DNA from: Catellatospora methionotrophica
GTDB lineage: Bacteria; Actinomycetota; Actinomycetes; Mycobacteriales; Micromonosporaceae
NCBI RefSeq assembly: GCF_011297335.1
Contig: NZ_JAAOTJ010000008.1
Location: 186,001 to 250,000 of the forward strand
Direction of reading: 5' to 3'
Length of the DNA: 64,000 nucleotides
Position 1 is the first letter of the stretch. Every line of letters starts with the position of its first letter. Made by a program: the position numbers and the translations under genes. Positions 1 through 64,000 of the stretch are shown here, one piece after another. The notes beneath the pieces are model-generated. The model was not told where the DNA came from. It was given only the letters and a program-made list of their open reading frames with translations, and did no database searches.

Positions 1-497
1 TGCCGGGGATTCGTCAGCACCAGCCCTCCGCCGGGCAGCTGGGCGAACCTGAACTCGTCGGGCTTCGGCTCCCGCTCCTTGCCCTCGTACGGCAGTACCT
101 GGCCATCGGGCGTCAGGACGCCGAGGCGCCGCATGTCCACCTCGACGGTGTCCCCCGACACCGTCATCTGTCCGACGTCGACCAGCACCACGTTGGCACC
201 GGGGTTCCACTCGGCCTGCTGGTCGGCGGCGATGTACTGCCCCGCCGCGGCCATGATCGACTCATGGGCAGTGCCGTGATCACCCGCGGCCGCCTGCAGG
301 AAGTCTTTGACCACCTCGGCCGGATCGGTCTCGTCCTTGCGCCACGGCGGTGGCTTGACGCTGCTGGACGAGGTCAGCCCGGGACCGGCGGACGGGCCCG
401 GCCCGTCGCGCACCACGTCGTCGCGCACCCCGATGCCGCAACCGGCCAGGGCCAGCGCGGCCGCCCCGGCGAGCAGCGCGCTCGCGGCCCGCCTCAT
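1..497 (-). CDS. lpqB: Lipoprotein LpqB, N-terminal part (cut by window edge)
   Basis: The first 165 residues of LpqB; the gene continues beyond the left edge. The protein opens MRRAASALLAG, has a short hydrophobic stretch and a lipobox LAGC with the lipidated cysteine at residue 20, so it should be an exported lipoprotein. The start overlaps the mtrB stop as ATGA (497-494), the usual mtrA-mtrB-lpqB order in actinobacteria. In mycobacteria LpqB interacts with the extracellular part of MtrB and modulates the MtrAB two-component system; that role is inferred here from family and context. Confidence 0.9.
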   Translation of the reverse strand, partial: MRRAASALLAGAAALALAGCGIGVRDDVVRDGPGPSAGPGLTSSSSVKPPPWRKDETDPAEVVKDFLQAAAGDHGTAHESIMAAAGQYIAADQQAEWNPGANVVLVDVGQMTVSGDTVEVDMRRLGVLTPDGQVLPYEGKEREPKPDEFRFAQLPGGGLVLTNPR

Positions 498-2263
498 GCC
501 GCCACCTCCGCGGAGCCCTGGCGCTGGCGTGCGACGGCCACCTCGGCCGGAATCAGCGGCAGCGGCGAACCGGTCAGCCTGCCCCCGGCCCGCACCGGCA
601 GCGTGAGCCGGAACTGTGCGCCCTTCCCGGGTGCCCCCCAGGCCTCCAGCCAGCCGCCGTGCAGCCGGGCGTCCTCCAGGCTGATCGACAGGCCGAGTCC
701 GGTGCCACCGGTCTGCCGGGCGCGGGAGGGGTCAGCCCGCCAGAACCGGTTGAACACCAGCTTCTCCTCGCCCGGCTTCAGGCCCACGCCGTGGTCGCGC
801 ACGGTGATCGCGATGGCCCGCGGGTCGATACCCAGGGTGACCGTGACCGGTCGGCCTTCGCCGTGGTCGACGGCGTTGCCCACCAGGTTGCGCAGGATCC
901 GCTCGACGCGGCGCGGATCGATCTCCGCGATGACCGGCGGATCGGGTGAGACCAGTTCCAGATTGATGCCGACCCGGTCGGCCACCGACTCCAGCCGCTC
1001 GGTCACCCGGCGCACCACTGTCACCAGGTCGGTCGGCTCGGAGTCGAGCATGGCGAAGCCGGCGTCGAAGCGGCTGATCTCCAGCAGGTCGGTGAGCAGT
1101 TCCTCGAATCGGTCCAGCTCGGCCTGCAGCAGTTCCGCGCTGCGCGCCGACGCGGGATCGAAGTCCTCGCGCTGGGAGTAGAGCAGGTCGGCCGCCATCC
1201 GCACCGTGGTCAGCGGGGTACGCAACTCGTGCGACACGTCCGAGGTGAAGCGGCGCTGCAGCCGGGACATCTCCTCCAGCCGCACGATCTGGCGCTGGAG
1301 GTTGGCCGCCATCTGGTTGAAGGCGTCGGCGAGCAGCGCCATCTCGTCCTCGCCGTTGACGACCATGCGCTGATCGAGCAGTCCGGCGGACAGGCGCTGC
1401 GCCGTCCGGGCAGCGACCCGGACAGGGCTGACCGTGGCCCGCGTGACCAGCGCGGTGACCATGCCGAGCAGCAGCACCAGCGCGACACCGACGAAGCTGA
1501 CCGTCGACGTGATGTCCTTGGCCACCTCGACCTCGGTGTCGACGGGGAAGAGGTAGTAGAGCTCGACCGAACCGCCGCGCCAGCGCGGGGTGGGCACGTT
1601 CGAACCCCAGACGAGGTAGGTGTGCGTGCCGTCTCCCAGATCGGCACTGACGTACTGGAACGACCGCTCCCGGCCGATGACGGCGCTCTCGAGTTCACGG
1701 GAGATCGCGGGTCGCAGATCGAGGCCCTGCGGCCAGGCTGACCCTGTGCTGCTCAGTGCCGATGCGGCGGTCACCTGGGTGAAGCGCATCGTGACGACGA
1801 CGCCGTCCTGGCCTCCGGTCAGCGAGCTGAGCAGCCTGATCACCTGTGCGGGGGTGTCCGGGCTCTCCGGGTTCGGGATCGCGCTCAGCTGCTGCTCGGC
1901 GATCTTCACTCCGCTGATGACCTGCTTTCGCGCGTCCTGCTCAGCACCCGTGAGCAAGCTCTCCGTGCTGGTCTCGGCGATCAGGTAGCCGAAGCCGCCG
2001 ACCAGCACGCTGGAGCAGAGCAGGGTGATGGTGACCATGCGCAGCTGCAGCGAGCGCCGCCACATCCGGCGTGCCTGGCGCACCCCGGGGGCCAGCCGCC
2101 GCGCCGTGGGGCGCAGGGCGGGCACCCGGGCGGTCCGCTTCACCAGTTGCTTGAGCGCGGCGCCCGCCCGCGCGGGGAGGCCGGGCACGCTCACGGGCTG
2201 CCCGTCGTGCCCCGCCTCGCGGGGTTTGGGCAGCTCAACAGGGGTGGGGGTGGGGGTGGTCAC
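494..2263 (-). CDS. mtrB: Sensor histidine kinase MtrB
   Basis: A 589-residue membrane histidine kinase, partner of MtrA in the actinobacterial system that couples cell division and cell-wall state to gene expression. One membrane segment lies near residues 75-96 and a second near 253-275, enclosing an extracytoplasmic sensor domain; a HAMP linker follows. The H box SDVSHELRTPL places the phosphorylated histidine at residue 345. Downstream are the N box (NLVGNAVDHGEG) and the ATP-binding glycine boxes (DHGVGL, TGGTGLGLS). It lies 12 bp after mtrA and overlaps lpqB, indicating one operon. The N-terminal about 70 residues are a proline/arginine-rich cytoplasmic extension. Confidence 0.96.
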   Translation of the reverse strand: MTTPTPTPVELPKPREAGHDGQPVSVPGLPARAGAALKQLVKRTARVPALRPTARRLAPGVRQARRMWRRSLQLRMVTITLLCSSVLVGGFGYLIAETSTESLLTGAEQDARKQVISGVKIAEQQLSAIPNPESPDTPAQVIRLLSSLTGGQDGVVVTMRFTQVTAASALSSTGSAWPQGLDLRPAISRELESAVIGRERSFQYVSADLGDGTHTYLVWGSNVPTPRWRGGSVELYYLFPVDTEVEVAKDITSTVSFVGVALVLLLGMVTALVTRATVSPVRVAARTAQRLSAGLLDQRMVVNGEDEMALLADAFNQMAANLQRQIVRLEEMSRLQRRFTSDVSHELRTPLTTVRMAADLLYSQREDFDPASARSAELLQAELDRFEELLTDLLEISRFDAGFAMLDSEPTDLVTVVRRVTERLESVADRVGINLELVSPDPPVIAEIDPRRVERILRNLVGNAVDHGEGRPVTVTLGIDPRAIAITVRDHGVGLKPGEEKLVFNRFWRADPSRARQTGGTGLGLSISLEDARLHGGWLEAWGAPGKGAQFRLTLPVRAGGRLTGSPLPLIPAEVAVARQRQGSAEVAA

Positions 2264-2275
2264 GGTCGGTCCAGG

Positions 2276-2965
2276 TTAGCTGGTGCCGGCCTTGTAGCCC
2301 ACGCCGCGCACGGTCAAGATGATCTCCGGACGCTCGGGGTCCGGTTCGATCTTGGCGCGCAGACGTTGCACGTGCACGTTCACCAGCCGGGTGTCCGCCG
2401 AGTGGCGGTAGCCCCAGACCTGCTCCAGAAGCACCTCGCGGGTGAACACCTGGCGCGGCTTGCGGGCCAGCGCGACCAGCAGGTCGAACTCCAGCGGGGT
2501 CAGCTTCACCTCGGCCCCGTTGCGGGTCACCGTGTGCGCGGGCACGTCGATGATGATCTGGTTGTCCGGCGGCCCGATGGTCAGCAGCTCCGGGGTCACG
2601 TCCTCGCCGCGGCGCAGCCGTGCCCGCACCCGGGCCACCAGCTCCTTGGGCTTGAACGGCTTGACCACGTAGTCGTCGGCGCCGGACTCCAGGCCCAGCA
2701 CCACGTCGACGGTGTCGCTCTTGGCGGTCAGCATCACGATCGGCACGCCGGACTCGGCCCGGATCGCGCGGCACACGTCCAGCCCGCTCATCCCGGGCAG
2801 CATCAGGTCCAGCAGCACCACGTCGGGACGCGCCTCGCGGAAGGCGGCCAGCGCCCGCTCCCCGTCGGCCACGAAGGCGGGCACGAAACCCTCACTACGC
2901 AGCACGATGCCGAGCATCTCGGCGAGCGCGGGATCGTCGTCCACCACCAGGACACGCGCCCTCAT
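2276..2965 (-). CDS. mtrA: Response regulator MtrA
   Basis: A 229-residue OmpR/PhoB-type response regulator, matching the usual MtrA length of about 228. The receiver domain shows acidic residues 10-11, phospho-acceptor Asp53 (VVLLDLMLPG) and Lys of the TAKSD motif; the C-terminal about 100 residues form the winged-helix DNA-binding domain. The start is placed at MRARVLVVDDD because the family begins there and an accgagg ribosome-binding site lies about 7 nt upstream; a longer reading frame upstream has no support. It is the first gene of mtrA-mtrB-lpqB. Confidence 0.96.
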   Translation of the reverse strand: MRARVLVVDDDPALAEMLGIVLRSEGFVPAFVADGERALAAFREARPDVVLLDLMLPGMSGLDVCRAIRAESGVPIVMLTAKSDTVDVVLGLESGADDYVVKPFKPKELVARVRARLRRGEDVTPELLTIGPPDNQIIIDVPAHTVTRNGAEVKLTPLEFDLLVALARKPRQVFTREVLLEQVWGYRHSADTRLVNVHVQRLRAKIEPDPERPEIILTVRGVGYKAGTS

Positions 2966-3186
2966 GCGGTAAACCTCGGTGTCATCGGCTCGCTCATGTC
3001 GTCCAATATCCCATCCCACCCGCCGAGACACGAACCCGCTTCACCGATCTCGTCCGATCGGCCAGGGTGGGGACCACGTATGTGGCCACGCCGTGCCAGG
3101 ATGACGGCGGTCTCCGCCACCCCCGGAACACCGCTGGTCCGCCGCGTCGTGGGCCGCCCCACCACCGACACCCCTCGGAGCGACGA

Positions 3187-4029
3187 TTGGAACGCGCCGC
3201 GTCATCGGCCGCGCGCCGGCTGCCGCGTGACGAAGCGCTGCCACTGCGCCCGCTCACCCTGGGCGAGCTGCTGGACACCGCTTCGGAGCTGGTACGCCGC
3301 CGTGCCGTCGTGCTGCTGGCGGCCGCCGCGGTGCTCGCGCTGCTGGAGCAGGCGGTGCTCGTGCCGTGGCGGCTCAGCCTCGACATCCGCCTCAGCGACG
3401 GCCCGGCCGGCCTGTCGGGCGGCTACTGGCTGCTGCTGGCGGCCGGTGCGGGCCTCGAAGCCCTGATCATCGTCTGGCTCGGGCCCGCGGCGGGCGGGGC
3501 GGCCGTCGAGGCCGTGACCGGCAAGGCCCCACCCCGCGCCCGGATGCGCGCCGGTGTGGCCACCGCGCTGGTGGGCGTGGTCGCGGCGGTGCCCGCGGCG
3601 CTCGGGGCGTTCCTCGGCCCGGTGTGGCTGCTCGGGTATCCGCTGTTCGGGCTGGCCGCGGTCGCGGTGACGATCGAGCGGCGCGGTCCGCTGGGGGCGC
3701 TGAGGCGGGCGACCGGGCTGGCCTTCCGTGGCGGCATGCGCGGTGCCGCCGTGCGGGTCGTCGGCTACTTCTCCTGGCTGCTCATCCGCTTCGCCTTCTA
3801 CCTGGGCCTGCTCGCCGGGCTGGAACTGCTGCCGCTGCCGGACGTCGCGGCGGAGTGGCTGATGGTGGGGATGGTCGTCGCCGCCAACGCGCTGGCGTAC
3901 GCCAGCCTGGCCGCCCTCGACGCCGCGCTGCTGATCGAGTCGCGGGTGCGGCTGGAGGGCCTGGACCTGTGGCTCACCGGAGCCGCCCGGCACCGTGAAC
4001 CCGACCCCGAGATGCTGGCGGCCCGCTGA
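3187..4029 (+). CDS. Multi-pass membrane protein of the MoxR/DUF4129 operon
   Basis: A 280-residue integral membrane protein with about five hydrophobic segments and the N-terminal motif LRPLTLGELLDTASELVRR, typical of actinobacterial membrane proteins related to the glycerophosphodiesterase membrane domain that head DUF4129-MoxR operons. The TTG at 3187 is chosen because CGGAG lies 6-7 nt upstream. Its stop overlaps the start of the next gene (TGATG at 4027-4031), so the genes are translationally coupled. No catalytic motif is visible; function unknown. Confidence 0.8.
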   Translation: MERAASSAARRLPRDEALPLRPLTLGELLDTASELVRRRAVVLLAAAAVLALLEQAVLVPWRLSLDIRLSDGPAGLSGGYWLLLAAGAGLEALIIVWLGPAAGGAAVEAVTGKAPPRARMRAGVATALVGVVAAVPAALGAFLGPVWLLGYPLFGLAAVAVTIERRGPLGALRRATGLAFRGGMRGAAVRVVGYFSWLLIRFAFYLGLLAGLELLPLPDVAAEWLMVGMVVAANALAYASLAALDAALLIESRVRLEGLDLWLTGAARHREPDPEMLAAR

Positions 4030-4592
4030 TGCGATGGTGGAACGAGACGGTCGCGATCTTCGACGACGTCATCCCGTTCGGGCTGGCCGCCCCCCTGTCG
4101 CTGCTGCTGGCGGCCATCGTCGGGGTGCTCTGGCACACGTTCCCGGCCTGGCTGCCCGGCCGCTGGCGGCTGGGCTCCCGGAAGCGTGGGCGCGAACCGG
4201 ACCTGCGTATCGAGAAGGCCGACCGGTCCGCCGTGGACGAGGACCAGCCCGAGGTCGACGAGCTGCCGCCGCTGGCCCCGGAGGTCTACCTCTCCCAGGC
4301 CGACCGCTACGCCGCCGAGGGCCGCTGGGCCGAGGCGGTCCGGGAGCGGCTGCGCGCGATGGTGCGCGAGCTCGTCGACCGGGGTGTGGTCGAGCACGTG
4401 CCCGGCTGGACGGTGACCGAACTCGCCCGCGCCGCCGGTGGAACCCGGCCCGAGCTGGGCCCCGCCCTGGACGGCGCGACCAGGATCTTCTCCGGCATCT
4501 GGTATGCCCAGCGCCCGGCGACCGCCGGGGACGACGAACTGATGCGGGGCCATCTGGCCACCGTGCACGAGCTGGTGCGAGGTGGGCGATGA
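4029..4592 (+). CDS. DUF4129 domain protein
   Basis: A 187-residue protein with one N-terminal membrane segment (about residues 15-40) and a cytoplasmic C-terminal domain containing AEGRWAEAVRERLRAMVREL and FSGIWYAQRPAT, the hallmark of DUF4129. Such genes accompany MoxR ATPases and DUF58 proteins. It overlaps both neighbours by a few bases, so the operon is tightly coupled. No biochemical function is established for the family. Confidence 0.85.
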   Translation: MRWWNETVAIFDDVIPFGLAAPLSLLLAAIVGVLWHTFPAWLPGRWRLGSRKRGREPDLRIEKADRSAVDEDQPEVDELPPLAPEVYLSQADRYAAEGRWAEAVRERLRAMVRELVDRGVVEHVPGWTVTELARAAGGTRPELGPALDGATRIFSGIWYAQRPATAGDDELMRGHLATVHELVRGGR

Positions 4593-5818
4593 CGGCCACG
4601 GCGCAACGCCGCCGCCGTTGGCGGCTGGTGCTGCCGATGCTGCCGGTGCTGGCCCTGATCGTGGTCTCGGTGACCGCGCATCTGGTCGAGGAGCCGTCGG
4701 CCTCGGACCCGGCCTACCTGTCCCCCACCGGAGACGGCCCCGACGGGGCGGCCGGGCTGGCCGCGCGACTGCGCGCCCGGGGCGTGACGATCCGCTACGT
4801 CACCGGCAGCGACGAGGCACTGACGGCGGCGAGGGCGGCCGGTGGTGACGCGACGCTGTTCGTCCCCACCCCGCAGTTCCCGTACCGCGATCAGCTCCGC
4901 CGCCTGTACCTGCTGCCCGACCGCACCCGTGTGGTGCTGGTGGAGCCCGACGACGACCAGGTCCGGCAGGCGACGGACGCGCTGGGCGCGACCGAACGGC
5001 GCTGGGCTACACGCGTCGCCGCCCGTGGCGCGGGCTGCCGGCTGACCGACGCCGGGCCCGCCGCCGTCGTACGGACCCGGTACGGGCTGCTGGAGTACGC
5101 CGACGTTCCGCTGGAGAGCTGCTACGACGGCGGCCTCGTCCGGGTGGTCGAGGACGGCGTGGAGTTCGTGCTGGTCGGCAGCGCCGACCCGTTCCGGGCG
5201 GAGCGGGCCGCCGAGCACGGCAACGCCGAGCTCGCCCTGGACCTGCTCAGCGCCAGGAGCACCGTGATCTGGCTCGATCTGCACGAGCGCGAGACGCCGC
5301 CACCCAGGCCCCGGATCGACATCCCCGAGCGCACCGCCCGCCCGTCGCACTCACCCGCGGCCGCTCCCGCCGACGGGCCCAGCCCGTTCCCGGACTGGCT
5401 GTTCTGGGTGGTCGTGACGCTGCTGGTCGCGACGCTGGCGATCGTGCTCGCGCGGGGCCGCCGGCTGGGCCCGCCGGTCCCGGAGGCGCTGCCGGTCGAC
5501 GTGCCCGGCGCGGAGACCGCGGCCGGACGCGGCCGGCTCTACCGGCGGGTCCGGGCACGCGGCCCGGCGCTGGAGACGCTGCGCGCCGCCGCCCGTCGCC
5601 GCCTGGCCGCGGCGCTGGGCCTGCCCCCGACCGCGGGCCCCGAGACGCTGCTGCCGGCGCTGCAGGCGCGCACCGGCGACGACCCGCACCGGCTGGGCGC
5701 GATCCTCTACGGGCCGCCGCCGCAGACCGACGAGCAACTGCACACCGGCGCCGTGGAGCTGCGGCAGCTGGTCGAATGCGTGACCGCACGACCTGTTGAT
5801 GAAGGAGAGCACCGGTGA
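4589..5818 (+). CDS. DUF4350 domain protein
   Basis: A 409-residue protein anchored by an N-terminal membrane segment (about residues 12-32) and a second near residues 268-288, with an external DUF4350 region between them. The start ATG overlaps the preceding stop as ATGA (4589-4592). The charged C-terminal tail is cytoplasmic. It lies between DUF4129 and moxR, the order seen in many actinobacteria. Its role is unknown, probably part of a membrane complex served by the MoxR ATPase. Confidence 0.85.
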   Translation: MTATAQRRRRWRLVLPMLPVLALIVVSVTAHLVEEPSASDPAYLSPTGDGPDGAAGLAARLRARGVTIRYVTGSDEALTAARAAGGDATLFVPTPQFPYRDQLRRLYLLPDRTRVVLVEPDDDQVRQATDALGATERRWATRVAARGAGCRLTDAGPAAVVRTRYGLLEYADVPLESCYDGGLVRVVEDGVEFVLVGSADPFRAERAAEHGNAELALDLLSARSTVIWLDLHERETPPPRPRIDIPERTARPSHSPAAAPADGPSPFPDWLFWVVVTLLVATLAIVLARGRRLGPPVPEALPVDVPGAETAAGRGRLYRRVRARGPALETLRAAARRRLAAALGLPPTAGPETLLPALQARTGDDPHRLGAILYGPPPQTDEQLHTGAVELRQLVECVTARPVDEGEHR

Positions 5819-6792
5819 CCCAGCCGTCGACTACCGAGACCGCCGAACCCGCCCGCGAGGCGCTCGGCCGGCTGCGCGCCGAGGTGGCCAAGGCGGTGGT
5901 CGGCCAGGACGGCGTCGTCGCCGGGCTGGTCATCGCGCTGCTGTGCCGCGGGCACGTGCTGCTGGAGGGCCCGCCCGGGGTGGCCAAGACCCTGCTCGTA
6001 CGCAGTCTCGGCGCGGCCCTGGACCTGGAGATGAAGCGCATCCAGTTCACCCCCGACCTGATGCCCGGCGACGTCACCGGCTCGGTGATCTACGACCCGC
6101 GCAGCGCCGAGTTCCAGTTCCGCCCCGGCCCGGTCTTCACCAACCTGCTGCTCGCCGACGAGATCAACCGGACGCCGCCGAAGACCCAGTCGTCGCTGCT
6201 GGAGGTCATGGAGGAGCGCCAGGTGTCCGCGGACGGGGTGACCCGGCCGCTGCCCGAGCCGTTCCTGGTCGCCGCGACGCAGAACCCGATCGAGCACGAG
6301 GGCACCTACCCGCTGCCCGAGGCGCAGGTGGACCGCTTCCTGCTGAAGCTGACCGTGCCGCTGCCCGCCCGCGAGGAGGAGCTGGGCGTGCTGCGCGCGC
6401 ACCACGGCGGGTTCGACCCGCGCGACCTGGGCGCGGTCGGCATCAAGGCGGTCGCCGGGCCGGTCGAGCTCGCCGCGGCGCGGGAGGCGGTCGGCCGGGT
6501 CACCGTGACCGAGCCGGTGCTGGGATACATCGTGGACGTCTGCCGGGCCACCCGGTCCACCCCGTCGGTGGAGCTGGGCGCGTCGCCGCGCGGCGCGACC
6601 TCGCTGCTGGCCACGTCGAAGGCGTGGGCCTGGCTGGGCGGGCGCGACCACGTGACCCCGGACGACGTCAAGGTCATGGCGCGGCCGACGCTGCGGCACC
6701 GGCTGCGGCTGACGCCCGAGGCGGAGCTGGAAGGCGTCACCGCCGAGTCGGTCCTGGACGCCGTGCTCGCCTCCGTGCCGACCCCGCGGTAG
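5815..6792 (+). CDS. moxR: MoxR-family AAA+ ATPase
   Basis: A 325-residue AAA+ ATPase of the MoxR group, chaperone-like ATPases that act with DUF58/von Willebrand proteins. Walker A GPPGVAKT is at residues 52-59, Walker B is LLADEINR, and sensor 1 is ATQNPIEHEGTYPLPEAQ. The GTG start at 5815 overlaps the upstream stop and follows AAGGAGAG with good spacing. The gene is fourth of a five-gene operon (3187-8112). Confidence 0.95.
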   Translation: MTQPSTTETAEPAREALGRLRAEVAKAVVGQDGVVAGLVIALLCRGHVLLEGPPGVAKTLLVRSLGAALDLEMKRIQFTPDLMPGDVTGSVIYDPRSAEFQFRPGPVFTNLLLADEINRTPPKTQSSLLEVMEERQVSADGVTRPLPEPFLVAATQNPIEHEGTYPLPEAQVDRFLLKLTVPLPAREEELGVLRAHHGGFDPRDLGAVGIKAVAGPVELAAAREAVGRVTVTEPVLGYIVDVCRATRSTPSVELGASPRGATSLLATSKAWAWLGGRDHVTPDDVKVMARPTLRHRLRLTPEAELEGVTAESVLDAVLASVPTPR

Positions 6793-6798
6793 GGCGGC

Positions 6799-8112
6799 GT
6801 GCCCACCGCTCGTGCCGCCCTGCTGGCCGCGCTGTGCGCGCCGATCGTCGGCGTGGCCTCGGCGCTGTCCGCCGTCCCGCCGTGGGCGCTCGCCGGAGTG
6901 CTGCTGGCGCTGGTCGCGGCGGCGGTGCTCGCCGACTGGGCGCTGACTGCCGACCCGCGCCGGATCGCCGTCCGGCGCGCGACGACGGGTGCCGTGGTGC
7001 GGCTCGGCGAGGACGTCGAGGTCGCGCTGACCGTGGCGAACCACGCGGACGCCGACGTCAAGCTGCTGGTACGCGACGCCTGGGTGCCCTCGGCCGGGGC
7101 ACGCCCGTACGCCCACCGGGTCGCTCTGGCCCCCGGCGAGGCCGCGACGCTGACCACCACGCTGACCCCGACCCGGCGCGGCGACCGCACCGCCGAGCAG
7201 GTCACCGTACGCACCCACGGCCCGCTCGGGCTGGCCGTGCGGCAGAGCGACCACCGGCCGCCGTGGAACCTGCGGGTGCTGCCCCGGTTCACGTCGCGCA
7301 AGCACCTGCCGGAGAAGCTGGCGCGGCTGCGCACCGTCGAGGGCGCGACCGCGATCCGGGGCCGTGGCCAGGGCACCGAGTTCGACGTGCTGCGCGAGTA
7401 CGTGCCCGGCGACGACGTGCGCTCGATCGACTGGCGGGCCACCGCCCGGCGGCGTGACGTGATCGTGCGCACCTGGCGGCCCGAGCGGTCCCGGCGCATC
7501 GTGTGCGTGCTGGACACCGGCCGCACCAGTGCGGTCCGGGTCGGCGACGAGCCCCGCCTGGACGCCGCGATGGACGCCGCGCTGCTGCTGGCCGCGGTCG
7601 CGCAGGAGGCCGGCGACCAGGTCGACCTGATCGCGGCCGACCACCGGGTGCGCTCCGTGGTGGCCGGGTCGCACGGCCGGTCCACCCTGCCGCGCCTGAT
7701 CAACGCGGTGGCCCCGCTGCAGCCCGCGATGGTGGAGACCGACTTCGAGCTGATCACCAGCGAGGTGCTGCGCCGGGAGCGCAAGCGCTCGCTGGTGGTG
7801 ATCTTCACCGCGCTGGAGCCCGGCGCGCTCGGCGAGGGCCTGCTGCCGGTGCTGCCGCGGCTGGCCTCCCGGCACCGGGTGCTCATCGCCGCCGTACACG
7901 ACCCGGCCCTGGCCGCGCTGGCCGCCACCGCCCTGCACGGCCCGAACGACGTCTACGCCGCCGCGGCGGGCACCCGCGCGCTGGCCGAACGGGAGAAGCT
8001 GAGCGGCGCGCTGGCCCGCTACGGCGTGGGCGTGCTGGACTTCCCGGCCGACACGTTCGCCAGCCAGGTCACCGACGCCTACCTCGCCTTGAAGGCCACC
8101 GGCAGGCTCTGA
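6799..8112 (+). CDS. DUF58 domain protein
   Basis: A 437-residue protein with two N-terminal membrane segments (about residues 1-45), a beta-rich middle domain and the DUF58 signature PGDDVRSIDWRATARR, followed by a von Willebrand factor A-like fold. DUF58 proteins are the usual partners of MoxR. It starts with GTG 6 bp after the moxR stop. Its 3' end overlaps the convergent spoIIM gene by 34 bp. Confidence 0.9.
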   Translation: MPTARAALLAALCAPIVGVASALSAVPPWALAGVLLALVAAAVLADWALTADPRRIAVRRATTGAVVRLGEDVEVALTVANHADADVKLLVRDAWVPSAGARPYAHRVALAPGEAATLTTTLTPTRRGDRTAEQVTVRTHGPLGLAVRQSDHRPPWNLRVLPRFTSRKHLPEKLARLRTVEGATAIRGRGQGTEFDVLREYVPGDDVRSIDWRATARRRDVIVRTWRPERSRRIVCVLDTGRTSAVRVGDEPRLDAAMDAALLLAAVAQEAGDQVDLIAADHRVRSVVAGSHGRSTLPRLINAVAPLQPAMVETDFELITSEVLRRERKRSLVVIFTALEPGALGEGLLPVLPRLASRHRVLIAAVHDPALAALAATALHGPNDVYAAAAGTRALAEREKLSGALARYGVGVLDFPADTFASQVTDAYLALKATGRL

Positions 8113-9065
8113 TCGGGTGCCTCGGCGCGCTCGGCGCGGCGGCCCAGCACGAACACGTACACCAGGAAGGCGGTCCACACCAGCACGCCGATCGCGTCGC
8201 GCACCAGCACGGGCAGGATCGACGGCGTCACGAACGCCTCCAGCAGCCCGGCCACGGCGAGCACGCCGACCAGCCCGACCGCGCCGGTGATGCCCTGCCG
8301 CGCGGCGGCGGCCAGCGACTGCCCCCGGGTCAGCACCGGGCCCGGCACCACCCAGGACCAGCCCACCCGCAGGCCGATCCCGGCCGCCACGAAGATCGCG
8401 GTCAGCTCCAGCAGGCCGTGCGGGGCGATCAGCCCGAAGAAGACGTCCGCCCGGCCGTTGGCGATCATCAGGCCCGCGGTCGCCCCGATGCTGAGCGCGT
8501 TCTGCCACAGGACGTACGCGACGGGCAGCAGCAGCACCCCGGCGACCAGGCTCTGCGCCGCGATCCAGGCGTTGTTGGTCCAGACCAGCAGCCCGAAGTT
8601 GGGCGCGAAGTACTCGCTGTAGTACGCCTCGAAGTCGTGCTCGACCAGGCTCTCGATGTCGGCTTCGCTCATCCCGAGGGCCTGCGGCAGCGTGGGGTCG
8701 TTGATGACCCAGGTCGCGACCGCCGCCGCCACCAGCAGGAAGCACACGGCGGCGCTGATCCACCAGCGGCGTGCCTGGTAGATGGCCAGTGGCAGGTCGT
8801 GCACGAAGAACCGGGGCAGCCGCGCCCAGTCCACCGGCTGCGCCCCCGTGATCGCCGCGCGGGCCGACAGCACCAGCCGGGACAGTTCGGCCACCAGGGC
8901 CGGGTCCGGGGTGCGGCTGCGCACCACGGACAGGTGGGTGGCCACCCGCTGGTAGAGCAGCACCATCTCGTCGGCCTCGGCCGCGGTGGGCTTGCGCCGA
9001 CGGCTCAGCACCTCCAGACGCCGCCACTCGCCGCGGTGCTCGGCCACGTACGCGTCCAGGTCCAC
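8079..9065 (-). CDS. SpoIIM-family membrane protein
   Basis: A 328-residue membrane protein of the stage II sporulation M family: an N-terminal helical soluble part (about residues 1-100) and then about five hydrophobic segments including LFVPIAPHG-type loops around a GLIAPHGLLEL motif. The GTG start at 9065 is preceded by GGGAGAGG. It is divergent from the RDD gene at 9141 and convergent with DUF58; SpoIIM and RDD genes commonly sit beside MoxR operons in actinobacteria. Function in non-endospore formers is unknown. Confidence 0.85.
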   Translation of the reverse strand: MDLDAYVAEHRGEWRRLEVLSRRRKPTAAEADEMVLLYQRVATHLSVVRSRTPDPALVAELSRLVLSARAAITGAQPVDWARLPRFFVHDLPLAIYQARRWWISAAVCFLLVAAAVATWVINDPTLPQALGMSEADIESLVEHDFEAYYSEYFAPNFGLLVWTNNAWIAAQSLVAGVLLLPVAYVLWQNALSIGATAGLMIANGRADVFFGLIAPHGLLELTAIFVAAGIGLRVGWSWVVPGPVLTRGQSLAAAARQGITGAVGLVGVLAVAGLLEAFVTPSILPVLVRDAIGVLVWTAFLVYVFVLGRRAERAEAPDQSLPVAFKAR

Positions 9066-9140
9066 TCGATCGTCCTCTCCCCCGGTTGTCCGACGGCAGC
9101 CTAGCGGGGGCAGTCGCGTGGCGCGGGCCTGTGATTCACT

Positions 9141-10139
9141 GTGCCGATGCGGCAGGGGCGGGATTCGGCGGAGAGCACGGCGGGGCTGGTCAGCGGCGAG
9201 GCCGTGCACCTGGAGGTCCGGCTCGCCCGTGCGGGGTCGCGGGTGCCCGCGCTGATGATCGACATCGTCGCGCAGCTCATGGTCTTCTTCGTGCTGGTGC
9301 TGCTCCTGCTGGCGTTCTTCGGCATCACCCGCCTCGGCGACGCGGCCAGCTCGCAGGCGTCGTACATCATCGCCCTGGTCCTGACCACGGTGGGCTATCC
9401 GACCCTGATGCTGGTGCTCACCCGGGGCCGTTCCCTGGGCAAACTCGCGATGGGCCTGCGCGTGGTACGCGACGACGGCGGCCCGATCACGCTGCGCCAG
9501 TCGTTCACCCGCGCCCTGGTCGGAGCGACCCTGGAGTGGCCGGGCATGCTCCTGATCGTCAACTGGGCGGTGAGCCTGGTCGTGCTGACCGGCTCGCCGC
9601 GCGGCAAGCGCCTGGCCGACGTCGTCGCGGGCACCATCGTGATCCACGACCGCAGCCCCGAGGGCTGGGGCTGGGTGCCGACGACCCCCGCGCCACTGGC
9701 GCGCTGGGCATCGACCCTCGACCTGACCGGCCTCGACGACGAGCTGGCGCTGGCGGCGCGGCACTTCCTGGCCCGCAGCCGCGGGCTCCGCGAGCCCTAC
9801 CGCACCCGGCTGGGGCACGCGCTGGCCAGCGACATCGCCGCCAGCGTCACCCCGGCTGCCCCGGCCGACACCCCCGGCTGGGCCTACCTGGCCGCGGTGA
9901 TCGGCGAACGGCACCGCCGGGCGGCTCAGCGCCTGGCCCGCGACCGGGCCAGCCACGCCCTGCTCTGGCCGGAACTCTTCCCGCCCATGCCCGCCCCGGC
10001 ACTCGCCGGAGCAGCCCCCCAGGGAACCTTCCCCAGCGCGCCCTTCCCCGGCGGCCCCGCGCCGCTCATCCCCGGTCAGATCGCACAGGCCGCCCCGGCC
10101 GTCGACCCGCGGTCACTGCGGCCCGCCACCCCCGTCTGA
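9141..10139 (+). CDS. RDD family membrane protein
   Basis: A 332-residue protein. The N-terminal half is an RDD domain: it has the arginine (RVPALMIDI), two aspartates and about three hydrophobic segments, with the GRSLGKLAMGLRVV motif. The C-terminal 150 residues are cytoplasmic and proline/alanine-rich. Translation may start at GTG 9141 or ATG 9147; neither has a clear ribosome-binding site. It is divergent from spoIIM. Confidence 0.85.
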   Translation: MPMRQGRDSAESTAGLVSGEAVHLEVRLARAGSRVPALMIDIVAQLMVFFVLVLLLLAFFGITRLGDAASSQASYIIALVLTTVGYPTLMLVLTRGRSLGKLAMGLRVVRDDGGPITLRQSFTRALVGATLEWPGMLLIVNWAVSLVVLTGSPRGKRLADVVAGTIVIHDRSPEGWGWVPTTPAPLARWASTLDLTGLDDELALAARHFLARSRGLREPYRTRLGHALASDIAASVTPAAPADTPGWAYLAAVIGERHRRAAQRLARDRASHALLWPELFPPMPAPALAGAAPQGTFPSAPFPGGPAPLIPGQIAQAAPAVDPRSLRPATPV

Positions 10140-10156
10140 CGGGGCGTCAACGCGAA

Positions 10157-10219
10157 AGATCGCCGTTTCGTGTCGAAGCCTGCGGTTGAAGCACAGGTCT
10201 CGGCACGAAACGGCGATCT
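10157..10219. repeat. Intergenic inverted repeat, GATCGCYGTTTC family, copy 1
   Basis: Two 26-nt arms (10157-10182 and 10194-10219) around an 11-nt loop. The outer 16 nt (AGATCGCCGTTTCGTG) match perfectly; the inner part has three differences. It lies between the convergent RDD and ahcY genes and could terminate either. Related elements lie at 21646 and 38687. Confidence 0.8.
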
Positions 10220-10234
10220 CGCGGCAGCCCAGGA

Positions 10235-11686
<1,452 letters not shown>

Positions 11687-11901
11687 AGATGAACTCCCAA
11701 TCGGTCGGCTGACCAGTGCGAGGTACAGCCTACTTCTCCGCGTCCCAGGGTCCGAGAACCGGCTCCGCCGGAGGGTCGGTGGGGTCATACGTGTGGCCCG
11801 GCCCCCGGACGGACCCTCCGCCTCGAAGACCGGGCCACACTCCCCCCGGTTTGGTTCCCCCGCGCGTGGCTCGGTCTGAATGATCCCGATAACGCTGCGT
11901 G
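11687..11901 (-). promoter_or_regulatory. Structured ahcY leader, candidate riboswitch or pseudoknot
   Basis: The leader is about 215 nt from the predicted transcription start to the ATG. In RNA order, a motif GAGCCACGCGCGGGGGAACC (11872-11853) resembles the 5' core of ydaO/c-di-AMP riboswitches. A hairpin follows (GTGTGGCCCGG at 11840-11830 with its complement at 11801-11791). Its loop contains CGGAGGGTC (11820-11812), which can pair with GACCCTCCG at 11777-11769, making an H-type pseudoknot of 9 bp. The conserved 3' part of ydaO RNAs is not clearly present, and the known SAH riboswitch motif was not recognised. Confidence 0.45.
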
Positions 11902-11907
11902 AGTAAA

Positions 11908-11935
11908 AGGCTACACTCCGCTCTTCCGGTGTCAA
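11908..11935 (-). promoter_or_regulatory. Predicted ahcY promoter
   Basis: On the minus strand: -35 TTGACA (11935-11930), 16-nt spacer and -10 TAGCCT (11913-11908), a near-consensus vegetative actinobacterial promoter. Transcription would begin near 11901. Confidence 0.7.
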
Positions 11936-11989
11936 GCAGAACCGGCGAGTCATGCCCGCCACCGTGTCGCGGCGGTCAGCGGGTACGCG

Positions 11990-12039
11990 AAAAGGCCTGC
12001 CCGGCTGAGAAATGGGGTTCATTTTCAACCGGGCAGGCC
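11990..12039 (-). terminator. Rho-independent terminator after manA
   Basis: Arms GGCCTGCCCGG (11 bp perfect; 12039-12029 and 12004-11994 on the minus strand) with a 24-nt loop, followed by TTTT (11993-11990). It lies 25 bp after the manA stop and ends the mannose operon. Confidence 0.8.
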
Positions 12040-12064
12040 AGCGTCCGTTGTGGAGACAAGCGGC

Positions 12065-13228
<1,164 letters not shown>

Positions 13229-13232
13229 TCGC

Positions 13233-14171
13233 TCAGCCCTTCTGGTGGTAGATGTCCGGCTCTAGGTAGATCAGCTTAGCGATCGGGACCGCCTCGCGGA
13301 TCCGCCGCTCGGTGGCGTCGATGCCCCTGGCCACGTCGTCGGCCGTCTCGTCGTGCCGGACCGCGATCTTGGCAGCGACGAGCAGCTCCTCCGGACCGAG
13401 GTGCATGGTGCGCATGTGGATCAGGCGCTCCACCTCGGGACCGTTCTCGATCGCCACGGCGATCGCCTTGACGTGCTCGTCGGTGGCCGACTCGCCGAGC
13501 AGCAGGCTCTTGGTCTCGACCGCCAGCACCACGGCGATGACGACGAGCAGGAGACCGATCATGGTAGTGCCGGCGGCATCCCAGACACCATTGCCGGTGA
13601 TCAGCGTCATGGAGACGCCGAACAGGGCCAGCACCAGGCCCACCAGCGCGCCGAGGTCCTCCAGGAGGATCACCGGCAGCTCCGGCGCCTTGGCCCGCCG
13701 GATGAAGTCCTTCCAGGAGGCGCTGCCGCGCACCGCGTTCGACTCGACGATCGCGGTGCGGAAGGAGAACGACTCCAGGACGATCGCGACGAGCAGCACC
13801 GTGACCGGCAGCCATTGCCAGCTGGTGATCGCGCCGCGGTCCGCGTTGGTCGTGGCCTCGTGGTACTTGTGATACCCCTCATACAGGGCGAACAGGCCAC
13901 CCACGCTGAACAGGACGATCGACACGATGAACGCGTAGATGTACCGCTCCCGGCCGAAGCCGAACGGGTGCAGCGGCGTCGCCTTCCGTTGGGCACGGCG
14001 GCCACCGAGCAGCAGCAGCACCTGGTTGCCCGAGTCGGCGACCGAGTGGATCGCCTCCGCCAGCATCGACGACGACCCGGACAGGGCCCACGCGATGAAC
14101 TTGGTGATCGCGATGCCCACGTTCGCCAGCAGCGCCGCGACGATGGCCTTGGTGCCACCGCCCGCGCTCAC
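13233..14171 (-). CDS. Cation diffusion facilitator transporter
   Basis: A 312-residue CDF-family metal/proton antiporter with about six hydrophobic segments. Metal-site residues are seen in AEAIHSVADSGNQ (helix 2, H/D pair) and in the fifth helix. The C-terminal cytoplasmic domain (about residues 220-312) ends in VYLEPD-like IYLEPDIYHQKG. It begins with GTG and lies within the mannose operon, an arrangement seen in related actinobacteria. Substrate (Zn, Mn or other divalent metal) cannot be told. Confidence 0.92.
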   Translation of the reverse strand: MSAGGGTKAIVAALLANVGIAITKFIAWALSGSSSMLAEAIHSVADSGNQVLLLLGGRRAQRKATPLHPFGFGRERYIYAFIVSIVLFSVGGLFALYEGYHKYHEATTNADRGAITSWQWLPVTVLLVAIVLESFSFRTAIVESNAVRGSASWKDFIRRAKAPELPVILLEDLGALVGLVLALFGVSMTLITGNGVWDAAGTTMIGLLLVVIAVVLAVETKSLLLGESATDEHVKAIAVAIENGPEVERLIHMRTMHLGPEELLVAAKIAVRHDETADDVARGIDATERRIREAVPIAKLIYLEPDIYHQKG

Positions 14172-14214
14172 GCCCGTACCCCATGCATGTAGTTGTTGAG
14201 CCCGCTTCGCTCGC

Positions 14215-15423
14215 TCACTTGCGCAACTGCTCCTTCAGCTCCGTGACGGCCGGCACCGCCATCGGATCCAGGCCATGCCCGAGGCCGAGATAGACCGAGG
14301 CGAAGTCAGTCGCCGCGACCAGTGAGGCGAACCGCTCCAGCGCCGATCCGCCTTCGGCGGTGAGCACGTCCACCTCGATCCCGCGCCTCGCCGCGATGTC
14401 CTGCACCACCTCGGCTCGCCGGTCCGTCGTCTGCGCCGCACTGTTCTCGTCGGCGAGCCCACCGTCGCACAGCAGCACCACCCGCAGACGCGGGGGGTCG
14501 CCCGTCACGTCGTCGAGATCGGGATCAGCGAAGATGTCCCGCTCCGAGGCGGCCAGCGCCCCGAACACACCGTCCAGCAGACCCACCCGCCCACGCCCGG
14601 CCTCACCCAGCGCGTCGGTGACGACCGGGTAACGGGCGTTCGCGGACAGCATGTCGCCGTAGCGCACCGCGGCGACCGCTGCCAGCGGTGAGTCGCCCCA
14701 GATGACCGGGACCGAGCCGGCCATGTTCAGGGCCAGCGTCTTGGAGATGTTGACGAACGTCTCGGCGGTCGGCCGGCAGCGGTCGGCGTCCTGGTCCAGG
14801 CGCACCGCCGTCTCGGCCAGGTCAGCCTCGTTGACCTTGACCAGGCCCAGCGCACGCGCCGCCATCAGCACCGGCACCGTCAGACCCCACATGTTCGCCC
14901 GCGCCGCGCCACGGCGCGGCACCGGGATGAACGGGGCCCGGTAGCGCTCGGCCACCGACTGCAGCGGCGAACCCGGCGCGCCGATGCCGACCAGGCGGGC
15001 GCCGCGGCGGCCCGCCATCTCGGCCACCGCCAGCGCCTCCGGCGAGCGGCCCGACGCCGACACCGCGATCACCACGTCGGCCGCGCCGATCCAGCCCGGC
15101 ACCTCCACGCTGCGGTGGGTCAGCACCGGCACCAGGCAGCGCGGCCCGGCGATGGTCGCCAGGATGTCACCGGTGCGCGCGGCGGTGCCCGCACCGACCA
15201 CCACGACCGCCCGGGGGCGGCCCTCGTCGGCGAGGTGGCTCAGGTCGGTCTCGGCGGCCAGCGTGGTCGCCTCACGCACCTGCGCACCGGCCGACGCGAT
15301 GGCCCGGAGCATGCCCCCGGGGTCACGCGCGGCCAGCGCCGGTGCGTTGTCCAGCAGCGCCTCGTCGAAGAAGCGGTTGCCGCGCACACCCGCGGCGCCG
15401 TCGAGCGGGCTGGTCGCCATCAC
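14215..15423 (-). CDS. SIS-domain protein, phosphomannose/phosphoglucose isomerase-like
   Basis: A 402-residue protein with two sugar-isomerase (SIS) lobes; VVVGAGTAARTGDILA and VIAVSASGRSPEALAVAE are the phosphosugar-binding segments. Archaeal and actinobacterial relatives are bifunctional phosphoglucose/phosphomannose isomerases. The start may be GTG 15423 or ATG 15420; both overlap the stop of the Trm112 gene. Its position between pmm and manA supports a role in hexose-phosphate supply. Confidence 0.85.
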   Translation of the reverse strand: MMATSPLDGAAGVRGNRFFDEALLDNAPALAARDPGGMLRAIASAGAQVREATTLAAETDLSHLADEGRPRAVVVVGAGTAARTGDILATIAGPRCLVPVLTHRSVEVPGWIGAADVVIAVSASGRSPEALAVAEMAGRRGARLVGIGAPGSPLQSVAERYRAPFIPVPRRGAARANMWGLTVPVLMAARALGLVKVNEADLAETAVRLDQDADRCRPTAETFVNISKTLALNMAGSVPVIWGDSPLAAVAAVRYGDMLSANARYPVVTDALGEAGRGRVGLLDGVFGALAASERDIFADPDLDDVTGDPPRLRVVLLCDGGLADENSAAQTTDRRAEVVQDIAARRGIEVDVLTAEGGSALERFASLVAATDFASVYLGLGHGLDPMAVPAVTELKEQLRK

Positions 15424-15602
15424 TCACCCGCCGGGGCGGTGAGCACCTCGTCGAGCAGCAGCACCGGCAGCCCGTCCCGCACCGGGTAGACCCGGCTGCA
15501 GGAGGTGCAGGTCAGCGTCTGCGCCTCGGGGTCGTGGGTCAGCGACCCGTGATCCTCGGCCGGGCAGGCGAGGACTTCGAGCAGTTGCGGGGCGAGCGAC
15601 AC
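15420..15602 (-). CDS. Trm112 family protein
   Basis: A 60-residue protein VSLAPQLLEVLACP...CTSC...YPVRDGLPVLLLDE, the Trm112/YcaR zinc-ribbon-like fold. Three of the usual four cysteines are visible. The GTG start at 15602 is preceded by AAGGAG with 6-nt spacing; a longer upstream reading is unsupported. In other organisms Trm112 activates methyltransferases; in this operon its role is unknown. Confidence 0.88.
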   Translation of the reverse strand: MSLAPQLLEVLACPAEDHGSLTHDPEAQTLTCTSCSRVYPVRDGLPVLLLDEVLTAPAGE

Positions 15603-15704
15603 GTCGGGCTCCTTCAGAGATCGCCGGCTGAGCTGACGAACGCGGCGTGCCGCGGCACGCCCCACCGGGGCGCGCCGCGCGCTCACCACGTTCCGCGAAG
15701 CAGC

Positions 15705-17084
15705 CTACCCACGGACCAGCTTCAGCACCTCGTCGCGCAGCTCCGACATCCGCTCCGGCGTCGGGGCCTCGACGTTGAGGCGCAGCAGCGGCTCGGTGTT
15801 GGAGGCGCGCAGGTTCACCCAGCTGCCGTCGCCGAAGGCCACGGTCAGGCCGTCCAGCTCGTCCTGCTGCTCGCCCGCGAAGTGCGCCCGCACCTGCGAC
15901 AGCTTCGCGCCCTGGTCCGCGACCACCGAGTTGATCTCACCGGACGAGGTGTACCGCTCGAACTGCGCGCCCAGCACCGACAGCGGGCCGTCCTGCTCGC
16001 CCAGCGCCGCCAGCACGTGCATCGCGGCCAGCATGCCGGTGTCGGCACCCCAGAAGTCGCGGAAGTAGTAGTGCGCCGAGTGCTCGCCGCCGAAGACCGC
16101 GCCGGTCGTCGCCATCTCCGCCTTGATGAAGGAGTGGCCGACCCGGGTACGCACCGGGATGCCGCCGTGCTCGCGCACGATCTCCGGGACGGCCGCCGAC
16201 GTGATCAGGTTGTGGATGATCGTCGCACCGGGGTGCTTGGCCAGCTCACGGGTCGCGACCAGCGCGGTCACCGCGGACGGGGAAACCGGAGCGCCCTCGG
16301 CGTCGACCACGAAGCAGCGGTCGGCGTCGCCGTCGAAGGCCAGTCCCAGGTCGGCCCCGTGCTCCCGCACCGCCGCCTGCAGGTCCACCAGGTTCGCCGG
16401 CTCCAGCGGGTTGGCCTCGTGGTTCGGGAACGAGCCGTCCAGCTCGAAGTACAGCGGCACGATGTCCAGCGGCAGCGCGGGCAGCACGGCGTCGCCGAGC
16501 ACCGCCGGGACGGTGTACCCGCCCATGCCGTTACCGGCGTCGACGACGACCTTCAGCGGCCGGATCCCGCTCAGGTCCACCAGCGTGCGCAGGTGCGCCG
16601 CGTAGTCGGCCAGCATCTCGCGGGTCTCGATGTCACCGGACGGGGCGGGCATCTCCGCGCGCGTGTCCAGCAGCTCCTGCGCGCGCTCGCGGATCGCGGC
16701 CAGCCCGCTGGCCTGGCCGACCGGCTTGGCCCCCGCGAAGCACAGCTTGATGCCGTTGTACTGGGCCGGGTTGTGGCTGGCGGTGAACATGGCACCGGGC
16801 AGGCCCAGGATGCCGGAGGCGTAGTACAGCAGGTCGGTCGAGCCGAGACCGGCGTTGATCACGTTGACGCCCTCGGCGCGTACGCCGTCGGTGAACGCCT
16901 TGACCAGCGACGGCCCGGAGTCGCGCATGTCGTGCGCGACCACGATGGTGCCCCGGTCCTCCCCCAGCGCCCGCAGCGTCTGCGCGAACGCCCGGCCCAG
17001 CGCCCCGGCCACCGGCTCGTTCAGCTGCTCGGGCACGGTGCCGCGAACGTCGTACGCCTTGACGATCTGGGACAGGTCAGACAC
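15705..17084 (-). CDS. manB: Phosphomannomutase/phosphoglucomutase
   Basis: A 459-residue alpha-D-phosphohexomutase converting mannose-6-P to mannose-1-P. The phosphoserine loop TASHNPAQYNG places the catalytic serine at residue 103; the metal loop is DGDADRCF; the sugar loop GGEHSAHYYF and C-terminal phosphate loop RASNTEPLLRLN are intact. The GTG start has AAGGAG 6 nt upstream. First gene of the mannose operon that runs to manA. Confidence 0.95.
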   Translation of the reverse strand: MSDLSQIVKAYDVRGTVPEQLNEPVAGALGRAFAQTLRALGEDRGTIVVAHDMRDSGPSLVKAFTDGVRAEGVNVINAGLGSTDLLYYASGILGLPGAMFTASHNPAQYNGIKLCFAGAKPVGQASGLAAIRERAQELLDTRAEMPAPSGDIETREMLADYAAHLRTLVDLSGIRPLKVVVDAGNGMGGYTVPAVLGDAVLPALPLDIVPLYFELDGSFPNHEANPLEPANLVDLQAAVREHGADLGLAFDGDADRCFVVDAEGAPVSPSAVTALVATRELAKHPGATIIHNLITSAAVPEIVREHGGIPVRTRVGHSFIKAEMATTGAVFGGEHSAHYYFRDFWGADTGMLAAMHVLAALGEQDGPLSVLGAQFERYTSSGEINSVVADQGAKLSQVRAHFAGEQQDELDGLTVAFGDGSWVNLRASNTEPLLRLNVEAPTPERMSELRDEVLKLVRG

Positions 17085-17182
17085 AACATCTCCTTAAGCC
17101 TCAACTATCTGCTTCACCCTAACCACCGCACGTCACGTACCCCGCTCGGGCGCGCGCGTATCACCGCGCCCCGCCCCACCAA

Positions 17183-17257
17183 GATCGTCCGACTTGCCTG
17201 GCACCCGTGCGTACTGTGAACAACGATTCGCACAGGTGCCTGGCAAGTCGAACGATC
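17183..17257. repeat. Intergenic inverted repeat (GATCGTYCGACTTGCC)
   Basis: Two 29-nt arms (17183-17211, 17229-17257) with three differences, loop 17 nt. It lies between the pmm start and the stop of the aldehyde dehydrogenase gene (both minus strand), so it may end the latter transcript. No second copy seen in the window. Confidence 0.7.
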
Positions 17258-17343
17258 GACGAGCCGCACCGGACGCACGGCCGCGCCCCGGGGCCGTGGC
17301 CGCCGGGGCGCGTTCGGGAGCACTGTCGGGTGTGGCGCGATCG

Positions 17344-18777
17344 TCAGAGTTGCAATCCGGTGAGGACGAGGACGCGAGGGTCGGTGTAGTCGTCCATGGC
17401 GCTGCGCAGGCCCTCGCGGCCGGTGCCGGAGCCCTTCACGCCGCCGTACGGCATCTGGTCGGCCCGGAACGACGGCACGTCGCCGACGATCACGCCCCCG
17501 ACCTGCAACGTCGCGTGCGCGGTGAACGCCGTCTGCAGGTTGCCCGTGAACACACCCGCCTGCAGCCCGAACGCCGAGTCGTTGACCGCCGCGAACGCGG
17601 CCTCGTCGGAGTCCACCGTGGAGACCACCAGCACCGGCCCGAACACCTCGTCGCAGGCGACCTTCGCGTCAGCGGGCACGTCGGACAGCACGGTCGGCGC
17701 GTAGGTCGCGCCGTCGCGCGTCCCGCCCGCCAGCACGCGGGCACCGGCCGCGACGGCCTCGGCCACCCAGCTCTCGACCCGTTCCGCCGCCGCCACGCTG
17801 ATCATCGGGCCGACCTGCGTATCGGCCGCCGCCGGGTCGCCGCTCTTGAGGGCCTGCACCGCGGCGACCAGCTTCGGCACGAACGCCGCCGCCTGGTCGC
17901 GGTGCACGATCACGCGCTGCACCGCGATGCAGCTCTGCCCGGCCTGGTAGTTGCTGAAAAGCGCGATGCGCTGGGCCGCCCAGTCCAGGTCGCCGTAGTC
18001 GCCGCAGACCACGGCGGCGGCGTTGCCGCCCAGTTCCAGGGTCACGTGCTTGTGCGGCACGGCGGCCTGGATCGACGCGCCGACCGGCCCGGACCCGGTG
18101 AACGACACCACCGGCAGCCGCGGGTCGGCGACCAGCGCGGCGGCCCGCTCGTTGGGGATCGGCACCACGGAGAACATGCCCGCGGGCAGCTCGGTCTCGG
18201 CCAGCAGCTCGCCGAGCAGCAGCGCGGACAGCGGCGTCGCCGGGGCGGGCTTGACGATGATCGGCGCGCCGACCGCGATCGCCGGGGCGACCTTGTGCGC
18301 GACCAGGTTCAGCGGGAAGTTGAACGGGCTGATGCCCAGCACCGGGCCCTTGGGGAAGCGGCGTACGACGGCCATCCGCCCGGCGGCGGCCGGGTCGGTG
18401 TCCAGGCGCATCAGCTCACCCGAGAACCGGCGCGCCTCCTCGGCGGCCCAGCGGAACGTGGAGACGGCGCGGCCCAGTTCGGCCTTGGCCCACATGAGCG
18501 GTTTGCCGTTCTCGGCGCTGATGAGCGCGGCGACCTCGTCGCCCCGTTCGGCCAGCCGCCGGCTCACGTGGTCGAGCGCGGCGGCGCGGGCGGCGGCGGG
18601 GAGCCGGGCGGCGTCGGCGGCTACCGCAGCAGCGGCTGCTACGGCGTTTTCGACCTGCTCAGGCGTAGCGTTGGCGGTCTGACCGACCACGCGCCCGTCG
18701 TAGGGGTTGTGTACATCAACGAGATCATCACTGGTCTCCGGGGAACCGGCGATCCAGTACGGGGTCCGATCGGCCAT
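17344..18777 (-). CDS. NAD(P)-dependent aldehyde dehydrogenase
   Basis: A 477-residue aldehyde dehydrogenase. Cofactor and catalytic motifs are present: SPFNFPLNLVAHK, general base Glu in VTLELGGNAA and catalytic Cys in YQAGQSCIAVQRV. The sequence type (SPFNFP, QSCIAVQR) is nearer the lactaldehyde/glyceraldehyde-3-phosphate or phosphonoacetaldehyde group than the betaine type. It is divergent from the aminobutyraldehyde dehydrogenase gene at 18852, with 74 bp between. The substrate is not determined. Confidence 0.9.
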   Translation of the reverse strand: MADRTPYWIAGSPETSDDLVDVHNPYDGRVVGQTANATPEQVENAVAAAAAVAADAARLPAAARAAALDHVSRRLAERGDEVAALISAENGKPLMWAKAELGRAVSTFRWAAEEARRFSGELMRLDTDPAAAGRMAVVRRFPKGPVLGISPFNFPLNLVAHKVAPAIAVGAPIIVKPAPATPLSALLLGELLAETELPAGMFSVVPIPNERAAALVADPRLPVVSFTGSGPVGASIQAAVPHKHVTLELGGNAAAVVCGDYGDLDWAAQRIALFSNYQAGQSCIAVQRVIVHRDQAAAFVPKLVAAVQALKSGDPAAADTQVGPMISVAAAERVESWVAEAVAAGARVLAGGTRDGATYAPTVLSDVPADAKVACDEVFGPVLVVSTVDSDEAAFAAVNDSAFGLQAGVFTGNLQTAFTAHATLQVGGVIVGDVPSFRADQMPYGGVKGSGTGREGLRSAMDDYTDPRVLVLTGLQL

Positions 18778-18851
18778 ATGCCCACCCTAACGCACGGAAA
18801 CAGTTGCTCAAGACCCTTGCTCGACACGGATTTCGTCGCGAAGATAGCCGT

Positions 18852-20291
18852 ATGCCACCGATGACAGAGAAATTGTCGAACTTTATCAACGGCAAGCACG
18901 TTGCTCCCGTGGACGGCGGCTACGCCGATCTCATCGACCCGTGCACCGGGGAGATTCTCGCCCAGACGCCGGTCTCCGGGAAGCAGGACGTCGAGGACGC
19001 GATGGCCGCTGCGGCGGCCGCGTTCGAGACCTGGCGCGACACCACGCCCAGCGAGCGCCAGAAGGCCCTGCTCAAGATCGCTGACGCCGTCGAGGCGCGC
19101 GCCGACGAGCTGGTCGCCCTGGAGAGCCGCAACACCGGCAAGCCGCTGCACCTGACCGCGAGCGAGGAGCTGCCGCCCGCGATCGACCAGATCCGCTTCT
19201 TCGCGGGGGCGGCCCGGCTGCTGGAGGGCCGCTCGGCCGGCGAGTACATGGCCAACATGACCAGTTACGTGCGCCGCGAGCCGATCGGCGTCTGCGCGCA
19301 GGTCACGCCCTGGAACTACCCGCTGATGATGGCGGTGTGGAAGTTCGCGCCCGCCATCGCCGCGGGCAACACCGTGGTGCTCAAGCCGTCGGACACCACG
19401 CCGATGTCGACGCTGCTGCTGGCCGAGATCGCGGCCGAGTTCCTGCCGCCGGGCGTGCTCAACGTCGTCTGCGGCGACCGCGACACCGGCCGCGCCCTGG
19501 TCGCGCATCCGACCCCGGCGATGGTCTCCATCACCGGCTCCACCCGCGCGGGCTCCGAGGTCGCCGCGTCGGCCGCGCCCGCGCTCAAGCGCACCCACCT
19601 GGAGCTGGGCGGCAAGGCCCCGGTCATGGTGTTCGACGACGCCGACATCGCGGCGGCCGCCGAGGGCATCGCGATCGCCGGGTTCTTCAACGCGGGCCAG
19701 GACTGCACCGCGGCCACCCGGGTGCTGGTCACCGAGGGCGCGTACGACGCGTTCGTCGAGGCCCTCACCGAGCAGGCCCGCAGCCTCAAGACCGGCGCGC
19801 CGGACGACTCCGACGTGCTCTACGGCCCGCTCAACAACGCCAACCAGCTCGCCAAGGTCACCGGCTTCATCGAGCGGCTGCCCGCGCACGCCCGGGTCAC
19901 CGCGGGCGGCGAGCGCGTCGGCGAGCGCGGATTCTTCTTCGCCCCGACCGTGGTCGCCGACCTGGTCCAGGCTGACGAGATCGTCACCGACGAGGTGTTC
20001 GGCCCGGTCATCACCGTGCAGAAGGTCACCGACGAGGCCGAGGCGCTGCGCTACGCCAACGACTGCCGCTACGGGCTGGCCTCCAGCGTGTGGACCGCCG
20101 ACCACGGGCGGGCGATGCGGTTGAGCCGTCGGCTCGACTTCGGCTGCGTGTGGATCAACACCCACATCCCGCTGGTCGCGGAGATGCCGCACGGCGGTTT
20201 CAAGCAGTCGGGGTACGGCAAGGACCTGTCCGCGTACGGCCTGGAGGACTACACCCGGGTCAAGCACGTCATGCACAACATCGGAGAATGA
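18852..20291 (+). CDS. patD: Gamma-aminobutyraldehyde dehydrogenase
   Basis: A 479-residue betaine/aminobutyraldehyde-type dehydrogenase: VTPWNYPLMM, the Glu in LELGGKAPVMV, catalytic Cys in NAGQDCTAATRV, and C-terminal PHGGFKQSGYGKDLSAY, typical of the PatD/Prr group that oxidises 4-aminobutanal to GABA. ATG 18852 or 18861 (MTEKL) may be used; no strong ribosome-binding site is seen. Its stop overlaps the aminotransferase start region, consistent with conversion of 4-aminobutanal to GABA and then succinate semialdehyde. Confidence 0.88.
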   Translation: MPPMTEKLSNFINGKHVAPVDGGYADLIDPCTGEILAQTPVSGKQDVEDAMAAAAAAFETWRDTTPSERQKALLKIADAVEARADELVALESRNTGKPLHLTASEELPPAIDQIRFFAGAARLLEGRSAGEYMANMTSYVRREPIGVCAQVTPWNYPLMMAVWKFAPAIAAGNTVVLKPSDTTPMSTLLLAEIAAEFLPPGVLNVVCGDRDTGRALVAHPTPAMVSITGSTRAGSEVAASAAPALKRTHLELGGKAPVMVFDDADIAAAAEGIAIAGFFNAGQDCTAATRVLVTEGAYDAFVEALTEQARSLKTGAPDDSDVLYGPLNNANQLAKVTGFIERLPAHARVTAGGERVGERGFFFAPTVVADLVQADEIVTDEVFGPVITVQKVTDEAEALRYANDCRYGLASSVWTADHGRAMRLSRRLDFGCVWINTHIPLVAEMPHGGFKQSGYGKDLSAYGLEDYTRVKHVMHNIGE

Positions 20292-20293
20292 TC

Positions 20294-21571
20294 GTGAGCA
20301 GTTCCTCGGAGATCCACGCCCGGCGCGTGGACGCGGTGGCCCGCGGCGTCGGCTCGGTGCTGTCCTCCTACGTGGACCACGCCGGCGGCGGCACGCTGAC
20401 CGACGTCGACGGGCGCGAGTGGATCGACTTCGCGGCCGGCATCGCCGTCACCAACGTCGGCAACAGCGCCCCCGCCGTGGTCGCGGCGGTACGCGAGCAG
20501 GTCGAGCGGTTCACCCACACCTGCTTCATGGTCACCCCGTACGAGTCGTACGTCGCGGTGTGCGAGCAGCTCAACGCGCTGACGCCCGGCGACTTCGCGA
20601 AACGCTCGGCGCTGTTCAACTCCGGTGCCGAGGCGGTCGAGAACGCGGTGAAGATCGCCCGGTACGCCACCGGGCGGTCCGCGGTGATCGTGTTCGAGCA
20701 CGGCTACCACGGCCGGACGAACCTGACCATGGCCCTGACCGCGAAGAACATGCCGTACAAGCACGGCTTCGGCCCGTTCGCGCCGGAGGTCTACCGCGCG
20801 CCGATGTCGTACCCGCTGCGCGACGGCCTCACCGGCGAGCAGGCCGCCGCCCGCGCCATCGACGTGATCACCACGCAGGTCGGGGCGCAGAACGTGGCCG
20901 CGATCGTGATCGAGCCGATCCAGGGCGAGGGCGGCTTCGTGGTGCCCGCGCCCGGTTTCCTGCCCGCGCTGGCGTCCTGGGCCTCCGCGAACGGCGCGCT
21001 GTACGTCGCCGACGAGATCCAGACCGGCTTCTGCCGCACCGGCGACTGGTTCGCCTCCACGCACGAGCAGGTCGTCCCCGATCTGATCACGACGGCGAAG
21101 GGCATCGCGGGCGGCCTCCCGCTGGCCGCCGTCACCGGCCGTGCGGAGATCATGGACGCGGTGCACGCCGGCGGTCTCGGTGGCACGTACGGCGGCAACC
21201 CGCTCGCCTGCGCCGCCGCCCTCGCCTCCATCCAGACCATGCGCGACCTGGACCTCAACGCCGCCGCCCGCCGCATCGGCGCGACCCTGACCGACCGCCT
21301 CGCCACCCTGGCCGACAAATACCCACAGATCGCCGAGGTACGCGGCCGAGGCGCGATGATCGCCATCGAGCTGGTCAAACCCGGCACCCTCGACCCCGAC
21401 CCGATCCTCACCGGAGCCGTGAACAAGGCCTGCCACGCCGCCGGCCTCCTCACCCTGACCTGCGGCACCTGGGGAAACGTCTTCCGCTTCCTCCCACCCC
21501 TGGTCATCTCCGACACCGACCTGGACCGCGGCCTCACCATCCTCGACCAGGCCTTCGCCACCACCACCTGA
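20294..21571 (+). CDS. gabT: 4-aminobutyrate transaminase
   Basis: A 425-residue class-III PLP aminotransferase moving the amino group of GABA to 2-oxoglutarate. Motifs: NSGAEAVENAVKIAR, FEHGYHGRTNLTMALT, YVADEIQTGFCRTG, and the PLP lysine in LITTAKGIAGGLPL. GTG 20294 is preferred because GGAG lies 7 nt upstream; an ATG at 20288 overlaps the upstream stop (ATGA) but has its GGAG too close. Cotranscribed with patD. Confidence 0.92.
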   Translation: MSSSSEIHARRVDAVARGVGSVLSSYVDHAGGGTLTDVDGREWIDFAAGIAVTNVGNSAPAVVAAVREQVERFTHTCFMVTPYESYVAVCEQLNALTPGDFAKRSALFNSGAEAVENAVKIARYATGRSAVIVFEHGYHGRTNLTMALTAKNMPYKHGFGPFAPEVYRAPMSYPLRDGLTGEQAAARAIDVITTQVGAQNVAAIVIEPIQGEGGFVVPAPGFLPALASWASANGALYVADEIQTGFCRTGDWFASTHEQVVPDLITTAKGIAGGLPLAAVTGRAEIMDAVHAGGLGGTYGGNPLACAAALASIQTMRDLDLNAAARRIGATLTDRLATLADKYPQIAEVRGRGAMIAIELVKPGTLDPDPILTGAVNKACHAAGLLTLTCGTWGNVFRFLPPLVISDTDLDRGLTILDQAFATTT

Positions 21572-21574
21572 CCA

Positions 21575-21650
21575 CCCGCCCGGCTCCGGCTCCCGGCTCC
21601 GGCTCCGGCCCCGGCTCCGGCCCTCCGGCTCCGGCTCCGGCCCCGGCTCG
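21575..21650. repeat. GGCTCC-type simple repeat
   Basis: A low-complexity run of GGCTCC/CCGGCC units just after the gabT stop, leading into the long inverted repeats. Probably slippage-prone spacer; no gene. Confidence 0.7.
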
Positions 21651-21738
21651 CCGACCGTGAAGATCGCTGTTTCCGGTCAAAACCTGCGTTCTGACCACAG
21701 GTTTTGACCGGAAACAGCGATCTTCACGGTCGGCGAGC
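21646..21738. repeat. 41-bp perfect inverted repeat, GATCGCYGTTTC family, copy 2
   Basis: Arms 21646-21686 and 21698-21738 are perfectly complementary over 41 bp around an 11-nt loop. The core GATCGCTGTTTC matches copies at 10157 and 38687. It sits between convergent gabT and the TROVE gene and could terminate both; length and perfection exceed an ordinary terminator. Confidence 0.9.
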
Positions 21739-21795
21739 GATGGGAAGGGCACCTTCCACACCGCTTGAGCGGTGTGGAAGGTGCCCTTCCCATCG
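21738..21795. repeat. 28-bp perfect palindromic hairpin
   Basis: Arms 21738-21765 and 21768-21795 are perfect over 28 bp with a 2-nt loop, directly abutting the preceding repeat. It contains GGAAGGGCACCTTC, shared with the element at 38654. It lies just past the TROVE stop (21818) and is a strong candidate terminator for it. Confidence 0.85.
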
Positions 21796-21817
21796 TCAGG
21801 ACGGCCTCGCGGCGGCC

Positions 21818-23347
21818 TTAGAACGGCCAGGCGGCCGACTCGCCGGACTCGATCAGGCCGATCATCGAGAACGCCGCGTCGGTGAGGCCGCCGAAGGCAT
21901 GGCGGTTGGGTACCGACGGCGTGTGGCCAAGGCGGTAGCCCGCCAGGTTCCAGGTGTAGACGGGCACCGTGGCGGGCACCGCCGCTGCCACGTCGGCGCT
22001 GCCGTGCCAGTGGGCCTGCTCGTCGGTGAGGATGACGACCCGGTCGTGGCCCGCGTAGTGCTTGCGGACCGCGTACTCGGTCGACGTGCCCCCGCCGAAG
22101 AACCAGCCGTCGTTCTTGAACCGCTGCACGGCCTTGAGCACCGACTCACCCGGACGCAGGTCGAAGACCTTCGTGTCGTTGGAGAACGACACGACCGTCG
22201 GATCGGCCGCCCGTGCCGCCAGCGCCAGGCCGAACATGGTCGCGGCGTCCCAGCAGCGCAGCGAGCCGTCCCGGCTGAAGACGCTGTTCATCGACCCCGA
22301 GGTGTCGACGAGGACCAGCGTGCGCCCGCCGAGCCGGGGCACGTTGCCCAGCGCGAACTGCAGCGCCTTCTCCAGCGGGTACGCCCAGCGCAGGCTGGGG
22401 GCCGCGTTGTACGCCGACAGGAAGCGCATCGGCAGCACCCGCGACCGGTCCACCTCGTCCGGGTCGGACAGCTTCGCCGCCACCACGGCCGCGACCTCGT
22501 CGCTCACCCCGGCCTGGTCGAAGTTGCGCAGGTTGCGCAGCAGCGCCAGGTATCCCATAGACGGGATCACCGCCGACCACGCCGCCGCGTCCAGCGGACC
22601 CTGCCGCCAGCCCGCGAGCGCCTCCCAGGTCATCCCGGCCGCACCCAGCACCTGCGCGTCGAGCACTCCGGCCCGCTGCTCGACGGGCAGCGCCATCAGC
22701 TCGGCGCGGGCGCGCAGCACGGACAGCGTCTCCGGGATCGGGTTGTCCCGCTGGTGGCGACGGTCCAGCGCGTGCTGGAACAGCTCGCCCTGGGCCGCGT
22801 CGCGCGGGCTCGGGTGAGTCAGCTCCAGCACGTCGGCGAACCGCAGCGCGTGGCTGTCCGAGTCGTACTTGAGCAGGCTGCGCTCGTGGTAGAGCCGCAC
22901 CGCCGCGTCGGCGACACCGCGCTTGACCGGCTTGGGCAGCGCCCGGCCGTACACCGACAGCCAGTACGCCAGGGCCTCGCCGGGCTCGTCGGCCCGCTGC
23001 AGCGCCGCGCCGACGATCGCGCGCGAACCGGGGATACCGGCTGCGACCTGTGCCTTCGCGCCCTCCAGCGCGGCCACGACCGAGGCGCTGCGCAGGTTGG
23101 CGCCCAGGCGCAGCCACGGCACGAAGCGCGCGAACCACTCCGGATCCGCCACGGCGACCTTCGCCACCAGCGCACGGAACCGGTCGTCGCGCGCGTCGGC
23201 GCGCTCGTAGAAGGTCTGCTCGCCGACCATGTTGGCCACGGCCAGCAGGAACAGTTCCAGCTTGGGCTCGCGGGCGTAGCCGGGCGCGCCCTCGGCGGTC
23301 ACCCCGGCCGGGCGCTTCATGATCGTCGAGAGGTTGAACTTGGCCAT
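21818..23347 (-). CDS. rsr: TROVE-domain RNA-binding protein (Ro60/Rsr-like)
   Basis: A 509-residue bacterial Ro60 orthologue. The N-terminal about 330 residues form the TROVE domain (helical repeats; FLLAVANMVGEQTFYERADARDDRF, RAIVGAALQRADEPG, MTWEALAG). A C-terminal von Willebrand A domain follows, with the metal site VDTSGSMNS. Ro proteins form a ring that binds Y RNAs on its outer surface and misfolded RNA ends in its cavity; in Deinococcus, Rsr and a Y RNA tether PNPase. The ATG at 23347 has GGAGGAGGGG upstream. Five Y-RNA-like elements lie upstream on the same strand, one inside this gene's leader. Confidence 0.95.
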   Translation of the reverse strand: MAKFNLSTIMKRPAGVTAEGAPGYAREPKLELFLLAVANMVGEQTFYERADARDDRFRALVAKVAVADPEWFARFVPWLRLGANLRSASVVAALEGAKAQVAAGIPGSRAIVGAALQRADEPGEALAYWLSVYGRALPKPVKRGVADAAVRLYHERSLLKYDSDSHALRFADVLELTHPSPRDAAQGELFQHALDRRHQRDNPIPETLSVLRARAELMALPVEQRAGVLDAQVLGAAGMTWEALAGWRQGPLDAAAWSAVIPSMGYLALLRNLRNFDQAGVSDEVAAVVAAKLSDPDEVDRSRVLPMRFLSAYNAAPSLRWAYPLEKALQFALGNVPRLGGRTLVLVDTSGSMNSVFSRDGSLRCWDAATMFGLALAARAADPTVVSFSNDTKVFDLRPGESVLKAVQRFKNDGWFFGGGTSTEYAVRKHYAGHDRVVILTDEQAHWHGSADVAAAVPATVPVYTWNLAGYRLGHTPSVPNRHAFGGLTDAAFSMIGLIESGESAAWPF

Positions 23348-23409
23348 GAGGTCCCCTCCTCCAGGGTTTTCGGGCGCGCGAAACCCACCCAGGTGTACGG
23401 GAAGGGAGA

Positions 23410-23502
23410 CGCGCCTCCCGAGATCGGACCGGCGGCGGTCTTGCCGGTTTCGAACCGGCTTCACCCAGAGAAGTAACCGCTGCCATCGCACCGGGAGGTG
23501 CG
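23410..23502 (-). ncRNA. Y-RNA-like element E, in the TROVE mRNA leader
   Basis: Terminal stem CCTCCCG/CGGGAGG (23498-23492 with 23420-23414) extends by three pairs past an A-C mismatch. It has the shared core GGTGCGATGGCAGCGGTTAC, the 3' box CGATCTCGG, and a T-arm-like hairpin of 5 bp with 7-nt loop (GCCGG TTCGAAA CCGGC, 23459-23443). It lacks a D arm and a capped acceptor stem. It is 62 nt upstream of the rsr ATG and has its own promoter, so it could be a separate RNA or a Ro-binding leader. Confidence 0.75.
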
Positions 23503-23508
23503 GAGATC

Positions 23509-23538
23509 AATGTAGGCGCGCGTTCCCCTGGCGGGCAA
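23509..23538 (-). promoter_or_regulatory. Promoter of Y-RNA-like element E and rsr
   Basis: Minus strand: -35 TTGCCC (23538-23533), 18-nt spacer, -10 TACATT (23514-23509). Same shape as the promoters ahead of elements A and B. Confidence 0.6.
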
Positions 23539-23577
23539 AGGGTTTGTCAGCGACCGTCCCCGTGCCATCGTGGTCCC

Positions 23578-24186
23578 ATGTCGGGCATCGGGATCTGGCT
23601 GGCCCCGGCCGTCGCCGCCGTCGACCTGGCGCGGCACGCCGTCGGTGAGGTGCTCGGCGTGGACCCCGCACGGGTCGCACTCGGCCGCGAGCCGTCCGGC
23701 AGGCCCTTCGTGGTCGGCACGACCGGCCTGCACCTGTCCGTCGGGCATACCCCGGACCTGGCGGTCGTGGCCGTCACCGCACTCGGCCCGCTGGGCGTCG
23801 ACGTCGAGCCGATCCGCCCCCTGCCCGCACCCGAGCTGGCCGCGCGCTGGTTCTCCGGACCGGAGGCCGACTGGGTCGCCGCCCACCCCGACGACTTTCT
23901 GCCGCTGTGGACGCTGAAGGAGGCCGTCGGCAAGGCGCTCGGCACCGGCCTGCGCGGCGGCGGCCTGCGGCGCCGCATGCCACTGCCCCCGCCCTCGACC
24001 CTGACGACGACGGTGCCTGACCTGGCGACCATGGCGGTCGCCGCGTGGCGGCACGGAAACGTGCTACTCGGCGTCGCCTGCCACACCGCTGCGGCGCTCG
24101 GCGCGCCGCTGTCCGTCGCGGAGCCCTTTCCACTGCCCCGTGAGCGGGAGAGGAGGAACGCGGCACGCCCGAGATCGAGTCGGTGA
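23578..24186 (+). CDS. 4'-phosphopantetheinyl transferase (Sfp type)
   Basis: A 202-residue enzyme that would transfer the phosphopantetheine arm of CoA to carrier proteins. Mg-binding motif GVDVEPI (Asp75, Glu77) and WTLKEAVGKALGTG (Lys114, Glu115, Lys119) are intact. At 202 residues it is slightly short for the Sfp family. It is the only plus-strand gene inside the Ro/Y-RNA locus; its last 25 bp are antisense to Y-RNA-like element C, and its start is about 40 bp from the divergent promoter of element E. Confidence 0.9.
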   Translation: MSGIGIWLAPAVAAVDLARHAVGEVLGVDPARVALGREPSGRPFVVGTTGLHLSVGHTPDLAVVAVTALGPLGVDVEPIRPLPAPELAARWFSGPEADWVAAHPDDFLPLWTLKEAVGKALGTGLRGGGLRRRMPLPPPSTLTTTVPDLATMAVAAWRHGNVLLGVACHTAAALGAPLSVAEPFPLPRERERRNAARPRSSR

Positions 24187-24324
24187 CGGCGTGGTGGTCC
24201 CGTCGCCGGGACCTGGCGCTCTGGCCGCTGAGCTACCGCCGTCCTGACGGACGGCGAGCGGGATTCGAACCCGCGACCTCCCCGTTATCAGCGGAGTAGC
24301 CGTAACCTGCGCACCGGGCGTGCC
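24162..24324 (-). ncRNA. YrlA-like RNA, element C (permuted tRNA-Ile-like module)
   Basis: Terminal stem GGCACGCCCG/CGGGCGTGCC (24324-24315, 24171-24162; 10 bp perfect). Then the core GGTGCGCAGGTTACGGCTAC. Next, in RNA order: an anticodon-arm-like hairpin CTCCG CTGATAA CGGGG (24296-24280), T arm GCGGG TTCGAAT CCCGC (24274-24258), a 9-bp acceptor-like stem closed by loop GTCA, D arm GCTC AGCGGCCA GAGC (24233-24218), and hairpin GGTCCCG GCGA CGGGACC (24213-24196). The 3' box CGATCTCGG is present. It starts 5 nt after element B ends, so the two are probably cotranscribed. Confidence 0.85.
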
Positions 24325-24329
24325 GGGTT

Positions 24330-24465
24330 CGTCTTCCGAGATCGAAGTCGGCGGCGGCGTGAGCCATTGCTCTGCCAGCTGAGCTACCGGAGCCGAAGCT
24401 CCGAGCGGGAGTCGAACCCGCGGCCGATGGATTGGAAGTATCCGCTGCCTGCGCACCGGAAGACG
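24330..24465 (-). ncRNA. YrlA-like RNA, element B
   Basis: Terminal stem CGTCTTCCG/CGGAAGACG (24465-24457, 24338-24330). Core GGTGCGCAGGCAGCGGATAC. T arm GCGGG TTCGACT CCCGC, 7-bp acceptor-like stem closed by a UUCG tetraloop (TCGGAGC TTCG GCTCCGG), and D arm GCTC AGCTGGCA GAGC (24388-24369 region), then the 3' box CGATCTCGG. T arm precedes D arm, so this is a circularly permuted tRNA mimic, as in YrlA RNAs, not a tRNA gene. A promoter lies just upstream. Confidence 0.85.
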
Positions 24466-24472
24466 TGAGTCC

Positions 24473-24501
24473 AACCTAGATCTGCCCGTGCGGCGGGGCA
24501 A
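24473..24501 (-). promoter_or_regulatory. Promoter of element B (and C)
   Basis: Minus strand: -35 TTGCCC (24501-24496), 17-nt spacer, -10 TAGGTT (24478-24473). Start predicted near 24468, at the base of element B's terminal stem. Confidence 0.65.
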
Positions 24502-24519
24502 CGGATTTTGCCGCACCGC

Positions 24520-24620
24520 GGCGCGGCCCGAGATCGAGGGGGCGACGGAGTCCCGTCTCCGGGAGCACAGGCCGCACCAGCGGCCAATGGTGTATCCGTC
24601 ACCGGCGCACCGGGCGCGCC
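24520..24620 (-). ncRNA. Y-RNA-like element D without tRNA-like module
   Basis: Terminal stem GGCGCGCCCG/CGGGCCGCGCC with one bulge (24620-24611, 24530-24520). Core GGTGCGCCGGTGACGGATAC, 3' box CGATCTCGGG. Inside, GACGGA (24600-24595) pairs with TCCGTC (24549-24544) and encloses hairpins GGCCGC TGGT GCGGCC and TCCCG GAGA CGGGA. No T-loop or D-loop motif. It begins 6 nt after element A ends and has no promoter of its own. Confidence 0.7.
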
Positions 24621-24626
24621 TTGTGG

Positions 24627-24768
24627 ACGTCTCCCGAGATCAGAAGTCGGCGGCGGCACAGTCTGCTGCTCTATCCAGCTGAGCTACCGGACCCCGAAGG
24701 CCCGGACGGGACTCGAACCCGCGACCCGCAGATCCCGAAGTAGCCGCTGCCTGCGCACCGGGAGACGT
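24627..24768 (-). ncRNA. YrlA-like RNA, element A (permuted tRNA-Arg-like module)
   Basis: Terminal stem ACGTCTCCCG/CGGGAGACGT (24768-24759, 24636-24627; 10 bp perfect). Core GGTGCGCAGGCAGCGGCTAC, T arm CGGG TTCGAGT CCCG, 7-bp acceptor-like stem CCGGGCC/GGTCCGG closed by a TTCGG loop, D arm GCTC AGCTGGATA GAGC (24688-24668 region). TCTGC before the T arm pairs with GCAGA after the D arm, forming an anticodon-stem equivalent, so the permutation opens in the anticodon loop. The module most resembles a tRNA-Arg. Confidence 0.85.
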
Positions 24769-24775
24769 GCTGACG

Positions 24776-24804
24776 ACCGTAGCGGCCCGTCCACCGCGAG
24801 GCAA
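24776..24804 (-). promoter_or_regulatory. Promoter of element A (and D)
   Basis: Minus strand: -35 TTGCCT (24804-24799), 17-nt spacer, -10 TACGGT (24781-24776). The -35 context CCGTTGCC is shared with the element B promoter. Confidence 0.65.
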
Positions 24805-24824
24805 CGGGGTTCCGCGACAGCCGT

Positions 24825-24875
24825 GTGCTCCCTCGGGCACATCCCGCGTCCGCGCGGACATGCCCGAGGGAGCAC
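24825..24875 (-). terminator. Hairpin after the saccharopine dehydrogenase-like gene
   Basis: 15-bp perfect arms (GTGCTCCCTCGGGCA, 24825-24839, and its complement 24861-24875), 11 bp beyond the stop at 24887. No T-run follows. It isolates the Y-RNA promoters from upstream transcription. Confidence 0.65.
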
Positions 24876-24886
24876 CGAACGGCGGC

Positions 24887-26149
24887 TCAGGCGGCGATCT
24901 CCTCGCGGGCCGCCTGGGTCACCGCCCGAAAGGGCTGCTGGTCGCGCATGCCCCACGGCGATCCGTACGCCGTCAGCAGGTCCAGGAACGGCACCGGGTC
25001 CAGTGCCTCGGGGCCGAGCACCCCGGCGCCCTTCCACACGCCCTGGGCCAGCAGTTCCAGCGCGACGACGGGGTTCACCGCGGTCTGCCACACCACCGCC
25101 TGGTGGCCGTATTCGCGCATGGACCACTCGTTGTCGACGACGTGGTAGAGGTACATCTCCCTGGGGCGGCCGTCGAGGCCCTTGCCCTTGACCCAGGTGC
25201 CCGCGCAGGTCTTGCCCTTCATCCGGGAGCCCAGCGTGGCGGGGTCGGGCAGCTGCGCGGCGAGCACGTCGCGCGGCGAGACCATGACCGCCGACTTGCC
25301 GCCGCCGATGGCGATCGGCCGGGTGGAGTCGAGGCCGAGCTTGTGCACGGTCTTCAGGATCTCGATGAACTCGGTGCCGAGGCCGTACTTGAAGGTGACC
25401 CGCTTCGCGTCGACCCAGCGCGGGATCAGCAGCACCTCTTCGTGCTCCACGTTGACGCACTCGACCGGCCCGATGCCCTCGGGGAAGTCGAACACCTCGG
25501 GTTCGCTGAACGGGGCCGTGGTGAACCAGCCGCGCTCGCGTTCCCAGATGATCGGCGGGTTGAGGCACTCCTCGATGGTGGTCCAGATGGAGAACGACGG
25601 GGCGAAGTCGAAGCCCTCGACGGTGATGTTGGACCCGTCCCGTACGCCGATCTCGTCGATCTCGGAGAACAGGTGGTCGGCGGCGTACCGGGCGAAGATG
25701 TCGGACAGGCCGGGTTCGACGCCGATGCCGACCAGGGCCAGCCGGTCGGCGGCCTCCCAGGCCACGGCCTTGCCGAACTGCTGCTCGCCGAGCATGACGC
25801 CGGTCTTGGTGTACGGGTCGGTCGGGTGCGGCAGGGACAGCGACATGGCCATGTCGAGGTAGTCCGCGCCGGCGTGGTAGGCCCCGTCGAAGATCGGCAT
25901 GACGAAGCGCGGGTCGACCGCGTTGAGCACGTGGGTGATGCCGTGCTCGCGGCACAACCGGGCGACGTCGTCGGCCTGCGAGGCGTCGAGCCTCGCCGCG
26001 ACGAACCGGTCGCCGAGCCCGGAGACGGCCCGTTCGGCGCGTTCCAGGGAGTAGTCGGCCACCACCATGAGCTGGAAGAAGTCACGGCGAGCGGCGATGG
26101 CGGCTGCTGCACTGCCGACGCCACCAGCGCCGACCAGCAGGATGCGCAT
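24887..26149 (-). CDS. Saccharopine dehydrogenase-like oxidoreductase
   Basis: A 420-residue protein of the saccharopine dehydrogenase family. N-terminal NAD(P)-binding site MRILLVGAGGVGSAAAA, then VLNAVDPRFVMPI and a conserved catalytic-domain region (GIGVEPGLSDIFARY). ATG 26149 has AAGGGA upstream. It follows an FAD amine oxidase-like gene by 87 bp and lies in a polyamine/GABA region. Relatives include carboxynorspermidine and lysine-degradation enzymes, but the substrate here is unknown. Confidence 0.82.
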   Translation of the reverse strand: MRILLVGAGGVGSAAAAIAARRDFFQLMVVADYSLERAERAVSGLGDRFVAARLDASQADDVARLCREHGITHVLNAVDPRFVMPIFDGAYHAGADYLDMAMSLSLPHPTDPYTKTGVMLGEQQFGKAVAWEAADRLALVGIGVEPGLSDIFARYAADHLFSEIDEIGVRDGSNITVEGFDFAPSFSIWTTIEECLNPPIIWERERGWFTTAPFSEPEVFDFPEGIGPVECVNVEHEEVLLIPRWVDAKRVTFKYGLGTEFIEILKTVHKLGLDSTRPIAIGGGKSAVMVSPRDVLAAQLPDPATLGSRMKGKTCAGTWVKGKGLDGRPREMYLYHVVDNEWSMREYGHQAVVWQTAVNPVVALELLAQGVWKGAGVLGPEALDPVPFLDLLTAYGSPWGMRDQQPFRAVTQAAREEIAA

Positions 26150-26236
26150 AAAAGTCCCTTCAACACGTGGCAACGGATGCCACGAGACGACTTGCTTCAA
26201 GTGTGTTCCCGGATCCCCGGGTCGGGGACGGAAGCG

Positions 26237-27649
26237 TCAGGAGTCGAAACCGAGGCCGGCGTGGTCGAGCGTGCGCAGCCACAGGTTGCGGCGTCCCTGG
26301 TGCTCGTCGGCGCGGGCCAGTGACCAGCGGGTCAGCTGGATGCCGAGCGAACGCAGCGGTTCCGGCGGCAGCGGCCAGGGCTTGGACCGTACGAAGTCCA
26401 GCCTGGTGCGTTCCGTGGACGCGCCTTCGAGGTGGTCGAGCATCACCTGCGCGCCGAAGCGCGTCGCGCCCACGCCCAGCCCGGTGTAGCCGGCCGCGTA
26501 GGCCAGCCGACCGCCGAAGGCGGTGCCGAAGAAGGCGCAGAAGCGGGTGCAGGTGTCGATCACCCCGCCCCAGCTGTGGCTGAAACGGACCCCTTCCAGC
26601 TGCGGGAACGTGGTGGCGAAGTGCTCGGCCAGCCGGGTGAAGGTGTCCTGGCGCTGTTCGAGGGTCGGCGCGATCCGGTTGCCGAAGTGGTAGATCGCGT
26701 CGTAGCCGCCGAACAGGATCCGGTTGTCCGCGGTGAGCCGGTAGTAGTGGAACTGGTTCGCCGAATCGCCCAGCCCCTGCCGGTGCCGCCAGCCCAGGGC
26801 ACCCAGCTGCTCGTCGGTGAGCGGCTCGGTCATCAGGGCGTAGTCGTACACCGGGATCAGGTAGCGCTTGAGCTTGCGCACCAGCGGCCCGAAGGCGCTG
26901 GTGGCCAGCGCGACCCGGGCCGCCCGCACCTCACCGTGCGGGGTACGCAGCAGCAGGCCGCCACGGCCGCTGCTCACGCCGAGCACCGGAGTGCCCTCGT
27001 AGATGCGCACGCCCAGGGTCAGGCAGGCCTGCCGCAGGCCCCAGGCCAGTTTCGCCGGGTCGACCATGGCCACCCGGTCGCGGTCCCACCAGCCGCCCAG
27101 GTACGTGGGCGAGTCGACCTCGGCCCGCACCTGGTCGCGGTCGAACACCTCGGCGCGGTAACCCATCGACCGGGTCAGCTCCGCCGACTCGCGCAGCCAG
27201 TCCAGCTGGTACGCGGAGGTGGCCACCTCCAGCTCACCGGTGCGCTCGAAGTCGCAGTCGATGCCGTACCGGCCCAGCGTGTCCTCGATCTGGTCGAGGT
27301 TCTCCCGGCCGAGCCGTTCCAGCTCGGTGATCTCGTCCGGGAAGCGGTCCACCCCGTTGGCGAGCCCGTGCGTGAGGCTCGCGGAGCAGAATCCGCCGTT
27401 GCGCCCGGAAGCGGCGTGGCCGCACACCCCGGACTCCAGCACGACCACGTCGGTCGACGGGTCGCGTTCCTTGGCCAGCAGCGCCGTCCACAGGCCGCTG
27501 TAGCCGCCCCCGATGACTGCCAGCTGCGCGGTGGTCGCGCTGGTCAGCGGGGGAACGGGTGCCGGCCGGGAGGGCCGGTCCGTCCAGTACGGCGTCGGCG
27601 ACGCATCTGACAGCGCCGACGCCCACAGTTTTGATCCTTTGGCCCGCAT
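26237..27649 (-). CDS. FAD-dependent oxidoreductase (PuuB-like)
   Basis: A 470-residue DAO-family flavoenzyme. The FAD site is AVIGGGYSGLWTALLAKE, with SGRNGGFCSASL and a C-terminal GYTGLGVGATRFGAQVMLDHL. It resembles gamma-glutamylputrescine oxidase (PuuB) and related amine oxidases. ATG 27649 follows AAGGAGGAG by about 9 nt. An operator-like inverted repeat and a -10 TATAGG-type box lie upstream. It is likely cotranscribed with the gene at 24887. About as long as, and similar in motif layout to, the second PuuB-like gene at 37233. Confidence 0.85.
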   Translation of the reverse strand: MRAKGSKLWASALSDASPTPYWTDRPSRPAPVPPLTSATTAQLAVIGGGYSGLWTALLAKERDPSTDVVVLESGVCGHAASGRNGGFCSASLTHGLANGVDRFPDEITELERLGRENLDQIEDTLGRYGIDCDFERTGELEVATSAYQLDWLRESAELTRSMGYRAEVFDRDQVRAEVDSPTYLGGWWDRDRVAMVDPAKLAWGLRQACLTLGVRIYEGTPVLGVSSGRGGLLLRTPHGEVRAARVALATSAFGPLVRKLKRYLIPVYDYALMTEPLTDEQLGALGWRHRQGLGDSANQFHYYRLTADNRILFGGYDAIYHFGNRIAPTLEQRQDTFTRLAEHFATTFPQLEGVRFSHSWGGVIDTCTRFCAFFGTAFGGRLAYAAGYTGLGVGATRFGAQVMLDHLEGASTERTRLDFVRSKPWPLPPEPLRSLGIQLTRWSLARADEHQGRRNLWLRTLDHAGLGFDS

Positions 27650-27676
27650 GAGCCGATCTCCTCCTTCTACTACCCG

Positions 27677-27734
27677 GGAGCCGGGTTTGCGGCTCCTTTT
27701 CCCTATAAATGCCCAGACAAACGAAATGTCTGGG
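27677..27734 (-). promoter_or_regulatory. Operator-like repeat and leader hairpin ahead of the FAD oxidase
   Basis: 8-bp inverted repeat CCCAGACA-N7-TGTCTGGG (27712-27734) followed on the minus strand by a TTATAG-type -10. A 7-bp leader hairpin (GGAGCCG/CGGCTCC, 27677-27696) precedes the ribosome-binding site. The repeat fits a dimeric regulator; none is identified. Confidence 0.4.
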
Positions 27735-27742
27735 AATACCAA

Positions 27743-27793
27743 ACGGCCGCCGAGCCGGCTCCCCACGAATCAGTGGGGCCGGTCGGCGGCCGT
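27743..27793 (-). terminator. Terminator of the polyamine ABC operon
   Basis: Long hairpin with arms ACGGCCGCCGA (outer, 11 bp) plus inner GC pairs around a GATTCGT-type loop, followed by TTTGG on the minus strand, 9 bp beyond the permease stop at 27802. Confidence 0.75.
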
Positions 27794-27801
27794 CAGGCTT
27801 G

Positions 27802-28635
27802 CTAGGACGTCGCGGCGCGGCGGGCGGAGCGGCGACGGGTGCGCAGCTGGCCCGCGATGACGAACGCGAACGAGATCAGGAACATCGCGGTGGCGATCGC
27901 GTTGACCTGCGGCGGGATGCCGCGCAGGTTGGAGCCCCAGATGAACATGGGGAACGTGGTGTAGTCGCTGGTGCCGGTGACGAAGTTGGTGATGATGAAG
28001 TCGTCGAAGCTCAGCGAGAACGCCAGCAAAGCGGCGGCCACGATGCCGGGCAGCACGAGCGGCAGGATGACCAGACGGAACGCCTGCCACGGCGTCGCGT
28101 AGAGGTCCATCGCCGCCTCCTGCAGCCTCGGGTCAAGCCCGGCCAGTCGCGCTTTCACGGTCACCACTACAAACGATATGCAGAACATGACATGCGCGAT
28201 CAGGATCGTCAAGAAGCCCATCGGGATCTGCAGGCCCAGGAACAGGGTCAACAGCGAGGTGCCCATGACGATCTCGGGCGTGGCCATGGGCAGGAAGATC
28301 AGCGTATTGGTCGATCCGCGCCCCCAGAAACGGTAGCGAACCAGCGCAAAAGAGATCAAAGTGCCCAGGATGGTGGCGATGAGCGTCGCCGACAACCCGA
28401 CATAGATGCTGCGCATCAGCGAGTCGCACAGCCCGGCCGCGCCGCAGATGTCCGTCCAGTTGTGCCAGGTGAAGTCGAACGTGCTCAGGTCCAGCACGTA
28501 CGTCGTGTTGCGGCTGGCGGGCTGGTTGAACGACAGCAGCATGACCACGGCGATCGGCACGAACAGGTACGCCAGCAGCACGAAGCCGAGCAGCAGCACC
28601 CACTTCTCGGCGATCCAGCGCCAGAACCCGCGCAT
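27802..28635 (-). CDS. potC: Spermidine/putrescine ABC transporter permease (PotC-like)
   Basis: A 277-residue inner-membrane permease with six hydrophobic segments and the cytoplasmic EAA loop EAAMDLYATPWQAFRLVILPLVLPG-type (Glu-Ala-Ala near residue 167). Its start overlaps the potB-like stop (TGATG). Last gene of the operon aldehyde dehydrogenase - potD - potA - potB - potC. Confidence 0.92.
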   Translation of the reverse strand: MRGFWRWIAEKWVLLLGFVLLAYLFVPIAVVMLLSFNQPASRNTTYVLDLSTFDFTWHNWTDICGAAGLCDSLMRSIYVGLSATLIATILGTLISFALVRYRFWGRGSTNTLIFLPMATPEIVMGTSLLTLFLGLQIPMGFLTILIAHVMFCISFVVVTVKARLAGLDPRLQEAAMDLYATPWQAFRLVILPLVLPGIVAAALLAFSLSFDDFIITNFVTGTSDYTTFPMFIWGSNLRGIPPQVNAIATAMFLISFAFVIAGQLRTRRRSARRAATS

Positions 28636-29558
28636 CAGACCACCTCCTCCGTGCCGAACAGCTTCAGATAGATCATCACGAGCACGAGGATCGTCAGCAT
28701 CAGCATCATCGACAGCGCCGAGGCGATCGGGTAGTCGTTGACCACCAGGAACCGCGAATAGATCACGCTGCCGATCATCTGGGTCTTCGGCCCGCCCAGC
28801 AGCTGTGCGTTGACGTAGTCACCGGCGGCCGGGATGAACGTCAGCAGCGTGCCCGCGAGCACGCCCGGCAGGGACAGCGGCAGCGTCACCCGCAGGAAGC
28901 TGCGCACCGGCCCGTGGTACAGGTCCCGGGCCGCCTCCAGCAGCCGCAGGTCCAGCCGCTCCAGGCTGGCGTACAGCGGCAGCACCATGAACGGCAGGAA
29001 GTTGTAGACCAGGCCCGCGATCACCGCGAACTCGGTCGCCAGCAGCCGCCCGTCCGGGCCCAGCAGGTGCGTCCACCTGAGGAACTCGACCACCGGCCCG
29101 CTGTCGGACAGGATCGCCTTCCACGAGTAGGTGCGCACCAGGTAGCTGGTGAAGAACGGGGCGATCACGCCGACCAGCATCAGGTTCTTCCAGCGCCCGC
29201 CCTTGACCGCGATCGCGTACGCCAGCGGGTAGCCCAGCAGCACGCAGATCACGGTGGTGAGCAGCGCGTACCACAGCGACCGGACGAACTGCTCGTTGAA
29301 CAGCTCCCAGGCGGTGCTGTAGTTCGAGAACGCCCAGGCGAACGAGTACCCGGTCTCGACAGAGCCGCTCGGGTCCCAGAGGCTCGCCATCGCCAGCTGG
29401 AACACCGGGTAGACGAAGAACACCGCCAGCCACGCCAGGCCGGGGGCGAGCAGGGCGTACGGGACCCAGCGCCGCCGCCGCATCCCGGCCGGTGGTTCGA
29501 CCGGGATGTCGGTGGCGACCGGTGTTCCCGTCGACGCCGTGGGTAGCAGAGCGGCCAC
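28635..29558 (-). CDS. potB: Spermidine/putrescine ABC transporter permease (PotB-like)
   Basis: A 307-residue permease, six hydrophobic segments after a 30-residue N-terminal extension; EAA loop EAARDLYHGPVRSFLRV. GTG start, 1 bp after the potA stop. Pairs with PotC in the membrane channel. Confidence 0.92.
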   Translation of the reverse strand: MAALLPTASTGTPVATDIPVEPPAGMRRRRWVPYALLAPGLAWLAVFFVYPVFQLAMASLWDPSGSVETGYSFAWAFSNYSTAWELFNEQFVRSLWYALLTTVICVLLGYPLAYAIAVKGGRWKNLMLVGVIAPFFTSYLVRTYSWKAILSDSGPVVEFLRWTHLLGPDGRLLATEFAVIAGLVYNFLPFMVLPLYASLERLDLRLLEAARDLYHGPVRSFLRVTLPLSLPGVLAGTLLTFIPAAGDYVNAQLLGGPKTQMIGSVIYSRFLVVNDYPIASALSMMLMLTILVLVMIYLKLFGTEEVV

Positions 29559-29559
29559 G

Positions 29560-30651
29560 TCAGCTCCCCACGAGGAACGAGTGCGCGGGTGACCAGTGCA
29601 CCGCCACCTGCGCCCCGGGCAGCGCCGGTGCGGCGATGCCGGAGTTGGGCACGAACACCGTCAGCTCGCTGCCCCACGGGGCGCGCACCAGGTACTGCGT
29701 GGAGACGCCGGTGAAGGACGCGTCGGTGACGACGCCCTGCACCGCAGCGTGGCCCGAGGGCACCGCGGCCAGGCCGTCGGCCAGGTGCAGCTTCTCCGGG
29801 CGTACGCCCAGCAGGGCCGTGCCCGACGTGACCCGGCACCGGGCCGACGGCACCGCCAGCCGGTTGCCGTGCGCGTCGACCGTGACGTGCCCGTCGGCCT
29901 GCCCGGTGACCTCAGCCTTGATCAGATTGGACTGCCCGAGGAAGTTGGCCACGAACGCCGAGGCCGGGAACTCGTACATCTCCGCCGGGGCGCCGAGCTG
30001 CTCGATCCGCCCGGCCTGCATCACGGCGACCGTGTCGGCCATCGTCATGGCCTCCTCCTGGTCGTGCGTGACGTGCACGAAGGTGATGCCGACCTCGGTC
30101 TGGATGCGCTTGAGCTCGATCTGCATCTGGCGGCGCAGCTTGAGGTCGAGCGCGCCGAGCGGCTCGTCGAGCAGCAGCACCTCGGGCTGGTTGACCAGGG
30201 CACGGGCCAGCGCCACCCGCTGCTGCTGGCCGCCGGACAGCTGCGCCGGGCGGCGCGACCCGTACTGGCCGAGCTGGACCAGGTCGAGCATCTCGGCGAC
30301 CTTGCGGCGGGTGTCCGCCCTGTTCTCGCCCTTGCGGCGCAGCCCGAACGCCACGTTGTCCGCGACGCTCATGTGCGGGAACAGCGCGTAGCTCTGGAAG
30401 ACCGTGTTGACCGGCCGCTTGTAGGGGCGCATCCGGGTGATGTCCAGCCCGCCGAGCGTGATCCGCCCGGCGGTCGGCTCCTCCAGTCCGGCGACCATGC
30501 GCAGCGTGGTGGTCTTGCCGCAGCCCGACGCCCCCAGCAGCGCGAAGAACGAGCCGTCCGGGATGGTCAGGGTGAGGTCGTCGACGGCGGTGAACCCGCC
30601 GAACGTCTTGGTGACGTTCTCGATGCAGAGGTCCTGGTCGGTCACCTTCAA
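29560..30651 (-). CDS. potA: Spermidine/putrescine ABC transporter ATPase (PotA-like)
   Basis: A 363-residue ABC ATPase: Walker A GASGCGKTT, Q loop FQSYALFPHM, signature LSGGQQQRVALARAL, Walker B VLLLDEPLGALD, H loop VTHDQEEA; C-terminal TOBE domain (about residues 270-360). The first codon is TTG at 30651; GTG at 30645 is an alternative. It starts 4 nt after the potD stop. Confidence 0.94.
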   Translation of the reverse strand: MKVTDQDLCIENVTKTFGGFTAVDDLTLTIPDGSFFALLGASGCGKTTTLRMVAGLEEPTAGRITLGGLDITRMRPYKRPVNTVFQSYALFPHMSVADNVAFGLRRKGENRADTRRKVAEMLDLVQLGQYGSRRPAQLSGGQQQRVALARALVNQPEVLLLDEPLGALDLKLRRQMQIELKRIQTEVGITFVHVTHDQEEAMTMADTVAVMQAGRIEQLGAPAEMYEFPASAFVANFLGQSNLIKAEVTGQADGHVTVDAHGNRLAVPSARCRVTSGTALLGVRPEKLHLADGLAAVPSGHAAVQGVVTDASFTGVSTQYLVRAPWGSELTVFVPNSGIAAPALPGAQVAVHWSPAHSFLVGS

Positions 30652-30655
30652 CCTG

Positions 30656-31891
30656 TCACGCCCCGATCGCTGCCTGGAACTTGGCCGTGTATTCCTTCTC
30701 CTCCGCCTCGGTCAGCGGCTTGAAGATCTTGATCTTCGCCTGCATCGCGGCGTCGGGGAAGACGAGAGGGTTCTGCGCGAGATCAGGATCGATCTTGGTC
30801 ATCTCCTCCTGCGCGCCGGCCACCGGGCAGACGTAGTTCACGAACGCGGCCACCTCGGCGGCCACCTTCGGGTCGTAGTAGTAGTCGATCACCGCCATGG
30901 CGTTGCTGGCGTGCGGCGAGGTCACCGGGATCAGCGCGTTGTCCGACCAGAGCATCATGCCCTCGTCCGGCGTGATCAGCTTGATCTTGTCGTTCTCGAA
31001 GCCGAGCTGGATCACGTCGCCGGACCACGCGATGCACGCGGCGATGTCGCCCTTGGCCAGCTCCTGCACGTAGTCGTTGCCGGTGAAGCGGCGGATCTGG
31101 CCCGACGCCACGGCGGCCTTCAGCTTCTCCAGCGCGGTGTCGAAGTCGGCCGTGGTGAAGTTGCCGGGGTCCTTGCCGCCGGACATGAGCATGAAGCCCA
31201 TCGTGTCGCGCATCTCGGTGAGACAGGTGACCTTGCCCTTCAGGTCGGGGCGGGTCAGCAGCTCGTCGACGGTGCGCACCTCCTTGGCCACCCCGGTGTT
31301 CACGCCGATGCCGGTCAGGCCCGACTGCCACGGCGCCGCGTACTCCATGTTCGGGTCGAACTGGCGGCTGCGCAGCGCCGGCGACAGGTTCTTCAGGAAC
31401 GTGGCGACCTTGTCCGGGTTGAACTTGGCCGCGAAGCCGTTGCGGATGAACGTCGTCGCCATCCAGTCGGTGAAGACCACAAGGTCCCGGTCGATCGGCT
31501 GGCAGGCGGCCAGCTGCGTGCGGATCTTGCCGTAGAACTCGCTGTTGTCGTTGATGTCGGCGGTGTAGGACACGTCGATGCCGGTCTTCGCCTTGAAGGC
31601 GACCAGCGTCGGGTGGACCTCGGCGTTCTTCTCATCCTCGTCCAGGTAACCGAGCCAGTTCGAGAAGGCGACCTTGCGCTCGGCGGCCGACACGTCGGCG
31701 ACGGTGCAGAGCGGGCCGGCCGACGGGCCGGCGGTGCCGTTGCCGGTGCCCTTGGTGCCACAGGCGGCCAGCGCACCGCCGGTCACCGCGAACGCCCCAC
31801 CGGCGAGAGCCCCGCGCAGCAGCGTCCGGCGCGACGGCATGGCCGCCAGCACCGCCTGAGCCTGCGGGGAGAGAGGTATGCGACGAGCCAT
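30656..31891 (-). CDS. potD: Spermidine/putrescine-binding lipoprotein (PotD-like), copy 1
   Basis: A 411-residue periplasmic-type binding protein. The N-terminus SRRTLLRGALAGG ... LAAC is a twin-arginine lipoprotein signal, with the lipidated Cys about residue 44. Polyamine-binding-type segments FSNWLGYLDEDE, DWMATTFIR and IAWSGDVIQLG are present. ATG 31891 has AAGGAA upstream. It lies directly before potA. A second homologue without its own permeases is at 34394. Confidence 0.9.
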   Translation of the reverse strand: MARRIPLSPQAQAVLAAMPSRRTLLRGALAGGAFAVTGGALAACGTKGTGNGTAGPSAGPLCTVADVSAAERKVAFSNWLGYLDEDEKNAEVHPTLVAFKAKTGIDVSYTADINDNSEFYGKIRTQLAACQPIDRDLVVFTDWMATTFIRNGFAAKFNPDKVATFLKNLSPALRSRQFDPNMEYAAPWQSGLTGIGVNTGVAKEVRTVDELLTRPDLKGKVTCLTEMRDTMGFMLMSGGKDPGNFTTADFDTALEKLKAAVASGQIRRFTGNDYVQELAKGDIAACIAWSGDVIQLGFENDKIKLITPDEGMMLWSDNALIPVTSPHASNAMAVIDYYYDPKVAAEVAAFVNYVCPVAGAQEEMTKIDPDLAQNPLVFPDAAMQAKIKIFKPLTEAEEKEYTAKFQAAIGA

Positions 31892-31937
31892 CGAACGTTC
31901 CTTCACTGCCAGAGGGGTGTACAGGCGCAGATATCAC

Positions 31938-33422
31938 TTACTGACTGAAGACGGTGCGGTGCCAGGGCTTCGCGGCGACCGCGGTGGTGTCGTACATGAC
32001 GTGCTTGATCTGGGTGTACTCGTCGAACGAGTACGTGGACATGTCCTTTCCGAAGCCGGAGCGACGGTAACCCCCGTGTGGCATCTCGCTGATGATCGGG
32101 ATGTGGTCGTTGACCCACACACATCCGGCGCGCAGCTCGCGCGTGCCCCGCAGCGACCGGTGGACGTCCCGCGTCCACACACTCGCCGCCAGGCCGTACG
32201 GCGTGTCGTTGGCCAGCACCACCCCTTCATCATCGGCGTCGAACGGCAGCACGACCAGCACCGGGCCGAACACCTCGTGCTGGACGACCTCGCTGTCCTG
32301 GGCGGCGTCGACAATCAGGGTGGGCGCGTAGTAGGCCCCGTGTGACAGACCCGCCGGCACCCGGCCACCGGCAACGATCTTGGCACCCGCCGCGCGGGCC
32401 CGGTCGACGAAGCCCGCCACCCGGTCGCGCTGGGCAAGGCTGATCAGCGGACCGATGTCGGTCGCCGGGTCCAGCGGGTCCCCGGCGCGTACGCCCTCGA
32501 ACAGCTCGGCGACACGCGCCACGAACCGCTCGTAGAGCGGGCGCTGCACGTACGCACGCGTGGCGGCGGTGCAGTCCTGACCAGAGTTGATCAGCGACCC
32601 GGCCACCGCGCCCTGCGCCGCGGCCTCCACGTCCGCGTCGTCGAAGACCAGGAACGGGGCCTTGCCGCCCAGTTCCAGGTGCACCCGCTTGACCGCGCCC
32701 GCGGCCGCCGCGCCGATGCCCCGGCCGACGGCGGTCGAACCGGTGAAGCTGACCATGTCCACGTCCGGGTGGGCGACCAGCGCCGCCCCGGCGACCGGGC
32801 CGCGCCCGGTGACCACGTTGACGACCCCTGCCGGGATGCCCGCGTCCAGGCAGGCCCGCGCGAACATCACGCTGGTCAGCGGGGTCAGCTCGGCGGGCTT
32901 GAGCACGATGGTGTTGCCCGCCGCGACCGCGGGCAGGATCTTCCAGGCCGCCATCTGCAGCGGGTAGTTCCACGGCGAGATCGAGCCGACCACGCCGATC
33001 GCCTCGCGCCGCACGTAGCTGGTGTGGTCGGCGGAGTACTCCCCCGCCGCCTTGCCCTGCAGGTCACGGGCCGCACCGGCGAAGAACGCGGTGTTGTCGA
33101 TCGTGCCCGGCACGTCGAACTCGGTCGCCAGGCGCACCGGCTTGCCGGTCTGCGCCACCTCGGCGGCGACGAACTCCGGGGCCCGCTCGGCCAGCAACGC
33201 GGCGAGGCGGTGCAGCGCTGCGGAGCGCTCGCCCGGGGTCGCGCCCGACCAGCCGGGGAAAGCCGCCCGCGCGGCCGCCACGGCCGCTTCCACATCTTCC
33301 TGACCAGCCAGCCCGTACTCCGCGACGGTGCTACCGTCGGCGGGGTTGACCACGGCGAAGCGCTCACCCGACGTGCCGTCCGCGATCCGGTCACCTATCA
33401 CGTTCGGCGAAAAGCCGGTCAT
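31938..33422 (-). CDS. Aminobutyraldehyde-type aldehyde dehydrogenase
   Basis: A 494-residue dehydrogenase close in motif to the patD gene at 18852: ISPWNYPLQMAAWK, LELGGKAPFLV, catalytic Cys in NSGQDCTAATRA, and PHGGYRRSGFGKDMS. GGGAGG precedes ATG 33422. First gene of the polyamine transport operon, so it probably oxidises the aldehyde from the imported polyamine (4-aminobutanal or gamma-glutamyl-aminobutanal). Divergent from the AsnC-type regulator. Confidence 0.9.
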   Translation of the reverse strand: MTGFSPNVIGDRIADGTSGERFAVVNPADGSTVAEYGLAGQEDVEAAVAAARAAFPGWSGATPGERSAALHRLAALLAERAPEFVAAEVAQTGKPVRLATEFDVPGTIDNTAFFAGAARDLQGKAAGEYSADHTSYVRREAIGVVGSISPWNYPLQMAAWKILPAVAAGNTIVLKPAELTPLTSVMFARACLDAGIPAGVVNVVTGRGPVAGAALVAHPDVDMVSFTGSTAVGRGIGAAAAGAVKRVHLELGGKAPFLVFDDADVEAAAQGAVAGSLINSGQDCTAATRAYVQRPLYERFVARVAELFEGVRAGDPLDPATDIGPLISLAQRDRVAGFVDRARAAGAKIVAGGRVPAGLSHGAYYAPTLIVDAAQDSEVVQHEVFGPVLVVLPFDADDEGVVLANDTPYGLAASVWTRDVHRSLRGTRELRAGCVWVNDHIPIISEMPHGGYRRSGFGKDMSTYSFDEYTQIKHVMYDTTAVAAKPWHRTVFSQ

Positions 33423-33673
33423 ATCGCCTCCCACTTGTCAGATGTTCAACAACCCGCGGCGCGACGATCGTGACATGACGTGCGCCACATGACAAGGGAT
33501 TCCGTGGCGAATCTGGAGTGCGACTACGGATTCCGGCATCCGATATCGCGACTTGATGACGTTTCCGTTACGGGGGTGGCCGCTAAGTGCCGGAATCGTC
33601 TGCCTCGTAGCGATACGATGCGCGGGCTGGACCAACACGCACTCCCCCTTTGCGTACGCCCCAGGAGGCCTCA

Positions 33674-34201
33674 TTGCCGACGCCCGCCGACTCCGCCACA
33701 TCCCGCGGGGTCATCCGCCGCCACCCTCAACTCAACCACGCCAACCATGCGCTCCTCGACGACATCGCGAAGCAGATCATCGAGCAGTTGCAGGAGGACG
33801 GCCGCAGACCGTACGCGACCATCGGCCGCGCGGTCGGCTTGAGCGAGGCGGCGGTGCGACAGCGCGTGCAGCGACTCATCGACGCGGGCGTGATGCAGAT
33901 CGTGGCCGTCACCGACCCGCTCCAACTGGGACTGGGCCGCCAGGCGATGATCGGCGTGAAGACCACGGGTGACCTCGACGGCATCGCCGACCGGATCTCC
34001 GCGATCGAGGAGGTCGACTACGTGGTCATCACCGCCGGGTCCTATGACCTGCTCCTGGAGGCCGTCTGCCGCAACGACGACCACCTGCTGGAGATCCTGC
34101 ACGAGGTGCGCGCCGTCGACGGCGTGATCGGGGCCGAGGTCTTCGTCTACCTCAAACTCCGCAAACAGACCTACTCCTGGGGCACCGGCGCTGCCGCCTG
34201 A
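33674..34201 (+). CDS. Lrp/AsnC family transcriptional regulator
   Basis: A 175-residue regulator: N-terminal winged helix-turn-helix (RPYATIGRAVGLSEAAVRQRVQRLI) and C-terminal RAM ligand domain (VDYVVITAGSYDLLLEAVC). The TTG start at 33674 has AGGAGG 5 nt upstream. It is divergent from the polyamine operon (first gene 33422), so it likely controls it in response to an amino-acid or polyamine-derived effector. Confidence 0.92.
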   Translation: MPTPADSATSRGVIRRHPQLNHANHALLDDIAKQIIEQLQEDGRRPYATIGRAVGLSEAAVRQRVQRLIDAGVMQIVAVTDPLQLGLGRQAMIGVKTTGDLDGIADRISAIEEVDYVVITAGSYDLLLEAVCRNDDHLLEILHEVRAVDGVIGAEVFVYLKLRKQTYSWGTGAAA

Positions 34202-34211
34202 CCCGTTTTTC

Positions 34212-34276
34212 ATAGACGTTGGCCTATCTGGATGAAAAATTCGTGATCGAACTCATCCAGATAGGCCAACGTCTAT
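34212..34276. repeat. Inverted repeat, ATAGACGYTGGCCTAT family, copy 1
   Basis: 24-bp perfect arms (34212-34235, 34253-34276), 17-nt loop, after the AsnC gene and before the convergent potD-like copy 2. Flank CCCGTTTT is shared with the copy at 53077. Confidence 0.85.
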
Positions 34277-34308
34277 TCGAGGGGCGATGCCGCGCCGCGC
34301 TTTCGATC

Positions 34309-34367
34309 GACGCTGGCCCATTACGTCGAGTTCGATCTACAAATACTCGATGTAATAGGCCAGCGTC
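34309..34367. repeat. Inverted repeat, ATAGACGYTGGCCTAT family, copy 2
   Basis: 22-nt arms (34309-34330, 34346-34367) with two differences, in tandem with copy 1. The 3' flank GTCTATGAGAAGCGGGG is nearly identical to that of the 53 kb copy. Confidence 0.8.
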
Positions 34368-34393
34368 TATGAGAAGCGGGGTGGGCGGGGCGG

Positions 34394-35641
34394 TCAGACG
34401 CCCATGACGGCGGAGAACTTGGCGTGGTAGTCGCGCTCTTCGGACTCGCCGAGGGGGGCGAACGCCTTCACGCCGGCGAGCATGGCCTCGTCAGGGAAGA
34501 TCAGCTTGTTCTCGGCCAGGTCGGGGTCGATCTTGACCATCTCGTCCTGCGCGCCCGCAACGGGGCAGACGTAGTTGACCCAGGCGGCCACCTCGGCGGC
34601 GATCTTCGGGTCGTAGTAGTGGTCGAGCAGGGCCATCGCGTTGCTCGCGTGGGTCGCGGTGACCGGGATGACGGCCGCGTCCGACCAGATCAGCAGGCCT
34701 TCGTCGGGCGATACAAACTTGATCTTGCTGTCTTCGATGTTGAGTTGCAGGGCGTCGCCGGACCAGGCGATGGCGGCCGCGACGTCGCCCTTGGCCAGGT
34801 CCTGGACGTACTCGTTGCCGGTGAAGCGGCGGATCTGGCCGGACTCGACGGCCTGGCGCAGCTTTTCCAGCGCGGCGTCGAAGTCCTCGGGCGTGAACGC
34901 CGCCGGGTCCCTGCCCAGCGACGCGATGAGCAGGCCCATCGTGTCCGGCATCTCCATCGACACGGTCACCCGGCCCTTGAGGTCGGGGCGGGTGAGCAGC
35001 TCGTCGACGGTGCGCACCTCCTTGGCGACCCGCGTGTTGACCGCGAACCCGGTCAGCCCGGACTGCCACGGCACGGCATAGCGCAGCTCGGTGTCGTACG
35101 GCCGGGCCTTCAGCGAGGGCAGCAGGTTGCGGCGGTAGTTGGGTGTCTTCGCCGGGTCGAGTTCCTGCGCGAAGCCGTTGCGCAGGAACTTGTTGACCAT
35201 CCAGTCGGAGAACACCACGATGTCGCGGTCGACCGGCTGGCAGGCCGCGAGCTGCGCCCGGATCTTGCCGTAGTACTCGTTGTTGTCGTTGATGTCCTCG
35301 GTGTAGGACACGTCGATGCCGGTCCTGGCCTTGAACGCGGCCAGCGTCGGGTGGCGGGTCGCGTCGCTGTCGTCCACGTCCAGGTACTGCACCCAGTTGC
35401 CGAACGACACCGCGCGCTCGCTCGCGGAAAGGTCCGCGGCGGTGCACGCCGCCCGGGTGGACGCGCCGGTCTGCGGCTCCAGGCCCTTCGGGCTGCACGC
35501 GGCCAGGATGCCGCCGGTCGCGGCGAGCGCGCCGCCGCCGAGCGCGCCGCGCAGCACGCGCCGCCGTGAGGGGGTCGCGGTGGTGGCCGCGAGCAGGGCG
35601 CGGGCCGGGGCCGACAGAGGACGAGCGCGCAATCGAGGCAC
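34394..35641 (-). CDS. Spermidine/putrescine-binding lipoprotein, copy 2 (orphan)
   Basis: A 415-residue homologue of the potD product with the same motif order (FGNWVQYLDVDD, DWMVNKFLRNG, IAWSGDALQLN). Its N-terminus SRRRVLRGALGGG ... LAAC is again a Tat lipoprotein signal. It begins with GTG and has no clear ribosome-binding site. No permease or ATPase adjoins it; it may share the PotABC components or bind a different polyamine. Confidence 0.88.
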   Translation of the reverse strand: MPRLRARPLSAPARALLAATTATPSRRRVLRGALGGGALAATGGILAACSPKGLEPQTGASTRAACTAADLSASERAVSFGNWVQYLDVDDSDATRHPTLAAFKARTGIDVSYTEDINDNNEYYGKIRAQLAACQPVDRDIVVFSDWMVNKFLRNGFAQELDPAKTPNYRRNLLPSLKARPYDTELRYAVPWQSGLTGFAVNTRVAKEVRTVDELLTRPDLKGRVTVSMEMPDTMGLLIASLGRDPAAFTPEDFDAALEKLRQAVESGQIRRFTGNEYVQDLAKGDVAAAIAWSGDALQLNIEDSKIKFVSPDEGLLIWSDAAVIPVTATHASNAMALLDHYYDPKIAAEVAAWVNYVCPVAGAQDEMVKIDPDLAENKLIFPDEAMLAGVKAFAPLGESEERDYHAKFSAVMGV

Positions 35642-35775
35642 CTATCGCTGGGCAGGCTGAGAGCCTGGAGGGGTATCGGCTGACCAGCAATTGTGCCCAA
35701 ATCGCCCTACTGCCTGCCCGCTGAGGTGCGGCAGTTCACAAACCGCCCGACCATGTCGCCCAGGTTGCCGACGTA

Positions 35776-35790
35776 CTACGAAATCCGTAG
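35776..35790. promoter_or_regulatory. Palindromic operator-like site CTACGAAATCCGTAG
   Basis: 15-nt site with 5-bp arms (CTACG-N5-CGTAG) in the 248-bp divergent region between the orphan binding-protein gene and the aminotransferase; related CTACGG and CCGTAGG sequences follow. The form suits an AsnC-type regulator. Confidence 0.35.
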
Positions 35791-35889
35791 CCGTCATGCG
35801 AAAATACTACGGAGAGGGTTGCTGTATCTCGGCGACGTATGCGATAACCGTAGGCAACGCCGCAACGTACCGATGAGTGAGGCCTCGCG

Positions 35890-37236
35890 ATGGGCAAGGA
35901 AACCGACCACCTCTGGATGCACTTCACCCGCATGGGCGCCTACCGCGACGGCGACGTGCCGACGATCGTGCGCGGCGAGGGCACCTACGTCTGGGACAGC
36001 TTCGGCAAGCGGTACCTCGACGGCCTCGCCGGCCTGTTCACCGTCAACGCGGGCCACGGCCGCGCCGAGCTGGCCGAAGCGGCCGCCAAGCAGGCGCACG
36101 AACTGGCCTACTTCCCCCTCTGGTCGTACGCCCACCCGAAGGCCATCGAGCTCGCCGACCGCATCGCGGCGCTCACCCCCGGCGACCTGAACCGCGTCTT
36201 CTTCACCACCGGCGGCTCCGAGGCCGTGGAGAGCGCCTGGAAGCTGGCCCGCGCCTACTTCAAGAAGGTCGGCCAGCCGCTACGGCACAAGGTCGTCAGC
36301 CGCTACCTCGCCTACCACGGCACGTCGATGGGCGCGCTGTCCATCACCGGCGTCCCCGCGTTCCGCGCCGAGTTCGAGCCGCTGGTGCCCGGCGGCATCA
36401 AGGTGCCGAACACCAACTTCTACCGCGCCCCCGAACACGGCGACGACTACGAGGCCTTCGGCGTATGGGCCGCCGAGGAGATCGCCCGCGCCATCGAGCG
36501 CGAAGGCCCCGAGACGGTGGCCGCCGTGTTCCTGGAGCCTGTGCAGAACGCGGGCGGCTGCTTCCCCGCCCCGCCCGGCTACTTCCAGCGGGTACGCGAC
36601 ATCTGCGACCGCTACGGCGTGCTGCTCGTGTCCGACGAGGTCATCTGCTCGTGGGGGCGGCTCGGCGAGTACTTCGGTGCCCAGTACTACGGCTACCAGC
36701 CCGACATCATCACCACCGCCAAGGGCATGACCTCGGGATACTCGCCGCTCGGCGCGATGATCGCCAGTGACCGGCTGATCGGGCCGTTCCTGGCCGACGG
36801 GCAGATGTTCGCCCACGGCGTCACGTTCGGCGGGCACCCGGTCAGCTGCGCGGTCGGCCTGGCCAACCTCGACCTGTTCGAGCGCGAGGACCTGGTCGGC
36901 CACGTACGCGACAACGCGCCCGCGTTCCGGGCCACCCTGGAGAAGCTGTACGACCTGCCGATCGTCGGCGACGTCCGCGGCGAGGGGTACTTCTACGGCA
37001 TCGAGCTGGTCAAGGACCGGACGACCCGGGAGACGTTCAACGCCGAGGAGTCCGAGCGGCTGATCCGGGGCTTCCTGTCCGGGGCGCTGTTCGAGGCCGG
37101 GTTGTACTGCCGCGCCGACGACCGGGGCGACCCCGTCATCCAGCTGTCCCCGGCGCTGACCGCGACCCAGCAGCAGTTCGACGAGATCGAGCAGATCCTG
37201 CGCGACGTGCTGACCCGGGCCTCGTCACTGCTGTGA
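35890..37236 (+). CDS. Class-III aminotransferase (putrescine/polyamine type)
   Basis: A 448-residue PLP aminotransferase: FFTTGGSEAVESAWKLAR, LAYHGTSMGALSITG, LLVSDEVICSWGRLG and PLP lysine in ITTAKGMTSGYSPLGAM. This type includes putrescine-pyruvate and beta-alanine-pyruvate transaminases (SpuC-like). GAGG lies 7 nt before ATG 35890. It overlaps the next gene by 4 bp, an FAD oxidase, supporting a catabolic polyamine unit. Confidence 0.88.
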   Translation: MGKETDHLWMHFTRMGAYRDGDVPTIVRGEGTYVWDSFGKRYLDGLAGLFTVNAGHGRAELAEAAAKQAHELAYFPLWSYAHPKAIELADRIAALTPGDLNRVFFTTGGSEAVESAWKLARAYFKKVGQPLRHKVVSRYLAYHGTSMGALSITGVPAFRAEFEPLVPGGIKVPNTNFYRAPEHGDDYEAFGVWAAEEIARAIEREGPETVAAVFLEPVQNAGGCFPAPPGYFQRVRDICDRYGVLLVSDEVICSWGRLGEYFGAQYYGYQPDIITTAKGMTSGYSPLGAMIASDRLIGPFLADGQMFAHGVTFGGHPVSCAVGLANLDLFEREDLVGHVRDNAPAFRATLEKLYDLPIVGDVRGEGYFYGIELVKDRTTRETFNAEESERLIRGFLSGALFEAGLYCRADDRGDPVIQLSPALTATQQQFDEIEQILRDVLTRASSLL

Positions 37237-38672
37237 CCTCGCTGTGGTCCGACACCGCGGGCGGGGCCGTCGCGCCCCGCCCGCCCCTGCCCGGCGACCT
37301 CGACGTCGACGTGGCGATCGTTGGCGCTGGCTACACCGGCCTGTGGACGGCGTACTACCTGCGCCGGGCCGACCCGGCCCTGCGGATCGCGATCGTCGAG
37401 GCCGAGCACGCCGGGTTCGGGGCGTCCGGGCGCAACGGCGGCTGGTGCTCCGGGCTGCTTCCGACGCCGCTGCCGCAGCTCGCGAAGCTGCACGGGCGGG
37501 CGGCGGCGGTCGCGTTCCAGCAGGCGATGATCGACACGGTGGACGAGGTCGGCCGGGTGGTCGCCGCCGAGGGCATCGACTGCCACTGGGACAAGGGCGG
37601 CACACTCGGGCTGGCCCGGTCCGATGCGCAGTGGCGCGGGGCGCGGGCGGAGGCGGGACTGGTCGCGTCGTACGGGTTCGAGCTGCGGCTGCTCGACCGG
37701 CGCGAGGCGCTGGAGCGCTGCGGGGCGACAGAGGTGCGCGGGGCGACCTGGTCGCCGCACTGCGCTGCGGTGCACCCACTGCGGCTGGTACACGGGCTAG
37801 CCTCCGCCGTCGAGCGGCTGGGCGTCCCTATCTACGAACAGACCCGAGTGCTGGAGATCATGCCGGGCACTGCTCGCACCATGACCGGTAGCCACGGCGC
37901 CGGTGCCGGTACGCACGGCGCCGGTGCCGGTACGCAGGGCGCCGGTGCTGGTATGCGTGGTGCCGCTGGCGGTGGCGCAGCCGGTAGGCACGGTGCCGCC
38001 GTTCGCACCGCGCACGGGACGGTACGTGCTGAGGTGGTCGTCCGGGCCACTGAGGGTTATACGGCGGGTCTGCCCGGTCATCGGCGGGACGTGGTGCCGG
38101 TCTACTCGCTGATGATCGCCACGGAGCCGCTGCCGCCGTCCTTCTGGGACACCGTCGGCCTGGCTCGGCGGGAGACGTTCACCGACCACCGGCGGCTGGT
38201 CATCTACGGTCAGCGCACCGCCGACGACCGGCTCGCCTTCGGCGGGCGGGGCGCGCCCTACCACTACGGCTCCGCGGTGCGCCCCACCTTCGACAGCGTG
38301 CCCTCGGTCCACCTGGCCCTCCGGAACACGCTGGTGGACCTCTTCCCCGCCCTCGCCGACACGAGGCTCACCCACGCCTGGGGTGGCCCGCTCGGCATCG
38401 CCCGGGACTGGCACCCGTCCGTCGGCCTCGACCGCGCCACGGGCCTGGCCTGGGCGGGCGGCTACGTGGGCGACGGCGTCGCCGCCACCAACCTCGCCGG
38501 ACGCACCCTCGCCGACCTGATCACCGGGACGGAGTCCCCGCTGACGGCCCTCCCCTGGGTCAACCACCGCTCCCCGCGCTGGGAACCCGAACCCCTCCGC
38601 TGGCTCGGCATCAACACCGCCCTGCGCGCCGTCGCCGCCCTCGACCGCTGGGAAGGAAGGGCACCTTCTTAA
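37233..38672 (+). CDS. FAD-dependent oxidoreductase (PuuB-like), copy 2
   Basis: A 479-residue DAO-family flavoenzyme: FAD motif VAIVGAGYTGLWTAYYLRR and SGRNGGWCSGLLP. The GTG start overlaps the preceding stop. Residues 219-246 are an in-frame insertion made by four 21-bp tandem repeats (37887-37970; GSHGAGA, GTHGAGA, GTQGAGA, GMRGAAG), in the substrate-domain part and absent from copy 1. Its last codons and TAA stop lie in the repeat element at 38654. Confidence 0.85.
   Translation: MTSLWSDTAGGAVAPRPPLPGDLDVDVAIVGAGYTGLWTAYYLRRADPALRIAIVEAEHAGFGASGRNGGWCSGLLPTPLPQLAKLHGRAAAVAFQQAMIDTVDEVGRVVAAEGIDCHWDKGGTLGLARSDAQWRGARAEAGLVASYGFELRLLDRREALERCGATEVRGATWSPHCAAVHPLRLVHGLASAVERLGVPIYEQTRVLEIMPGTARTMTGSHGAGAGTHGAGAGTQGAGAGMRGAAGGGAAGRHGAAVRTAHGTVRAEVVVRATEGYTAGLPGHRRDVVPVYSLMIATEPLPPSFWDTVGLARRETFTDHRRLVIYGQRTADDRLAFGGRGAPYHYGSAVRPTFDSVPSVHLALRNTLVDLFPALADTRLTHAWGGPLGIARDWHPSVGLDRATGLAWAGGYVGDGVAATNLAGRTLADLITGTESPLTALPWVNHRSPRWEPEPLRWLGINTALRAVAALDRWEGRAPS
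37887..37970 (+). repeat. Coding tandem repeat, four 21-bp units
   Basis: Four 21-bp units (unit GGTACGCACGGCGCCGGTGC plus one base) inside the FAD oxidase gene; units 1-3 are nearly identical and unit 4 is degenerate. Length variation would stay in frame. Confidence 0.85.
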
Positions 38673-38674
38673 CG
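38654..38674. repeat. Short repeat GAAGGGCACCTTC with gene stop
   Basis: AGGAAGGGCACCTTCTTAAC; the FAD oxidase ends inside it (TAA at 38670-38672). GGAAGGGCACCTTC also occurs in the 28-bp hairpin at 21738. It can form a small hairpin, GAAGG/CCTTC. Confidence 0.6.
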
Positions 38675-38686
38675 GGATCGGGCCTT

Positions 38687-38747
38687 GATCGCTGTTTCGT
38701 GTCGGAACACGTGGTCAGACCGCAGATATTGGCACGAGACAGTGATC
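38687..38747 (+). repeat. Inverted repeat, GATCGCYGTTTC family, copy 3
   Basis: 15-nt arms (38687-38701, 38733-38747). As plus-strand RNA they pair fully with two G-U pairs; on the other strand these are C-A mismatches, so the plus-strand RNA is the likely functional form, as a terminator or processed end after the FAD oxidase. The loop holds TGGTCAGAC, the reverse of the copy 2 loop. Confidence 0.65.
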
Positions 38748-38787
38748 TTCGCGGTGCGGCACGCGCTCGACGGCCGCGCTCGACGCG

Positions 38788-39147
38788 TCAGGCCGGCGGG
38801 ATGACGCGGAGGTGGCCGCGGCGGCCGGGGGTCGGCGGCCCGGCGGGCGGCTCAGGGCTCGGCTGGCGGGGAGCGGGGCGGGCTGCCTCGCGGACCGCTT
38901 CGGCCAGGGCGACGAGGTCGTCGGTGGTCGGCGGCGGCGGCTCGAACTCGCCGTCGTGGCGGACCAGCTCCCAGCCGCGCGGGGCGGTGAGGCTCAGCGC
39001 GTGCGGTTCGCACAGGTCGTACGTGTGCGGCTCCTGGTACGCGGCGAGCGGGCCGACCACCGCGGTCGACTCCGCGTAGACATAGGTCAGCGTTGCGACC
39101 GCCTGCCGGGGGCAGCCGTTACGCGAGCAACGCCGTGGAGACCTCAC
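38788..39147 (-). CDS. DUF3499 family protein
   Basis: A 119-residue protein: RSPRRCSRNGCPRQAVATLTYVYAESTAVVGPL, with paired cysteines (CSRNGC and later DLCEPHA), characteristic of the actinobacterial DUF3499 family, possibly a zinc-binding fold. GTG 39147 is chosen by family alignment. Divergent from the metallopeptidase-like gene. Function unknown. Confidence 0.85.
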   Translation of the reverse strand: MRSPRRCSRNGCPRQAVATLTYVYAESTAVVGPLAAYQEPHTYDLCEPHALSLTAPRGWELVRHDGEFEPPPPTTDDLVALAEAVREAARPAPRQPSPEPPAGPPTPGRRGHLRVIPPA

Positions 39148-39255
39148 GGCGTGTGACGTTAGCGCCCCGCCGCGCACCGGCACGCCGGTTGCGCCGCGAC
39201 ACGCCGAGGGAAGGATCACGGCCCCGTACCGGGTCCCGGTGCTGGCGCGCGGGGA

Positions 39256-39270
39256 TACATTTGCCGGGTG
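39256..39270 (+). promoter_or_regulatory. -10 element immediately before a probable leaderless start
   Basis: TACATT (39256-39261) lies 6 nt before GTG 39268, the spacing of leaderless actinobacterial transcripts. No convincing -35. Confidence 0.4.
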
Positions 39271-39714
39271 ACCAGTCCCGCCCGACGCCGCCCCACCGCC
39301 GCCCGCCGCCGCCGCGACCGCCACGGGCGGGGCATGCGGGGTCGGCTGGTGCCGGCCAGCGTGCCCCTGGCCAGGACGAAGGCCGAGGTCTTCGACGAGC
39401 TGGTGCTGGACACGGTGGAGTCGCTCGAGGCGCGTTTCGCGACCGAGCTGGCCGGGGTGGAGTTCGCGGTCGAGGACGTGCCGCCGGACCTCAACGTCTA
39501 CGACTCCGACGTGCTGGAGGACGGGCGGGTGCCGCTGGCGCGGCTGCTGCCGGGACGGCCGGGACGGCACGGGGTGCCGCCTCGGATCGTGGTCTACCGG
39601 CGACCGCTGGAGTTCCGCGCCTCAGATCGTGACGACCTGGGCGAGCTGGTACGTGACGTGATCGTGGAGCAGGTCGCCAACCTGCTGGGCCTGAACCCCG
39701 ACGATCTCGCTTAA
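39268..39714 (+). CDS. Metallopeptidase family protein (minimal zincin), degenerate
   Basis: A 148-residue protein of the MMP1/minimal-zincin-like family: FDELVLDTVESLEARF, VEFAVEDVPPD, IVVYRRPLEF. Where active members have HExxH, this has VIVEQVANLLG, so both histidines are missing and zinc catalysis is unlikely. Many actinobacterial members appear similarly degenerate, from memory. Neighbours DUF3499 and whiB are typical context. Confidence 0.8.
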   Translation: MTSPARRRPTAARRRRDRHGRGMRGRLVPASVPLARTKAEVFDELVLDTVESLEARFATELAGVEFAVEDVPPDLNVYDSDVLEDGRVPLARLLPGRPGRHGVPPRIVVYRRPLEFRASDRDDLGELVRDVIVEQVANLLGLNPDDLA

Positions 39715-39730
39715 GCCGAAATGCCGGAAC

Positions 39731-39762
39731 GCTGCCGGACCCGCCCCCACGGGCCCGGCAGC
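39731..39762. terminator. Bidirectional hairpin between convergent genes
   Basis: 13-nt arms (GCTGCCGGACCCG and CGGGCCCGGCAGC) with one difference, 6-nt loop, between the metallopeptidase-like and whiB stops. On the minus strand the difference is a G-U pair, so it favours whiB. Confidence 0.6.
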
Positions 39763-39773
39763 GGCCGAAAGTC

Positions 39774-40031
39774 TCAGATCGCGCGGCGCTTGAGCTTGCG
39801 CCGCTCGCGCTCGGACAGCCCGCCCCAGATGCCGAAGCGCTCGTCATGCGACAGCGCGTACTCCAGGCACTCGGACTTGACCTCGCAGCGCGAGCAGATG
39901 CGCTTGGCCTCGCGGGTAGAACCACCCTTCTCAGGGAAGAACGCCTCCGGGTCAGTCTGGGAGCACAGCGCGTGCTCCTGCCACTCGGGCGCGTTGCCCA
40001 GCAGATCCGCCACGACGGGGCGACCGTCCAT
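39774..40031 (-). CDS. whiB: WhiB-family iron-sulfur transcription factor (WhiB/WhmD type)
   Basis: An 85-residue Wbl protein: WQEHALCSQTDPEAFFPEKGGSTREAK, CSRC...SECLEYAL (four cysteines binding a 4Fe-4S cluster), then FGIWGGLSERERRKLKRRAI. The tail and 'FFPEKGGSTREAK' match Streptomyces WhiB / mycobacterial WhmD (WhiB2), regulators of septation and sporulation. ATG 40031 has AAGGAGG 8 nt upstream. Confidence 0.95.
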   Translation of the reverse strand: MDGRPVVADLLGNAPEWQEHALCSQTDPEAFFPEKGGSTREAKRICSRCEVKSECLEYALSHDERFGIWGGLSERERRKLKRRAI

Positions 40032-40351
40032 CTCCGCTGCCTCCTTATTGCGCGCCGGCTCGCGACCGGCGCTACCCCCCACCTGGAGAGCGTTTGTCCA
40101 CATAGGCGGTTTTGTGGATGCCGCTACCTCCAGCCCCACGCAAAATTACACGCGTGTCCTACGTGCACCGTCAAGCTCACTCTGGTACACGCCCGGCAGG
40201 GCCGTTCGGTTCGGTTTACACCGTCCCGCCACTGCCCTATCGATTCAGACCCGAAACCGGTGACGGCATGCCGGGCGTGTCGTGGCGAAATTCTGCTGGC
40301 GTGTCGAACTTGACGGCAGGGTGCTGACGACCTTCGGACAGGAGTGAGCTG
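40032..40351 (-). promoter_or_regulatory. whiB upstream region with predicted promoter
   Basis: 320 bp without a gene between whiB and fbiC. A promoter TTGACG (40174-40169), 18-nt spacer, TGTAAT (40150-40145) on the minus strand would give a leader of about 107 nt, containing hairpin GCGCCGG-N7-CCGGCGC (40052-40072). Nothing else is recognised between 40175 and 40351. Confidence 0.5.
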
Positions 40352-42856
40352 CTAGCGCACGTAACTCGTCGTGCGCTGGCGGGCGGGCCGACCGGCGGCC
40401 GCGGCGATGGCTTGCAGCTGTTCCACCGTACGGGCCGAGCCGTGCGCCGAACCGGCCATTCGGGAAATCGTCTCCTCCATAAGAGTGCCCCCGAGGTCGT
40501 TGCATCCGCCGTTCAGCATCGCCACGGTGCCCTCGTCGCCGAGTTTCACCCAGGAGCACTGGATGTTGCGGATCCGCCCGTGCAGCAGGAGCCGGGCCAT
40601 CGCGTGCACCACCCGGTTCTCGCGCCAGGTCGCCCCCGCCCGCGAGATCCCGGCCAGGTAGATCGGGGCGTTGGTGTGCACGAACGGCAGGGCCACGAAC
40701 TCGGTGAAGCCGCCGGTGCGGTCCTGCAGCCCCGCCAGCACCCGGAAGTGGCCCAGCCAGTGCCGGGGGTGGTCGACGTGGCCGTACATCATCGTGGAAC
40801 TGGACCGGATGCCCAGCCGGTGTGCCGTCTCGACGGTCTCCACCCAGGCCGAGGTGGGCAGCTTGCCCTTGGTCAGCACCCAGCGCACCTCGTCGTCGAG
40901 GATCTCGGCGGCGGTGCCCGGAATCGTGTCCAGCCCCGCGTCGCGCAGCCGGGTCAGCCAGTCCTCGACCGACACCCCCGCCTTGGCGGCGGCGGTGACG
41001 ATCTCCATCGGCGAGAACGCGTGCACGTGCATACCCGGCACCCGCGCCTTCACCGCGCGGACCAGGTCCGGGTACACCGATACGGGCAGCTGCGGGTCGA
41101 TGCCGCCCTGCACGCAGATCTCGGTCGCGCCGTCGTTCCAGGCCTCCTCGGCCCGGTCGGCGACCTGCTCGACACTCAGCCGGTACGCGTCGGCATCCCG
41201 TTCACGCTGCGCGAACGCGCAGAACCGGCAGCCCACGTAACACACGTTCGAGAAGTTGATGTTCCGATTGACCACATAGGTGACGTCGTCCCCGACGGTG
41301 TCCCGGCGTACGTCGTCCGCGATCCGGCACAGCTCGTCCAGCGCCGCACCGTCGGCGTGCAGCAGCGCGAGCGCCGCCTCCTCGTGCACCGGCTCCAGCA
41401 GCGCCGCCGGGTTCTCCCGCGCGATCCGCAGCCCCGCCGCGAGCGCCCCCACGCTGACCGCGGGCCCCGCCCCGCCGACCGCCGCTCCGACGGCCGCCCA
41501 GTCGCCGTACACCGTGTCGAAGTCGCCCCTGCGGTCGCCGGTGCGCCCCTCGGCGTCGATCTCGCGGTGCAGGTCGACACGACCGACCCCGCCCTCGACC
41601 TCGGGCTCCTGCCACGGGCGGCCCACGACCGGCGCGTCTGCCACGGCCATGCCGGACTCGTCGGCCAGTGCCCGCACATGCGGCTGCAGGCGCGGATCGA
41701 GCCAGCGGTCCCCGCCGCGCACGTAGTTCGGATACACCGTCAGGCGCTCACGCAGCTCGAACCCGGCGGCCTTCGTCAGTTCCGCCAGTTCGTCCAGGTG
41801 CGGCCAGGGCCGCTCCGGGTTCACGTGGTCCGGCGTCAGCGGCGAAACCCCGCCCCAGTCGTCGATCCCGGCCTTGACCAGCAGCTCGAACGACGCGTCG
41901 ATCAGGTTCGGCGGAGCCTGGATGCGCATACCCGGCCCCATCAGCAACCGCGTCACCGCGACCGTGGCCGCCAGGTCGCGCACCGAGGCGTCGGGAGTGG
42001 AGCGCATCGCCGTGTCCGGCTTGGCCCGGAAGTTCTGCACGATGATCTCCTGCAGGTGCCCGTACTCGCGGGCGCTGCGGCGCATCTCGAAGATCGCGTC
42101 GACCCGCTCGGCGTGCGTCTCGCCGATGCCGATCAGGACCCCCGTGGTGAACGGCACACCGACCCGGCCCGCGTCGGCCAGCACCCGCAGCCGCACCGCA
42201 GGCTCCTTGTCCGGCGAGCCGTAGTGCGGGCCGCCCGGCTCCGACCACAGCCGCGTCGCGGTCGTCTCCAGCATCATGCCCATGCTCGGCGCCACCGGCC
42301 GCAGCCGCTGCAGATCCGCCCAGCTCAGGACACCCGGGTTCAGGTGCGGCAGCAGCCCCGTCTCCTCCAGCACCGCGATCGCCACTGACCGCAGGTAGTC
42401 GATCGTCGACCCGTACCCCCGCTCGGTCAGCCACTGCTGCGCCGCAGGCCACCGCTCCTCCGGCCGGTCCCCCAGCGTGAACAGCGCCTCCTTGCAGCCC
42501 AGCGCCGCGCCCTGCCGGGCGATCGCCAGCACCTCGTCGCGGTCCAGGTACGCCGCGGGCAGCCGGTGCGGCACCGTCGCGAACGTGCAGTAGTGGCATC
42601 GGTCACGGCACAGCCGCGTCAGCGGAATGAACACCTTCTTCGAGAACGTGATCACCCCCGGCCGCCCGGCGTCGCGCAACCCCGCATCGCGTACGCCCGA
42701 AGCCAGTCCCAGAAGCTCGTCGAACGCCGCTCCCGACGCGCTGAGCAGGGCAGTCGCCTCCGCCGCATCCAGCGCCTTCCCGGCCGCAGCACGCCTGAGC
42801 GCACGGCCGATCTCCGCGGAACCGACCACCGGCTGGGCAACGACCTCGCTGGACAT
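40352..42856 (-). CDS. fbiC: FO synthase (two radical-SAM domains)
   Basis: An 834-residue fused CofG-CofH enzyme making FO, the deazaflavin of coenzyme F420, from tyrosine and the riboflavin intermediate 5-amino-6-ribitylaminouracil. Radical-SAM motif 1 is CRDRCHYC (Cys83, 87, 90); motif 2 is CYVGCRFC (Cys539, 543, 546). Length suits actinobacterial FbiC. ATG 42856 is 58 bp from the divergent fbiA start. Confidence 0.97.
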
Positions 42857-42914
42857 GGTCGCCAGCCTACGACCCTGGCCCCGCCGCCCGGCCGCGGTGC
42901 GGGAGGATGTCGAC

Positions 42915-43880
42915 ATGCGGATCGTGGTGCTGGCAGGTGGCATCGGCGGCGCGCGTTTCCTGGCCGGAGTGCGGGCCCACGCCCGCACCACCGGCGACGA
43001 GGTGACCGCCGTCGTCAACGTGGGCGACGACGTGTGGATGCACGGGCTGCGCATCACCCCCGACCTCGACTCGGTCATGTACACCCTGGGCGGCGGCATC
43101 GACCCCGAACGCGGCTGGGGCCGCGAGGGCGAGACCTGGACCGTCAAGGAGGAACTCGCCAAGTACGGCGCCGAGCCCACCTGGTTCGGCCTCGGCGACC
43201 GCGACATCGCCACCCACCTCGTCCGCACCCGCATGCTCAACGCCGGCTACCCGCTGTCCGCCGTCGTCGCCGCGCTCTGCGACCGCTGGCAGCCCGGCAT
43301 CACGATGCTGCCCGCCACCGACGACCGCCTCGAAACCCACGTCGTGGTCACGGCCGAGGACGGCACCGGCGACCAGGCGATCCACTTCCAGGAATGGTGG
43401 GTACGCCACCGCGCCGCCCTGCCCGCCAAACAGTTCCGCTTCGTCGGCGCCGACACCGCCAAACCCGCGGCAGGCGTGCTCGACGCGCTCCGGGCCGCCG
43501 ACATCGTGCTGCTCGCCCCGAGCAACCCGATCGTGTCCATCGCACCCGTGCTGGCCGTCAGCGCCCTGCGCGACGCCCTCGTGACCGGCTCCGCCCCCGT
43601 CGTCGGCGTCTCCCCCATCATCGGCGGCAGCCCCGTACGCGGCATGGCCGACAAATGCCTGTCCGCCGTCGACGTCCCCTGCTCCGCCCAGGGCGTCGGC
43701 CGCCTCTACGGCCCCCGCGCCGACGGCGGCGTGCTCGACGGCTGGCTCGTCGACGAGACCGCCGACGCCGCGACCGACGTTCCCGGCGTACGCGTCGCCG
43801 CCGTGCCACTGTGGATGACCGACGACGACACCACGGCCGCCATGGTCCGCGCGGCGCTGCAACTCGGAGGACTCGCATGA
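42915..43880 (+). CDS. fbiA: 2-phospho-L-lactate transferase
   Basis: A 321-residue CofD/FbiA enzyme, joining the phospho-lactyl (or phosphoenolpyruvyl) group to FO. Motifs [36 protein letters not shown] and [19 protein letters not shown] are intact. GGGAGG precedes ATG 42915. Its stop overlaps fbiB (ATGA). Confidence 0.96.
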
Positions 43881-44644
43881 TCGACGGCTACAGCGTGCAC
43901 GCGGTACGCGGCATCCCGGACGTGCAGCCAGGCGACGACCTGGCCAAACTCATCGTCGGGGCGGCTCCGTGGCTGGCCGACGGGGACATCGTGGTCGTGA
44001 CCAGCAAGATCGTGTCGAAGTCGGAGGGTGCACTGGCATCGGTGCCCGTCGGGGGGCCGGAGCGGGAAGCAGCCCGTGAGCAGGTGCTGCGCTCGCAGAC
44101 CGCGCGGCCGGTGGCGACGCGTGGGCACACCCGGATCGTGCAGACCCACCACGGGTTCGTGATGGCGTCGGCCGGGATCGACAACTCGAACGTCGACCGG
44201 TCACAGCTCGTGCTGCTACCGGTGGACCCGGACGCGTCCGCGCGTGCACTGCGAGACGCCCTGCGGGAGCAGTACGGGCTTGACGTGGCCGTCGTCGTCA
44301 GCGACACCATGGGGCGGCCGTGGCGCAACGGGCTGACCGATGTCGCCCTGGGGTGTGCGGGGATCGAGCCGTTGCGGGACCACCGGGGGGAAACGGACCC
44401 GTACGGCAACGAGCTGCAGATCACGCAGATGGCCGTCGTGGACGAGCTGGCGGCGGCTGCTGAGCTGGTGAAGGGGAAGGTCGACCGGGTGCCGGTCGCG
44501 GTCGTACGCGGTCTGCTCACGTCCACGCGGGACAGCAACGGGGTCGTGCCGACGCTGGTGCGGGACGCGGAACATGACCTGTTCTCGCTGGGCACTGCGG
44601 AGGCGCGGGAGCTTGGGCGGGCAGAGGCGCTGGGCCAGGGCTGA
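43877..44644 (+). CDS. fbiB: Coenzyme F420-0:L-glutamate ligase, short form
   Basis: A 255-residue CofE-type glutamate ligase adding glutamates to F420-0: IVVVTSKIVSKSEGA, VVVSDTMGRPWRNGLTDVALG and GLLTSTRDSN are the family motifs. The usual actinobacterial FbiB is about 450 residues with a C-terminal FMN nitroreductase domain; that domain is absent and the gene ends at a normal TGA. Overlaps fbiA. Confidence 0.93.
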   Translation: MIDGYSVHAVRGIPDVQPGDDLAKLIVGAAPWLADGDIVVVTSKIVSKSEGALASVPVGGPEREAAREQVLRSQTARPVATRGHTRIVQTHHGFVMASAGIDNSNVDRSQLVLLPVDPDASARALRDALREQYGLDVAVVVSDTMGRPWRNGLTDVALGCAGIEPLRDHRGETDPYGNELQITQMAVVDELAAAAELVKGKVDRVPVAVVRGLLTSTRDSNGVVPTLVRDAEHDLFSLGTAEARELGRAEALGQG

Positions 44645-44713
44645 TCCGCTGTACGTCCGGTGAGTTATCCACAGGCGGTCCGGTAAGGGCTGTGCTGAGC
44701 GTCATCAATCCGT

Positions 44714-44719
44714 TACCCT
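44714..44719 (+). promoter_or_regulatory. Possible -10 of the T7SS-like cassette
   Basis: TACCCT lies 80 bp before the ATG of the 141-residue gene; the -35 is weak (TGTGCT, 17 bp upstream). A single DnaA-box-like TTATCCACA lies at 44665. Confidence 0.3.
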
Positions 44720-44799
44720 GCCCGCAGACGTGAACCCGGCGGGTGTGGATCGTTGGTGCCGGAAACGTCTCCACAGCGCGCTTCTTTGGGGAGGGAAGC

Positions 44800-45225
44800 A
44801 TGCCTGAAAAACGCACACAGGAACGGCTGACCGTTGACCTGGCCGGCCTACGCGAAGTCCGCGCCGACCTGAGCCACGATACGGAAGCAGGCCTGCGGCC
44901 GGGGCTGATCGCAGCACAACATCGGCTGGCTTGGGGAGCACGCTTCTGTCTCGCCCTGCAGTCTGCAGAAGGGCTGGCTGCGCGGGTATCTGTCAACGAC
45001 GTCCTTGTACAGCACCGCCAAAACAGTGAGTATCAATTACGGATCGCCGAAGGCTTGGTGCTTGCGCTTGAGCGCATCGTAGAGAACTACGCAAATGCAG
45101 ATAATCGTGCGGCTGCTCGGATCAACGAGGTTGAGACCGAGCTCACAAGGGCAATTACACAGCTCGAGAAGGCCGCAACGGCTCAGAAAAACCCATCCTC
45201 TCAAGCGCATGGGATGCTGTCGTGA
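44800..45225 (+). CDS. Small helical protein with YxxxD motif, ESX-substrate-like
   Basis: A 141-residue mostly helical protein. It holds ENYANAD (Tyr97, Asp101; YxxxD), the shape of a type VII secretion signal, after a long helix, and an AWGAR turn near residue 45, reminiscent of WXG100-type proteins. Good ribosome-binding site GGGGAGGG. GTG of the next gene overlaps its stop. Lower GC than the surroundings and one TTA codon at 45037. Homology was not searched. Confidence 0.6.
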   Translation: MPEKRTQERLTVDLAGLREVRADLSHDTEAGLRPGLIAAQHRLAWGARFCLALQSAEGLAARVSVNDVLVQHRQNSEYQLRIAEGLVLALERIVENYANADNRAAARINEVETELTRAITQLEKAATAQKNPSSQAHGMLS

Positions 45226-46481
45226 GCGCCAGACCGATCGGCGTGCTTCGAGATGAAGGCGGCTACGTCGCGAGACCGCAGGACGCGCTCGAACAGTGGC
45301 CCACACAAGGACAGACAAATTGGGTATCCGTCGACCCTCCCCGAGCGTGGGACATGCTCCGCAATGAGGACGATGCGCGTGGATGGGAGCAGGTCAAAGC
45401 ACTCAGGGCAATGGCTAGTTTATTGATGGCGCAAGCCGAAAAGTTGTCCAAGCAGCGCGAAGCACTGGCTCAGATGTGGCCTGCGGACCACAGTCCTGCA
45501 GCTTCCGTGGCTCTCAGACAGATTGACAGCCTCATCGCTTGGATGCGTCAGGACAGTGAGGTAGCCATCCAAAATGCACTGGCTATCGACGGAATTATGG
45601 CTGCGACGGCGAAGGCTAAACGTGAGGTGCACGCGGTAGTTGAGGACTGGGAACTGACCACGGAAGACGGCGGCCCTGAATGGTGGGATCGTGAAGCCGC
45701 GCGGCTCAGCTACGTCACCGAGCAGACGATGAACGCAACCGAACGCGCCATTCGCGACCATCGGGCCACGATCGTAATGCCAGCAACGCTGCTGTTCCGC
45801 GAGCCGATGACCATGCTTGGAGGACCGGGCCCTGGGGACAGTCCACAACCTCCGAGTGGCGGTGGTCCGCGACCCGCCCGTGTCGCCGCTGGCGGTATAG
45901 GCACCCCGGTCGTTCCACCGACATTGCCGGGATACCCTCCGTTGATAACGGACCCATCGGGTGCCCCCTCTCCGGACCTGCAAGGATCTTTGCCTCCAGT
46001 TCCAGCGTCGCCTGGGCAGCCAGTATCGATGCTTCCTATCGCGCCGGGCAACCCGTACGCCCCGTATGGCGGCGCGTACGTCCTACCAGGGCCAGGCGTG
46101 GGAACAAGCGGCTACGTTGTTGCGCTTCCGAAACCCGGCTCGGGCAATGCAGCAACGATCACGACGCCTGTTCGCGGAACGAACTTGAGCAGCCCTGGGC
46201 TGATGCCCCTACCCATGGGCGGACTTGGCGCACAGCCTGGTCGCGGAGGTGCTGGTTCGGCAAGTCGACGCAACGGAGATACGCGCTGGGAGGTGGCTAA
46301 CGGCGTCCCGCCGATCATTAAACCGGCCGATGAGGCTCTACCCACAGGATCATCGCCGGAGCAGGTCGAGGACGGCTTTAGACAATGGTTTACGCAAACC
46401 GCGATGCCCTGGAGGACCGAGCCGACGTCAAGCGAGCCGGCACCCATCGTCAGAATCCGCCGAGGGAACCCAGCACCATGA
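45222..46481 (+). CDS. PPE/ESX-like secreted protein with proline-rich tail
   Basis: A 419-residue protein. The N-terminal about 190 residues are helical with WPADHSPAAS and ATAKAKREV segments; residues about 205-370 are a glycine/proline-rich tail. No signal peptide, consistent with type VII export. GTG start overlaps the previous gene; the stop overlaps the mycosin start (ATGA). One TTA codon at 45420. Function unknown. Confidence 0.6.
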   Translation: MSARPIGVLRDEGGYVARPQDALEQWPTQGQTNWVSVDPPRAWDMLRNEDDARGWEQVKALRAMASLLMAQAEKLSKQREALAQMWPADHSPAASVALRQIDSLIAWMRQDSEVAIQNALAIDGIMAATAKAKREVHAVVEDWELTTEDGGPEWWDREAARLSYVTEQTMNATERAIRDHRATIVMPATLLFREPMTMLGGPGPGDSPQPPSGGGPRPARVAAGGIGTPVVPPTLPGYPPLITDPSGAPSPDLQGSLPPVPASPGQPVSMLPIAPGNPYAPYGGAYVLPGPGVGTSGYVVALPKPGSGNAATITTPVRGTNLSSPGLMPLPMGGLGAQPGRGGAGSASRRNGDTRWEVANGVPPIIKPADEALPTGSSPEQVEDGFRQWFTQTAMPWRTEPTSSEPAPIVRIRRGNPAP

Positions 46482-47545
46482 GGATGACCCTTGGCATTCG
46501 CCGAGCAATTACAACTCTTCTCCTGATCACGGTTGCGACCGGAAACCCCGTCGCTGCATACGGGGTAGATCAAATTGAAGATGGTCAATGGTTTCATGCA
46601 TTCTTGCATTCCAAGGAGGCACAGGCGACCTCACGCGGAGCGGGCGTGACTGTCGCCGTTCTGGACTCAGGTGTAGACGCGACGCACCCAGACCTGAGTG
46701 GCTCCGTGCTCCCCGGCAAGGATTTTGTCAAGGCCGATGGTGACGGGCGAGTTGATGCCGCCGGGCATGGCACTGCCATGGCTGGCCTAATCGTGGCGCA
46801 TGGTCGGGTTGCAGGTATCGCACCGGACGCCAAAATTCTTCCCGTGCGCTTTACAGAGTTCGAGCCGGGTGAGTCAACCCAATTAGTCAAGGCGATTCGC
46901 TGGGCCACAGCGCAGAAGGCCGATGTCATCTCGATCTCCATCGGCATGGCGCGTGACGATCCCGAAATGCGAAAGGCGGTGCGGGAGGCTACTGACGAAG
47001 GCATCATAGTCGTTGCTTCCGCAGGCAACACGCCAGTAGCGAAGGCAGTCGAGTATCCAGCCGCCTACCCTGACGTCCTCGCTGTGGGATGTATCGATAA
47101 AAATGGCGATCACGCTGCGATATCAGTAAAAAGTTCCCGAATTGACATTGTTGCACCATGTGTAGGAGTAACCAGCGCCAACACGAACCATGCCTGGTCC
47201 ATAGGTACTGGAACCTCAAGCGCCACAGCAATAGTGGCTGGTGCAGTAGCTCTGGTGCAAGCAGCCTTTCCTGGAATATCCGGCTCCGAGGTAAGGCACC
47301 GTTTGACCGCGACTGCCGTTGACAAGGGACCAGTTGGCCATGATGTGCAGTACGGCTTTGGCGTAGTCGATCTCGTTGGCGCACTGACGGCGGACGTGCC
47401 GCCACTCGTATCTGCTTCTGCGACTGTTAGCCCACCTGCCGATCCATCGCCTGACGGCTCCAGCCCCTTGCTGTGGGCACTCGGTGCGGTCCTCGTGATC
47501 GGCGCTCTGGCACTTATCGTCGTCAGATCACGGAGGCGTGGGTGA
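46478..47545 (+). CDS. Mycosin-like S8 serine protease
   Basis: A 355-residue subtilisin-family protease with a signal peptide (MRMTLGIRRAITTLLLITV, Ala-rich site about 28), catalytic Asp63 (VLDSGVDATHPDL), His97 (GHGTAMAGLI), oxyanion Asn184 (SAGNTP), Ser247 (GTGTSSAT), a proline-rich spacer and a C-terminal membrane anchor (about 331-350) with basic tail. This is the mycosin (MycP) layout of type VII secretion systems. TTA codon at 46883. No EccB/C/D/E gene lies in the window. Confidence 0.88.
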   Translation: MRMTLGIRRAITTLLLITVATGNPVAAYGVDQIEDGQWFHAFLHSKEAQATSRGAGVTVAVLDSGVDATHPDLSGSVLPGKDFVKADGDGRVDAAGHGTAMAGLIVAHGRVAGIAPDAKILPVRFTEFEPGESTQLVKAIRWATAQKADVISISIGMARDDPEMRKAVREATDEGIIVVASAGNTPVAKAVEYPAAYPDVLAVGCIDKNGDHAAISVKSSRIDIVAPCVGVTSANTNHAWSIGTGTSSATAIVAGAVALVQAAFPGISGSEVRHRLTATAVDKGPVGHDVQYGFGVVDLVGALTADVPPLVSASATVSPPADPSPDGSSPLLWALGAVLVIGALALIVVRSRRRG

Positions 47546-48526
47546 GCGGCCTGCGAGCATCGCGTTGCCGAGTGGTGTGAGGGTGTGCAGGACGGTGTTG
47601 CGGTCGCGGAGGCTGTGCACCAAGCCCGCTTCGCGAAGCACCGCCACGTGCTGACTCGCGGCCGCCGCCGACACGTCGAGCCGCCGGGCGAGCCCTGTCG
47701 TCGTGCTCCCGTCGGCCAGCAGTTCGACGACCGCCGCCCGCGTACGCCCCAGCAACGCCGCCAACGCCTCCGGGCTGCGTACGACGGCGGCTCTTGCCTC
47801 GTGGTGGACCGAGTACACCAGCACCGGCGGCAGTTCCGGGTCGAACAGGCACACCGGCTTGCTCGGCGTCTTGAAGTACGACGGAACCAGCTGCAGGCCA
47901 CGCCCTTCGAGGTGCACGTCCCGGTTCGACGGGTATTCGGAGATCTCCAGCACGCTGCCGTCGAACCGTACCGTCGGGTGAATGGTGTTGAGCAGCCCTT
48001 CGGTCCCGGCGTCGAGCATGGTGCGGGCGCGCAGCCCACGGTCGGCGTCGACGGCGGTGCGCACCCGGTCCCACATGGGCGCGATGGCCGTCTCGTGGTA
48101 CCGGCTGATGGCGGTGCCGAGTTCTCCCAGGGCACGCGTCGCCCCGCCACCGACGTCGTCGACGTTGCCCGCCAGGGAACCCTGCGCATCGCCGAGGGCG
48201 TTGATCTCCTTGCGGAGCCGGTCCTTGGGCGTGGACAGCACGGCTTCGAGCCCGGGGGCGATGCCTGCGGCAGCCTCGGGCGGGGTGAGGAAGTCGGGGA
48301 AGTAACCGACCGGCGGGTTGAGCGCGAGCAGCAGCCCGACCTGGTCGCGCAGCGCGCCGCCGGGCTTCAGGTCGCTGATCATGCGGTTCTTCCAGCCGCC
48401 CAGCAGTGGATCGGTGCCGCGGTATCGCAGCAGGTGGATGCTGAGCGCGAGTTCCCACATCGGGTCCGGTGTCGACGAGATCCGGGTACGGACCAGGTCG
48501 GCACTGGTGAAGTGGATACGCAGCAT
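47528..48526 (-). CDS. ArsR-type winged-helix transcriptional regulator, long form
   Basis: A 332-residue protein with a C-terminal ArsR/GntR-like helix-turn-helix (LLADGSTTTGLARRLDVSAAAASQHVAVLREAGLVH). The N-terminal 240 residues are a family of unknown ligand-binding function found in actinobacterial ArsR-type regulators. CGGAGAG precedes ATG 48526. Convergent with the mycosin gene (18 bp overlap). Confidence 0.8.
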   Translation of the reverse strand: MLRIHFTSADLVRTRISSTPDPMWELALSIHLLRYRGTDPLLGGWKNRMISDLKPGGALRDQVGLLLALNPPVGYFPDFLTPPEAAAGIAPGLEAVLSTPKDRLRKEINALGDAQGSLAGNVDDVGGGATRALGELGTAISRYHETAIAPMWDRVRTAVDADRGLRARTMLDAGTEGLLNTIHPTVRFDGSVLEISEYPSNRDVHLEGRGLQLVPSYFKTPSKPVCLFDPELPPVLVYSVHHEARAAVVRSPEALAALLGRTRAAVVELLADGSTTTGLARRLDVSAAAASQHVAVLREAGLVHSLRDRNTVLHTLTPLGNAMLAGRSPTPP

Positions 48527-48771
48527 GAGCTCTCCGGGCTAGGGGTCCGCGCTGACTCTACCGGCCGAGGTGACCTGGGTCTTTAAGTCACAGCCGAAAG
48601 ACGTAGACCCTTCGCCATTCGGTGGATGATCCTTGGCGCAGCCTGGGGAACCGAGGCGGCGCCTCTTCGGAGGGGCGAACTCGGCCGTACGGGGGCGTAC
48701 GGGGCGATGCGGTAGCGGCTGGTCGGTCTGCCGGAGGCAGGTCGACCGGCCGCTCCGTACGCGGGCGGAGG

Positions 48772-49812
48772 CTACGGAACCCCAGCTTGAAGCCACAGCG
48801 CGATGCGGTGATCCTCGTCGGCTACATATACGGGTGCGCCGTCGCGTTCGGAGACGCCTTCGACGTGGTGCAGTGGTGCCAGGTCGGCGATCAGGGCCGG
48901 GGCGACCAGCGCGGGGCCGGTGCCGCCGGGCAGCTCGAAGCGCAGGTGGCGGCAGGTCGCGTCGCGGGCGTCGGGGTGCTGCTCCAGCAGGATGGATCCC
49001 TTGTCGAGGGCGTCGATCGAGCCGACCACGACGTCGTAGGCGCCGTCCGCACGGGCCGCGAGGGCGCGTACGCCGAGCGGGCCGGGGCCGATGCCGGTGA
49101 GGGCGTACACCCCGGCGACGCCGAGGGTTTCCGCGCCGCTGAACAGGCCGGGCACGCCGGTGAGTTCGACGAGGATCGGCTCGCCGAGCGCGGTGACGGG
49201 CCAGCGGAGTCCGGCGAGCAGCGTGCCGCGGGCGGTGAAGGCAGCGCCTTCGATGTTGACGGGGTGGTCGCCGGCGGCGAGCTGGCTGATCCAGCGTTTG
49301 CCTTTGGCGGTGCCGCGGCGTACGGCCTCGCCGACGAACCCGGCGTGCACGACGTCGCGGACGGGTTCGGGGGCGGCGGGGTGCCCGATGGCGGCGAGCG
49401 CGGCCAGGGCGTCGTTGACGGCGCGGTGCAGCGCGAACCGGTGCCTGATGATCTGCAACCGGGGCGTGGCCGACTCGCGGAAGCGGGCCACGAAGGCGCG
49501 TTTGGGCTGCAGCGGGCCGGCTTTGGAACCGAAGTGCGAGCCGAGCACGTAGACCCAGCCGTCGAGCCGGGCCAGCGCCTCGGCGTCCTCGGTGCGGCCC
49601 TCGTGGTCGCCCGCGGTCGCCTTGACGTGCTCGGCCCGCCAGCCGCCGTCGGGCTGTTCGACGAGCAGTGCCAGGCACTGCTCGACCGGGCCCTCGTCGA
49701 GGACGGTCCAGTAGGCCCGGCGTGCGCCCAGCTCGGCCAGCAGATCTTCATCGTGTACGGGCAGCAGGTCGCTCGCCTCGTTGCCTGCCGCGGACAGCTC
49801 CACCAGTCGCAT
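48772..49812 (-). CDS. Conserved hypothetical protein
   Basis: A 346-residue protein that I do not recognise with certainty. LDGWVYVLGSHFGSKAGPLQPKRAF and PALVAPALIADLAPLHHVEG hint at the DUF3616-type beta-propeller-like family. No signal peptide. It follows manC by 33 bp on the same strand and may be cotranscribed. Confidence 0.6.
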   Translation of the reverse strand: MRLVELSAAGNEASDLLPVHDEDLLAELGARRAYWTVLDEGPVEQCLALLVEQPDGGWRAEHVKATAGDHEGRTEDAEALARLDGWVYVLGSHFGSKAGPLQPKRAFVARFRESATPRLQIIRHRFALHRAVNDALAALAAIGHPAAPEPVRDVVHAGFVGEAVRRGTAKGKRWISQLAAGDHPVNIEGAAFTARGTLLAGLRWPVTALGEPILVELTGVPGLFSGAETLGVAGVYALTGIGPGPLGVRALAARADGAYDVVVGSIDALDKGSILLEQHPDARDATCRHLRFELPGGTGPALVAPALIADLAPLHHVEGVSERDGAPVYVADEDHRIALWLQAGVP

Positions 49813-49845
49813 GAAGATCAGCGTAGGCAGTCGAGGCGAGCGCCG

Positions 49846-50946
49846 TCAGATGCGGCTGTCGCCGCGCTCCTTGAGCTCGTCGACGAGCTTCTTGACGTCC
49901 TGGGCCCGGTCGCGGGGGCAGACCAGCACCGCGTCGGGGGTGTCGACGACGATCACGTCGTGCATGCCGAGCGCGGCGACGAGGCGGCCGGACTGCGGCA
50001 CGACGACGGTGCCGGTGGAGTCGTGCAGCAGCACCTCGGGCTTGCCGCCGTCGAGGGTGGCGCTGTCGCCGACGATGACGTTGCCGTTGTCGTCGGCGGG
50101 CAGCACGTCGCCGAGGGTGTGGAAGTCGCCGACGTCGTTCCAGCCGAAGTCGCCGGGCACGGTCGCGACGAGCCCGGCCGCGGCCGCGCCTTCCATGACC
50201 GCGTAGTCGACGGAGATCTTGGGCAGGGTCGGCCAGATCTCGCCGAGCACCCGGTCGCGGTCGTCGGTGTCCCAGGCGGCGGCGATGCGGAGCAGGCCGT
50301 CGTGCAGCTCGGGCTGCTGGCGGTGCAGTTCCTTGAGGAAGACGTCGACGCGCCAGACGAACATGCTGGCGTTCCACAGGTAGCGGCCGGACCGCACGTA
50401 CTCGGTCGCGACGTCCAGGGAGGGCTTCTCCTTGAACTCGTCGACGGTGCGGATCGGGCCGTCGACGGTCTTGCCGCACTGCAGGTAGCCGTAGCCGGTC
50501 TCGGGGTGGGTCGGGGTGATGCCGACGGTCATGAGCAGGCCGCGGCGGGCGCCGGCCTCGGCGTCGCGCAGCACTTCGACGAAGCGGGCGCCGTCGCGGA
50601 CCAGGTGGTCGGCGGCGAACGAGCCCATCACGGCCTCGGGGTCGCGCTGGGCGATGACCGCGGCGGCCAGGCCGATGGCGGCGCAGGAGTCGCGCGGGCT
50701 GGGCTCGATGAGGATGTTGGACTCGGGCAGGTCGGGCAGCTGCCGCGCGATCCCTGGCGCGTGGGCGACTCCCGTCACCACGTACGTGTCGCCGAGCGCC
50801 GCCACGGAGGCGAGCCGGGCCACGGTCGCCTGGATGAGGGTCTCAGCGGTGCCGGTCAGGGGGTGCAGGAACTTCGGGTTCGTGGCGCGCGACAGCGGCC
50901 AGAGACGGGTTCCACTTCCACCTGCGGGAATGACGGCGTGCAGCAT
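49846..50946 (-). CDS. manC: Mannose-1-phosphate guanylyltransferase
   Basis: A 366-residue GDP-mannose pyrophosphorylase: signature VIPAGGSGTRLWPLSRATNPKF, KPSLDVA, and FGWNDVGDF. Makes GDP-mannose from mannose-1-P and GTP, downstream of ManA/ManB coded at 12-17 kb. ATG 50946 chosen by family; a longer upstream frame lacks support. Confidence 0.95.
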   Translation of the reverse strand: MLHAVIPAGGSGTRLWPLSRATNPKFLHPLTGTAETLIQATVARLASVAALGDTYVVTGVAHAPGIARQLPDLPESNILIEPSPRDSCAAIGLAAAVIAQRDPEAVMGSFAADHLVRDGARFVEVLRDAEAGARRGLLMTVGITPTHPETGYGYLQCGKTVDGPIRTVDEFKEKPSLDVATEYVRSGRYLWNASMFVWRVDVFLKELHRQQPELHDGLLRIAAAWDTDDRDRVLGEIWPTLPKISVDYAVMEGAAAAGLVATVPGDFGWNDVGDFHTLGDVLPADDNGNVIVGDSATLDGGKPEVLLHDSTGTVVVPQSGRLVAALGMHDVIVVDTPDAVLVCPRDRAQDVKKLVDELKERGDSRI

Positions 50947-51038
50947 CCGCCCATTCTGCCTGACAGATGCGACCATTCGACGCACCCCGCCCGTGACGCC
51001 AGCCGCATTCGCCTGCTAGTGAGCGGGGTGCGGCCTGG

Positions 51039-52187
51039 TCAGCGCTGGTGGCGGATCGAGCGCTGCCAGGCGCTGACGTGCGCGTCGGCGCTGGAACTCC
51101 AGCTGAACTCCTTCGCCCGGGACAGCCCGGCGGCGGCCAGCGCGCAGCGGCGCGGCTCGTCGTCGAGCAGGATCGCGAGGTCCTTGGCGATGTGGTCGGC
51201 GTCCTGGCCGGTGTAGGCGACCGCGTCGCCGCCGACCTCGGGCAGCGACAGCCGGGGCGTGGTCAGCACCGGCGCGCCGCAGGCCATGGCCTCAAGGATC
51301 GGCAGGCCGAAGCCTTCGCCATGGCTCGGGTACGCGCACAGGACGGCGCCGCCGAGGAATCCGGGCAGGTCCGCGTACCGCAGATAGCCGGGGCGCAGCA
51401 ACCGCAGGTGGGCGGGTACTTCCGCGGCCACCCGGTCGATCTCGTCGTCGTGGCCCTGGCCACCGGCGAGCACCAGCGCGGGCGGGTCGACCCGGTCACG
51501 GACCGCCGCCATCCAGCCGCGGATCAGGTTCGGGACGTTCTTGCGGGGCTCCTTCGCGCCCAGGAACGCGATGTAGGTCTGGTCGCCGAGCCCCAGCCGG
51601 GACCGCACGCGGGCCTTCTCCTCCTCGCCGGGCACGTGGAAGGCGGTGTGGTCGACGCCGTGGTAGGCCACGTCGATGCGGGTCGGGTCGGCGTCGAGCA
51701 GCCGGATCAGCTCGTCGCGGGTCGCCTTGCTGGGCACGATGACCCGCTCGGCCCGGCGCAGCGAGGTCTTGATCGCGGAGCGGAAGAAGGTGCCGCGGGA
51801 CTTCTCGTAATGCTCGGGCTCGGTGAAGAACGTCGCGTCGTGCACGGTCACCGTCACCGGGCAGCCGGCCCGCAGCGGGCAGGTGTAGAACGGCGAGTGC
51901 AGCACCTGCGCGCCGACCTGCTGGGCGAGCAGCGGCAGGCCGGTCTGCTCCCAGGCGAGCCGGGCCGGGCGGTGGGCCACCGCGGCGGGGGCGGCGACGA
52001 CCTGCGCGTGCGGCAGGGTGCGGGCGTATCGCTCCTGGTCGGTGCGCTGGGAGACCACTACCAGGTCGATGTCGGAATGGTCGGCGAGGGCGCCGAGCAG
52101 GCCGTCGAGATACCTACCGACGCCACCGCGGTCAGCGGGGACGCTGGTGGCGTCGACAAGCACCCGGGGAGAGCGAGCGATCGTCAC
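51039..52187 (-). CDS. GT4-family glycosyltransferase
   Basis: A 382-residue GT-B glycosyltransferase (family GT4, mannosyltransferase-like): N-terminal VDATSVPADRGGVGRYLDGLL, C-terminal nucleotide-sugar region FLGAKEPRKNVPNLIRGW and YPSHGEGFGLPILEAMACGAPVLTT. GTG 52187 has AAGGAG 8 nt upstream. Upstream of manC on the same strand, so GDP-mannose is a plausible donor. Confidence 0.9.
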   Translation of the reverse strand: MTIARSPRVLVDATSVPADRGGVGRYLDGLLGALADHSDIDLVVVSQRTDQERYARTLPHAQVVAAPAAVAHRPARLAWEQTGLPLLAQQVGAQVLHSPFYTCPLRAGCPVTVTVHDATFFTEPEHYEKSRGTFFRSAIKTSLRRAERVIVPSKATRDELIRLLDADPTRIDVAYHGVDHTAFHVPGEEEKARVRSRLGLGDQTYIAFLGAKEPRKNVPNLIRGWMAAVRDRVDPPALVLAGGQGHDDEIDRVAAEVPAHLRLLRPGYLRYADLPGFLGGAVLCAYPSHGEGFGLPILEAMACGAPVLTTPRLSLPEVGGDAVAYTGQDADHIAKDLAILLDDEPRRCALAAAGLSRAKEFSWSSSADAHVSAWQRSIRHQR

Positions 52188-52332
52188 GGTGAACACTCCT
52201 TGTGGGGGTGTGCAGCGCAGCCCAGCCGACCGCCGCTCTGCGGTTGTGAGACTGTGCGCTGTTTCACAGCAGTCACGCTTCAGACTACGCCCGACATGCC
52301 CCATGGCAAGGTCCACGACGCGGCAGTGTCGG

Positions 52333-52347
52333 TAGCCTGACCACGTG
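52333..52347 (+). promoter_or_regulatory. -10 element of a probable leaderless transcript
   Basis: TAGCCT (52333-52338) lies 6 nt before GTG 52345, the same hexamer as the ahcY -10. Weak -35. Confidence 0.4.
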
Positions 52348-53058
52348 TCCACTATCGGTCAGCTCTTCGCCGCGACGGTCGCCACCGATCCGGCAAAACC
52401 CCTTCTCACCTGGTACGACGACGCGACGGGTGAGCGCACCGAGCTCTCCGGCGCGACGCTGGCCAACTGGGTGTCCAAGACGGCGAACCTGCTCGTCGAC
52501 GGGTGCGGGCTGGGCCCCGGCGGCGTCGCCTCGATCTCGCTGCCCCCGCACTGGCAGACCGCCTCGATCATGCTGGCCTGTTGGACGGCAGGTCTGGCCG
52601 TGTCGCACAGCGCGGACGTGCCCGCCGACGTCGCCTTCGTCGAGCCGGAGGCCGCCGCGTCCGCCCCCGACACGTACGCCGTGAGCCTTCACCCGTTCGC
52701 GCTACCGCTGCGCGACCTGCCGCCGGGCGTGTCGGACTGGGTCAGCTCCGCCCGCGCCCACGGCGACTTCTACGGCGGCCCGGCGGCCGACCCCGGCGCG
52801 CCGTCACTGGTCGGGCTGCCCGGCGGCGGTGGTTCGATCACACACGCCGAGCTGGCGGAGCGCTCACTGGCCCGCGCCAAGGAACTGGAGATCGCCAAGG
52901 GCGACCGCGTCCTCATCGACCTCGGTGCCCACCCGCGCCCCCTGGACTGGCTCACCGCCCCCATCGCCGCCGGCGCTTCCCTGGTTCTCTCCCACCGCAC
53001 CGCCCCCGGCATCCTCGAAACCCGCGCCGCCACCGAACGCGCCCGCCTCATCCCGTGA
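52345..53058 (+). CDS. TIGR03089 family protein
   Basis: A 237-residue actinobacterial protein resembling the N-terminal part of an AMP-binding enzyme (TIGQLFAATVATDPAKPLLTWYD, then LPPHWQTASIMLACWTAGL) but lacking the catalytic AMP-binding core. Matches the TIGR03089 family pattern. Probably leaderless. Role unknown. Confidence 0.82.
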   Translation: MSTIGQLFAATVATDPAKPLLTWYDDATGERTELSGATLANWVSKTANLLVDGCGLGPGGVASISLPPHWQTASIMLACWTAGLAVSHSADVPADVAFVEPEAAASAPDTYAVSLHPFALPLRDLPPGVSDWVSSARAHGDFYGGPAADPGAPSLVGLPGGGGSITHAELAERSLARAKELEIAKGDRVLIDLGAHPRPLDWLTAPIAAGASLVLSHRTAPGILETRAATERARLIP

Positions 53059-53076
53059 CCGCACCACCCGTTTTCG

Positions 53077-53141
53077 ATAGACGCTGGCCTATCACATCGA
53101 AAAATCGGCGATCATCTTCGATGTGATAGGCCAGCGTCTAT
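53077..53141. repeat. Inverted repeat, ATAGACGYTGGCCTAT family, copy 3
   Basis: 25-bp perfect arms (53077-53101, 53117-53141), 15-nt loop, with the flanks CCCGTTTT and AAAGCGGGGTGG seen at 34 kb. Lies between the convergent TIGR03089 and acetoacetyl-CoA synthetase genes. Confidence 0.9.
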
Positions 53142-53195
53142 GCAAAGCGGGGTGGCGAGCGCCGGCGCGGCGGCGTTGGCGCCGGCGGGCGGGGG

Positions 53196-55136
53196 TCAGC
53201 GGGACTTGGCGAGGTGTTCGAAGGCCAGCAGGGATTCGGGGTTGGCCAGGGCGCCCTTGGCGGCGGCGGACTCGACCGGAGTGCCGGTGAGGATGCGCTT
53301 GACGGGGACCTCCAGCTTCTTGCCGGACAGGGTGCGCGGGACGGCTGCGACCTGGTGGATCACGTCGGGGATGTGGCGTGGGGACAGCGCGGTGCGCAGC
53401 TCGCGGGCGATCTTCGACTTGAGCGCGTCGTCGAGGTCGAGACCGGGCTGGAGCACCACGAACAGCAGCAGCTCGCCCGCGCCGCCCTCGTCGTCCTCCA
53501 GGTGCACGACGACCGAGTCGGCGACCTCGGCCATGCCCTCGACGACCGAGTAGAACTCGGCCGTGCCCAGGCGTACGCCGCCGCGGTTCAGGGTCGCGTC
53601 GGAGCGGCCGGTGATGACGCAGGTCCCCCGGTCGGTGACGGTGATCCAGTCGCCGTGCCGCCAGACGCCGGGGAAGACGTCGAAGTACGCCTCGCGGTAG
53701 CGCGAGCCGTCGGTGTCGCCCCAGAAGGCGACCGGCATGCTCGGCATCGGCGCGCTGATGACCAGCTCGCCGAGGGCGTTGTCGAGCGGGTGGCCGGTCG
53801 GGTCGTACGCCTCGACCTTCGCGCCGAGCGCGCGGGCCGAGATCTCACCGGGGTAGACCGGGTTGAGCGGGGTGCCGCCGACGAAGCCGGTGCACACGTC
53901 GGTGCCGCCGGACAGCGAGATGAGCAGCAGGTCGGGCTTGACGTTCGCGTACACCCAGACGTAGCCCTCGGGCGGCAGCGGCGCTCCCGTCGAGCCCAGG
54001 CCGCGCAGCTGGGACAGGTCGGCGATCTCGCGCGGCACGACGCCCTCCTTGCGGCAGGCCAGCAGGTACGGCGCGGAGGTGCCGAAGTAGGTCATGCCCG
54101 CCTGCTCGGCCAGCCGCCACAGCGCGCCCAGGTCGGGGGCGGCCGGGTTGCCGTCGAACAGCACGATCGCCGCGCCGACGGCCGGGCCGGAGACCAGGTA
54201 GTTCCACATCATCCAGCCGGTGGTGGAGAACCAGAAGTAGCGGTCGCCGGGCCCCAGGTCGTGGTGCAGGGCGAGCATCTTCAGGTGCTCCAGCAGGATG
54301 CCGCCGTGGCCGTGCACGATCGGCTTGGGCAGGCCGGTGGTGCCGGAGGAGTAGAGGACGTACAGCGGCTGGGCGAACGGGACCGGGGTGAACTCCAGCG
54401 GCTCGTCGGTATCGGCGGCCAGCTCACCGAGGCCGACGACGCCCTGGGTGTACGGCAGCAGCACGGTGTGGGCCAGCGACGGCAGCGCCGCCTGGATGGC
54501 CGCGACCTCGCCCTGCCGGTCGATGAGCTTCTCGCCGTAGCGGTAGCCGTCGACGGCGACCAGCACCTTCGGGGAGATCTGCTGCCAGCGGTCGGTGACG
54601 CTGCGGGTGCCGAACTCGGGCGCGCAGGACGAGAAGATCGCCCCGAGGCTCGCCGTGGCCAGCATCAGCACCACGGTCTCCGGGATGTTCGGCAGGTATG
54701 CCGCGACCCGGTCGCCCTCGCCGACGCCGAGCCGGCGCAGCCCGGCCCGTGCCCGGCGGACCTGCTCGCGCAGCTGCGCGGCGGTGAGGATGACCGGTTC
54801 GCGGGTCTGCGAGTAGCCCAGCACCATCGGCTCGTCGTCGCCGACGCCCGGCATCCGCAGCACGTGCTCGGCGTAGTTGAGCGTCGCGCCGGGGAACCAG
54901 TCCGCGCCCGGCATGGTGGCGTCGGGCAACACCCCGGTGGGCTGGTCATGTGCGATGACCTCGAAGTAGTCCCAGATGGAGGACCAGAATCCGGGCAGGT
55001 CGGTGGTGCTCCAGCGCCACAGCCCGGCGTAGTCGTCGAAGGTGAGCCCGCGCTCGCGCTCCAGCCAGCCCAGGTAGTCGCCGATGCGGGAGTGCTGCCT
55101 GATGTCGGCCGGTGGGGTCCACAGCGCTTCGGTCAT
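53196..55136 (-). CDS. Acetoacetate--CoA ligase
   Basis: A 646-residue acyl-CoA synthetase of the acetoacetyl-CoA synthetase group: TEALWTPPADIRQHSRIGDYLGWL, FSSCAPEFGTRSVTDRWQQI, AMP-binding LYSSGTTGLPKPIVHGHGG, and the C-terminal GKKLEVPVKRIL with the catalytic Lys. Activates acetoacetate with ATP and CoA. GGGAGAGG before ATG 55136; ATG 55139 is also possible. Confidence 0.93.
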   Translation of the reverse strand: MTEALWTPPADIRQHSRIGDYLGWLERERGLTFDDYAGLWRWSTTDLPGFWSSIWDYFEVIAHDQPTGVLPDATMPGADWFPGATLNYAEHVLRMPGVGDDEPMVLGYSQTREPVILTAAQLREQVRRARAGLRRLGVGEGDRVAAYLPNIPETVVLMLATASLGAIFSSCAPEFGTRSVTDRWQQISPKVLVAVDGYRYGEKLIDRQGEVAAIQAALPSLAHTVLLPYTQGVVGLGELAADTDEPLEFTPVPFAQPLYVLYSSGTTGLPKPIVHGHGGILLEHLKMLALHHDLGPGDRYFWFSTTGWMMWNYLVSGPAVGAAIVLFDGNPAAPDLGALWRLAEQAGMTYFGTSAPYLLACRKEGVVPREIADLSQLRGLGSTGAPLPPEGYVWVYANVKPDLLLISLSGGTDVCTGFVGGTPLNPVYPGEISARALGAKVEAYDPTGHPLDNALGELVISAPMPSMPVAFWGDTDGSRYREAYFDVFPGVWRHGDWITVTDRGTCVITGRSDATLNRGGVRLGTAEFYSVVEGMAEVADSVVVHLEDDEGGAGELLLFVVLQPGLDLDDALKSKIARELRTALSPRHIPDVIHQVAAVPRTLSGKKLEVPVKRILTGTPVESAAAKGALANPESLLAFEHLAKSR

Positions 55137-55371
55137 CATGATCCTCTCCCGCGAAACACCGTCGTTTCCGCTGGCAGCGTGCTTGATGGTCGCCAGGATC
55201 GCGACCGGGTGCCACGTGCTCGCCAGCGTTTGCTGTTCGCATCCTGCCGCATGGCGCGACGGATCATTCTCCGACCTGGCCCGGCGTCCCCGCGCTGGGT
55301 CCGGGCACACCGGCAGCGGCCCGCCCATGGGCCGGACCGCCATCACCGCGACGCGTCAGCGCCGGGCGGCG

Positions 55372-55896
55372 TCAGGCCCCGTCGGCGCGGTGCCGGTCGA
55401 TGGCCTGGCGGCGGGCGAGGCGGTGCTCGCGGCGGATCTCCGCCTCGTGGAAGCGGCGTACGTCCTGCGGGCTCTCCGGCACGACCGGCGGCACCGCGCG
55501 CGGGTTGCCCTCGGCGTCGACCCCGACGAACACGAGGTACGCGGTGGCGACGTTCACGGGCTCGCGGTCGGCCTCGTTCCACCGCTCGGCGAACACCGTC
55601 ACGCCGATCTCCACCGAGGTCTTGCCGGTCCAGTTGACCTGCGCCTTGGCGTGCACCAGGTCGCCGACCTTCACCGGCACCATGAGCGTGATCTCGTCGA
55701 TGGCGACGGTGACGGCGTTGAAACCGCAGTGCCGGGCCGCGGCCGCGCCCGCCGCGTCGTCCACGAACTTCATGATCACGCCACCGTGCACGGTGCCGTA
55801 CAGGTTGACGTCCTGGTTCGTCATGATGCGGCTCAACGTGACCCGCGAGAACGCGGTCGGATGGCCGGGCGGCGGAGTGTCGATCACGCCGTTCAC
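55372..55896 (-). CDS. Hot-dog-fold acyl-CoA thioesterase
   Basis: A 174-residue thioesterase of the BACH/YciA group: MTNQDVNLYGTVHGGVIMKFVDDAAG with catalytic Asp region and VTVAIDEITLMVPVKVGDLV. GTG 55896 has GGAGG 8 nt upstream. Divergent from the membrane-protein pair. Confidence 0.88.
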   Translation of the reverse strand: MNGVIDTPPPGHPTAFSRVTLSRIMTNQDVNLYGTVHGGVIMKFVDDAAGAAAARHCGFNAVTVAIDEITLMVPVKVGDLVHAKAQVNWTGKTSVEIGVTVFAERWNEADREPVNVATAYLVFVGVDAEGNPRAVPPVVPESPQDVRRFHEAEIRREHRLARRQAIDRHRADGA

Positions 55897-55918
55897 CGTA
55901 CGCCCCTCCGCCGAACGG

Positions 55919-55946
55919 TTGACGCACGGCAGGTTTTCAGTAAGGT
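55919..55946 (+). promoter_or_regulatory. Promoter of the membrane-protein pair
   Basis: TTGACG (55919-55924), 16-nt spacer, TAAGGT (55941-55946), 8 nt before ATG 55955: near-consensus and leaderless or nearly so. Confidence 0.65.
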
Positions 55947-55954
55947 AGCGCCAC

Positions 55955-56527
55955 ATGCGTCATGTATGGAGCCTTCTCGCCGGAATTGCGCTCACGCCCG
56001 TGGCCTGGATCGTCGTCGCCTACGGACAGGCGGTCCTGTTCGACGCCGGGCAGGTCGGCGGGCATCATCCGCTCTGGCTGGGCCTGGCGCTGTTCGCCGC
56101 CGTCGGCCTGGTGCTCGGCCTGATCGGCACCCTGCGAGTCTCGCCCGCGGGGCCGCTGTTCATGGCACTGAGCTACCTGGGCGCGACCGGGCTGCTGATC
56201 GCCCGACCCGAGACCGCCAGGCAGCTGCTGCCTGACCTGGTGCAGGTCGGCGGCACCCTCGTCGTGCCGCTGAGCCCGGTGTCGACCGGGGTGCTGGGGC
56301 TGATCGGCGCGATGATGGTGATCGCCGTGGCGAGCCCGCAGCGCTGGCGGAGCTGGCCGCGCCCGGCAGCCGAGCCGAGCTGGCCGGAGATGCTGGCCCC
56401 GCCGGCCGACCCGTACGAGAACACGCTGGCAGACCGCGACTCGTTCAGCGGATTCGCGGACTTGCGGACCCCGGCAGACGCGAGCGGCGTCGATACGCCA
56501 TCCTGGAGCGCGCCAACCAAGGTCTGA
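55955..56527 (+). CDS. Four-helix membrane protein (paralogue 1)
   Basis: A 190-residue protein with four hydrophobic segments (about residues 7-27, 42-60, 68-86, 108-126) and a short cytoplasmic tail. Opens MRHVWSLLAGIALTPVAW; the adjacent gene opens MRHIGSFLLALVFAPAIF and has the same RVSPAGPL / RLSPIGPF segment, so the two are tandem paralogues. No known function. Confidence 0.75.
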   Translation: MRHVWSLLAGIALTPVAWIVVAYGQAVLFDAGQVGGHHPLWLGLALFAAVGLVLGLIGTLRVSPAGPLFMALSYLGATGLLIARPETARQLLPDLVQVGGTLVVPLSPVSTGVLGLIGAMMVIAVASPQRWRSWPRPAAEPSWPEMLAPPADPYENTLADRDSFSGFADLRTPADASGVDTPSWSAPTKV

Positions 56528-56541
56528 CCCCGGAGGCATGG

Positions 56542-57564
56542 ATGCGCCACATTGGATCGTTTCTGCTCGCGCTCGTCTTCGCCCCGGCGATCTTTCTGCT
56601 GACAGGCAGCGGGCTCAGCGCCTTCCAGACGATGTGGGCGTCCGGCGGAGCGCCGTCCGCGGCGCTCGACGCCGCCGTCGCAGCGGGTGCGCTGCTGCTG
56701 GCAAGCGCGCTCTACGCGGTCCTCACCATGGTGCGGCTGTCCCCGATCGGCCCGTTCCTGGCCGGGTTGGGCCTGCTCGGCACGAGCGTGTGGGCGGCGG
56801 GCTGGTCGCAGTCCTATGCGCACACGTTCGCCATGCTCGACGTGCACATGGGCGGCGCGGTCGGCCAGTCCGGCCTGGGCCTGGTGCTGGCGGTGCCGCT
56901 GCTGGCCACCGTGGTCAGCCCGCGCCGCTGGCGCAAGCACGAGCGGCTGGCCGACGAGACCGTCGCGCTGGCGGCGTACCCGCTCCAGCAGGGCCGCCCG
57001 CCGATGCCCGCGGACCAGACCCGCGCGTTCACCAGCGTGCCGGGCGAGCAGGGCTACACCGGCCTGCCGGACGTTCCTGCGCCGTCGCTGCACTACCCGC
57101 GCGCCACGCCGCAGGGCATCCCGACGGTGAACGTGCCGCCCGCCCCGGTCGCGCCGCCGCAGGCCGCACCGCCGAAGGCGGCCCGGAAGAAGGCTGCACC
57201 CGTGGCCGCGACCCCGCCCGGCGAAGCGCCCCCGCTGCCGCGCCGCACCCCGGCGGCCGAGTCGGCTGTCGCGGCCGCGGCGGCCCAGCCCGCCGCCCAG
57301 CCCACGGTGCCGTCGCCGTCCGCAGCGTCCACGCAGGCCACGGTGCCCGCGCAGGCCGCACCACAGCCGCCTGCCCCGGCGCGGACCGCCCCGGCGGCGG
57401 CCCAGCCCCCGGTCCCGCCGCAGCGTTCGGCCCCGCCGCAGGCTGCCACGCCGCAGGCCCCGAGCGCCCCGCAGAGCCCGGTGCCGCCGCCGCTGCCCGA
57501 GGAGTCGACGGTGATGCTCACCGCGCCCGCCGACCAGCAGACCTTCAAGCTGGAGCGGGACTGA
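56542..57564 (+). CDS. Four-helix membrane protein with Pro/Ala-rich tail (paralogue 2)
   Basis: A 340-residue protein: four N-terminal hydrophobic segments like its neighbour, then about 190 residues of proline/alanine-rich low complexity (PAPV, PPQAAPP, KKAAP), ending TVMLTAPADQQTFKLERD. Probably a membrane protein with a long disordered cytoplasmic tail. 14 bp after paralogue 1. Confidence 0.75.
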   Translation: MRHIGSFLLALVFAPAIFLLTGSGLSAFQTMWASGGAPSAALDAAVAAGALLLASALYAVLTMVRLSPIGPFLAGLGLLGTSVWAAGWSQSYAHTFAMLDVHMGGAVGQSGLGLVLAVPLLATVVSPRRWRKHERLADETVALAAYPLQQGRPPMPADQTRAFTSVPGEQGYTGLPDVPAPSLHYPRATPQGIPTVNVPPAPVAPPQAAPPKAARKKAAPVAATPPGEAPPLPRRTPAAESAVAAAAAQPAAQPTVPSPSAASTQATVPAQAAPQPPAPARTAPAAAQPPVPPQRSAPPQAATPQAPSAPQSPVPPPLPEESTVMLTAPADQQTFKLERD

Positions 57565-57569
57565 CCTCA

Positions 57570-57616
57570 CGACGGCGACGGCCCCACACCCTGAGGGTGT
57601 GGGGCCGTCGCCGTCG
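57570..57616. terminator. Bidirectional terminator between convergent genes
   Basis: 22-bp perfect arms (57570-57591, 57595-57616) around TGA, between the membrane protein and hrpA stops. GC-rich, without a clear T-run. Confidence 0.8.
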
Positions 57617-57622
57617 GGTGCC

Positions 57623-60600
57623 TCAGGCGGGCAGGGTCGCCAGCGCCCGGTAGATGCGCTTGTCGGAAACCGGATACGGGGTGCCCAGTGACTGGGCGAA
57701 GTAGCTGACGCGCAGCTCCTCGATCATCCAGCGGACCTCGGTCAGGGTGTCCCAGCCGGGTGCGCCGGGCCGGATCGCGGCGCGGGCGTCGGTGTACTCC
57801 TGCTGTACGTCCTCGATCAGCAGCAGCCGTTCCCGGTCGCGCTGCGGCGACTCGGGCAGTTTGGCCAGCCGCTGCTCGACCGCCCGCAGGTAGCGCACCA
57901 GGTCGGGCAGCTTGCGCAGTCCGGTCGCGGCCACGAAGCCGGGGTAGACCAGCCCGGTGAGCTGGGCCCGGATGTCGGCCACCGACCGCACCAGCAGCAC
58001 GTTGGTGATCGACTTGAGCTGCCGGTCGATGTCGTACGCCAGCGACAGGATCGGGTCGAGCTGCTGCAGGATCTCGTACATCGTGTCGGGCATGTCGGCC
58101 CGCGCCTTGGCCACCAGGGCCGCGAACGCGTCGGCGTCCCAGGCCGGGCCGCCCGCCTCGATGATGGCCTTGTCGACGGCGGAGGTGACGACGTCCTCCA
58201 GCAGCTTGCCGACGCTGCCGTGCGGGTTGCGGCTCAGCGCCAGTTTCGCCTGGTTGGACAGCCGCCCCTGGAGCGACTTGAGCGGCGGCGGCGCGCCGAG
58301 CAGCACCAGCCGCCGGGTGCCGCGCCACATCGCGTTCCACTGCTCGCCGGGGCTGTCGAAGACGCCGACCCCGACGCTGTCGCCCTCGTCGACGAGCGCC
58401 GGATAGCCCTTGACGGCGACTGAGCCACCCCCGAACGTGCCGCGCTGGCGTTCGACGACCTTCGCGAGCGGGCCGATGGTCCACGTCCGCAGCCCGTGCT
58501 GCTCCATGTCGTCGGCCGCCGCGGCGACCGCGGCCTGCGCCTTGTCCCGTAGCCGGCGTTTGAGTTCGGCCAGGTCCTTGCCCTCGGCGAGGGTCTTGCC
58601 CTGCTCGTCCTCGACCCGGAAGGTCATCCGCAGGTGGTCGGGCACCTTGTCCGGCTCCCAGGCCTCGCGGGCCACCACCACGCCGGTCATCGCACGCAGC
58701 TGCCGCTCCAGCAGCGCCAGCAGCGGCTGCCCGTCCGGCTTCTGCCCGGCGAGGGCTTCCTTGACGTAGTCGGGCACGGGCACGAAGTTGCGGCGGACCG
58801 CCTTGGGCAGCGAGCGTACGAGCGCCACGGCCAGCTCTTCGCGTACACCGGGGATCTGCCAGTCGAATCCGGCCGGGGTGATCTGGTTGAGCAGCGGCAG
58901 CGGGATGTGCACCGTGACGCCGTCGGCGTTGGTGCCCGGCTCGAACTGGTAGGTCAGCGGCAGCTCGAACTCGCCCTGCTGCCACACGTCGGGGTAGTCG
59001 TCCTCGTCGACGCCGCCCGCCGCCTCGTTGACCAGCATCGACTTCTCGAAGCTCAGCAGGTCGGGGGTCTCGTGCCGGGCTTTCTTCCACCAGCTGTCGA
59101 AGTGGCGGCCGGAGACGATGTCGGCGGGCAGCCGCTCATCGTAGAAGTCGAACAGGGTGCCGTCGTCGACGAGGATGTCGCGGCGGCGTACCCGATGCTC
59201 CAGCTCTTCGACCTCGGCCAGCAGGTCGCGGTTGGCGTGGAAGAACTCGTGGTGGGTCTCCCAGTCGCCGTCGACCAGGGCGTGCCGGATGAACAGCTCG
59301 CGGGACAGCGCCGGGTCGATGCGGCCGAAGTTGACTTTGCGCTTGGCCACGATGGGGATGCCGTAGAGCGTCACCTTCTCGTACGCCAGGACGGCGGCCT
59401 GCTTCTTCTCCCAGTGCGGCTCGCTGTACTGCCGCTTGACCAGGTGCTCGGCCAGCGACTCGGCCCACTCGGGCTCGATCTTCGCGGCGATGCGGCCCCA
59501 CAGCCGGGACGTCTCGACCAGCTCGGCCGCCATGACCCACTTCGGCGACTTCTTGAACAGCGACGAGCCGGGGAACAGCGAGAACCGCGCGTTGCGGGCG
59601 CCGATGAAGTCGCGCTTCTCCGGGTCGTGCATGCCGATGTGCGACAGCAGGCCCGCCAGCAGGGACTGGTGCAAACGCTGCGCGTCGGCGGGCACGGTGT
59701 TGAGCGTGAAGCCCATGCCCTTGACGACCTGGCGCAGCTGCGACTCCAGGTCCTGCCACTCGCGGATACGCAGGTAGTGCAGGAAGTCGGTCTTGCAGGT
59801 GCGCCGGAACTGGTTCGAGGACAGCTCCTGCTGCTGCTCCTTGATCCAGTTCCAGAGGTTGAGGAACGCGGTGAAGTCGGAGTCCTTGTCCGCGAACCGG
59901 GCGTGCTTCTCCCCCGCCGCCTGCTGCTTGTCGGCGGGGCGCTCGCGCGGGTCCTGGATGGACAGCGCCGCCGTGATGATCAGCACCTCGCGCAGGCAGC
60001 CGTTGCGGTCGGCCTCCAGGACCATCCGGCCCAGCCGCGGGTCGACGGGCAGCTGGGCCAGCTTGCGGCCGAGCGGGGTGAGCTTGCCCGGCTCGCCGCG
60101 CACCGGGGCCTCCAGCGCGCCCAGCTCGTGCAGCAGGTCCAGGCCGTCGGCGATGTTGCGGCGGTCCGGCGGGTCGATGAACGGGAACGCGGCGATGTCG
60201 CCGAGTCCCAGCGAGATCATCTGCAGGATGACCGAGGCCAGGTTGGTACGCAGGATCTCCGGCTCGGTGAACTCCGGCCTGCCGAGGAAGTCCGCCTCCT
60301 CGTACAACCGGATCGCGATGCCGTCCGAGAGCCGTCCGCAGCGGCCCTTGCGCTGGTTGGCCGACGCCTGCGACACCGCCTCGATGGGCAGCCGCTGCAC
60401 CTTGAGCCGGTTGCTGTAGCGGGAGATGCGGGCCGTGCCCGGGTCGACCACGTACTTGATGCCCGGCACGGTCAGCGACGTCTCGGCGACGTTGGTGGCG
60501 AGCACGATGCGCCGCCCGGTGTGCTGCTGGAAGACCTTGTGCTGCTCGGCGGTGGACAGCCGGGCGTACAGCGGCAGGATCTCGGTGTGCCGCAGGTTGC

Positions 60601-61612
60601 GTTTGCGCAGCATGTCGGCGGTGTCGCGGATCTCCCGCTCGCCGCTGAGGAACACCAGCACGTCGCCCGGAGCCTCGCCGGCCAGCTCGTCCACGGCGTC
60701 GGAGATGGCCTGGATCTGGTCGCGCTCGGAGTCGCCGTCCTCCTCGTCGCCCTCGACGACGAGCGGCCGGTAGCGGACCTCGACCGGGTACGTCCGGCCG
60801 GAGACCTCGACGATCGGGGCGGGTTTCGCCTCGCCGCCGACGACGGCCGTGGCGAAGTGCGCCGCGAAGCGCTCCGGGTCGATGGTCGCCGAGGTGATGA
60901 TCACCTTGAGGTCGGGCCGCCTGGGCAGGAGCTGCTTGAGGTAGCCGAGGATGAAGTCGATGTTGAGGCTGCGCTCGTGCGCCTCGTCGATGATCAGCGT
61001 GTCGTACATCGAGAGTGTCCGGTCGTGCTGGATCTCGGCCAGCAGGATGCCGTCGGTCATCAGCTTGATCATCGTCTGGTCGCCGACGTGGTCGGTGAAC
61101 CGGACCTTCCACCCCACGACGCCGCCGAGCGGGGTGTCCAGCTCCTCGGCGATGCGCTCGGCGACGGTCCGGGCGGCCAGCCGGCGCGGCTGGGTGTGGC
61201 CGATCAGCCCCCGCAGCCCGCGGCCGAGTTCGAGGCAGATCTTGGGGATCTGGGTGGTCTTGCCGGAGCCCGTCTCGCCCGCGACGATCACGACCTGGTG
61301 GTCGCGGATCGCGTCGGCGATGTCGTCGCGCTTCTGGCTGACCGGCAGCTCGGCCGGGTAGGTGACGGTCGGCACCCCGGCAGCCCGCAGGGCGAGCTTC
61401 TCCTCGGCGGTAACGACGGCCGCGGTGATCTGCGCCACAGCGGCGTCCAGCGCCGCTCCGGGCTTGGTCCGGCGTACGCCGTCGAGGCGCCTGCCGAGCC
61501 TGCGGCGATCCTGCGCCGTCAGCTCGTCGACGCGTTTACGCAGCTCGGTGAGCTGGCTGGGGTTGCGGGGCGGCCTGTTGCGGAGCGGCGCGGACTCGGA
61601 CTGCGATGTCAT
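57623..61612 (-). CDS. hrpA: ATP-dependent RNA helicase HrpA
   Basis: A 1329-residue DEAH-box helicase, full length for HrpA. Walker A GETGSGKTTQIPK, DEAH box IIDEAHERSLNIDF, SAT motif ITSATIDPERF, motif VI SQASANQRKGRCGR; then HA2, OB and the long HrpA C-terminal domain. Acts on RNA or stalled ribosomes in other bacteria. Monocistronic; starts ATG 61612. Confidence 0.96.
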   Translation of the reverse strand: MTSQSESAPLRNRPPRNPSQLTELRKRVDELTAQDRRRLGRRLDGVRRTKPGAALDAAVAQITAAVVTAEEKLALRAAGVPTVTYPAELPVSQKRDDIADAIRDHQVVIVAGETGSGKTTQIPKICLELGRGLRGLIGHTQPRRLAARTVAERIAEELDTPLGGVVGWKVRFTDHVGDQTMIKLMTDGILLAEIQHDRTLSMYDTLIIDEAHERSLNIDFILGYLKQLLPRRPDLKVIITSATIDPERFAAHFATAVVGGEAKPAPIVEVSGRTYPVEVRYRPLVVEGDEEDGDSERDQIQAISDAVDELAGEAPGDVLVFLSGEREIRDTADMLRKRNLRHTEILPLYARLSTAEQHKVFQQHTGRRIVLATNVAETSLTVPGIKYVVDPGTARISRYSNRLKVQRLPIEAVSQASANQRKGRCGRLSDGIAIRLYEEADFLGRPEFTEPEILRTNLASVILQMISLGLGDIAAFPFIDPPDRRNIADGLDLLHELGALEAPVRGEPGKLTPLGRKLAQLPVDPRLGRMVLEADRNGCLREVLIITAALSIQDPRERPADKQQAAGEKHARFADKDSDFTAFLNLWNWIKEQQQELSSNQFRRTCKTDFLHYLRIREWQDLESQLRQVVKGMGFTLNTVPADAQRLHQSLLAGLLSHIGMHDPEKRDFIGARNARFSLFPGSSLFKKSPKWVMAAELVETSRLWGRIAAKIEPEWAESLAEHLVKRQYSEPHWEKKQAAVLAYEKVTLYGIPIVAKRKVNFGRIDPALSRELFIRHALVDGDWETHHEFFHANRDLLAEVEELEHRVRRRDILVDDGTLFDFYDERLPADIVSGRHFDSWWKKARHETPDLLSFEKSMLVNEAAGGVDEDDYPDVWQQGEFELPLTYQFEPGTNADGVTVHIPLPLLNQITPAGFDWQIPGVREELAVALVRSLPKAVRRNFVPVPDYVKEALAGQKPDGQPLLALLERQLRAMTGVVVAREAWEPDKVPDHLRMTFRVEDEQGKTLAEGKDLAELKRRLRDKAQAAVAAAADDMEQHGLRTWTIGPLAKVVERQRGTFGGGSVAVKGYPALVDEGDSVGVGVFDSPGEQWNAMWRGTRRLVLLGAPPPLKSLQGRLSNQAKLALSRNPHGSVGKLLEDVVTSAVDKAIIEAGGPAWDADAFAALVAKARADMPDTMYEILQQLDPILSLAYDIDRQLKSITNVLLVRSVADIRAQLTGLVYPGFVAATGLRKLPDLVRYLRAVEQRLAKLPESPQRDRERLLLIEDVQQEYTDARAAIRPGAPGWDTLTEVRWMIEELRVSYFAQSLGTPYPVSDKRIYRALATLPA

Positions 61613-61780
61613 GACGGGCCCCAGGATATGCCGCCGACCTCCCCTGCCGACCAGCGGTTTTCGCCCGCCGCCCGGTTCCCGCCTGATTACGGCCCGGCGA
61701 CCAGCGCCAGCACCCCCGCTCGCGCGGAGGCGACGAGGTCGGCGCGGCCGACAGTACGGCCACGCCGACCTCGCGGTGAT

Positions 61781-63193
61781 CTAGCGCAGCACCGGGTTCA
61801 GCGCGTTGATGAGCGCGTTGTCGTCGGAGTCCTGGCTGAGCTCCCAGGCCATCGCGCCGCGCAGGCCGAGCAGCTTGATCAGCGCGGTGCGCTCGGCGAG
61901 CGACTTCGGATCGGTGTAGACGATCGTGGTCGGGGCGGTGACGGTGCCGGTGGTGAGCACGTGCTCGGCCGCCGGGTTCCACAGGTACGGCTCACCGGCG
62001 AACACGTTCCACTTGCGGGTCCAGCCGCCGGTGGTGGCGCCTGCCGGGGTCAGCACGCCCGACACGTCCACCAGGTCGTGGTACGACGGCTGCGGCTTGG
62101 AGTCCCAGACCAGCGAGTCGGGGTTCATGCCGGTGTTGTCGAACGCCTTGTAGAGCCCGTCGGCGTTGCGGATGTACTGCACGCCGTAGAAGGGCACGCC
62201 CACGACGATCTTGCTGGCGGGCACCCCCTGGGCGAGGTAGTAGCCCACCGTGCCGACGGTGTTCCAGGTCCAGTCGTCGGCCTCGGGGTCGCGCGGGTCG
62301 CGGGTGAACAGGGTGCTCGGACCCGCCACGGAACCGCCGGACACGTTGTAGTCGTAGGTCATGATGTTGACCCAGTCCATCGACTTCGTGAACTCGCGCA
62401 GCTCGTAGTACTTGGTGGAGCTCTTGGCCGCGGGCAGTGCCGCGGTCAGCAGGTAGTGCTTGCCGTCGGCGCGGCCCTGCACGTCGAGCTGGCGGCGGAA
62501 CTCCTGGGCCAGCAGCGTCGCGTTGTGCCGGTCCTCCGGGCCGTAGTCGACGTTGCTGTCGGCCTTGGCCGTCGGGTACTCCCAGTCCAGGTCGATGCCG
62601 TCGAAGATGCCCTTCGCGACGCCGATGCCGCCCGCGTCCTCGGGCCAGCCGCCGGTCGGCAGGTTGCCCTTGATGAAGGTGTCGATGCAGGCCGACACGA
62701 ACGCCTGGCGGCGCTCGGCGGTCTTGGCGACGCTCGAGAACCAGGTCGACTTCGTCCAGCCGCCGAGCGAGATCTCGATCCTCAGGTGCGGGTTGGCCGC
62801 CTTGAGCTTGCGCAGCTGGTTGAAGTTTCCGTAGACGTTCTGGCCGGGGTAGGTGTCGGCGACACCGTCCACGGTGTTCTCCGGGCCCCAGTAGACCTGC
62901 TGGTAGTCGGCCCACGGGTCGAGCACGTCGCAGCCGACGGCACCGGTGGCCTGGTTGAACGTCGGCACGCCGAAGGCGTACTGGATGACGTTCAGCTTGT
63001 CGGCGGGGATGTCCTTGACGAAGTAACCCCGCCCGTAGACGGACCAGTTGGTGAAGTAGGCGGAGATCACCTTCTTCGGCGCGTCCGGCTTGGGGGCGCC
63101 GCCGGCCGCGGTGGCCGGAGCTGCCAGGAAGCCGGCGCCCAGGGCCAGGGCGACCGCCCCGGCGATACCCGGGCGGAGCAGTGTTCTGAGCAT
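61781..63193 (-). CDS. GH18 chitinase, secreted
   Basis: A 470-residue family 18 glycoside hydrolase. Signal peptide MLRTLLRPGIAGAVALALG ... ATAAGG; catalytic motif DGIDLDWEYP (DxxDxDxE, Glu as acid); SLGGWTKSTWF, MTYDYN and C-terminal GAMAWELSQDSD match bacterial chitinases of the ChiA/ChiD type. No carbohydrate-binding module. ATG 63193 has GGGAG 5 nt upstream. Confidence 0.95.
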   Translation of the reverse strand: MLRTLLRPGIAGAVALALGAGFLAAPATAAGGAPKPDAPKKVISAYFTNWSVYGRGYFVKDIPADKLNVIQYAFGVPTFNQATGAVGCDVLDPWADYQQVYWGPENTVDGVADTYPGQNVYGNFNQLRKLKAANPHLRIEISLGGWTKSTWFSSVAKTAERRQAFVSACIDTFIKGNLPTGGWPEDAGGIGVAKGIFDGIDLDWEYPTAKADSNVDYGPEDRHNATLLAQEFRRQLDVQGRADGKHYLLTAALPAAKSSTKYYELREFTKSMDWVNIMTYDYNVSGGSVAGPSTLFTRDPRDPEADDWTWNTVGTVGYYLAQGVPASKIVVGVPFYGVQYIRNADGLYKAFDNTGMNPDSLVWDSKPQPSYHDLVDVSGVLTPAGATTGGWTRKWNVFAGEPYLWNPAAEHVLTTGTVTAPTTIVYTDPKSLAERTALIKLLGLRGAMAWELSQDSDDNALINALNPVLR

Positions 63194-63307
63194 ATGCACT
63201 CCCATCGTTCGTCCATGCGAACCTTCACGCGGGAGCGGCACTTCAGTCAAGAGTCCTAACAGTTGGATTTGCCAAGTGTCCCAGGCGAATCGGGAGTGGA
63301 CATCGCG

Positions 63308-64000
63308 TCAGCCAGGTCGGCGCAGTCGCGCGTCGGGCCGCCGGGGGCGCACCGGCTCGTCGGGGAAGTCGGGCTCCGGTCCGGCCTCGGTCAGCGAGTC
63401 CTCGCCGACGAAGTATCCCGGCCGGGCCTGGATGCCGTGGTAGATCCGACCCACGTACTCCCCGAGCAGGCCGAGGCAGATGAGTTGGCTCGCGCCGAGG
63501 AACAGCACCACCAGCGACAGCGAGGTCCAGCCGGGCACGACCGCGCCCTGGAAGTACGCCACGAGCACCTTCACGGCGGCGATGGCGCAGGCCAGCGCTC
63601 CGATCGCGCCCAGCCAGATGCCCAGCCGCAGCGGGGCCGCGGTGAAGCTGATGACACTGTCGACGGTCAGGTTGATCATTTTGGCCAGCGGGTACTTGCT
63701 GACTCCCGCGGCCCGCTTCTCGCGCGTGTAGACGACCTGGCCGCTGGGGAAGCCCAGCCACGGCACCAGCAGCCGGTAGACGGGCGCCTGCTCGGGCAGT
63801 TGCCGCAGCGCGTCCACCATGGCCCGGCTGAGCAGCCGGAAGTCACCGGCGCCGGGCGGCATCCGGTTGCCGACGATGCGGCGCATCAGCCGGTAGTAGA
63901 GGTCGGCCGTGGCCCGCTTGAACAGGGTGTCGCTGGCCCGGTCGCCGCGGACGCCGTACACGATGTCCAGGTGCTGGGCCTCGGCCAGGCCCAGCATCTC
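63308..64000 (-). CDS. GT2 glycosyltransferase with C-terminal membrane segments (cut by window edge)
   Basis: The C-terminal part of a family-2 polyprenyl-phosphate sugar transferase (GtrB/dolichol-phosphate mannosyltransferase-like): GVRGDRASDTLFKRATADLYYRLMRR, GDFRLLSRAMVDAL, REKRAAGVSKYPLAKM, then two membrane segments (SFTAAPLRLGIWLGAIGAL, SLSLVVLFLGASQLICLGLLGEYVGRIY). The start lies beyond the right edge. Confidence 0.9.
   Translation of the reverse strand, partial: EMLGLAEAQHLDIVYGVRGDRASDTLFKRATADLYYRLMRRIVGNRMPPGAGDFRLLSRAMVDALRQLPEQAPVYRLLVPWLGFPSGQVVYTREKRAAGVSKYPLAKMINLTVDSVISFTAAPLRLGIWLGAIGALACAIAAVKVLVAYFQGAVVPGWTSLSLVVLFLGASQLICLGLLGEYVGRIYHGIQARPGYFVGEDSLTEAGPEPDFPDEPVRPRRPDARLRRPG

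Follow-up and report, generated by a model that had tools for sequence, protein, structure and literature searches.

Introduction

A 2014 study by Chen reportedly found Y RNAs in more than 250 bacterial species, each of which had at least one that resembled tRNA. The type known as YrlA, as outlined in the relevant passages of PMC8394870, is encoded beside Ro60 and combines a basal stem with arms resembling the D, T and acceptor arms of tRNA. Passages in PMC4726728 and PMC8394870 identify the basal stem of the Y RNA of Deinococcus radiodurans as the docking site for the Ro60 protein Rsr, the first of them also mentioning Ro60 with a Y RNA in Mycobacterium smegmatis (PMC4726728, citing Chen 2014). 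In Salmonella, the rsr-yrlBA-rtcBA RNA repair operon joins Ro60 to more than one Y RNA; the same 2020 paper notes that Deinococcus was until then the only bacterium in which the roles of Ro60 and Y RNAs had been investigated (PMC7790460).

Here we describe a locus within a 64,000-nucleotide stretch of Catellatospora methionotrophica DNA (henceforth the window) that we read, with a probability of roughly 0.86, as a bacterial Ro60 (Rsr) gene with five Y RNAs, A to E, probably held by Ro60 and having a shared docking end and differing heads. The five elements are Y RNAs, a known kind of RNA; what is perhaps new is the actinobacterial docking consensus, the mixing of heads and of D-arm types in one array, and the layout of transcription. 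Like YrlA (RF02553), elements A, B and C have a basal stem with D-, T- and acceptor-like arms and adjoin a Ro60 gene. They differ from it in scoring below the cut-off, in a conserved GGUGCG...UACUUC...GAUCUC docking part and in occurring several to a locus, and D and E differ further in having no tRNA-like domain. With the Deinococcus Rsr/Y RNA/PNPase particle (RYPER) the locus shares a Ro60-type ring protein and a Y RNA with a predicted basal docking stem, but here five RNAs bear differing heads, and a second Ro60 gene comes with an RNA of its own; PNPase is found in the genome, and its tethering is proposed only by analogy. The likeness to M. smegmatis, another actinobacterial Ro60 with a Y RNA, is one of description and not of sequence, no Mycobacterium being among the named genome loci (the best 80 of at least 422 relatives). 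As in Salmonella a Ro60 has more than one Y RNA, but the sole RtcB found in the genome is on another contig and thus a Salmonella-type repair operon is absent at this locus.

Results and Discussion

The Ro60 gene and its array

Family, profile and predicted fold all identify the TROVE gene, predicted as Ro60-like in a sequence-only reading of this DNA, as a Ro60 orthologue. Its product (509 aa) matches Pfam TROVE at 51.8 bits (cut-off 23) and stays under the cut-off of the vWA_Ro60 model (21.4 against 27.7 bits); a profile search with it retrieved 1yvp, 2nvo, 9nen, 9kop and 9l5y. The predicted model (pLDDT 86.5) has the TROVE plus vWA fold: all 13 Foldseek matches with E <= 0.001 were Ro60/TROVE proteins (TM by query length 0.61–0.77), and the solved structures of Xenopus Ro and Deinococcus Rsr gave TM values of 0.77 and 0.62.

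The window has five copies of the core GGTGCGNNGGNNRCGGNTAC, all upstream of this gene and on the minus strand, and each is followed by a GATCTCGG box 67–139 nt from the core start. Across the whole genome (8.39 Mb) there are six exact core matches, five at this locus and one in element F, the RNA that precedes the second Ro60 gene; exact cores thus stand ahead of the two Ro60 genes in 6/6 cases, and a backward-read control gave none. Two general marks of bacterial Y RNAs are present, a gene beside Ro60 and, in all five elements, a long stem joining the 5' and 3' ends. The earlier description of five same-strand elements upstream of TROVE with a common core, terminal stem and 3' box therefore holds at base level. 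Its core is indeed shared by all five, but the letters that follow had to be corrected to TACTTC, not TAC, in A, B and E (TACTCC in C, TACACC in D). Nor is the array strictly tandem as had been proposed, although its five elements lie on one strand, because an opposite-strand phosphopantetheinyl transferase gene lies between E and C, its end overlapping C. Element spans were drawn by hand from the sequence, and a descriptor scan agrees with them for A, B and E, giving C a longer, imperfect stem and D a shorter one.

Table 1. Features of the Ro60 locus (positions in the window).
Feature	Position	Strand	Description	Evidence
Ro60/Rsr orthologue	21818..23347	minus	TROVE ring and vWA domain with D-T-S-G-S metal site	Pfam, profile, predicted fold
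Y RNA E	23410..23502	minus	Terminal stem and core; one T-arm-like hairpin as head (GCCGG-TTCGAAA-CCGGC); in TROVE leader	Folding z -2.96
Promoter-like site before E	23509..23538	minus	TTGCCC-18-TACATT; start 7 nt on would be first base of E	Sequence; fixed-distance test in relatives
4'-Phosphopantetheinyl transferase gene	23578..24186	plus	Splits array; not counted in Ro60 system	Pfam ACPS 46.6 bits
Y RNA C	24162..24324	minus	tRNA mimic (T arm, 7-bp acceptor-like stem, D arm) and extra hairpin GGTCCC-GGCGAC-GGGACC	Folding z -5.0, consensus fold
Y RNA B	24330..24465	minus	tRNA mimic	YrlA 42.6 bits, consensus fold
Promoter-like site before B	24473..24501	minus	TTGCCC-17-TAGGTT; probable unit B-C	Sequence; fixed-distance test in relatives
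Y RNA D	24520..24620	minus	Two hairpins, second with GNRA loop; no tRNA-like arm	Folds
Y RNA A	24627..24768	minus	tRNA mimic; top Rfam YrlA match of the five	55.4 bits, E 2.1e-11, consensus fold
Promoter-like site before A	24776..24804	minus	TTGCCT-17-TACGGT; start 8 nt on would be first base of A; probable unit A-D	Sequence; fixed-distance test in relatives

Recognition by Rfam was partial. The YrlA model matched A, B and C (55.4, 42.6 and 29.1 bits, the last a partial match), all below the gathering score of 69, and gave zero matches for D and E; 11 relatives chosen from the 80, with 42 elements between them, likewise gave nothing over the threshold, and in four relatives 6/18 elements reached an E value of 0.1. 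Standard RNA annotation misses this rich form of the Ro60-Y RNA system, and the docking consensus offers a simple finder for such RNAs where Rfam gives nothing above threshold.

A common docking domain

The terminal stem has 10 pairs in A, 9 in B, 10 in C and 10 in D (with one bulged C), and in E 7 pairs, an A.C mismatch and 3 further pairs. Covariation was assessed on 366 distinct elements selected by a weight matrix with no regard to pairing, though the 35 elements of its training set had themselves passed a stem criterion; loci L033 and L038, whose initial matches looked wrong, were omitted from the training set and still scanned. Pairing is seen in 92, 91 and 84% of elements at stem positions 4, 5 and 6, against 43, 57 and 41% with the 3' halves re-dealt, though in slid controls pairing is also frequent at some individual positions within C/G runs (e.g. 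83% for position 5 slid by -3, 73% for position 4 slid by +2). The claim that stems of differing sequence yet preserved pairing reflect covariation is upheld over these elements. A second helix scored 6.85, compared with 5.09 (sd 0.055) when the halves were re-dealt (n=376); this test was used instead of RNAalifold, which recovered the terminal stem from 26 minimal elements but not the second helix, whose spacing is variable. Conservation of letters in the elements is partly circular, since core and box letters served to find them.

The docking domain common to all five comprises a terminal stem that stays paired while its letters vary, an internal loop in which GGUGCG and GAUCUC are conserved, and the second helix, and it is likely to be the Ro60 site. 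The conserved CACCTCCC start was also considered as a possible initiation or anti-Shine-Dalgarno-like signal; it is not limited to leading elements (47/214 leading, 24/152 inner). In E, a GCACC/GGTGC hairpin is a conceivable alternative to which the Y fold might switch.

Distribution in relatives

The scan covered the window and 182 stretches around Ro60 genes from named actinobacteria, further relatives and viral contigs, and found 376 elements (none in reversed sequence). The genome loci were the best 80 of at least 422 relatives and the other sample the best 80 of 219, and both therefore lean towards the query. Five elements were present in 6/80 and four in 15/80 of these best-ranked genome loci, which weakens the suggestion that a five-member array is undescribed. 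Loci without an element numbered 3/80 (genome, best 80 of at least 422), 9/80 (viral) and 3/21 (same family); the counts are not independent, since the loci are relatives of one another and include duplicates (L058 and L059 show one and the same array, and viral contig L138 resembles L086).

A looser core pattern was found in 16/21 Ro60-positive and 2/40 Ro60-negative genomes of the family; in one of these two exceptions the matches lie close to contig ends, one of which carries a truncated Ro60 gene, and the other has no 3' box. Looser matches in G012, G000:C6 and G051:C9, likewise with no matching 3' box, were taken as chance. Four phage Ro-like loci were read: two have no element upstream or downstream, and a third has two weak candidates, downstream.

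Transcription and processing

A generic sigma-70 and terminator scan of 23350–24900 gave nothing, and a positional -10 test on the relatives was used instead. TANNNT lies 17–24 nt ahead of the core in 99/201 leading elements (102/201 have no such motif), compared with 6/201 at a control distance; among elements preceded by a gap of 41–100 nt it is present in 17/24, and in 3/151 where the gap is <=40 nt. With the promoter-like sites of Table 1, the likely transcripts would be A-D, B-C and E-TROVE, each begun at the first base of its leading RNA, and the joined units would be split by cleavage. The relatives' linkers contain RNCNU in 65/120 cases (34.7, sd 4.8, when shuffled) and ACAACTT in 29/120 (0.14 shuffled); according to a passage of PMC10641625, four RNase E cleavage sites of M. 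smegmatis, mapped in vitro, share RNCNU. The cleavage model rests on these relatives, as the window's own A-D and B-C linkers have neither motif.

The same layout bears on whether the elements are separate RNAs or cis-acting leader elements controlling TROVE expression. E is only 62 nt from the TROVE start, the last element in relatives often ends a few dozen bases ahead of it, and a leader Y RNA could let Ro60 regulate its own synthesis. We nevertheless regard this alternative as improbable, given the several copies with their own promoter-like sites in relatives, the elements at L266 and L268 with no Ro60 within the 13–14 kb examined, and the opposite-strand gene that separates A to D from TROVE.

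Heads and tRNA mimicry

In the reading we prefer, of separate Y RNAs with differing heads, A, B and C carry a permuted tRNA mimic by Rfam alignment and consensus fold: a T arm, an acceptor stem kept by compensatory changes and a D arm, with no anticodon arm. These YrlA-type arms occur only in A, B and C; D, E and F have no tRNA mimic.

It could be argued that A, B or both alone work and that C, D and E are decaying copies. The five share 72–87% of aligned letters in pairwise global alignments with cheap gaps, and such likeness makes copying likely; element number varies from 3 to 5 among Catellatospora loci, and by regular-expression classes E has no T-arm-like hairpin in two of them (L057, L058). 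Against this, C, D and E fold better relative to shuffled sequences (z of -5.0 for C, -3.4 or -2.6 by span for D, -3.0 for E) than A (-1.4) and B (-1.8), which do little better than shuffled; B keeps its terminal stem in the centroid alone and loses it in the lowest-energy fold. The terminal stem of D is preserved with other letters in L056 and L058, though lowest-energy folds there have no GNRA hairpin, and E is almost identical in the window, L054, L055 and L056. Decay of three of the five thus appears an improbable account. Less credible still is the view of the elements as tRNA genes, whether decayed or odd: ARAGORN calls C a tRNA-Ile and B a tRNA-Trp, and T- and D-arm letters come near host tRNAs (A to tRNA-Met, C to tRNA-Trp), but instead of D, anticodon and T arms in order, closed by an acceptor stem, the T arm comes first and the anticodon arm is missing, D and E have no full module, the acceptor-like stem is preserved by compensatory changes, and the same docking ends occur on elements without any tRNA-like arm. 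The docking consensus also accounts for some false tRNA calls.

With five Y RNAs on a common docking end, the differing heads mean that one Ro60 protein could form several distinct particles. By analogy with YrlA, the mimics of A, B and C may recruit PNPase or tRNA-handling enzymes, which would steer structured or damaged RNA to decay, and D, E and F might be gates on the ring or binders of other partners. A bolder and rather doubtful extension is that Ro60 loci of actinobacteria maintain a set of Y RNAs whose docking end is shared and whose heads can be exchanged, with several heads in one array imitating tRNAs of different shape classes (the common UAGCUC type and types like the D arms of tRNA-Glu, -Gln and -Leu, class names that come from regular expressions and a reading of 57 tRNAs); the particles might then address different tRNA-handling enzymes or anticodon nucleases, with tRNA-free Y RNAs as gates, making Ro60 a programmable RNA-quality hub. 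One Ro60 with five Y RNAs of at least three head types, plus a second Ro60 with its own RNA, amounts to a natural experiment on the role of the Y RNA head, in a genus that includes named species in culture.

Each mimic was also compared with the host tRNAs in search of one parent, an idea that was rejected. Both halves of A have the same tRNA-Met as their best or joint-best match (25/28, 24/29), tRNA-Trp ranks second and first for C (23/28, 22/29), and the T and D halves of B have different best matches, so that no firm parent emerges. Among the heads with no mimic, the GNRA loop of D reads GAGA here and GTGA in two relatives.

Architecture of the Y RNA elements

A pattern search of the window recovered all five cores (the conserved docking sequence near the 5' end) and 3' boxes that the sequence-only reading had placed before the TROVE (Ro60) gene. 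Genome-wide there are six exact cores, i.e. these five and one at G000:C10:81306 that belongs to F, a sixth Y RNA lying before a second Ro60 gene; a looser core pattern added one match, on contig G000:C6, without a 3' box.

Between the helices of the docking end (terminal stem, internal loop and second helix), the heads of A, B and C consist of a T arm, an acceptor-like stem and a D arm, i.e. a permuted tRNA without the anticodon arm, with one hairpin more in C. The consensus fold of 14 Catellatospora elements of this type recovered both docking helices and all three head stems, 9 of its 33 pairs being altered on both sides somewhere in the set. With the Rfam YrlA model, a check proposed earlier, A and B aligned end to end and C partly, all below the cut-off. 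ARAGORN calls tRNA-Ile and tRNA-Trp within C and B (24249–24321 and 24397–24462), which are the permuted mimics. The head of D is made up of two hairpins, and a GNRA loop closes the second; the letters of this second hairpin are found in all six aligned Catellatospora sequences, but two relatives, L056 and L058, lack it in their lowest-energy folds. The head of E is a T-arm-like hairpin only, and F, folded over 74 nt, is a minimal element. Folding z-scores were -1.4 (A), -1.8 (B), -5.0 (C), -3.4 or -2.6 depending on span (D), -3.0 (E) and -2.3 (F). Short Y RNAs often start with CGCACCTCCCGGTGCG (window 23492–23502 and short elements in relatives), which could adopt an alternative hairpin fold and contains ACCTCC, presumably a sequence from the 16S rRNA end.

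The covariation claimed for the terminal stems held in a larger sample. Among 366 distinct elements, collected without a pairing criterion by a weight matrix trained on 35 elements that had passed one, pairing at stem positions 4–10 was 92, 91, 84, 58, 58, 55 and 50%, vs 43, 57, 41, 35, 36, 40 and 35% when 3' halves were dealt out among elements, and six pair types occurred at each position. Positions 1 and 3 also exceeded this control (95% vs 76 and 75%); positions 0 and 2 are almost invariant and little informative. When the 3' side was slid, positions 4 and 6 paired in no more than 73 and 48%, but position 5 kept 83 and 78% in two of the six slides. Partner specificity was also seen in the second helix, which scored 6.85 vs 5.09 (sd 0.055) for dealt-out halves (n = 376).

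Coordinates of the features discussed (window positions, or positions in the fetched stretch indicated)
Feature	Location	Strand	Remarks
TROVE gene	21818–23347	-	509 aa product
Y RNA E	23410–23502	-
Phosphopantetheinyl transferase gene	23578–24186	+	divides Y RNA array
Y RNA C	24162–24324	-
Y RNA B	24330–24465	-
Y RNA D	24520–24620	-
Y RNA A	24627–24768	-
Inverted repeat	24818–24881		after saccharopine dehydrogenase-like gene
Inverted repeat	~21645–21793		after TROVE
Second Ro60 gene	L053 8998–10662 (G000:C10)		69% identical to Ro60 of window
Y RNA F	L053 8801–8874 (G000:C10)		single minimal element before second Ro60 gene
Y RNA elements away from Ro60	L266 ~7150–7450; L268 ~6945–7100		Ro60 of these genomes on another contig
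VanLee (Gordonia phage) element	L279 2640–2783		before Ro-like gene; overlaps annotated tRNA-Arg(tct) 2644–2715
VanLee second element	L279 2496–2628

The Ro60 gene and its second copy

Among the matches listed, the nearest named loci are from Catellatospora, with Ro60 identities of 84–93%. Of the Pfam models, TROVE exceeded its cut-off, and that for the Ro60 vWA domain stayed under its own; a profile built from 38 relatives matched the Ro60 structures solved for Xenopus and human, Deinococcus Rsr and two TROVE-named entries, and the metal-site residues D348, S350 and S352 were invariant across these 38 sequences. All 13 structure matches of the predicted model (pLDDT 86.5) at E ≤ 0.001 were Ro60/TROVE. 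In the second locus of this 8.39 Mb genome, F ends 123–165 bases before the gene, depending on the start codon chosen. A comparable pair was seen in G051, a genome of the same genus (at L033). At the place of the transferase gene, L054, L055 and L057 have a gap of like size, and L056 and L058 have none.

Distribution and head types among relatives

Counted per genome and not by adjacency, TROVE was present in 21 of 61 family genomes and the pattern GGTGCGNNGNNNNNGGNTACTTC in 18 (backward control, 1), with 16 having both, five TROVE only and two the pattern only. In three of the TROVE-only genomes (L043, L049, L052) the descriptor found elements. Of the pattern-only genomes, G035 has its matches close to the ends of two contigs, one bearing a TROVE gene start, and in G012 no 3' box was found. 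Both matches in G033 and one of two in G006 are distant from the Ro60 gene (L266, L268); tblastn found no TROVE in the 13–14 kb fetched there.

We scanned the window and 182 stretches, all of which surround Ro60 genes. The stretches comprise 21 loci from 20 further family genomes, the second locus of the source genome, 80 genome loci (the best 80 of at least 422 relatives) and 80 viral-contig loci (the best 80 of 219). The first descriptor found 359 elements and none in reversed sequence, that without a pairing criterion 385 vs 5, and the final non-overlapping one 376 and none. Loci with 0 to 5 elements numbered 3, 20, 26, 10, 15 and 6 in the genome set; those with 0 to 6 numbered 9, 25, 29, 12, 2, 2 and 1 in the viral set; and 0 to 3 elements occurred in 3, 6, 7 and 5 family loci. 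A five-member array, previously thought undescribed, is thus near the upper end and not unique.

By our own sequence-pattern classes, the 376 elements divide into 230 tRNA mimics, 4 that carry just a D arm, 38 that carry just a T arm, 72 minimal forms and 32 of other kinds; the D arms of the mimics are UAGCUC type (158), Gln-like (28), Glu-like (24), Leu-like (3) or other (17). Among the element-bearing loci of these best-80 sets (77 genome, 71 viral), 72 and 62 have a mimic, 45 and 40 a mimic with a non-mimic, 40 and 20 at least two mimics, and 29 and 13 more than one D-arm type. Glu-like and UAGCUC mimics share an array in L060 and L103, Gln-like joins them in L106, and the L045 array includes a Leu-like mimic; further arrays also mix D-arm types.

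Transcription, release and function

Of 201 leading elements (first of their array), 99 have the motif TANNNT 17–24 nt upstream of the core, compared with 6 at a control distance. The same 17–24 nt placement was seen in 17 of 24 elements with a 41–100 nt gap vs 3 of 151 with a gap of at most 40 nt. Such -10-like sites precede A, B and E in the window, with TTGCC spaced 17–18 nt, and the predicted start is the first base of each RNA; a sigma-70 consensus scan missed all three. No promoter-like site was found before D or C in the window sequence, and this arrangement points to A-D, B-C and E-TROVE as putative transcription units. The two long inverted repeats flanking the locus are probably terminators without a T run.

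Release from joint transcripts may occur through RNase E. Linkers of 5–40 nt in the whole element set are A-rich and enriched in ACAACTT and RNCNU, the latter being the motif at four sites of RNase E cleavage in M. smegmatis, mapped in vitro (PMC10641625). Both motifs are absent from the A-D and B-C linkers of the window, so this step is weakest exactly where it is invoked.

With the linker, D and E results slightly lowering it, we give a probability of about 0.86 to a bacterial Ro60 with five probably held Y RNAs, sharing a docking end, differing in their heads, and made as the units A-D, B-C and E-TROVE with cleavage. The same results make it slightly more likely, though still very improbable, that only A, B or both function and that C, D and E are decaying copies. 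The analysis shows the structure of the RNAs, their association with Ro60 genes and the organisation of the locus. Within the five-RNA reading, conservation here and published bacterial Y RNA work (PMC4726728, PMC8394870) suggest that the docking end would bind Ro60; the tRNA-like head, by analogy with YrlA, might tether PNPase, whose gene is present in the source genome, and D, E and F may act as gates. Ro60 with Y RNAs in bacteria, tRNA mimicry included, is already known; no description of arrays of four or more, or of mixed heads, was found in the literature searched, a coverage outside which the central Y RNA papers lie.

Elements in phages

Four annotated phages were examined out of 91 records with a match. 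No elements were found at the Ro-like loci of GiJojo and Kela; Atuin has two weak ones downstream of its Ro-like gene, and VanLee two upstream, where the annotated tRNA-Arg(tct) is probably a false tRNA call.
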